Virus record (IMG/VR): IMGVR_UViG_3300033997_000345
Location: 1 to 20,069 of that record
Source of the DNA: a virus
DNA length: 20,069 bases
Direction: 5' to 3' (one strand)
Shown here: positions 1 to 20,069 of the stretch, one piece after another
Layout of the letters: each line of letters starts with the position of its first letter
Numbering within the stretch: the stretch's first letter is position 1
Made by a program: the position numbers and the translations under genes
Notes under the pieces: model-generated
Databases searched by the model: none
Told to the model about the DNA's origin: nothing
What the model saw: only the letters and a program-made list of their open reading frames with translations

Positions 1-524
1 CCTGTTCCTAATACCTGTTCTACCTGTTCTGTAGGGAAAACTGGTACTGCTTCGGGTGGATTTTGGGACTGCTTCCCGGCAAAACTGGTACTGCTTCCGG
101 AAAAATTGGGACTGCTTCCGCCATCCAAAGCGGTACCAGTTTCGGTACCGCTTAGCAGTTCCAGTTTTGGGACTGCTTGGGGGGGCGAAGAGGTACCAGA
201 TTTGGGACGGCTTTGGGCCCGTGAAGCGGTACCAGTTTTGGTATCGCTTGTCGGCTCGGAAAGTTCGTAGACGGTGACCGATTTGGTCATTCCGGCGCGC
301 TCGCCGGTGTCTCGCAGCGCCCCGCATTCGACCAGGCGGACCAGATTGGCCAGCACGGTCTTGCGGTCCTGCCCGGTGTCGCGCACCAACTGCGTGACCG
401 AGGGGTACGCGGTCCAGGGGCGCTGGTCCTTGTGCGCGTAGTGCGCCATAACCGTCAGGATCTGCTTGGCGGGTGCGTGGCTGATGGGCTGGCTGAGAGC
501 CCATTCGACGGCTTGGTGGCTCAT
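1..524 (-). CDS. Phage replication initiator, O-like helix-turn-helix protein (partial, runs off left edge)
   Basis: The frame is open from the ATG at 524 to the window edge (at least 174 residues), so the C-terminus is missing. The N-terminus (MSHQAVEWALSQPISHAPAK, then LTVMAHYAHKD..TAYPSVTQLVRDTGQDRKTVLANLVRLVECGAL) is the winged-helix layout of phage O-like/DnaT-type initiators: a starter helix, a helix-turn-helix at about residues 45-75 and a wing. From about residue 100 the protein becomes a low-complexity linker with recurring K-x-G-T-A/S units, coded by the DNA repeats at 43-249. In lambda the origin lies inside gene O, and the same arrangement is likely here. The ATG overlaps the TGA of the DUF1364 gene (ATGA), so translation is probably coupled. 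Role inferred: origin binding and helicase recruitment for phage replication. Confidence 0.8.
   Translation of the reverse strand, partial: MSHQAVEWALSQPISHAPAKQILTVMAHYAHKDQRPWTAYPSVTQLVRDTGQDRKTVLANLVRLVECGALRDTGERAGMTKSVTVYELSEPTSDTKTGTASRAQSRPKSGTSSPPQAVPKLELLSGTETGTALDGGSSPNFSGSSTSFAGKQSQNPPEAVPVFPTEQVEQVLGT
43..249. repeat. Iteron-like repeat cluster (candidate phage replication origin)
   Basis: Eight direct copies of a 10-mer close to GGKACYGCTT start at 43, 65, 87, 108, 144, 169, 204 and 240. The first four are 21-22 bp apart, two helical turns. The last four are each preceded, after a 6-bp spacer (AGTTTT-like), by an inverted arm resembling AAGCGGTACC (128-137, 153-162, 188-197, 224-233). 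The unit 128-153 is a perfect 10-6-10 inverted repeat and 224-249 has one mismatch. CCTGTTC also occurs three times at 1, 14 and 23. The cluster lies within the O-like gene, where lambdoid origins keep their iterons. What is seen is the repeats; origin function is inferred. Confidence 0.7.
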
Positions 525-925
525 GCCGCCTCCTGGATCTTGCTGTCGCGCGCGGCGGACCAGCGTGTGTAGGCCCATTCCCAGGTGGCCTTTTTCTCGG
601 CCTTGGTCAGGGTCATGCCCTGGTCAAGGCAGGCGTGACAGCGCGCACAGCCGGGAACGGTGTAGATGTCGGGGGCTTTGATGCCCATGCCCTTGCCGTA
701 GTCGCTCCAGTTCGCGTGGCACGGCACCACGGTGTCGCGCTCGCATGCGCCGCGGCAGACGCCCGGGATCTGGAGGTAGCAAGATTCGCCGCGGCACGCG
801 GCCAGGTACTTCGGTTCGTGGCCGGGGCGCTTCTTCGGCGCGCGGCGCTTGAATGGGGTTCTCGCAAGGGTGGTGGTGCCCTTGAGCGGGGTCTTGCGAG
901 TCAGGGGCGTGGAACGCTTGAGCAT
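521..925 (-). CDS. DUF1364 phage protein (putative nuclease, Nin-region type)
   Basis: The product is 134 aa and starts MLKRSTPLTRKTPLKG with a very basic N-terminal tail of about 45 residues. The C-terminal domain has the family's cysteine/histidine pattern: AACRGESCYLQIPGVC, then PCHANWSDYGKGMGIK, then PGCARCHACLDQG. These Cys/His pairs look like a structural zinc site of an HNH-like fold; this family is often annotated as a nuclease domain, but its function is not firmly known. The start at 925 was chosen because the ATG overlaps the previous stop (TGATG) and because the homologous N-terminus begins there; a longer frame to 1141 only reads through the neighbouring gene. The stop overlaps the ATG of the replication gene. 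Confidence 0.82.
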   Translation of the reverse strand: MLKRSTPLTRKTPLKGTTTLARTPFKRRAPKKRPGHEPKYLAACRGESCYLQIPGVCRGACERDTVVPCHANWSDYGKGMGIKAPDIYTVPGCARCHACLDQGMTLTKAEKKATWEWAYTRWSAARDSKIQEAA

Positions 926-1107
926 CACAGCCCCCCGCCGCGCAGGGCGCGCGCCGACACATGGCACAAGGGGTACAGGGCCAGCCATGCCGCCAGGACG
1001 ACCGCGCAGCGTGCGTAGGTCGGGCGGCCATAGAACTCGTCCAGGTCCATCGGGGAATCGAGCCATGCGCCGATCTGCTGCGCGCGGGGGGTGGTGTCGT
1101 CCCACAT
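925..1107 (-). CDS. Small single-pass membrane protein of the ninB operon
   Basis: This 60-residue product (MWDDTTPRAQQIGAWLDSPM...) has a polar N-terminal half and one hydrophobic stretch, CAVVLAAWLALYPLCHVSA, at about residues 34-52, followed by a short basic tail. It is probably a single-pass inner-membrane protein. I recognise no family. It is supported by exact coupling on both sides: its ATG overlaps the ninB stop (TGATG) and its stop overlaps the DUF1364 start (TGATG). It therefore belongs to the leftward early operon. Confidence 0.6.
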   Translation of the reverse strand: MWDDTTPRAQQIGAWLDSPMDLDEFYGRPTYARCAVVLAAWLALYPLCHVSARALRGGGL

Positions 1108-1562
1108 CAGCGATCCCCTCGCGTACGGAATTCCACACCAAGCTCGGCGCCGGCGGCCTCGACCTGCGTCAGGTACTGCGCCATGCCCTTGACCGTGAGC
1201 ATGGTGGTGCTGCCCACCAGCGCGCGATCACCGCGCGGGGTGATCCGCCACTTCACATAGCCTTCCTTGCACAGCACAGGGTCGTATTCCTCGGGCAAGA
1301 AGTCGCGCTTGAACTGCTCGTGCCATACGTCGGCTGTAAAGCGCTGACCTTGCACCCAGGCTTGCTCGGCGATATCGCGCAGAGGGCCCGCCCACATAAG
1401 ATCGTTCTGGCTCTTCTTGCGGGGCTTGACCGGCTCGCGGATCACGACCTCAAGCGGGTCCTCTTCGTCCAGCGGCAGGTTGCCCAGTTGGGCCTGCACA
1501 GCGGCCAGTTGGCTGGCGCCATACAGCAGGAACGTGCGGGGGTTGTGGAGGCGCTGGCGCAT
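1107..1562 (-). CDS. ninB: Recombination protein NinB
   Basis: The 151-aa product matches the NinB (lambda Orf) family in length and layout: an N-terminal arm, the central LMWAGPLRDIAEQAWVQGQR helix that replaces the family's usual NAKLWAML-type segment, a WHEQFKRDFLPEE region, and the C-terminal STTMLTVKGMAQYLTQVEAAGAELGVEFR, which is the family's most recognisable part. Lambda Orf is a recombination mediator that binds ssDNA and works with the Red pathway. That fits a phage that also encodes RecT and a 5'-3' exonuclease (6486-8242). The gene is coupled to its neighbours by one-base TGATG overlaps. Confidence is high for the family and moderate for the exact role. Confidence 0.88.
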   Translation of the reverse strand: MRQRLHNPRTFLLYGASQLAAVQAQLGNLPLDEEDPLEVVIREPVKPRKKSQNDLMWAGPLRDIAEQAWVQGQRFTADVWHEQFKRDFLPEEYDPVLCKEGYVKWRITPRGDRALVGSTTMLTVKGMAQYLTQVEAAGAELGVEFRTRGDR

Positions 1563-1741
1563 CAGTGTCTCGTCGAAAATGCGGTGTGCCGGCCAATCAC
1601 AAGAAAGGCCTCACGCAGTTGGGGGTTCAGGTCTTCGCGCAGCATCATTTCTTCGTAGGCCTTGACGCGGTCCCAGTTGTGCCGGCGCAACTCTTCTTCA
1701 AAGGCGCGCTTGGCAATCGCAAGGGCTTGCTCATATGTCAT
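1562..1741 (-). CDS. Small conserved phage protein, 59 aa
   Basis: The product begins MTYEQALAIAKRAFEEELRR and is predicted to be mostly helical and charged. No motif or family function can be named. The start at 1741 is chosen because ATG and the upstream stop form ATGA; a longer frame to 2023 overlaps the upstream regulator gene in a different frame and has no support. The stop overlaps the ninB start (TGATG). It sits between the cII-like regulator and ninB. Confidence 0.65.
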   Translation of the reverse strand: MTYEQALAIAKRAFEEELRRHNWDRVKAYEEMMLREDLNPQLREAFLVIGRHTAFSTRH

Positions 1742-2112
1742 GTGGCCCTCTGGGCGATGACTTCTTCCATAATCGTCAGCCGGCCCAAATGGTTGAGGTA
1801 CTGGCGAATGGCGTGGTTGCCCACGGCCTCTTCGAAGGCATCGATGCGGTCGGCGGGAAGATTCAGCCGGGGCCGGTTCTTCTCGTCGAAGGGTTCGGGG
1901 TGCAGGTAGCTGCTGACGTGAGGCGCGTACAGGTCGCACTCTTCGGCCAGGCTGCGCTGCGTCATGTTCGGGCGGGTCCGATGGTCCCAGGCGAGGCGCA
2001 CGGCCTCGCGGAAAGTCCTGCACGCGGCAACCGTCGACGGCGGCAGGAACCTCTTTCCGGCGGGCGCCGTCGGGGTACTGGCGCCATAAACAACTGCGGG
2101 ATGGGTGTGCAT
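1738..2112 (-). CDS. Phage HTH regulator in the cII position
   Basis: The product is 124 aa. After a loose N-terminal part of about 30 residues it has FREAVRLAWDHRT, then a helix-turn-helix (about residues 50-70, MTQRSLAEECDLYAPHVSSY), then a segment rich in P/R/D and a C-terminal helical part (FEEAVGNHAIRQYLNHLGR). Proteins of this pattern lie between cro and the replication genes of beta-proteobacterial prophages, the place held by cII in lambda. A role as activator or second regulator of lysogeny is inferred from position. The N-terminus is uncertain: the spacing to a Shine-Dalgarno-like GAAGAG is short. A dyad at 2134-2158 lies just upstream and could be its operator. Confidence 0.65.
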   Translation of the reverse strand: MHTHPAVVYGASTPTAPAGKRFLPPSTVAACRTFREAVRLAWDHRTRPNMTQRSLAEECDLYAPHVSSYLHPEPFDEKNRPRLNLPADRIDAFEEAVGNHAIRQYLNHLGRLTIMEEVIAQRAT

Positions 2113-2133
2113 TTCTCTTCGCTTAGTAGGAAA

Positions 2134-2158
2134 AATTCATCGAGTTACAAGATGAATT
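2134..2158. promoter_or_regulatory. Inverted repeat upstream of the cII-like gene (candidate operator)
   Basis: AATTCATC (2134-2141) and GATGAATT (2151-2158) form a perfect 8-bp inverted repeat around a 9-bp spacer. It lies in the AT-rich gap between the divergent starts at 2112 (minus) and 2213 (plus), 22 bp from the former. A weak minus-strand promoter (TTGTAA, then TACTAA 16 bp on) overlaps it. Binding by the cII-like protein itself is one possibility; none is shown. Confidence 0.4.
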
Positions 2159-2212
2159 ACAGAGTGGCGTCGGGCCAAAATTCTTCGCATCAACAACACG
2201 ACGCGACCCGAC

Positions 2213-2377
2213 ATGACCGAAACCGAAAAGCTTCTGCAGCACGCCCAAGACATCGCCCGCCGCACCTTCGTGGACCCGAGCGAAAAGGCCGTGCTGGATA
2301 TCTTTGACGAGCTGCGCGCCGAGCGTGACCGCACGGCGTGGGCGACGGACGGACGCGAAAGCGCGTCGGTGCATTGA
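2213..2377 (+). CDS. Small hypothetical phage protein, 54 aa
   Basis: The frame starts MTETEKLLQHAQDIARRTFV and ends ..RESASVH. It is short, charged and helical, and reads like a family of small accessory proteins of beta-proteobacterial prophages, though I cannot name a function. It runs against the leftward early operon and divergently from the cII-like gene. No good ribosome binding site precedes the ATG (..GACCCGAC-ATG), which lowers confidence. It would share a transcript with the zinc-ribbon gene 85 bp downstream. Confidence 0.45.
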   Translation: MTETEKLLQHAQDIARRTFVDPSEKAVLDIFDELRAERDRTAWATDGRESASVH

Positions 2378-2462
2378 GCCGTGGCCATCGAAATGGGCGG
2401 CCTTCCCCAATCGGATACGATCGAATTTCCACATATCAACCGTTTCCGAAAGGGGATTGGCC

Positions 2463-2669
2463 ATGAGCGACACGATTACCCTGTCCTGCGCGAAGTGCGG
2501 CAGCACAGAATTCAGATATCCGGACGGTATCCAGGCAAACCTGAAGGCGGACGACACGATCACCTGCAACGGGTGTGGCGCAGAGGGCAAATACGGAGCC
2601 ATCATGGAAAGCGCGAAGAAGCAGGCCTTGGATCAAATCAAGGCCAGCCTCGGGAAACTGTTCAAGTAG
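2463..2669 (+). CDS. Small zinc-ribbon phage protein, 68 aa
   Basis: The product MSDTITLSCAKCGSTEF... has two knuckles, C-A-K-C-G at residues 9-13 and C-N-G-C-G at about 36-40, the spacing of a four-cysteine zinc ribbon. A lysine-rich helical tail follows (KKQALDQIKASLGKLFK). A good Shine-Dalgarno (AAGGGG) lies 7 nt before the ATG at 2463. The gene is convergent with cro and reads against the early operon. An opposing minus-strand frame (2436-2750) is coupled to the cro stop, but it has no recognisable domain and the CxxC pattern of this frame is the better case. Nucleic-acid or protein binding is inferred only. Confidence 0.65.
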   Translation: MSDTITLSCAKCGSTEFRYPDGIQANLKADDTITCNGCGAEGKYGAIMESAKKQALDQIKASLGKLFK

Positions 2670-2695
2670 TCGCCCGGTCATTCGGTCGAGGGCAA

Positions 2696-2716
2696 CCGAC
2701 GCTGATGCAGTGTCGG
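2696..2716. other. Hairpin between convergent zinc-ribbon and cro genes
   Basis: CCGACGCTG (2696-2704) and CAGTGTCGG (2708-2716) form a 9-bp stem with one mismatch (a G-U pair in one transcript) and a 3-nt loop. No run of T follows on either strand, so it is not a standard intrinsic terminator. It lies in the 74-bp gap where transcripts from both sides would meet. Confidence 0.3.
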
Positions 2717-2743
2717 CAAGTAGCGTCAAAGCCTGATCTGACA

Positions 2744-2992
2744 TCACGCGGCCTCCTGCTGCGGCGCGGGGGTGGCGAGCTCGGGCCAAATGCGCTGCCA
2801 GTCATCGGGGCGCAGGTCGCGGCGAGATACGGCGCCATTCGTCGCGCGCTCAATATCAACGCATCGGCACACAGGCACAGGCCGAATTCCCATACGCCAT
2901 TGATAGAGGAGTGCCGGGGACACTCCGACACTTCGCGCGAGTTCTGCGGCCCTCGGCGCGCCGTCCCGGTCAAGGTAGTTCGTCAGGTTCAT
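2744..2992 (-). CDS. YdaS-like Cro repressor
   Basis: The 82-aa product MNLTNYLDRDGAPRAAELAR, then SVGVSPALLYQWRMGIRPVP, has a Cro-type helix-turn-helix (about residues 12-35) and the C-terminal VSRRDLRPDDWQRIWPEL typical of the YdaS/Cro family, where the end segment RRDLRP-DW follows a statement of the host-cell operator domain. It starts at 2992, not at the earlier in-frame ATG at 3034, because 3034 lies within the promoter and operators. It is the first gene of the leftward early operon and is divergent from the repressor gene. By analogy it should bind the palindromes at 3002-3042 and repress the repressor gene. Confidence 0.8.
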   Translation of the reverse strand: MNLTNYLDRDGAPRAAELARSVGVSPALLYQWRMGIRPVPVCRCVDIERATNGAVSRRDLRPDDWQRIWPELATPAPQQEAA

Positions 2993-3001
2993 ACCGCCGA
3001 C

Positions 3002-3017
3002 GATAGCATTAGCTATC
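3002..3017. promoter_or_regulatory. Operator palindrome GATAGC-ATTA-GCTATC
   Basis: This is a perfect 6-4-6 palindrome just upstream of the cro start. It overlaps the likely -10 region of the leftward promoter. It has the same half-site and spacing as 4090-4105 and 4116-4131, so it is probably a Cro/repressor site. Confidence 0.72.
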
Positions 3018-3041
3018 CGAAACGGCAATAGCAAATGTCAA
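3008..3041 (-). promoter_or_regulatory. Leftward early promoter (cro promoter)
   Basis: On the minus strand a perfect -35 TTGACA covers 3041-3036. The -10 is less clear: GATAGC at 3017-3012 gives an 18-bp spacer, and TAGCTA just beyond it is an alternative. The promoter is embedded in the operators at 3002-3017 and 3027-3042, the expected design for a repressor-controlled early promoter. Confidence 0.6.
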
Positions 3042-3042
3042 T
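3027..3042. promoter_or_regulatory. Degenerate operator half-site AATAGC-N4-GTCAAT
   Basis: The left half AATAGC is identical to that of the site at 4090; the right half is degraded because it doubles as the -35 TTGACA of the leftward promoter. It lies 25 bp from the operator at 3002, close to the 26-bp spacing at the rightward promoter. A further weak half-site (GCTAT, 3077-3081) overlaps the repressor start codon. Confidence 0.5.
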
Positions 3043-3079
3043 TTCTCAGTCCGCGCTCGCTACCCACAATTGCTTTGCT

Positions 3080-3454
3080 ATGGAAGAACGAAATATTCGC
3101 GTCGATAATCTCAAACGCCTCGTCGCTGCCGCAGGCGGGACCGCTTCATTTGTCCGCTTGCACCCCGGTGTCGATCCAACATATGTGTCTCAGCTCATCA
3201 ACGGGCACAGGTCGTTCGGTGAGCGTTCCGCCAGGAACATGGAGATAAAGATTGGCTTGGATCGTGGCAGCCTCGATATATCGCCGGACGCAAGCAGTGG
3301 CGGCGAATGGCCCTTCAAAACTATTGCGGCGGCGCGGTTCGACCGGCTCCCCGACCATTTGAAGGGAGTCATAGAGGGTCGCGCCCTTACAATTATCGAA
3401 GAGTGGGAAGCAGAGCAATCGAAAAGCGACCAACACTTCAAAAGAAGTGCGTAG
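3080..3454 (+). CDS. Short phage repressor (cI-like, HTH only)
   Basis: The product is 124 aa from the ATG at 3080 (MEERNIRVDNLKRLVAAAGG). The XRE-type helix-turn-helix covers about residues 10-65, with the recognition region PTYVSQLINGHRSFGERSAR and the closing MEIKIGLDRGSLD common to this repressor group. The remaining part (about 60 residues) is helical and has no S24/LexA-like Ser-Lys protease domain. An earlier in-frame ATG at 3035 would add 15 residues but lies in the operator, and neither start has a Shine-Dalgarno, so leaderless translation (as for lambda cI from PRM) is possible. It is divergent from cro. The base composition from here to about 3,600 is more AT-rich than the flanks. 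Confidence 0.75.
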   Translation: MEERNIRVDNLKRLVAAAGGTASFVRLHPGVDPTYVSQLINGHRSFGERSARNMEIKIGLDRGSLDISPDASSGGEWPFKTIAAARFDRLPDHLKGVIEGRALTIIEEWEAEQSKSDQHFKRSA

Positions 3455-3589
3455 CCCACCACCACTGCGCCTCATCGTCTTTAATTGCAGTAAAAATTTA
3501 GGCGGCACGTAACCAACTATGAAGCTTGAGACTTTCTGCTTCTTATAGGCAATGATCGGTACACAGCCGCTATACCAACCGGAGATTTG

Positions 3590-4027
3590 ATGAAAGCCAT
3601 AGCAACCGCCGCACTGTTCTCAATCGTATCGCTCACAGCCTGCGCGCCAAAGCAGCTAAACCCAGCGGACTATGCTGCGTTCGACTATCCCCCTGATCCG
3701 GTCTGCACGAACGATCGGCAATGCGCCGCTATGTGGGTTGAGGCAATCACCCAGATACCCAAACTCTCAGGCATGAAGATTCGCATGCAGACCGACAGCT
3801 ACATCGAGACTTTCGACGGCACTCGCCAAGGACGCATGTTAGGTCGCGTGGTTAAAACGCCATCCCCAGACGGGGGTTACACCATCACGTCTACTCTCGA
3901 TTGCGGCCCCATCGACTGCAAGGTCCTTGATCTGCGCGGGCAAGCACTCTTCAATCAGTACGTAACAGCGGCCGGCGCACCGTTTGCCGACAAGGCCCCC
4001 GCCGAAAAGGCAGAACCTAAACGCTGA
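3590..4027 (+). CDS. Lipoprotein between repressor and rightward promoter (lysogenic conversion or exclusion candidate)
   Basis: The 145-aa product starts MKAIATAALFSIVSLTAC: a short signal peptide with lipobox L15-T16-A17-C18. Residue +2 is Ala, so the outer membrane is the default destination. The mature part has two cysteine pairs (PVCTNDRQCAAMW and LDCGPIDC) that may form disulfides, and the segment MKIRMQTDSYIETFDG recalls a family of small bacterial lipoproteins of unknown function. The ATG at 3590 (GGAG 5 nt upstream) is preferred over a TTG at 3587. It follows the repressor on the same strand and ends at a terminator, the place where lysogenically expressed genes such as lambda rex lie. 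Superinfection exclusion is an inference from position and localisation only. Confidence 0.75.
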   Translation: MKAIATAALFSIVSLTACAPKQLNPADYAAFDYPPDPVCTNDRQCAAMWVEAITQIPKLSGMKIRMQTDSYIETFDGTRQGRMLGRVVKTPSPDGGYTITSTLDCGPIDCKVLDLRGQALFNQYVTAAGAPFADKAPAEKAEPKR

Positions 4028-4047
4028 CGGCCCTTCTGCCTCCGATC

Positions 4048-4072
4048 AAGCCCGCCCAGAGCGGGCTTTTTT
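4048..4072 (+). terminator. Intrinsic terminator of repressor-lipoprotein transcript
   Basis: AAGCCCGC (4048-4055), loop CCAGA, GCGGGCTT (4061-4068) and a T run to 4072. It separates lysogenic transcription from the rightward early promoter that follows 30 bp later. Confidence 0.9.
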
Positions 4073-4089
4073 GTCGCCGTTACAAAATA

Positions 4090-4105
4090 AATAGCAACCG
4101 CTATT
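4090..4105. promoter_or_regulatory. Operator palindrome AATAGC-AACC-GCTATT
   Basis: This is a perfect 6-4-6 palindrome whose right arm runs into the -35 of the rightward promoter. It shares half-site and spacer length with 3002-3017. Confidence 0.75.
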
Positions 4106-4131
4106 GACCAGACCAGATAGCACTTGCTAAT
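4104..4131 (+). promoter_or_regulatory. Rightward early promoter (PL analogue) for the recombination operon
   Basis: -35 TTGACC (4104-4109), 16-bp spacer, -10 GCTAAT (4126-4131). Both hexamers overlap operator palindromes, so repressor binding would occlude RNA polymerase. The first gene starts at 4178. Confidence 0.68.
4116..4131. promoter_or_regulatory. Operator palindrome GATAGC-ACTT-GCTAAT
   Basis: A 6-4-6 palindrome with one imperfect end (GCTAAT against GCTATC) that overlaps the -10. It lies 26 bp from the operator at 4090, on nearly the same helical face separation as the pair near cro. Confidence 0.68.
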
Positions 4132-4177
4132 CTTTCTCCCACGCACTCACAACCCGTGAGCAACCTGGGAGAAGGAA

Positions 4178-4600
4178 ATGTTCGCAGTCATCGAAACCAA
4201 CGGCGCCAACCACATCGCCATTCACATCCCCCACGAAGGGGCCGACAAGTCGCTGCCGGCGCTTGCCGCGATGCTGGAGCACAACGCCACGTTCATCAAC
4301 AAGGGCTGGCGCGAGATCGGTGTGGTCACGCCCAAGATGAGCATCATCCTTGGCGACAAATTCGAAACCGAGTCGGACGACGCTGGCGAACTTCTGATCG
4401 CAGCCAGCGGCGCCGTGGTGAGCGATGACTTTGCGATCGCGACGCCCGAGGCCTTCGTGAGCAACAAGAAGGCGCTCGCGGAGAAGCAAAAGGAAATCGA
4501 CCGCCTGCGCTCCGAGCTTCAAAGCGTCAAGTACCAGTTGGACGCCGCCAACGCGCAGATCAGCGCGCGCGAGTCGGCCGAATCCGACGAACCTCTCTGA
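4178..4600 (+). CDS. Conserved phage hypothetical, first gene of rightward operon
   Basis: The 140-aa product starts MFAVIETNGANHIAIHIPHE. The N-terminal 95 residues look like a small alpha/beta domain; from about residue 97 to 135 there is a heptad-rich coiled coil (KKALAEKQKEIDRLRSELQS, then VKYQLDAANAQISARE), which suggests oligomerisation. It has no family I can name. A strong Shine-Dalgarno (GGGAGAAGGA) precedes the ATG. Its position right after the early promoter is where lambda keeps N and host-takeover genes, but there is no arginine-rich antiterminator motif here. Confidence 0.75.
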   Translation: MFAVIETNGANHIAIHIPHEGADKSLPALAAMLEHNATFINKGWREIGVVTPKMSIILGDKFETESDDAGELLIAASGAVVSDDFAIATPEAFVSNKKALAEKQKEIDRLRSELQSVKYQLDAANAQISARESAESDEPL

Positions 4601-4618
4601 AGACGCCTTCCCCACCCC

Positions 4619-4641
4619 GCCCCGGGTGCCGGGGCAAGGAG
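4619..4641 (+). promoter_or_regulatory. Hairpin abutting a ribosome binding site
   Basis: GCCCCGG (4619-4625), loop GTG, CCGGGGC (4629-4635) form a 7-bp GC stem directly followed by the Shine-Dalgarno AAGGAG (4636-4641) of the gene at 4649. The structure may set the translation level of that gene or protect the mRNA end. Confidence 0.45.
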
Positions 4642-4648
4642 ACCCACC

Positions 4649-4915
4649 ATGCAACGCAAAGCCTTCCAGATCGTGATGCGCAAGACGCAGACGATCACCA
4701 GCGAGCAGACGATCACCGTGCACGCCGAGACCGAAGCGGACGCGCGCGTCCTGGCCCGGTATGAAGAACTGCCGTCGTACCTGTGGCAGGACGAAACGGG
4801 CACCACCGCCGTGGAAATCGCGCAGATCAAGGTTGCTGACGACCCGCTCACGCACTACGGCAACCTGGCGCAGACGGCTGCGCAGAACGTGGCAGCTGGC
4901 GACGCTCGGAACTGA
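4649..4915 (+). CDS. Small conserved phage hypothetical, 88 aa
   Basis: The product MQRKAFQIVMRKTQTITSEQ, then TITVHAETEADARVLARYEE, alternates beta strands and a helix. The strand-ADTEADAR-helix pattern is common in small phage proteins that carry a ferredoxin-like half-fold. No function can be assigned. AAGGAG lies 7 nt upstream of the ATG. It has high GC at third positions like its neighbours. Confidence 0.7.
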   Translation: MQRKAFQIVMRKTQTITSEQTITVHAETEADARVLARYEELPSYLWQDETGTTAVEIAQIKVADDPLTHYGNLAQTAAQNVAAGDARN

Positions 4916-4919
4916 TGCC

Positions 4920-5285
4920 ATGAACGCACGCCCCGGATTCCGTATCTCCCCCGCGCAGGAATTGCGCATGGACCTGGCCGACGACGTGCGCGCGGCGTTG
5001 CGCGCCTGCATGCACGAGGTCATCACTTACGCGGTGGCCGAGCCCAACCGCACGACGGTGGCGCACGCGATCTACGAGGACAGCATTGGCGACAAGTCGC
5101 TGACGGAAGCCTTTGAGAGCGTGGCCAAGGCTTACGCCATGGGTGACACGTTCGGCCGGATTGGCGAACTGTTCACCCGGTTCATGGACGGCGCGTGCGC
5201 GCATTACGTGGAGACGGTGGCGGACGCGATCGAAGACCCCGAGCGCCAGCTTGACGTGCGGTTTGAACTGGCGCCGCGCAAATGA
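4920..5285 (+). CDS. Conserved phage hypothetical, 121 aa
   Basis: The product begins MNARPGFRISPAQELRMDLA and is almost entirely helical and acidic (ALRACMHEVITYAVAE, VETVADAIEDPERQLD). It has no signal peptide, membrane segment or metal motif. I do not recognise a family with a known role. The ATG lies 4 nt after the preceding stop and the stop overlaps the start of the next small gene, so it is part of the operon. Confidence 0.68.
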   Translation: MNARPGFRISPAQELRMDLADDVRAALRACMHEVITYAVAEPNRTTVAHAIYEDSIGDKSLTEAFESVAKAYAMGDTFGRIGELFTRFMDGACAHYVETVADAIEDPERQLDVRFELAPRK

Positions 5286-5374
5286 TGCTCGCCGCCATCT
5301 GGGGCCTGTGCGCCCTTTACGCAATTGCCTTGATCGGCGACGCCTTGATGGCGCGCCACCGGAGAAATGCATGA
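5282..5374 (+). CDS. Micro-membrane protein, 30 aa
   Basis: The frame encodes MMLAAIWGLCALYAIALIGD plus ALMARHRRNA: one transmembrane helix (about residues 3-22) and a positively charged tail, which predicts a cytoplasmic C-terminus. It has no ribosome binding site of its own, but its ATGATG start overlaps the upstream TGA and its TGA overlaps the ATG of the next gene. The exact tiling is the main evidence. Function unknown. Confidence 0.5.
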   Translation: MMLAAIWGLCALYAIALIGDALMARHRRNA

Positions 5375-5613
5375 ACAAGATCAACGACGGCGGCCCGGCC
5401 TACCCCGCGCTGTACGAGGGCAGCACGCGCCCCGACGCCATGGGCATGACCCTGCGCGACTACTTCGCGGCCAAGGCCATGCAGGGATTTTCTACCACCG
5501 TTCGGGACTTAGGTGGAGCTAACGACGCTATTGCGCGGGGTGAATTCGATACCTGCGCTCGATTTGCATATCTGCTTGCCGACGCCATGCTGGCCGCGCG
5601 AGGTGCCCAATGA
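5371..5613 (+). CDS. Conserved phage hypothetical, 80 aa (DGGPAYP / GMTLRDYFAAKAM type)
   Basis: The product MNKINDGGPAYPALYEGSTR, then GMTLRDYFAAKAMQGF and a C-terminal FAYLLADAMLAAR, is a widespread small phage protein with the signature DGGPAYP...GMTLRDYFAAKAM. Its function is not known. The ATG overlaps the stop of the micro-membrane gene (ATGA), and GGAG lies 6 nt upstream. The segment 5490-5570 is less GC-rich than its surroundings. Confidence 0.78.
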   Translation: MNKINDGGPAYPALYEGSTRPDAMGMTLRDYFAAKAMQGFSTTVRDLGGANDAIARGEFDTCARFAYLLADAMLAARGAQ

Positions 5614-5969
5614 CGACGAATCACACGCCCGGGCCGTGGGTCCGAGACACCGGCAGCGGCTTCGGCTGCGACGTGCGCGCCGAGAACGGCCGGAAGGTTG
5701 CAGCCACCTGGGGTATCAACAACGGTGATCCGCACCGGCCGGCGTATCGCGCTGAGTGCGACGCCAACGCCCGCCTGATCGCCGCCGCGCCGGACTATCA
5801 CGACGCCGCCGGCTGGATCCTCGCTGCAGTCGCGACCAACGCCGCGCCGGTCAACGCGCTTGCTGCGCTCGAGGAAATGGCGCTGGACGGCAAGCACGTA
5901 ACCCTGGACGCCGGTCTGGTGCTGGATCTACTGAAGGCCCACGCCAAGGCCAAGGGAGAGCAGCAATGA
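5610..5969 (+). CDS. Conserved phage hypothetical, 119 aa (TPGPW / ANARLIAAAPD type)
   Basis: The product starts MTTNHTPGPWVRDTGSGFGC and contains ECDANARLIAAAPDYHDAA, a pair of signatures shared by many small phage proteins of unknown function. The N-terminal half is predicted to be beta-rich and the rest helical. The ATG overlaps the preceding stop (ATGA) and the stop overlaps the next ATG. Confidence 0.8.
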   Translation: MTTNHTPGPWVRDTGSGFGCDVRAENGRKVAATWGINNGDPHRPAYRAECDANARLIAAAPDYHDAAGWILAAVATNAAPVNALAALEEMALDGKHVTLDAGLVLDLLKAHAKAKGEQQ

Positions 5970-6331
5970 CCGCCCCGAACAGCAACATCCTGGCCCTGTT
6001 CCACGACGGCCACTATCTGGCCGAGATCGTCGGCGGCGGTATCCGCGTCGGCAAGCAGCAAGGCGCGAGCGTTGATTTCCCGTCCGGCACGGCCGAGGCG
6101 CGTCGCCTGGCCCGGCTGCACGAGGTGGGCTCAATGGACCAGATCCATGCCGAGGTGCAGACCCGACTGCAGAAACACGGGGCCGCCGCGTGCAGCGACA
6201 CGCTGAAAGACGGCGACAAGGACTGGGATACCGGCTGCCAGGTGTGCGGCCAGAAGCCCACGGTGCATCCGACCGCGCTGTGTGGCCTGTGCTGCTTTGG
6301 CGAGGCCGAAACCGCTGGGGGGAACTGGTGA
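5966..6331 (+). CDS. Phage hypothetical with C-terminal zinc-binding motif, 121 aa
   Basis: The product starts MTAPNSNILALFHDGHYLAE. Residues 1-60 form a small beta-rich domain; the end carries CQVCGQKPTVHPTALCGLCC at about residues 92-111, a two-knuckle cysteine motif likely to bind one zinc. No family function is known to me. Coupling: ATGA with the previous gene and TGATG with the next. Confidence 0.72.
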   Translation: MTAPNSNILALFHDGHYLAEIVGGGIRVGKQQGASVDFPSGTAEARRLARLHEVGSMDQIHAEVQTRLQKHGAAACSDTLKDGDKDWDTGCQVCGQKPTVHPTALCGLCCFGEAETAGGNW

Positions 6332-6489
6332 TGATCCGCCGCCTCCTGCGCGCCCACTGGGAAGGCATCGTCATGGCGCTGCTGATGACCGTCGCTTTCT
6401 CCCTGGCCGGCCTGTTGGACGAGCCGGCCCCCTACCCCACCTGCGAAGGCTGCGGCAAGACCGCTGTGGCCGCCAAGGAAAGAACGTGA
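6331..6489 (+). CDS. Small membrane protein, 52 aa
   Basis: The product MIRRLLRAHWEGIVMALLMT, then VAFSLAGLLDEP, has one transmembrane helix (about residues 12-29) after a basic N-terminus. The C-terminal tail has a CEGCG pair, which on the periplasmic side (by the positive-inside rule) could form a disulfide. The ATG overlaps the previous stop (TGATG) and the stop overlaps the GTG of recT. Function unknown. Confidence 0.62.
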   Translation: MIRRLLRAHWEGIVMALLMTVAFSLAGLLDEPAPYPTCEGCGKTAVAAKERT

Positions 6490-7475
6490 GCAACAACCTC
6501 GAAATCATCACCAGCGACATATACAACACGCGGGCGAGCTTCACTGCAGCGCTGACGGACACCTCGATCAACTTCGATAGCGAGGCCGGCTTTGCCATTC
6601 AGGTCCTGCAGAACAACGACTACGCCCTGAAGGTCGCCACCGGCAACCGCCAGTCCGTCATCAACGCGGTGACCAACGTGGCCGCCATCGGCATCAGCCT
6701 GAACCCGGCCAAGCGCCAGGCCTACCTGGTGCCGCGCGACGGGCGCATCTGCCTGGACATCAGCTACATGGGCCTGATCGACCTGGCCGTGGCCACCGGC
6801 TCGATCCGCTGGGCCCAGGCTGAGCTGGTGCGCGAGGCCGACAACTTCGCGCTGAACGGGTTCGACGCGCCGCCCACGCACGTTTTCAACCCGTTCAGCA
6901 AGGACCGCGGCGAGATCGTCGGCGCCTACGTGGTGGTCAAGACCGCCGACGGCGACTACCTGACCACGCCGATGGGCAAGGACGAAATCGACGGGATCAT
7001 GAACCGCTCGCAGTCGGTGAAGTCCGGCAGGTCGTCGCCCTGGAAGACCGACTACGGCGAGATGGCCAAGAAGACCGTCGTGAAGCGCGCCTACAAGTAC
7101 TGGCCGAAGAACGACCGCCTGTCGGAAGCGATTCACCACCTGAACACCGACGGCGGCGAAGGCCTGGCCACCACCGCCATCGCGCCGGCCGATCCTGACC
7201 TGCTACCGCGCCTGCGCAAGGCCGTGGAAGCGGCCCGGGACGCCGCCGCGCTGGAACAGGTCTGGAAAGACGGTCTGGCCGAGGTGCGCGCCACCAAGGA
7301 CATGGGCATCTACAACGCCTTCAAGTCGGCCGTGGCCGCCCGCGGCGCCGTGCTGCGCGGCGAGGCCGTGCCCACCGACACCCCGCCGGACGACGGCAAG
7401 ACCATCGACGAAGCGCCGGCCACCACCGCGCCGGACGACGACGGCTTCGGCCGCGACGACAACAGGAGCGAATGA
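6486..7475 (+). CDS. recT: RecT single-strand annealing protein
   Basis: The 329-aa product begins at a GTG (6486) with AAGGA 6 nt upstream. Family landmarks of RecT are in order: GISLNPAKRQAYLVPRDGRI, CLDISYMGLIDLAVATGSI, GAYVVVKTADGDYLTTPM, then YGEMAKKTVVKRAYKYWP. RecT anneals complementary ssDNA and promotes strand invasion together with its partner exonuclease, which is the next gene and overlaps it. The last 80 residues are acidic, Pro/Asp rich and probably disordered, as expected for the segment that binds partner proteins. Substrate: ssDNA left by resection of phage DNA ends. Confidence 0.93.
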   Translation: MSNNLEIITSDIYNTRASFTAALTDTSINFDSEAGFAIQVLQNNDYALKVATGNRQSVINAVTNVAAIGISLNPAKRQAYLVPRDGRICLDISYMGLIDLAVATGSIRWAQAELVREADNFALNGFDAPPTHVFNPFSKDRGEIVGAYVVVKTADGDYLTTPMGKDEIDGIMNRSQSVKSGRSSPWKTDYGEMAKKTVVKRAYKYWPKNDRLSEAIHHLNTDGGEGLATTAIAPADPDLLPRLRKAVEAARDAAALEQVWKDGLAEVRATKDMGIYNAFKSAVAARGAVLRGEAVPTDTPPDDGKTIDEAPATTAPDDDGFGRDDNRSE

Positions 7476-8242
7476 TGCTGATCGTCAACTGCGAGCAGGG
7501 CAGCGAAGAATGGCACGCCGCGCGCGCCGGCGTCATCACCGCCAGCATGTTCTCGACGGCCCGCAAGCGCGTCGGCGAGCTGGATGAGCGTCAGGCGCTG
7601 TACGTGGCCTACGTGAAGGCCGGTATGGACACCAAGGAAGCGGCGGCGAAGGCCGGCTACAAGACCGCGCCGCGCGCCGCGGGCGTCGAGCGTGCGCTGG
7701 CCGGCCTGCCGGTGGGCGATTTCTCGGACGAGGCCAAGAACTACGCCTTCCGGCTCGCGGTCGAGCGCATCGCCGGCCAGCCGCTAGATGAGGGCTACCA
7801 GAACTGGGCCATGCGGCGCGGCCATGAGCTGGAGCCCGAGGCCCGCATGGAACACGAGATACAGACCGGCCTGCTGGTCGAGCGCGCCGGCTTCGTGCTG
7901 ACCGACGATCGTCTCTTCGGCGCCAGCGCCGACGGCCTGATCCAGGCGCAAGGCGGCAGTGAATACAAGTGCTTCCTGGCGCCGGACAAGCTGCGCGCCT
8001 TCCACATCGACAACGACCCCAGCGAGGTCATGGACCAGGTGCAGGGCTGCATGTGGATCACGGGCCGCGCCTGGTGGCACCTGGGCCTGTACTGCCCTGC
8101 CCTGGCGTCCATCGGCAAGCAACTGTGGCTGCGCGAGTTCAAGCGCGACGACGACTACATCGACCGCCTGGTCGAGGACCTGATGGCGTTCGCGGCCCTG
8201 GTCAACGAGTACGAAACGACCCTGCGGCGCAAAGCCGCCTGA
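7475..8242 (+). CDS. Lambda-exonuclease / YqaJ-type recombination nuclease
   Basis: The 255-aa product (MLIVNCEQGSEEWHAARAGV) is a YqaJ/lambda-Exo family 5'-3' dsDNA exonuclease. Visible landmarks: W13-H14 with R17 in the opening motif, MRRGHELEPEAR at residues 113-124, the catalytic D153 in GASADGL, E163-Y-K165 (the E-x-K of the PD-(D/E)xK fold), and MDQVQG at 186-191. A helical insert occupies about residues 31-100. It resects DNA ends so that RecT can load. An alternative ATG at 7472 lies only 3 nt from AGGAG; the ATG at 7475 has a better 6-nt spacing and overlaps the recT stop (TGATG). Confidence 0.9.
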   Translation: MLIVNCEQGSEEWHAARAGVITASMFSTARKRVGELDERQALYVAYVKAGMDTKEAAAKAGYKTAPRAAGVERALAGLPVGDFSDEAKNYAFRLAVERIAGQPLDEGYQNWAMRRGHELEPEARMEHEIQTGLLVERAGFVLTDDRLFGASADGLIQAQGGSEYKCFLAPDKLRAFHIDNDPSEVMDQVQGCMWITGRAWWHLGLYCPALASIGKQLWLREFKRDDDYIDRLVEDLMAFAALVNEYETTLRRKAA

Positions 8243-8277
8243 CCCTTTCCCAACGTAGCACCCTGGAGCCCTGCCCC

Positions 8278-8802
8278 ATGTTCTCGATTACCGAGCAAAC
8301 CGCAACCCTGGCGCACATCAACGTGCGCACCGAGCGCCACGGCGAAGAGCCGGCGGGCGCCGCTGACCTGAAGATCCAGTTCACCGCCGGCAACGGCGTG
8401 CTGTCCGAGTTCCACCCGCGCCTGCGGCATGCCCTCTACAAGGCCGAGGAAAACCCGGCCCAGGGCAGCGTCGACGGCGTCAAGCCCGAGCCCACCGTGC
8501 GCGTGTTCGGCGACCTCATCGAGAAGATCCGCCTCAAGCACGAGCTGGTCGGCGCCAAGGTGCTGATCGACTTCGGCCTGGGCGGCGATTCCGACATCGA
8601 GCTGGACACGGCCGACGTGGACGGCTTCGCGGTGGAAATGATGGAAGGCGGCAGCGTGGTCACCACCTTCCGCGTGAAGTGCCACCCGAGCGGCGAGCAG
8701 GTGAAGAAGCTCTACGAGGTGCTGGGCAACGAGATCACCATCAGCATCACGCCGGCGGCCGAGAAGCAGGGCTCGCTGAGCCTGGGTGGCCACGAAGACT
8801 GA
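8278..8802 (+). CDS. Conserved phage protein linked to RecT/exonuclease, 174 aa
   Basis: The product MFSITEQTATLAHINVRTER, then HGEEPAGAADLKIQFTAGNG, is a beta-rich domain with regularly alternating polar and hydrophobic residues and no catalytic motif I can recognise. It lies 35 nt after the nuclease gene on the same transcript. Phages with RecT/Exo pairs often encode a third partner such as a single-strand binding protein or a Gam-like inhibitor, and this is a candidate by position only. The Shine-Dalgarno is poor (GGAG at 11 nt). Confidence 0.72.
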   Translation: MFSITEQTATLAHINVRTERHGEEPAGAADLKIQFTAGNGVLSEFHPRLRHALYKAEENPAQGSVDGVKPEPTVRVFGDLIEKIRLKHELVGAKVLIDFGLGGDSDIELDTADVDGFAVEMMEGGSVVTTFRVKCHPSGEQVKKLYEVLGNEITISITPAAEKQGSLSLGGHED

Positions 8803-8814
8803 TCAATGGCCGGC

Positions 8815-8852
8815 CCGGCGGCGGGACTCCCTCCCCATCCGACCGCCGCCGG
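8815..8852 (+). promoter_or_regulatory. Stable intercistronic hairpin
   Basis: CCGGCGGCGG (8815-8824) and CCGCCGCCGG (8843-8852) are a perfect 10-bp inverted repeat with an 18-nt loop, within the 78-bp gap before the gene at 8881. No T run follows, so it is more likely an mRNA stability or attenuation element than a terminator. Confidence 0.4.
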
Positions 8853-8880
8853 TGCCCGGCCTCCATATACCGAGAAGACC

Positions 8881-9756
8881 ATGACCGAACCCCTCAAGAT
8901 CCAGGAACTGGAGAAAGTTGGCTACGTGGGCAGTTGCCAGTCCAGCCCGGCCAGCTACGCGAGCTACATGGACAGCCGGTGGAGCACGCCGACTCCCGAA
9001 CGAGTCGCGGCGCACGCCCTGGCCAAACTGGAAGAGGCACGCCAGAAGGACGTCGCCGCGCATGAGCTGAACATCTCCCGGATCGAGATCAACAAGGCCA
9101 TTCACGACCGCGTCACGGCCATGATGGCCGAGATTGGCATGCCCAGCAGTTGGAGCGAGCCTGACCGCAAAAGCCGCTCGCGCTATCCGAAGTCCATCCG
9201 CCATGACGCCGGATACCTTCTGGACCTGCGCCGCGAAGCGAAGACGAGCGACGGCTTCGAATACGCCACCACCACCTATGAAAGCCTGAAGAAGAGGTAC
9301 GAGGAATACGCCGAGGATGCGAAACGCCAGGCCGAGCTGGAGCGCAACAAGGCGCAGCGCGAGCGCGAGGCCGAAGAGGTGAAGCGCCGCGAAGACATGG
9401 AGCTGGCCGGCATCCTGCTGCGCTATGGACTGGACGTCATGTCGTCGTGGGCCGATGTGCTGGAGGCGCTGCGCGCGAAGGACAAGTACCTGGACCTGGC
9501 CATCGCAGGCCAGCGCACGCGCGGCGACTGGAGCGGCGGCCCGTGGCAGGTCCGCAACGCACTGGATCGCTTCACCATCGAGAACGACACGGACAAGGAC
9601 ATCGTGGTCGACTTGTCGGACTGCCTGGCCGACTTCGAGGACGGCCGCGTGTTCCGGGACACCACGTGGAACTACGACCGCCTCTTCGGCATGGTCAAGG
9701 ACGAGCAGCTGCTGAAGGACGCCCAACTGGCCAACGACAAGTCGCGGGGCTACTGA
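8881..9756 (+). CDS. Phage hypothetical with central charged coiled coil, 291 aa
   Basis: The start at 8881 (MTEPLKIQELEKVGYVGSCQ, with GAGAAG 5 nt upstream) is preferred over an upstream frame start at 8806 that would read through the hairpin. Residues about 135-185 form a highly charged helix (SLKKRYEEYAEDAKRQAELE, then RNKAQREREAEEVKRR) that is probably a coiled coil. The C-terminal domain is mixed and acidic (ENDTDKDIVVDLSDCLADFE). I recognise no functional family. High third-position GC and position in the operon support a real gene. Confidence 0.72.
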   Translation: MTEPLKIQELEKVGYVGSCQSSPASYASYMDSRWSTPTPERVAAHALAKLEEARQKDVAAHELNISRIEINKAIHDRVTAMMAEIGMPSSWSEPDRKSRSRYPKSIRHDAGYLLDLRREAKTSDGFEYATTTYESLKKRYEEYAEDAKRQAELERNKAQREREAEEVKRREDMELAGILLRYGLDVMSSWADVLEALRAKDKYLDLAIAGQRTRGDWSGGPWQVRNALDRFTIENDTDKDIVVDLSDCLADFEDGRVFRDTTWNYDRLFGMVKDEQLLKDAQLANDKSRGY

Positions 9757-9758
9757 CC

Positions 9759-10223
9759 ATGACCCACGCCCGCAAGCCCCGCCGCAAGCAGTACCGGCCG
9801 CGCCCGGCCCGCCTGCCGATGCTGATCAAGGCCCAGCAGACCCTGGCGCCGCTGGAAGCGATCATCGACCAGATCGACCGCGACGGCACCGTGACGACCA
9901 ACGCCCGCGGTGTGCCGATATTCCTGTGCCTGGAGGACGGCGAATGGTACGCCAGCGCGCCGGCGATCGCGGGCATGGCCGACTTCTTCGATATGTGGGC
10001 CACCCGCCACGGCAGCGCGTTCAAGGCCGTGGCCCTGCGCCAACTGGCCAAGCGCCTGGAGGTGGGCATGCCCATCGATGCGCCGCTGATGGCCGCCCTG
10101 CACGCCGAGATACCCGCCCTTCGCCGCATCGGCGCCGGCCTGACCCAGGCTGACGCGTCCGACCTGCTGCGCCAAACACAAATCCTTGCCGAAATGGACG
10201 CCGCGCGCGCCCAAGGAGCCTGA
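9759..10223 (+). CDS. Conserved phage hypothetical, 154 aa
   Basis: The product starts MTHARKPRRKQYRPRPARLP, a strongly basic N-terminal tail that could bind nucleic acid, followed by helical segments (LAPLEAIIDQIDRDG, FFDMWATRHGSAFKAVALRQ, LAKRLEVGMPID). It is a common small phage protein of unknown function in beta-proteobacterial prophages. It lies 2 nt after the previous stop and 1 nt before the next start, so it is co-translated with its neighbours. Confidence 0.72.
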   Translation: MTHARKPRRKQYRPRPARLPMLIKAQQTLAPLEAIIDQIDRDGTVTTNARGVPIFLCLEDGEWYASAPAIAGMADFFDMWATRHGSAFKAVALRQLAKRLEVGMPIDAPLMAALHAEIPALRRIGAGLTQADASDLLRQTQILAEMDAARAQGA

Positions 10224-10224
10224 C

Positions 10225-10953
10225 ATGACCACCACCATTCCCGCCGGCTGGCTGCCGATCGAGAGCGCGCCGAAGGACGGCACGCCCGTGCTGTTGTTCG
10301 CCCGTCTGGCTGGCGTGAACTTCGCCACCAATTCGCCCTACGCGCCCACCATCCATGTCGGGGCCTACCGCACCGACCTGTGCATCTGGACGGGATCGGC
10401 GTACCGCGACCAGCTCGAGATCGAAATCGAGCCGACCCACTGGATGCCCCGGCCCGCATTCCCTGACTGCGCCGCCCCTGGCGTATCCACGGTGGAGGAT
10501 GCCAGCTTCCCGACCGGTGCCATCGTGAACGGCCACACTTTGGCGGATCGGCTGGAGGCGTACCCGTTCGAAAGCCAGGGCGGCGATCTTCGGCTGTGTT
10601 CGGATTGGGTCGAGTTCCGCCGCTGCTTCGAATACCTGGCCGAATGGGTCAGTTCCCGCGCTCCCGCTGCTGGCGATGCGCTGGATGCGGCGCGGTGGCG
10701 TGCCTACGCGAGGCTGTTCCCGGAGATATCCGCCTCGTTCCTTGCAACGCATGCTGTGGATGGCGTCGATCCGCTTCCGACGATCAAGGGCGCGGCGATC
10801 ACGGGCGGGTATGTCGTCGTTACGCCGGCCGGCTGGGATGCCGACAAGACCACGAAGCTGCGTGACGCCATCCTGCGGCTTTTCCCCGTCAACCCCGCAC
10901 ACACGCCGCGACCGAGCGACGAGCTTGCAGCCCAACGTAAGGGGGATGCGTGA
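10225..10953 (+). CDS. DUF551-containing phage protein, 242 aa
   Basis: The N-terminal ~80 residues are a DUF551 domain: WLPIESAPKDGTPVLLFARL at the start and EIEPTHWMPRPAFP at the end, the two hallmarks of this family of short phage proteins. The following 160 residues are an added C-terminal extension, which makes the protein longer than the usual DUF551 protein of 60-120 aa, and contain WRAYARLFPEISASF and a strand-helix unit VVVTPAGWDADKTTKLRDAI. The function of DUF551 is unknown. It begins 1 nt after the previous stop and overlaps the next start (TGATG). Confidence 0.75.
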   Translation: MTTTIPAGWLPIESAPKDGTPVLLFARLAGVNFATNSPYAPTIHVGAYRTDLCIWTGSAYRDQLEIEIEPTHWMPRPAFPDCAAPGVSTVEDASFPTGAIVNGHTLADRLEAYPFESQGGDLRLCSDWVEFRRCFEYLAEWVSSRAPAAGDALDAARWRAYARLFPEISASFLATHAVDGVDPLPTIKGAAITGGYVVVTPAGWDADKTTKLRDAILRLFPVNPAHTPRPSDELAAQRKGDA

Positions 10954-11249
10954 TGGGCAAGGACTTCATCCCCAAAGCCGCCTGCACCGTTGCCAGCGGC
11001 GAATGCTTCTACAGCAGCCGCTGCCTGGGAAGCTGCACCACGCGCCTTCCGGCCGCCAACGCCAACGAAAAGCTGACGAAGGCCCTGGCCCTGCTGCGCG
11101 AGTTGCACGGATACATCCTCAACTTCCGCAGCGTGACGCGCTACGTCGACGGCTCCGAGATCGACAAGGCCATGCGTGAGGCAGCTCAACTGCTGAATAG
11201 TCTGCGCCGGCCTGCCGCCCAGCAGAGCGGCCAGGGCGCGGGGAGGTGA
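10953..11249 (+). CDS. Cysteine-rich phage hypothetical, 98 aa
   Basis: The product starts MGKDFIPKAACTVASGECFY and has four cysteines in the first 40 residues (AAC, GECF, RCLGSC), then a helical C-terminal part (KALALLRELHGYILNFRSV). A small zinc or disulfide domain is possible. The ATG at 10953 has AAGGGGG about 8 nt upstream; a GTG one codon earlier is less likely. It is coupled to the DUF551 gene and lies 2 nt from the methyltransferase start. Confidence 0.65.
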   Translation: MGKDFIPKAACTVASGECFYSSRCLGSCTTRLPAANANEKLTKALALLRELHGYILNFRSVTRYVDGSEIDKAMREAAQLLNSLRRPAAQQSGQGAGR

Positions 11250-11251
11250 GC

Positions 11252-12448
11252 ATGGCGGCCGCCGCCTACTACAACGAGATCGACCCTTACGCCGCCGACT
11301 GGCTCCGCAACCTGATCGCGGCCGGCCACATTGCCCCCGGCGACGTGGACGAACGCAGCATAGAGGACGTACACCCCGATGAGCTTCGCCCCTACACACA
11401 GTGCCATTTCTTCGCCGGAATCGGCGTCTGGTCGTATGCCCTTCGCCGCGCCGGATGGCCTGACGATCGACCTGTTTGGACGGGTTCCTGCCCGTGCCAA
11501 CCTTTCTCCGCGGCAGGCAAAGGAACTGCGTTTGATGACGAGCGGCACCTCTGGCCGGCCTGGCACTGGCTCATCCAGGAGTGCCGCCCTTCAGTCGTCT
11601 TTGGCGAGCAGGTTGCAAGCAAGGACGCAGAGCCTTGGCTCGACCTTGTTTCGACTGACCTGGAAGCCCTGGTCTATGCCGTCGCGGCGTGCGCTTTCCC
11701 GTCTGCGAGCATCGGTGCTCCGCACATCCGCGACCGGACCTACTTCGTGGCCCACGCCGCAGGCCAGGGATTTCAAGGGCGCCAACTCGGCCGGCAACGA
11801 GCTGGATCACAACAGCCGGCCGTTGAACGAAGTGGCCGTATTGGCCGGTTGGAGAACACCCAACACGGTGGACTCGAAGCTGGGCAACCGGAATGGCGAC
11901 GGTCAGGTGCAGTTGTGCCACCAGACGCTGTTGGCTGGCTGGCCGACCTGCACGACGATGGACGCGAACCGCGGGGCGAAGGACGCGCGCCCCTGGGATA
12001 CGGGCCGGCCGCTCAATCAGATCGTGGCGCTGGCCGGCTGGCCCACACCGATGGCGGGCACACCGGCGCAGAACGGGAACAACGCGGCGGGGAACAACGA
12101 CAGCAGCCGGCGGACGGTGGAACTGGCGACCTGGCCAACGCCACGGGCGGCGGACGGCGAGAAGAACGTGCGGACGCTGGACGGCGCCATGTCGGAGATC
12201 TCCCGCAAGGGCTCGCCGCAGGATCTAGCGCAGGCGGCAGCGATCTGCGGCCCGGCCCGGTTAACGGCTTCTGGCGAGCTGCTGATTGGCTCCTCTGCCG
12301 GGATGGAAAGTGGCGGGCAGTTGAACCCGGCACATTCCCGCTGGCTCATGGGGCTCCCGCCCGAGTGGGACGCCTGCGCGCCTACGGCAACGCGATCAAC
12401 GCGGTCCAGGCGCAAATCTTCATCGAAGAAAGCATGAGGTGCATATGA
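11252..12448 (+). CDS. DNA (cytosine-5) methyltransferase
   Basis: The 398-aa product has the conserved blocks of C5-methyltransferases: motif I FAGIG at residues 54-58 (S-adenosylmethionine site), motif [11 protein letters not shown] at 78-86 with catalytic Cys82, motif VI with Glu119 (GEQV in place of ENV), motif [17 protein letters not shown] at 155-167, and motif X near the end ([20 protein letters not shown]). The region between VIII and X (about 170-345), where target recognition should lie, is unusually rich in G/R/Q with repeats like [24 protein letters not shown], and is coded by DNA whose codon bias favours another frame (see 11379-12437). The role is probably protection from host restriction. 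It starts at 11252 with GGGAGG 5 nt upstream; its stop overlaps the next ATG. Confidence 0.88.
11379..12437 (+). CDS. Nested +1-frame gene inside the methyltransferase, WPTP-repeat protein, 352 aa
   Basis: The frame is open for 352 codons, entirely within the methyltransferase gene. It starts [20 protein letters not shown] with AGAGGA 11 nt upstream. Residues about 69-90 ([20 protein letters not shown] followed by [11 protein letters not shown]) and the end ([20 protein letters not shown]) match a protein type I recall from many phages and bacteria. Tryptophan-centred repeats (W-P-T-P-x3-D ... L-x-G/T) start at nucleotides 11748, 11850, 11940, 12039 and 12132. Codon third positions in the 40 codons from 11766 are G or C in 33 of 40 in this frame, but 19 of 40 in the methyltransferase frame. 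Function unknown. It could be a translated regulator or partner of the methyltransferase, or a decayed shared ancestor. Confidence 0.6.
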
Positions 12449-12657
12449 CCCAACAAGACGACATCACCCAGCGCGTGCTGACAGATGCCGCTCAGGGAAA
12501 TGCCTGGAACTGCTGGCCGTGCTGGCCGCAAATCTGTCGCTGTGGCGATCCCAAGACACTGGAGGAATGCCGAAATGGACAAGGATCTGGTGACGCTGAT
12601 GTGGGCGGGCTGCGCAAGGTGCGGGAAGGCCCCATCGTCACTCGACCCGTTGCCTGA
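12445..12657 (+). CDS. Small cysteine-containing phage hypothetical, 70 aa
   Basis: The product starts [20 protein letters not shown] and has WNCWPCWPQICRCG at about residues 22-35, a cysteine/tryptophan cluster that could bind a metal. Its ATG overlaps the methyltransferase stop (ATGA) and a GAGG lies 5 nt upstream. The last 25 residues overlap another small frame (12575-12676) that has a much better ribosome binding site, so the true C-terminus is in some doubt. No family recognised. Confidence 0.5.
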   Translation: MTQQDDITQRVLTDAAQGNAWNCWPCWPQICRCGDPKTLEECRNGQGSGDADVGGLRKVREGPIVTRPVA

Positions 12658-12676
12658 TGGATGGACCTGGAGGTGA
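12575..12676 (+). CDS. Short CxxC phage peptide, 33 aa
   Basis: The frame MDKDLVTLMWAGCARCGKAP, then SSLDPLPDGWTWR, has a C-A-R-C-G knuckle and a strong Shine-Dalgarno (GGAGGA at 12561-12566, 8 nt from the ATG). It overlaps the gene at 12445 in another frame and reaches into the gene at 12661. The sequence pattern (CxxC then D-G-W) is found in short phage peptides of unknown role. Confidence 0.45.
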   Translation: MDKDLVTLMWAGCARCGKAPSSLDPLPDGWTWR

Positions 12677-12942
12677 CCGGCGTGCGCGTGGAGCGATTGC
12701 AGGACATCAGCTACGAGGACGCGCTGGCGGAAGGCGCATTCGACCCGCGCATGTTCTGGGGAACCGAATTTGACGACATCGACAGCGAATCAGCCGACGA
12801 GATGGCGCGCCGCCTTCAATGGCCGCAGCGCGCCTTCCGCGAACTGTGGTGCGGCATCAACGGCGCCAGCTCCTGGGACTCCAACCCCTGGGTCTGGGTC
12901 GTGGAGTTCCGCCGCATCGACACCGACAAGAAGGAGATGTAG
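12661..12942 (+). CDS. C-terminal half of a phage ASCH-like/morphogenetic-type protein (apparently truncated)
   Basis: The 93-aa frame starts MDLEVTGVRVERLQDISYED and ends NPWVWVVEFRRIDTDKKEM. Full-length relatives I recall have an N-terminal half (ILDGRKTQTRR-like, then GDRLWVRETW) before the same LEVTGVRVERLQDIS...NPWVWVVEFRR block. Here that half is missing and the upstream DNA encodes other small proteins, so the gene is probably a deletion product. It may still be expressed: AUG with CTGGAGG nearby but no clean Shine-Dalgarno. The intact fold resembles ASCH (RNA-binding) domains; for the remnant no function can be claimed. Confidence 0.6.
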   Translation: MDLEVTGVRVERLQDISYEDALAEGAFDPRMFWGTEFDDIDSESADEMARRLQWPQRAFRELWCGINGASSWDSNPWVWVVEFRRIDTDKKEM

Positions 12943-13203
12943 ATGGCACACGCAGCCCAACACCAAGCACCGGCCGCGGCGCCGAAGCTGCTGTATCGAG
13001 TGCATGAAGCGCGGGAGGCTCTGGGCCTGTCGACGGCGACGATCTACCGGTTGTGCGCGCGCGGCGAGCTGGTTAAGGCGCCGATCGGTGGCACCAGGTC
13101 GGTGGGCATCACCGCAGCTTCGGTGAATGCTATGCTGGCGCGCATGTCACAGCCGGTCACCGAAGAGGCCGACGAACCCAGCACCCCCTCGGTGGGTAGC
13201 TAA
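12943..13203 (+). CDS. Small HTH DNA-binding protein, excisionase-like
   Basis: The 86-aa product has a basic/hydrophobic start and a winged-helix motif at about residues 16-50 (YRVHEAREALGLSTATIYRL, then CARGELVKAPIGGTRSVGI) of the MerR/AlpA/excisionase type (helix, turn, helix, small wing). The C-terminal tail is acidic and disordered. It is the last gene before the host DNA, the usual place of xis, so a role as recombination directionality factor is likely; an AlpA-like regulator is the alternative. It starts directly after the previous stop (GAGATGTAG-ATG). Its own last codons (GTGGGTAGC) begin a direct repeat. Confidence 0.7.
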   Translation: MAHAAQHQAPAAAPKLLYRVHEAREALGLSTATIYRLCARGELVKAPIGGTRSVGITAASVNAMLARMSQPVTEEADEPSTPSVGS

Positions 13204-13260
13204 GTGGGTAGCCAGGGGCAATTACCAGAACAAGAAAGCCCCGGAAACCCGCATCAGTCC
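13192..13260. other. Candidate prophage attachment end (att junction region)
   Basis: A 9-bp direct repeat GTGGGTAGC lies at 13192-13200 and 13204-13212, period 12 bp, suitable for integrase arm or Xis sites. It is followed by AAGAAAGCCCCGGAAACCC (13232-13250), which looks like the left arm of a hairpin whose other half is absent. Phage-type genes stop and chromosomal-type genes start here. The exact core cannot be fixed without the other end of the prophage. Confidence 0.4.
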
Positions 13261-13361
13261 TATATCTTGCCGAACACACCCGAGCAATACGACATCATCC
13301 TAGTTTGAGGCTCGACGCCTTGCCGGCCTGCGGGCCCGTGACGCAATATCCTTGATGCCGG

Positions 13362-13388
13362 AAAGCCGCGATAGCGGCTTTTCTTCTT
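13362..13388 (+). terminator. Intrinsic terminator on the host side of the junction
   Basis: AAAGCCGC (13362-13369), loop GATA, GCGGCTTT (13374-13381), followed by a T-rich tract. It probably ended the host gene whose 3' end lies at the integration site. Confidence 0.7.
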
Positions 13389-13437
13389 TGTGCGCGGCCC
13401 GCTCCGCCTGCCCACTCGCCACATACCAGCTACGGCG

Positions 13438-13500
13438 CAAACTTTCACGTCAATATGTGTGAAGTTTGTATCGCGGCGATTCGATTGCAATGAAGTTTGA
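13438..13500. repeat. TGAAGTTTG motif, two direct and one inverted copy
   Basis: TGAAGTTTG occurs at 13460-13468 and 13491-13499, 31 bp apart. A near-complement CAAACTTTCAC (13438-13448, one extra T) makes a dyad with the first copy. The block is AT-richer than its flanks and precedes the lipoprotein leader, so it may be a regulator-binding site. Confidence 0.35.
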
Positions 13501-13502
13501 AA

Positions 13503-13575
13503 CCGGTGGCGACCGGAAGGGCGACCCGATAAGCTCGCCACCGGCTGGCAGGCCCCGGGGTTGAGGGGCCCTGCC
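13503..13575 (+). promoter_or_regulatory. Structured leader upstream of the DUF3053 lipoprotein gene
   Basis: Two stems follow each other: CCGGTGGCGA (13503-13512) with TCGCCACCGG (13535-13544), a perfect 10-bp stem with a 22-nt loop, and GGCAGGCCCC (13547-13556) with GGGGCCCTGCC (13565-13575), a 10-bp stem with one bulge. It could be a cis-acting leader, a small RNA or an attenuator. It matches no riboswitch class that I can recognise. Confidence 0.4.
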
Positions 13576-13604
13576 ATTTCCCATGTTTTCCGGAGAATCA
13601 CGTA

Positions 13605-14306
13605 ATGAAAACCCTATTCCGTCCGTTCCTGCTGCTGGCCCTGGCCTTGCCGCTGGTGCTGGCCGCCTGCGGCAGCAAAGAACCCGAACAGCGCGCCGCG
13701 TTCACGCAGTTCCTGCAGACGCGCATCGTCGACAAGCCGGGGGTGCGGGTGCCGAAGCTGACGGAGGAAGAGAAGAAGTCGTTCGGCGACTACGCCGCGC
13801 AGTACGCCGTGATCACCGACTTCAATGCCGCCATGGATGCATCCGTCAAGCCGATGGGCAACCTGATGCAGAAAGGCGCCGTGCGCTCGCTGAACGACGT
13901 CATCGCGCGCCGCGACGACATCAAGACCGTCCAGACCGCGCTCAAGGACATGAGCGAGGCCCTGGCCAAGGAACAGGCCAAGGCGGATGCCGCCCGCGCG
14001 CAGCTCAAGCAGCCCGATGACCTGAAGGCGGTCTACGACAAGGCCTACGCCAAGACCGTCACGGTGCCGGCCGAGACGTTCCGCGAAGTGCTGCCGCAGA
14101 TCAGCGGCACGTTGGACAGCAGCCTGAAACTGGCCGAATACGTGGAAGCGCACAAGGCGCAGATCGACCTGTCGGGCCCGATGCCGAAAGTGCAGGATCC
14201 GACGGTGCTGGCCGAGCTGAACAAGCTGCTGCAGGACCTGACCGCCCAGGCGCAGAAGGTGCAACAGGCGCAGACACGCCTGCAGGCGGTGATGCTGGGC
14301 GGCTGA
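13605..14306 (+). CDS. DUF3053 lipoprotein (YiaF-like)
   Basis: The 233-aa product has a lipoprotein signal: MKTLFRPFLLLALALPLVLA followed by AC, with lipobox L19-A20-A21-C22. The next residues are GS, so the outer membrane is likely. The mature part contains RAAFTQFLQTRIVDKPGVRV, PKLTEEEKKSFGDYAAQYAV and long amphipathic helices, which match DUF3053 (E. coli YiaF). The family's function is unknown; an envelope role is likely. GGAG lies upstream of the ATG (11 nt or so), preceded by a structured leader. It ends at the terminator at 14330 and belongs to the host chromosome. Confidence 0.85.
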   Translation: MKTLFRPFLLLALALPLVLAACGSKEPEQRAAFTQFLQTRIVDKPGVRVPKLTEEEKKSFGDYAAQYAVITDFNAAMDASVKPMGNLMQKGAVRSLNDVIARRDDIKTVQTALKDMSEALAKEQAKADAARAQLKQPDDLKAVYDKAYAKTVTVPAETFREVLPQISGTLDSSLKLAEYVEAHKAQIDLSGPMPKVQDPTVLAELNKLLQDLTAQAQKVQQAQTRLQAVMLGG

Positions 14307-14329
14307 TCACCAACGCCCCAGTCTTGCCG

Positions 14330-14361
14330 GGACGACCTCGAAAGGGGTCGTCCTTTTTTTT
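14330..14361 (+). terminator. Intrinsic terminator of the DUF3053 gene
   Basis: GGACGACC (14330-14337), 8-nt loop, GGTCGTCC (14346-14353) and eight T (14354-14361). It lies between the convergent lipoprotein and diguanylate cyclase genes. Confidence 0.92.
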
Positions 14362-14392
14362 GCCGCGGCCAATCGGTGGCGTCGCGAGACCG

Positions 14393-15865
14393 TCATGCGT
14401 CCGCCATCATGACCCGGTTGCGGCCGGCCTCCTTGGCGCGGTAGACGGCAGCATCGGCCGCCTCCACCAGCGCGGCGGCATCGTCGCCCGGCTGCGGCCG
14501 CAACGTGGCCACGCCGATGCTGACGGTGACGATGCCGCCCTCGTTGTCTTCATGCGGCGCCCCCAGGCCGGCCACGGCCTGGCGGATGTTCTCGGCGATG
14601 ACCCGGGCGCGCTCGCTGGTCGTGTCGGGCAGCAAGGCTACGAACTCCTCGCCGCCATAGCGCGCCGCCAGGTCGCGCGGTCGCCTAGCCTTGCCGCGCA
14701 CCGTGAGCGCCAGCATCTTGAGCAGCTCGTCGCCTTCCTGATGACCGTAGCGGTCGTTGTAGCGCTTGAAATGGTCGGCATCCAGGAACAGCAGCGACAG
14801 CGGCTGGCCATCGCGCATGGCGCTGGACCATTCGCGCGCCAGCGCCTCGTCGAAGGTGCGGCGGTTGGCGATACCGGTCAGGCCATCGGTCTGGGCCTCC
14901 TTTTCGAGCCGGCTCTCGGCCTCCTGGCGCAGGCGGGTCTCGCGCCGGTACAGCACGATCTGCGCCATCACCGAGGCGAACAGCGCCAGCGTGATGGGGA
15001 TGATCAGCATGGCGCGCCGCACCCAGGGTTCGAGGACTTCGTCGACCGCCATCGCCACGTCGATCACCAGCGGCGTGCCGGGCACGCTCTCGAAGGTATA
15101 GAGGCGGTCGACGCCGTCGGGCGCCAACACGCCGACGAAGACGCCCTCGCGACGAATGAGGAACTGTTGGAAATCCAGTTCCTGACCGATATCGGCGCCC
15201 AGGTCGGCCGACGAATACGGCGTGCGGGCGAGGACGGCGCCATCGTTGCGGAAGATGGTGATGGCGTCGCGCGGGCCGATCGACAGCCCCGCGAAGCGGT
15301 CGCGGAAATAGGCCAGCCGCAACGAACCGGTGACGACACCGGCGAAACTGCCGTCCGGATTGGACAGCCGCCGGCTGATGCCGATGCTTTCATCGCCGCC
15401 GCGCAGGCGGCTGAGGTAGGGGCGGCCGACATACATGCCCGCATCGGGGTGATCCCGATGGACCTGGAAGAAATCGCGGTCGGCGAAGTTCAGCGTGACG
15501 GGCTCGGTGCTTTGCGAGTCGTAGCGGACGTTGCCGTCGCGATCGAGAATGAGGATGGTGCCCAGGTATTCGGCGCTCGCGGCGCGGTCGAACAGGAAGC
15601 GGTGCAGCGTGCCGCGCGGCAGAGACTCGATATCGGGTTCATTCAGGCGCTCGATGACGCCCTGCAGCGACAGATCGTAGACGCGGATGGTGCGGCCGAT
15701 GTCGGCGGCCAGCACTTCGGTGAGATTGCCAGCGGAGACATAGGCCTGGTTCCAGGTCGTGCGCCGGTCCATCCAGAGCAGCGCCACCGCCGCGGCACAG
15801 ATGCCGACCGCGATCAGCCCCGCCAGGGCATACAGAGTTCGGTGTAATAACCCATGGGACTTCAA
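14393..15865 (-). CDS. Membrane diguanylate cyclase with periplasmic Cache-like sensor
   Basis: The 490-aa product makes the second messenger c-di-GMP from two GTP. Order: transmembrane helix 1 (about residues 10-31), a periplasmic domain of about 260 residues with the dCache/PAS pattern (ILDRDGNVRYDS, DRDFFQVHRD, ISRRLSNPDGSFAGVV), transmembrane helix 2 (about 297-317), a short helix and a GGDEF domain. The active-site loop is GGEEF (404-408), a catalytically competent variant, and an I-site RxxD (R395-P-R-D398) allows product inhibition. The start is a TTG at 15865 with an ideal AAGGAG 7 nt upstream. It is divergent from the second cyclase, with a 126-bp gap. Confidence 0.9.
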   Translation of the reverse strand: MKSHGLLHRTLYALAGLIAVGICAAAVALLWMDRRTTWNQAYVSAGNLTEVLAADIGRTIRVYDLSLQGVIERLNEPDIESLPRGTLHRFLFDRAASAEYLGTILILDRDGNVRYDSQSTEPVTLNFADRDFFQVHRDHPDAGMYVGRPYLSRLRGGDESIGISRRLSNPDGSFAGVVTGSLRLAYFRDRFAGLSIGPRDAITIFRNDGAVLARTPYSSADLGADIGQELDFQQFLIRREGVFVGVLAPDGVDRLYTFESVPGTPLVIDVAMAVDEVLEPWVRRAMLIIPITLALFASVMAQIVLYRRETRLRQEAESRLEKEAQTDGLTGIANRRTFDEALAREWSSAMRDGQPLSLLFLDADHFKRYNDRYGHQEGDELLKMLALTVRGKARRPRDLAARYGGEEFVALLPDTTSERARVIAENIRQAVAGLGAPHEDNEGGIVTVSIGVATLRPQPGDDAAALVEAADAAVYRAKEAGRNRVMMADA

Positions 15866-15991
15866 TACGGCGCTCCTTCGCTATCGCGGTAGGGGTCGTG
15901 GCATTTTTAGCGGTCATAATGCCGCAAGGCCATGCGGGCAGGCAAGATGGCGCCGACAGCGCCGCGCCCGCCGTTCCCATTCGACGAACCT

Positions 15992-17137
15992 ATGAACACC
16001 CAGGACAGGATTTACAGCGTACCCACCCTGCGGTTCACGCGGTGGCTGGTCGACCCCGGCCGCAACGTGCCGCCGGAGATCCGCGTAGCGCTGGTGGGAG
16101 GCCTGTTCGGATCCCTGCCGATCTTCTTTGGCGGCATCATCAATACCCTGCTGGTGGCAGCGCTGATTACGCTGCGGCGACCCGAGCCGCCATTCCTGCT
16201 GTGGCTGGCGATGGAGGCGCTGATCTGCGCCAGCCGCATCCTGGTGCTGGTATCGGCGCGGCGCGCCGCGCTGGCCCGCCGGCCCACCCCGACCGACCTG
16301 TATGTAGTGCTGGCGCTCTTGTGGGCCGCCAGCGTGGGCTACGGCACCTTCATCAGCCTGACCAGCGGCGACTGGATCGCGGCGACGCTGGCCTGTCTGT
16401 CGGCGGCCTCGATGGTCGGGGGCATCTGCGTGCGCAATTTCGGCGCGCCGCGGCTGTCGGCGGCGATGGTGGCGCTGAGCGTGGGCCCCTGCGCACTGGC
16501 GGCCCTGTTTACCCGGGAGCCGATTTTCTGGCTGGTGCTGGTGCAGGTGCCGCTCTACATGACCTCGATGTCGATGGCCTCGTACCGGCTCAACGGCATG
16601 CTGGTGTCGACCATGCTGGCAGAACGCGAAAACGAACGCCAGGCGCGGCAGGATTCGCTGACCGGGCTGCTGAACCGCTACGGCCTGCTGCGCGCGCTGG
16701 ACCAGGCGGTGGGCCGGGCGAGCCAGGACAAGGCAGAGTTCGCGGTGTTGTACCTCGACCTGGACGGCTTCAAGTCGGTCAACGATACCTATGGCCATGG
16801 CGTCGGCGACATGCTGCTCCGGCAGGTGTCCGAGCGCCTGCAGGCGCTCAAGCCGCCGGACGCCGAGGCCGGCCGCATCGGCGGCGACGAATTCGTGCTG
16901 TTGATGGGGCTGGACGGCAACCAGGACATCCGGCGGTTTTCCGAACGGATCATCGACAGCGTCAGGCAGCCGTATGATCTGCAGCAGGCCATGCCGGTGT
17001 ACATCGGCGGCAGCATCGGCATCGCGCTGATCCCGCGCCACGGCGCCGACACGGCCGCGGTGTTGCACGCCGCGGACCAGGCGTTGTACCTGGCCAAGTC
17101 GGCCGGTAAAAGCCGGGCGGCGATGGCGCAGCTCTGA
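15992..17137 (+). CDS. Multi-pass membrane diguanylate cyclase without I-site
   Basis: The 381-aa product has an N-terminal membrane domain with about six helices (e.g. VALVGGLFGSLPIFFGGIIN, WLAMEALICASRILVLVSAR, LYVVLALLWAASVGYGTF), then a GGDEF domain with the metal-binding DLDGFKSVNDTYGHGVGD and the signature GRIGGDEFVLLM (GGDEF at 297-301). The I-site position has K-P-P-D shifted and no Arg, so product inhibition via RxxD is unlikely. The ATG at 15992 starts MNTQDRIYSVPTLRF; an earlier ATG at 15932 would add 20 residues without membrane or domain content. It is divergent from the first cyclase. The ligand of the membrane domain is unknown. Confidence 0.85.
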   Translation: MNTQDRIYSVPTLRFTRWLVDPGRNVPPEIRVALVGGLFGSLPIFFGGIINTLLVAALITLRRPEPPFLLWLAMEALICASRILVLVSARRAALARRPTPTDLYVVLALLWAASVGYGTFISLTSGDWIAATLACLSAASMVGGICVRNFGAPRLSAAMVALSVGPCALAALFTREPIFWLVLVQVPLYMTSMSMASYRLNGMLVSTMLAERENERQARQDSLTGLLNRYGLLRALDQAVGRASQDKAEFAVLYLDLDGFKSVNDTYGHGVGDMLLRQVSERLQALKPPDAEAGRIGGDEFVLLMGLDGNQDIRRFSERIIDSVRQPYDLQQAMPVYIGGSIGIALIPRHGADTAAVLHAADQALYLAKSAGKSRAAMAQL

Positions 17138-17188
17138 CGACCGGCGAGCCGGGCGCGCGCCCCCACGGCCACGCGCCCGCGCCAGCGT

Positions 17189-17416
17189 TCAGGATGCCGT
17201 GGCGGCGATCCGGAAAGGAAAGGCCTTGGCGCCACGCGCCTTGTCGGTTTCGCGGTGGGCGTTGATGGCCCACGCCGGGCCGGCCCCACGCGTCGACTGG
17301 ACTAATTGGCGCATCGCACCGGCGGAAAATCCGCAGCGCAGGGTCATGGCTTGCCGCCGCGCAAGCTCAAGCCCGACAGCGTGCGGGGTCGTGGAAATCC
17401 GATCGGATTGCAGCAT
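17189..17416 (-). CDS. Small hypothetical protein, 75 aa
   Basis: The frame starts MLQSDRISTTPHAVGLELAR and ends ..KARGAKAFPFRIAATAS. It has a basic, Ala/Arg-rich composition and no recognisable domain. The start at 17416 has AGGGG 6 nt upstream, better than a longer frame to 17467. It is convergent with the preceding cyclase gene. The moderate bias and lack of family make it uncertain. Confidence 0.45.
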   Translation of the reverse strand: MLQSDRISTTPHAVGLELARRQAMTLRCGFSAGAMRQLVQSTRGAGPAWAINAHRETDKARGAKAFPFRIAATAS

Positions 17417-17561
17417 GGCTGGCCCCTGGCAGAGGCGCTTCGGGAGTGAAGCGCCGATGGAGATCAATCTACCTCAGCCGCCGCGGCTTGCGCGTGAAAT
17501 GAAGCGTAAAGTAATGAAAAGACGCTGTAATACATCATCCAAAAGACCTGTCATACGCGGG
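17417..17561. other. Intergenic gap, no recognised element
   Basis: About 145 bp between the small hypothetical gene and the end of the RCK frame. It is AT-richer from about 17,500 to 17,560 and could hold a promoter for the small gene. No terminator hairpin was found for the antiporter transcript. Confidence 0.3.
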
Positions 17562-18206
17562 TCATGCCGGCGCGCCAGGTTCGGCGTGCCCGGCCGGCGC
17601 CACGGTTTCCCGGTCGGGCTGGTCGTTGCGGCCGTCCGCCGGGCCGGTCATGTTGCCGTACAGCAGCGAGCGGCCGGCGAACAGCCCCCCCGCCACTTCC
17701 AGCGCGAACCGGTCGGTGTCGCGCTTGCGCACGTCCGCCAGGACCTCGGCGGCTTCGTCCGCAGGCACGCCGATGACGCGTAGCGCCGCTTCGCCGAACA
17801 CCAGGGCGGATTCCAGCGTCTCGCGGACCTGGTAATCGACCCCCTCCCTGGCCAGCGCCAGGGAATGGATGCGGTCATAGGCCCGCACCACCAGTTGCAC
17901 CAGCGGGAATTCGGCCTTGATCAGCTTGACCATGTGATTGACCGATTGCGGATTGTCGATGCAGATCAGGATGACCTTGGCGGTTTCGGCGCCGGCGGTG
18001 CGCAGCATGTCGATGCGAGTTCCGTCCCCGTAATAGACCTTGACGCCCCACTTGGCGGCGGCGCGGATAGCATCGGTGTCGGTATCCAGGATCGATACCT
18101 TGATGTCGCGCGCCAGCATCGCCTGCGTCACGATCTGGCCGAAGCGGCCGAAACCGACGATCAGCGCGCAGCCGTCCAGGTCCTGGGCGACATCCACTCC
18201 CTCCAT
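17562..18206 (-). pseudogene. RCK (TrkA-N) domain of KefB/KefC-type antiporter, separated by a frameshift
   Basis: The 214-codon frame is the regulatory cytoplasmic part of the antiporter at 17875-19380. It has a Rossmann nucleotide-binding motif G18-F-G20-R-F-G23 (CALIVGFGRFGQ), the acidic end of strand 2 (SILDTDTDAI) and the RCK continuation (KVYYGDGTRIDMLRTAGAET, then ICIDNPQSVNHMVKLIKAEF). In the family this domain gates ion flow in response to nucleotide or glutathione adducts. The frame opens with an in-frame ATG at 18206 but has no start context; the sequence is continuous with the membrane part if one base is removed from about 18207-18220. It is therefore likely one gene carrying an indel or a sequencing error. 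Confidence 0.78.
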
Positions 18207-19380
18207 CGACGGCCGCCGGCTTGGGCAGCAGCCAGCGCAGCGCCAGCACGCACAGCGGCGTCAGCGCCATGGAAATGATGACCACCGCGATCAGCACGGC
18301 CGCCAGGTGCGCGTCGAAGATGCCTGCGGCCGCGGCGGCGCCATACAGCACGAAGGCGAATTCGCCGCCCTGTGCCAGAAGGGCCGCGCGGGTCAGCGCC
18401 TCGGCGTGGCTGGCGCGCAACAGGCGGGCGATCAGGTAGACGCCCACCGACTTGACCGCCATGAACACCACCACGCCGGCCAGGATCAACTGCCATTCGC
18501 GCGCCACGGCGGCCAGGTCCAGCGACATGCCCACGCCCAGGAAGAACAGGCCCAGCAGGATGCCGCGGAAGGGTTCGACCTCGGCTTCGAGCTGGTGGCG
18601 GAAGGTGGATTCGGACAGCAGCACGCCGGCCAGGAATGCGCCCATGGCCATCGACAGGCCGCCGAATTCCATCAACAGCGCCGCCCCCAGCACCACCAGC
18701 AGGGCCGCGGCCGTCATGACTTCGCGCGCATGCGCGGCGGCCAGCAGCCGGAACAGCGGATTGAGCAGCCAGCGCCCCGCCGCCAGCAGCGCCAGCACGC
18801 AACCGAGGGCGATGGCCGACTGCAGCCAGGGATCGCCATGCTCGCTGGCGCCGGCCGGCGCCAGCAGCGCCACCAGGGCCAGCAGCGGCACGATGGCCAG
18901 GTCTTCGAGCAACAGGATGGAAACGATGCGTTGGCCCTGGGCGCTGGCGGTCTCGTCCCGCTCGGCCAGGATCTGCATGACGATGGCGGTGGACGACAGC
19001 ACGAAGCCCATTGCCGCCATGAAGGCCGCCGGGCCTGACAGGCCGGCGGCCAGGCCGACCGCGGTCAGCAATGCGCCGCAGGCCGCCACCTGGGCCACGC
19101 CCAGGCCAAAGATTTCGCCGCGCAGCTTCCACAGCCGCGACGGCTGCATCTCCAGGCCGATGATGAAGAGGAACATCACCACGCCCAGTTCGGCCACGTG
19201 CAGGATGGAACGGGGATCGGAGAACCAGCCGATGCCGAACGGACCGATGGCCAGGCCCGCGGCCAGGTAGCCGAGGACCGAGCCGAGCCCCAGGCGCTTG
19301 AACAGGGGCACCGCGATGACCGCCGCCCCCAGCAGAACGACGACGTTGACGAGCTGGTTGCCTTCTGCGGGCAGGGACAT
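17875..19380 (-). CDS. KefB/KefC-type monovalent cation:proton antiporter (CPA2), frame-shifted near its C-terminus
   Basis: The frame reads 501 aa, of which about the first 391 are genuine: a CPA2 membrane domain with 12-13 helices. Landmarks include VLGYLAAGLAIGPFGIG, ELGVVMFLFIIGLEMQ, SSTAIVMQILAERDE (the conserved switch region), LLLEDLAIVPLLALVALLAP and LSMAMGAFLAGVLLSES. It exports K+ in exchange for H+. After LLPKPAAV the frame becomes Arg/Pro-rich and out of register. The proper continuation is the RCK domain in the next frame (17562-18206), giving about 605 aa, close to KefC's 620. AGGAG lies 7 nt before the ATG at 19380. It lies 39 bp downstream of the lipid A flippase gene, probably the same operon. 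Confidence 0.85.
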   Translation of the reverse strand: MSLPAEGNQLVNVVVLLGAAVIAVPLFKRLGLGSVLGYLAAGLAIGPFGIGWFSDPRSILHVAELGVVMFLFIIGLEMQPSRLWKLRGEIFGLGVAQVAACGALLTAVGLAAGLSGPAAFMAAMGFVLSSTAIVMQILAERDETASAQGQRIVSILLLEDLAIVPLLALVALLAPAGASEHGDPWLQSAIALGCVLALLAAGRWLLNPLFRLLAAAHAREVMTAAALLVVLGAALLMEFGGLSMAMGAFLAGVLLSESTFRHQLEAEVEPFRGILLGLFFLGVGMSLDLAAVAREWQLILAGVVVFMAVKSVGVYLIARLLRASHAEALTRAALLAQGGEFAFVLYGAAAAAGIFDAHLAAVLIAVVIISMALTPLCVLALRWLLPKPAAVDGGSGCRPGPGRLRADRRFRPLRPDRDAGDAGARHQGIDPGYRHRCYPRRRQVGRQGLLRGRNSHRHAAHRRRRNRQGHPDLHRQSAIGQSHGQADQGRIPAGATGGAGL

Positions 19381-19419
19381 GGGCGGCTCCTGGGTGGCCT
19401 GGCGCGGCGCCGCGCGCGA

Positions 19420-20069
19420 TCAGTCTTCGCGGAACTGCATGTTGTAGAGCGAGGCGTACAGGCCGTCGGCGGCCAGCAGCTCGGCATGCGGGCCCTGTTC
19501 GACGATCTTGCCGGCGTCCAGCACGATGATGCGGTCGGCGTTCTGCACGGTCGACAGGCGGTGCGCGATGACCAGCGTGGTTCGGCCCTTCATCAGGCGT
19601 TCGAGCGAAGCCTGCACCTGGCGTTCGGACTCGTTATCGAGCGCCGAGGTGGCTTCGTCGAGGATGAGGATGGGCGCGTTCTTGATCAGGGCGCGGGCGA
19701 TCGCCAGGCGCTGGCGCTGGCCGCCGGACAGGCGCGCGGCGTTTTCGCCAACGGGGGTGTTGATGCCCTGCGGCAGGCCTTCGACGAAGTCCAGCAGGTT
19801 GGCGGCGGCGAGCGCGTCGCGCACCTGCTGTTCGCTGGCCTCGCCCAGGGCGCCGTAGCCGACGTTGGCGGCGATGGTGTCGTCGAACAGCACCACGTCC
19901 TGGCTGACCAGCGACAGGTGCGAACGCAGGCTGCGCAGCTTCAGGTCGTTGATCGGCACGTCGTCGACGTAGATGGCGCCGCTGTCGGCCAGCACGAAGC
20001 GCGGCAGCATGTTGACCAGCGTGGTCTTGCCGCTGCCGGAGCGTCCCACCAGCGCCACGGTCTGGCCGG
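19420..20069 (-). CDS. msbA: ABC transporter ATPase domain, MsbA-like lipid A flippase (partial, C-terminal)
   Basis: The visible 215 residues at the C-terminus are a complete nucleotide-binding domain. Walker A is GRSGSGKTT, the Q-loop is [20 protein letters not shown], the signature is [15 protein letters not shown], Walker B is [11 protein letters not shown] and the H-loop is VIAHRLST. The wording [35 protein letters not shown] resembles MsbA, which moves lipid A core across the inner membrane with ATP. The N-terminal membrane domain lies beyond the right edge. The other candidates are other exporters of the type 1 ABC class. The stop precedes the antiporter start by 39 bp. Confidence 0.85.

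Follow-up and report, generated by a model that had tools for sequence, protein, structure and literature searches.

The iteron plasmids RK2, F and P1 have initiators of the Rep_3 type. In phage lambda, two iterons beside the AT-rich tract together with this tract are the minimum for unwinding, and the AT-proximal iterons matter most (PMC7466680). Lambda iterons are bound by dimers, whereas plasmid iterons are bound by monomers (PMC5043065). The unwinding element of RK2 comprises four 13-mers, short repeats which are bound by the initiator as single strand (PMC4980987). Furthermore, in the staphylococcal plasmid pPR9 a cassette of ~500 bp consisting of N-domain plus origin, of the pfam13730 (HTH_36) type, replaces the RepA_N one of pSK41, and a mini-replicon replicates (reviewed in PMC5703833). 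For HTH_36 phage initiators, no published description of the origin design was found in the open-access literature searched; gp11 of Burkholderia phage Bcep176 (PHROG 1032/6643) is annotated as "primosomal protein" only, and no origin is annotated there.

Here we analysed a window of 20,069 bp (the whole stretch of DNA under study, which is the complete IMG/VR record). The source is a prophage fragment with, very probably, a start site of DNA copying inside its own initiator gene: based on sequence comparisons, we read positions 1-249 as the prophage replication origin, located within the part of this gene that encodes a linker predicted to be disordered, and assign this reading a probability of roughly 0.88. 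A phage origin of lambda design had been proposed for the repeat cluster by a sequence-only reading of the window. The location in the initiator gene, the constraint at the DNA level, the conservation throughout the family and the adjacent low-stability repeats fit such an origin and support the proposal.

Results

Gene content and probable host of the window

Since the window is the complete record, base 1 is a contig end and the initiator gene is incomplete at the left edge. The left part carries phage genes, encoding the O-like initiator (Table 1), a YbcO-type nuclease, NinB, a YdaS/Cro-like regulator, RecT and a YqaJ exonuclease, and bacterial genes follow from ~13.6 kb on (DUF3053, two GGDEF proteins and a Na/H exchanger). 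Close relatives of this protein (N-domain 96-99%) come from genomes of Achromobacter deleyi and A. veterisilvae and from five viral contigs, and we infer Achromobacter or a near relative as host. Divergent genes for a Cro/YdaS-like regulator and a repressor-like one (2744-3034, minus strand, and 3035-3454, plus strand), at a distance of ~2.2 kb from that for the initiator, likely constitute the lysogeny switch. Moreover, two long ORFs overlap in different frames on the plus strand (11246-12448, 400 aa; 11379-12437, 352 aa). The longer one matches C-5 cytosine methylases only at residues 78-191, the shorter one is repetitive (GWPTP-like) without a Pfam match, and the pair is possibly a frameshifted or dual-coding methyltransferase.

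A modular initiator of the HTH_36 type

The initiator matches two PHROG families annotated as "replication initiation protein" (6643, E=2e-21; 1032, E=2e-20), and the match spans the N-domain and the linker. Complete relatives (L003-L007 and L095) have 294-298 aa. The Pfam HTH_36 match of the window N-domain (E=2e-4) is under the curated cut-off, and several relatives score well above it. AlphaFold2 predicted four helices and a two-strand wing for this domain (mean pLDDT 88.7). When the relative L005 was modelled at full length, the array-encoded residues 92-190 mostly had pLDDT <50 and were followed by a helical C-domain; the array-encoded linker is thus predicted to be disordered. Foldseek and VIA-align placed the N-domain among generic winged helices, with the initiator structures 4pt7/4pql (Z 8.2) tied with many transcription factors, and a PDB sequence search with the N-domain profile returned nothing meaningful. 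Phage_rep_O (PF04492) matched neither the window protein nor its relatives, whereas the lambda O control reached E=6e-36, and there was no BLASTP similarity; likewise, Pfam showed no RepA_N match (PF06970) in the window protein and relatives. The "O-like" initiator of the sequence-only reading is thus not a protein of the lambda O family, as its N-domain is of the HTH_36 type and not Phage_rep_O.

The C-domains vary among relatives and are DnaT-like (phiV10; weakly L097), lambda-O-like (Edno5) or of the Achromobacter type. In the initiator of Edwardsiella phage Edno5, the N-domain is 39% identical to that of the window and the lambda-O C-domain shows 61% identity over 144 aa, so that an HTH_36-type N-domain with its iterons is joined to the helicase-recruiting half of lambda O. 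The gene downstream of the initiator is annotated as P in Edno5, is lambda P by Pfam in phiV10 and is annotated as DnaB-like helicase in AP22. Unlike in lambda, the Achromobacter-type relatives showed no lambda-O C-domain with a P helicase loader behind it. Directly behind the L005 initiator, in the place of lambda P or the Bcep176 DUF6475 gene, lies a gene (3878-4648) of PHROG 6028, a family of unassigned function, without a Pfam match; its product is a candidate helicase loader.

Three blocks of repeats in the linker-coding region

The motif GGKACYGCTT occurs ten times exactly in the 20,069 bp, and eight of the ten copies fall within 43-233 (plus strand: 43, 65, 87, 108, 144, 169; minus strand: 128, 224). 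Allowing one or two mismatches adds the sites 153(-), 188(-), 204(+) and 240(+), which gives twelve half-sites in 43-249. The previously claimed eight copies correspond either to the eight exact ones on both strands or to eight on the plus strand including two with a mismatch. The claimed spacing of 21-22 bp in the left part and the paired inverted arms were also recovered: the lone half-sites (43-117) are spaced by 22, 22 and 21 bp, and the arms form four 26-bp palindromes (128-249), in each of which an A/T-rich 6 bp separates two inverted half-sites, with the two leftmost ones overlapping by one base. Along the gene strand, the palindromes are followed by the four lone half-sites and these by a third block of low-GC GAACAGGTA repeats (GAACAGG(TA)), which had been missed before and is cut by the edge.

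Table 1. Features of the initiator gene and of the putative origin in the window.
Feature	Position	Strand	Evidence or remark
O-like replication initiator gene, 3' part missing at edge	3-524	-	ATG at 524; PHROG 6643, 1032; complete relatives
N-terminal HTH_36-type winged-helix DNA-binding domain, 92 aa	249-524	-	Pfam HTH_36, AlphaFold2
Palindromic iteron 1, AAGCGATACC-AAAACT-GGTACCGCTT (gene strand)	224-249	.	
Palindromic iteron 2, AAGCCGTCCC-AAATCT-GGTACCTCTT (gene strand)	188-213	.	
Palindromic iteron 3, AAGCAGTCCC-AAAACT-GGAACTGCTA (gene strand)	153-178	.	
Palindromic iteron 4, AAGCGGTACC-GAAACT-GGTACCGCTT (gene strand)	128-153	.	
Half-site iteron 5, AAGCAGTCCC	108-117	-	near-invariant in relatives
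Half-site iteron 6, AAGCAGTACC	87-96	-	near-invariant in relatives
Half-site iteron 7, AAGCAGTCCC	65-74	-	near-invariant in relatives
Half-site iteron 8, AAGCAGTACC	43-52	-	near-invariant in relatives
Start of GAACAGGTA repeat block, candidate DNA unwinding element	1-29	-	copies 21-29, 12-20, 1-7 (edge-cut)

None of 2000 synonymous resamplings of the linker reached the observed counts, and the same was true for 2000 permutations of codons within amino acids. At up to 0, 1 and 2 mismatches we observed 8, 11 and 14 sites, compared with means of 0.2, 1.4 and 4.9 after resampling and of 0.6, 3.1 and 7.0 after permutation.

Selection at the DNA level

Constraint was examined in seven distinct relatives (L096 and L004 are identical and were counted once). 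Among pairs of codons for the same residue, the fraction that differed was 0.295 in the N-domain, 0.273 in the C-domain and 0.221 in the palindromes, compared with 0.027 in the lone half-sites and 0.013 in the GAACAGGTA block, where 5 of 375 codon pairs showed synonymous differences. Amino-acid replacement reached 0.13-0.22 in the iteron blocks but only 0.03-0.05 in the domains. Fisher's test on variable codons gave p=1e-9 in an earlier set that included both L096 and L004. In the half-site block, the 10-mers vary at 2 of 40 bases and the stretches between them at 8 of 47; in the palindromic block, 25 of 104 positions vary inside the palindromes versus 13 of 19 outside. The lone half-sites and the GAACAGGTA repeats are held harder than the palindromes. 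Since synonymous sites are frozen while residues vary, it is the DNA rather than the peptide that is selected, and the variation pattern of the array is the reverse of a protein-coding one.

A low-stability repeat block

The window holds only the first 29 bp of the GAACAGGTA block, without the 3' part of the gene, and the properties of the block were read from relatives, in which it is complete with four copies (L005 3494-3540) and has the sequence CAGAACAGGTAGAACAGGTATTAGGAACAGGTATAGGAACAGGTAAT. In six relatives, it takes first or second place for low stability among the 50-bp stretches of the 6.3-kb locus, and in one 42-kb record it ranks 32 of 42,013 positions; in lambda, used as a control, the stability minimum of the O-P region was the known AT-rich tract. 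The sequence-only reading had suggested looking for an AT-rich unwinding element beyond the left edge of the window. The relatives do have a low-stability block there, but in contrast to the plain AT tract of lambda it is a tandem repeat with 40% GC within surroundings of 65% GC. At least three short GAAC repeats were detected in 26 of 35 clusters, and the GC content of the tail is below that of the gene in 29 of 35. Family-wide, GAAC-type repeats number 2.9 versus 1.5 in synonymous shuffles, an excess that is only two-fold because the encoded peptide is itself repetitive. Immediately past the GAACAGGTA block we also observed a CGCGCACCTGCGCG inverted repeat (behind 3540 in L005, and in other Achromobacter-type relatives), and the Bcep176 type has a GTGCGCGCGGAACGCGC-like stretch in the equivalent place past its short repeats.

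Conservation across the initiator family

The sequence-only reading had suggested a comparison with other O-like genes. Scanning viral contigs with an N-domain alignment yielded 447 relatives, 80 of which were kept; at 90% N-domain identity, 39 clusters (down to ~31% identity) were compared. At least two 18-bp palindromes (arms plus a 6-bp A/T-rich core) are present in the linker of 36 of the 39 clusters, window included. The mean is 3.05, synonymous shuffles give 0.63, and the rest of the gene has almost no such palindromes. The exceptions by this rule, L060 without a palindrome and L063 and L074 with one each, may rely on different half-sites or no longer have the origin. Site spacing peaks at 17, 22 and 24 bp across the family (22 bp: 51 observed, 3.9 expected). 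The array is the only one of its kind in each phage: ~200 bp hold 7 to 10 exact half-sites, and the remainder of the 39-85 kb has 0-1. Four related phage records contain 8 to 10 exact half-sites each, with 0-1 of them outside the cluster.

Two layouts were distinguished. In the first (window type, Bcep176, L021-L028, L073, L083 and L085), palindromes are followed by lone half-sites ~22 bp apart, mostly one last palindrome, and short GAAC repeats; in the second (phiV10, the Edno5 type L084, L058, L061 and L065), palindromes at 24 bp throughout precede the GAAC repeats. In L019, a close relative, six full palindromes are followed by one final half-site. The change from direct to inverted repeats had been regarded as uncommon, but roughly one in three of the related clusters shows the same order of palindromes, lone half-sites and short repeats. 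Residue 54 of the recognition helix covaries weakly with the half-site bases (p=0.055 and 0.012, uncorrected for relatedness), which is suggestive only. GC skew, also proposed as a check, was monotonic in three phage records and says nothing on the origin either way.

Discussion

As in orilambda and the Stx-phage origins, the iterons lie where the initiator gene encodes the linker. Each lambda iteron is an inverted repeat with an A/T core (ATCCCTCAAAACGAGGGA; PMC7466680), and four of the eight iterons here are inverted repeats. A low-stability block directly behind the iterons is common to orilambda and, here, the relatives. Moreover, the AT-proximal end of the array, which matters most in lambda, is the most constrained one here. 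In contrast to the odd 17-bp palindromes of lambda, those of the window are even 18-bp ones with a 6-bp core, and half of the array consists of lone half-sites at 21-22 bp. In our judgement, the array operates like orilambda yet outside the lambda O family: we did not file it there because Phage_rep_O matched neither the window protein nor its relatives and the Achromobacter type showed no O C-domain with P, and sequence matches assign the initiator to the HTH_36 / PHROG 1032-6643 initiators. Among these, Bcep176 gp11 has an N-domain 52% identical to that of the window and the same three blocks of palindromes, lone half-sites at 22 bp and short repeats (GAACAGTAG), although there the iteron that precedes the short repeats is a full palindrome.

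The best outside support comes from pPR9. Like the initiators of pPR9-type and RepA_N plasmids, the one studied here combines an HTH/winged-helix N-domain, a putative origin in the linker-coding part and an exchangeable C-domain (PMC5703833). Those are Gram-positive plasmids, however, the RepA_N domain proper was not detected here, and the likeness concerns the domain layout and the place of the origin. In their spacing, the four lone half-sites resemble the helically phased direct repeats of the iteron plasmids RK2, F and P1, whose arrays are without palindromic iterons of the lambda kind, and short repeats in the unwinding element are also known from RK2 (PMC4980987). The array combines both sequence kinds, lambda-like palindromes and plasmid-like half-sites.

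We envisage that the winged-helix N-domain binds the half-site AAGCRGTNCC and that two subunits per palindrome, on all four palindromes, would build a core nucleoprotein complex in the mode of lambda O. Further subunits would align on the four lone half-sites, two helical turns (21-22 bp) apart, and thereby give the complex a polarity that points to the low-stability GAACAGGTA block. This block would then melt under strain, perhaps aided by sequence-specific contacts with one opened strand, for which RK2 is a precedent, and the helicase would be brought in jointly by the exchangeable C-domain and the protein encoded by the next gene. We tentatively propose, at somewhat less than even odds, a widespread and so far undescribed class of three-block origins, in which one initiator uses two binding modes (dimers on palindromes as anchor, phased single subunits on half-sites) plus a repeated sequence-specific unwinding element, and which travels with the HTH_36 domain as a cassette that is combined with various helicase-recruiting C-domains.

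A comparably plausible account retains the origin and opposes only the two modes: the lone half-sites could be degenerate dimer sites with one good and one non-specific half, all bound in a single mode, which may also hold for imperfect lambda iterons. Lambda iterons 3 and 4 are likewise imperfect palindromes, and the six full palindromes of L019 indicate that the layout there tolerates full sites. However, the second half of the lone sites is not just weak, as GG is changed to CC or other bases in nearly all of them, and these sites keep their separate 21-22 bp spacing and are the most conserved ones of the array. We give single subunits and lopsided dimers on the lone half-sites about equal weight.

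Other explanations would dispense with the origin. That the array mainly serves as operator or copy-control element, through which the initiator regulates its own operon while replication begins elsewhere, is improbable: a winged-helix domain with palindromic sites does resemble an operator system, and two site classes could split regulation from initiation, as the 12-mers and 39-mers of RctB illustrate (PMC5395669), but the sites lie ~280-480 bp inside the gene, away from the promoter, keep this position in 36 of 39 clusters and are directly followed by the low-stability repeats. Still less probable is a conserved mRNA structure, with hairpins in the initiator transcript. The RNA of the array folds better than shuffles (z=-4.4), yet palindromic DNA sites give RNA folding by construction, and the strongest constraint falls on the non-palindromic lone half-sites and the GAACAGGTA block, whereas the palindromes vary more (25/104 versus 2/40). 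Finally, the linker is repetitive and predicted to be disordered, as would be expected if the repeats were peptide repeats of low complexity without DNA function. We consider this extremely improbable: the two orientations encode different peptides and synonymous shuffles lose the sites. Peptide repeats as sole explanation are ruled out by the synonymous-recoding test and by synonymous sites that are frozen while residues vary.

Overall, the origin reading maps a concrete origin for many phage initiators, a large group whose members are labelled in databases only "replication initiation protein" or "primosomal protein" and which span phages of Burkholderia, Achromobacter, Vibrio, Acinetobacter, Edwardsiella and Escherichia. 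Because both kinds of sites adjoin in one array, it offers a natural test of the relationship between iteron origins of the dimer type (lambda) and of the monomer type (plasmid), and also of how a DNA-binding domain moves between initiators jointly with its sites.

Follow-up and report, generated by a model that had tools for sequence, protein, structure and literature searches.

The question raised by this locus is whether one DNA segment can serve as two genes, both of them under selection. In the IMG/VR virus record IMGVR_UViG_3300033997_000345 (positions 1 to 20,069; this whole 20,069-nucleotide stretch is called the window here), a DNA methyltransferase gene contains a second long open reading frame (ORF) in the +1 frame. 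To our knowledge, few cases are documented outside small viruses in which one long gene lies wholly within another on the same strand and the pair is deeply conserved. The accessible part of PMC9927249 states that few long prokaryotic overlaps are fully established. Based on the comparisons described below, the segment very probably represents two selected reading frames, a methyltransferase and a nested +1 protein.

The outer and nested genes in the window

The outer gene (11246..12448, + strand; 400 aa, GTG start) was assigned from the ORF listing and profile matches. It matched the phrog_363 family at 7e-88 across residues 2-397, PF00145 at 5e-13 across residues 78-191 only, and TIGR00675 with a score under the cut-off (36 of 101 bits). 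The catalytic motifs I, IV, VIII and X are present in order. In the ORF translation and alignment, motif I (FAGIG) lies at 11411..11425; motif IV (PCQPFSAAG) is at 11492..11518, where strong synonymous constraint begins, and the motif X region, located by alignment and synonymous-codon analysis, is at 12368..12397, all on the + strand. These segments are what we take to be motifs I, IV and X, and the presumed motif VI reads GEQV here, ENV being the usual form. By profile and motifs, the outer ORF is a phage C5-cytosine methyltransferase.

The nested gene (11379..12437, + strand; 352 aa, ATG start, +1 frame) falls in the phrog_1008 / phrog_31772 family, with matches of 4e-48 to phrog_31772 and 1e-45 to phrog_1008, the best stretch of the latter being residues 4-201. 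Its stop is 11 nt short of the methyltransferase end. The ORF listing therefore bears out the initial annotation, in which a 352-codon +1 ORF was described as fully nested in the methyltransferase gene, and the third-position G/C counts given there were recovered exactly: 37/42 in the methyltransferase frame from 11252, 26/40 (methyltransferase) versus 25/40 (nested) from 11378, and 19/40 versus 33/40 from 11765.

Ten neighbouring ORFs were also scanned. RecT-like and RecE-like genes were found upstream of the pair (window 6282-8242) and an excisionase-like gene downstream (window 12943-13203), which is compatible with the early region of a temperate phage. A possible prophage end near 13.3 kb is hinted at by the ORF at 13605, which is lipoprotein-like and matched no PHROG.

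Recurrence in phage and bacterial genomes

The occurrence of the two proteins was evaluated by tblastn against 50,697 phage records, of which 197 gave a match to the nested protein and 387 to the methyltransferase. The phage-record set comprised 161 loci, namely the window, 80 obtained via the nested protein and 80 via the methyltransferase (with many contigs common to both), and the +1 relation of the two frames was identical in all 161. The best 79 of 148 confirmed matches in bacterial genomes and bins, a few with a broken frame, made up a second set; these were mostly from Proteobacteria, plus Desulfovibrio relatives, and the metagenome-bin loci include a planctomycete, an acidobacterium and a member of the Kiritimatiellae. 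Both frames were full length, and always in the +1 relation, in 229 of the 240 loci (172 distinct nested sequences), a proportion to be read with the choice of loci as best matches, which biases the set to intact copies, and with their mutual relatedness. This is the opposite of homologues in which one frame is absent or full of stops, the outcome that the initial annotation had named as counting against a second gene.

Among the 11 exceptions, a frame is broken in L006/L090, L189, L223, L229 and L029; a contig end cuts L028, L073, L201 and L230, of which L201 also has an insertion; and L174 missed the start threshold alone. The test for a single ORF used alignment starts only, and two loci with an internal stop slipped through, L029 (nested frame) and L006 (methyltransferase frame; same contig as L090). 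No allele without the nested frame was found among the 240 loci; L029 has a clean nested stop, and L223 and L229 are frame-broken. In locus L072 (2435-5743), the nested frame is open for about 1,100 codons, far past the methyltransferase end.

A check for nested homologues outside a methyltransferase, also proposed in the initial annotation, found none: 79 of 79 bacterial loci lie in a C5 methyltransferase gene, and a small search of 185 genomes gave no stand-alone nested gene, its five matches all being within a C5 methyltransferase gene. Recurrence across phages and prophages whose bacterial hosts are very distant from one another thus looks like an old, selected overlapping pair and not a chance ORF. 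It is the comparison across loci, and not the open frame in the window, that makes the pair far more than chance.

The nested protein is an already listed family: phrog_1008 was matched by 78 of 78 members of a cross-lineage nested alignment, and phrog_31772, phrog_27243 and phrog_26627 go with it. The label of phrog_1008, "DNA methyltransferase", suits the enclosing gene, whereas the nested proteins are read in the other frame and, in the 45 members searched, have no Pfam match. In Escherichia phage K1G, both genes are annotated in GenBank, with ORF31 as a methylase and, nested inside it, ORF30 as a "putative Mte8-like protein"; the accessible part of one phage paper (PMC5582158) merely lists the name Mte8.

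Selection on the two frames

To see which frame is conserved in each zone, DNA alignments were made by frame-blind blastn and the differences were tallied per codon position. Of 101 representatives, 76 were used, 8 (broken, cut, with an insertion or with frames running on) and 17 without recognisable landmarks having been dropped; 54,985 out-of-register bases of about 2.02 million aligned were excluded. In segments of 80-90% identity, the zone 5′ of the nested gene gave rates of.080/.047/.400 for methyltransferase positions 1/2/3; the N overlap gave.141/.106/.260, the centre.338/.097/.072 and the C overlap.158/.084/.166. Methyltransferase positions 1/2/3 equal nested positions 3/1/2, so the fastest central position is the third position of the nested frame, and the centre is therefore conserved as nested protein. 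An earlier tally, conditioned on nested similarity, gave the same trend but was biased. In the closest relative (L001), 149 of 160 central residues were identical in the nested frame versus 115 of 160 in the methyltransferase frame; in five more distant relatives, 60-87 and 49-72 of 160, respectively, were identical, a drop in both frames that accompanies module exchange (see below).

Codon choice at conserved methyltransferase residues was compared in 166 non-redundant loci, as the initial annotation had suggested, and proved to be constrained within the nested gene. It is near background to about residue 75, then collapses, with a partial recovery at the end. In 10 of 13 ten-residue blocks covering residues 82-161 and 332-381, the synonymous entropy was 0.23-0.75 bits, versus 1.3-1.8 expected; the other three blocks had 0.84-1.35 bits, and blocks before residue 82 were near expectation. 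V123 is encoded by GTT in 165 of 166 loci, and V359 by GTT in all 161 loci having V there. Free codons persist within the constrained part, for example at L102, P104, R162 and R164.

Judged by these comparisons, both frames are constrained under motifs IV-VIII and IX-X, whereas central selection falls nearly exclusively on the nested frame, the methyltransferase there being preserved mostly as a frame free of stops. The initial annotation had proposed a second protein coded at the target-recognition segment of the methyltransferase, with selection on both. The second coded protein and the selection on both frames stand, on the evidence of substitution, synonymous constraint, starts and other lineages; the site was drawn too narrowly, the nested gene also lying under motifs IV-VIII and IX-X, and joint selection does not extend to the centre.

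The openness of the frames was assessed by codon permutation, with loci pre-selected as open in both frames. When methyltransferase synonymous codons were permuted in the window, the nested frame stayed free of stops across the entire overlap in 35% of permutations and across the centre in 100%; the averages over loci were 10% and 45%, respectively. That the nested frame is open in the centre is therefore weak evidence, and in the GC-rich window, with 35% open, the argument from a single locus is weak and the substitution pattern carries the case.

It is highly unlikely that only the methyltransferase is real and the nested frame is a shadow of conserved GC-rich sequence. Any frame seems conserved under conserved motifs, and high GC lowers the frequency of stops, as the shuffles of the window illustrate; however, the nested frame is conserved where the methyltransferase frame is not, and synonymous constraint starts within the nested gene and not at the methyltransferase start. 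Such a shadow was rejected on the substitution and synonymous-site tests. The converse, a decaying methyltransferase frame with the nested protein as the functional product, is even less probable. Central methyltransferase residues are poorly conserved, and a few loci have a stop in this frame (L006, which is the same as L090, and L189), but motif X and the catalytic motifs vary little or not at all across 45 aligned members, the methyltransferase is under purifying selection in the zones outside the nested gene, and with the nested protein fixed and codons permuted, the central methyltransferase frame was open in only 14% of permutations on average.

Multispecific C5 methyltransferases of Bacillus phages have exchangeable modules in the variable region between motifs VIII and IX. 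Those modules encode target-recognition domains of the methyltransferase itself, in its own frame, whereas here the other frame is conserved; multispecific target-recognition modules in the methyltransferase frame were rejected for the centre, where methyltransferase position 1 is the fastest.

Remote lineages and ordinary methyltransferases

Five remote C5 methyltransferase records were scanned with the nested profile, and matches in the +1 frame were found in four of them: a Vequintavirus (1e-24), a Paenibacillus phage (2e-13), a mycobacteriophage (1e-5) and a Lactobacillus phage (1e-4), these E-values being for a small ORF set. The C5 methyltransferase of Gordonia phage GordDuk1 gave no nested-profile match in the +1 frame. 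A short version of the pair is carried by Escherichia phage CarlMeissner, which was isolated on E. coli K-12. Among relatives of the Paenibacillus, mycobacteriophage and Lactobacillus copies, a +1 ORF of at least 150 aa was present within the methyltransferase in 73/80, 33/35 and 29/31 loci, respectively. The shuffle test gave P<.05 in 91, 71 and 94% of these loci, respectively, and the median GC was.49 in the Paenibacillus,.50 in the Lactobacillus and.62 in the mycobacteriophage set. Substitution, tallied in the 31/80, 24/35 and 27/31 loci with recognisable motifs and with segments of >97% identity excluded, was methyltransferase-like before the nested gene and after the nested stop, and nested-like in the centre. 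The contrast was weakest in the mycobacteriophage set (centre.307/.171/.176), in which an LTWK-like core was found in 0/35 loci. By these comparisons, the nested pattern recurs clearly in two remote lineages and weakly in the third, that of the mycobacteriophages.

As a control, 30 PF00145 loci from 114 genomes were taken, of which 26 were usable C5 methyltransferases and 4 were without a recognised ORF; three nested-bearing copies, lower-scoring in the PF00145 search, were outside these 30. Among the 26 ordinary bacterial enzymes there was no nested-profile match, the median +1 ORF was 69 aa and the shuffle P was <.05 in one (L422). A long open +1 frame is a feature of the nested-bearing lineages at median GC.49 and.50 and is lacking in these ordinary C5 methyltransferases, which again speaks against a shadow of GC-rich sequence, although the lower proportion of significant loci in the GC-rich mycobacteriophage lineage fits one. 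A chance open frame arising from high GC was rejected on the same two comparisons.

In the C5 methyltransferases of loci L403-L406, the peptide QLTLF, which is discussed below, is replaced by ALTLS or ALTSL in the N-terminal +1 frame, and WPTP-like modules are visible in both of those inspected, L403 and L405, despite the missing QLTLF.

Translation start of the nested gene

Two candidate start sites were compared across the 166 loci. An ATG is found at methyltransferase codon 41 in 125 loci, at codon 45 in 73 and at either in 155, and an ATG that is usable, in that no later stop cuts it off, is present at one or the other in 154. Ten loci have a nested frame that opens only past the first site, and the second ATG is present in 8 of them. 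AGG or CGG at codon 37, which allows AGGAG or CGGAG upstream of the first ATG, was found in 80 of the 125 loci with an ATG at codon 41 versus 3 of the 41 without (Fisher p 8.5e-11); control codons 21, 67 and 75 had no link to the first ATG (p = 1 for codon 21). The window is among the minority with the second ATG alone, having ACG (11367-11369) where most relatives have the earlier ATG, and its start is not the best one; a putative weak Shine-Dalgarno sequence (agagg, 11362..11366, + strand) is 12 nt 5′ of the nested ATG. Conservation thus indicates independent translation of the nested protein, starting at an ATG of its own, and Shine-Dalgarno-like methyltransferase codons 37-38 are indicated just 5′ of the nested start in about half of the loci.

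A programmed +1 frameshift from the methyltransferase would instead yield a fusion protein and require no nested start. The first 28 or so nested residues are without synonymous constraint and so look unconstrained, strong constraint setting in only about 35-45 codons 3′ of the candidate starts, and a usable ATG is missing from both sites in 12 of the 166 loci, as might be expected of a frameshift. We nevertheless consider it improbable, given the usable ATG in the large majority of loci, the second ATG in most loci in which a stop separates the first site from the open frame, and the association of the Shine-Dalgarno-like codons with the upstream ATG. In addition, an ATG is found at most 15 codons before the QxxLF-like peptide (see below) in 47 of 59 loci of the Paenibacillus and Lactobacillus lineages, and ATG, GTG or TTG in 57 of 59.

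Architecture of the nested protein

The alignment of nested homologues shows a conserved N-terminal core, a variable centre and a conserved C-terminus. The initial annotation had remarked on recognisable ends of the nested product, and both are conserved across the homologues and are found in K1G ORF30 as well, which has the conserved ends in common with the nested family but a single WPTP module. In the window (all on the + strand), the constrained part starts at nested residues 29-33 (TIDLF, 11463..11477), about where QLTLF sits elsewhere. The conserved core (11574..11717) has a predicted helix (residues 66-84) and strands (91-99 and 105-113), of low to moderate confidence. It is followed by five WPTP modules, namely module 1 (11748..11849, nested residues 124-157), module 2 (11850..11939, residues 158-187, reading WRTP), module 3 (11940..12038, residues 188-220, reading WPTC), module 4 (12039..12131, residues 221-251) and module 5 (12132..12251, residues 252-291), and then by the conserved C-terminus (PARLTASGE..., 12252..12434), which lies over methyltransferase motifs IX-X.

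In total, 498 WPTP modules were recognised in the 166 loci (none in 4 loci), with a median of 38 residues and in 218 clusters. The commonest cluster, to which module 4 of the window belongs, is present in 30 loci, at five array positions and with 26 different left neighbours, and therefore the modules reassort.

An insertion of roughly 155-200 residues between the conserved methyltransferase stretch DGKWR and motif X was observed in L002 (methyltransferase ORF 2359-4083), L200 and L201, where this distance is 180, 179 and 223 residues, respectively, versus 23 in the window; the inserted residues are alike between L002 and L200. In L002 and L201, the insertion begins where the nested gene stops, and the nested C-terminus is complete, which suggests selection on this C-terminus as protein.

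None of 45 nested members matched any Pfam family at E 0.01, and no informative NCBIfam or PDB sequence match was found. AlphaFold models of the nested protein were weak (mean pLDDT 54.8 and 62.9), and Foldseek with the second model gave no match at E <= 0.001.

A search of the open literature (subscription papers mostly outside it, bioRxiv not included) gave no account of the overlap, and the sole close parallel was the ShiLan domain. As described in the accessible part of PMC11855218, ShiLan is an HNH endonuclease read out of frame within a phage DNA methylase; the methylase frame has no stop there, and the stretch is predicted to be looped out. The likeness, as far as that part goes, is an alternate-frame protein within a phage DNA methylase with an open methylase frame; the difference is that ShiLan is an insertion with a homing nuclease, whereas the nested gene here spans the catalytic motifs, has no Pfam nuclease domain and is retained throughout large lineages. 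The movement of WPTP modules between loci would fit a nested gene that is a selfish insertion of this kind, such as an out-of-frame homing endonuclease. However, because the overlap spans catalytic motifs, the nested gene is not a simple insertion, and neither the Pfam search of the nested members nor the 240 loci, with no allele free of the nested frame, gave any sign of one, so that a selfish insertion is very unlikely. A homing endonuclease in particular was rejected, no endonuclease domain having been found in the 45 members at the Pfam threshold given above.

A clamp-like peptide near the nested start

The Paenibacillus and Lactobacillus lineages have a QxxLF-like peptide near the nested start in 59 of 71 loci, compared with 5.6% of methyltransferase-preserving shuffles; the strict form Q[LM]x[LI][FW] was present in 45 of 71 loci versus 1.1% of shuffles, and the loose QxxLF form was missing from 12 of 71. 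The position of the peptide before the core varies in several loci (for example, QKELF in L321, L335 and L338), as expected of a real short motif. The window has TIDLF at this site, with no Q. In its lineage of 166 loci, xx[DS]LF is present in 91 (4.7 expected), Qxx[LIMF][FWLY] in 11 (0.3 expected) and the strict clamp peptide in 2; in the mycobacteriophage lineage, the loose form is present in 4 of 26 loci and the strict form in 0 of 26.

In the accessible part of PMC9690074, bacterial clamp binders are described as having QL(S/D)LF at the C-terminus, whereas the QLTLF-type peptide of the nested proteins is N-terminal. The canonical peptide is rare in the window's own lineage, and a link of the nested protein to the sliding clamp is a lead and not a result.

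Discussion

The outer frame encodes a phage C5-cytosine methyltransferase that tolerates a variable, stop-free linker at its centre, and the inner frame encodes conserved N- and C-terminal parts with central WPTP modules of about 30-40 residues, which phages exchange with one another. It is the nested protein that dictates the DNA sequence in the centre, and its translation probably starts at its own ATG.

What the nested protein does can be addressed only tentatively from its sequence. Our leading guess is a partner of the methyltransferase that would act at the replication fork, be held by the clamp via the N-terminal QLxLF-type peptide and help to methylate or protect newly made phage DNA; the modules would be its variable recognition part. 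A works-like comparison is the recruitment of DNMT1 by PCNA, in which, according to the same part of PMC9690074, a cytosine methyltransferase is brought to new DNA via the sliding clamp; here, the clamp-like peptide would be in a separate, overlapping protein and its binding is putative. Equally possible is a nested protein that is real but separate in function from the methyltransferase, inhibiting the host clamp or a host restriction system, for example one that depends on methylation and would be provoked by the methyltransferase; an arms race would then have diversified the modules. Module reshuffling would fit such a conflict protein, and a clamp-like peptide fits take-over of host replication as well as recruitment; the toxin SocB blocks the clamp via such a motif, as stated in that same part of PMC9690074. 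On the other side, the nested gene is found only within methyltransferase genes, which suggests but does not prove joint function. The remaining weight falls on roles of some other kind.

A broader proposal, and a more speculative one, is that phages of Proteobacteria, Firmicutes and probably Actinobacteria share an old dual-coded pair consisting of a catalytic methyltransferase and a clamp-docking fork adaptor or specificity subunit, in which the WPTP modules would set the host defence or the site addressed. Either frame can be silenced without altering the other protein.

The overlap exceeds 1 kb, and the nested protein is found both in phage records and in genomes and bins of several bacterial phyla, yet the family is filed in a reference library under the name of the enclosing gene. 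With the +1-frame protein matching families labelled "DNA methyltransferase", labels copied from phrog_1008 and phrog_31772 may mislead annotation by calling the wrong frame a methyltransferase. The finding therefore bears on annotation, on how new proteins may arise atop an enzyme core and on phage counter-restriction.
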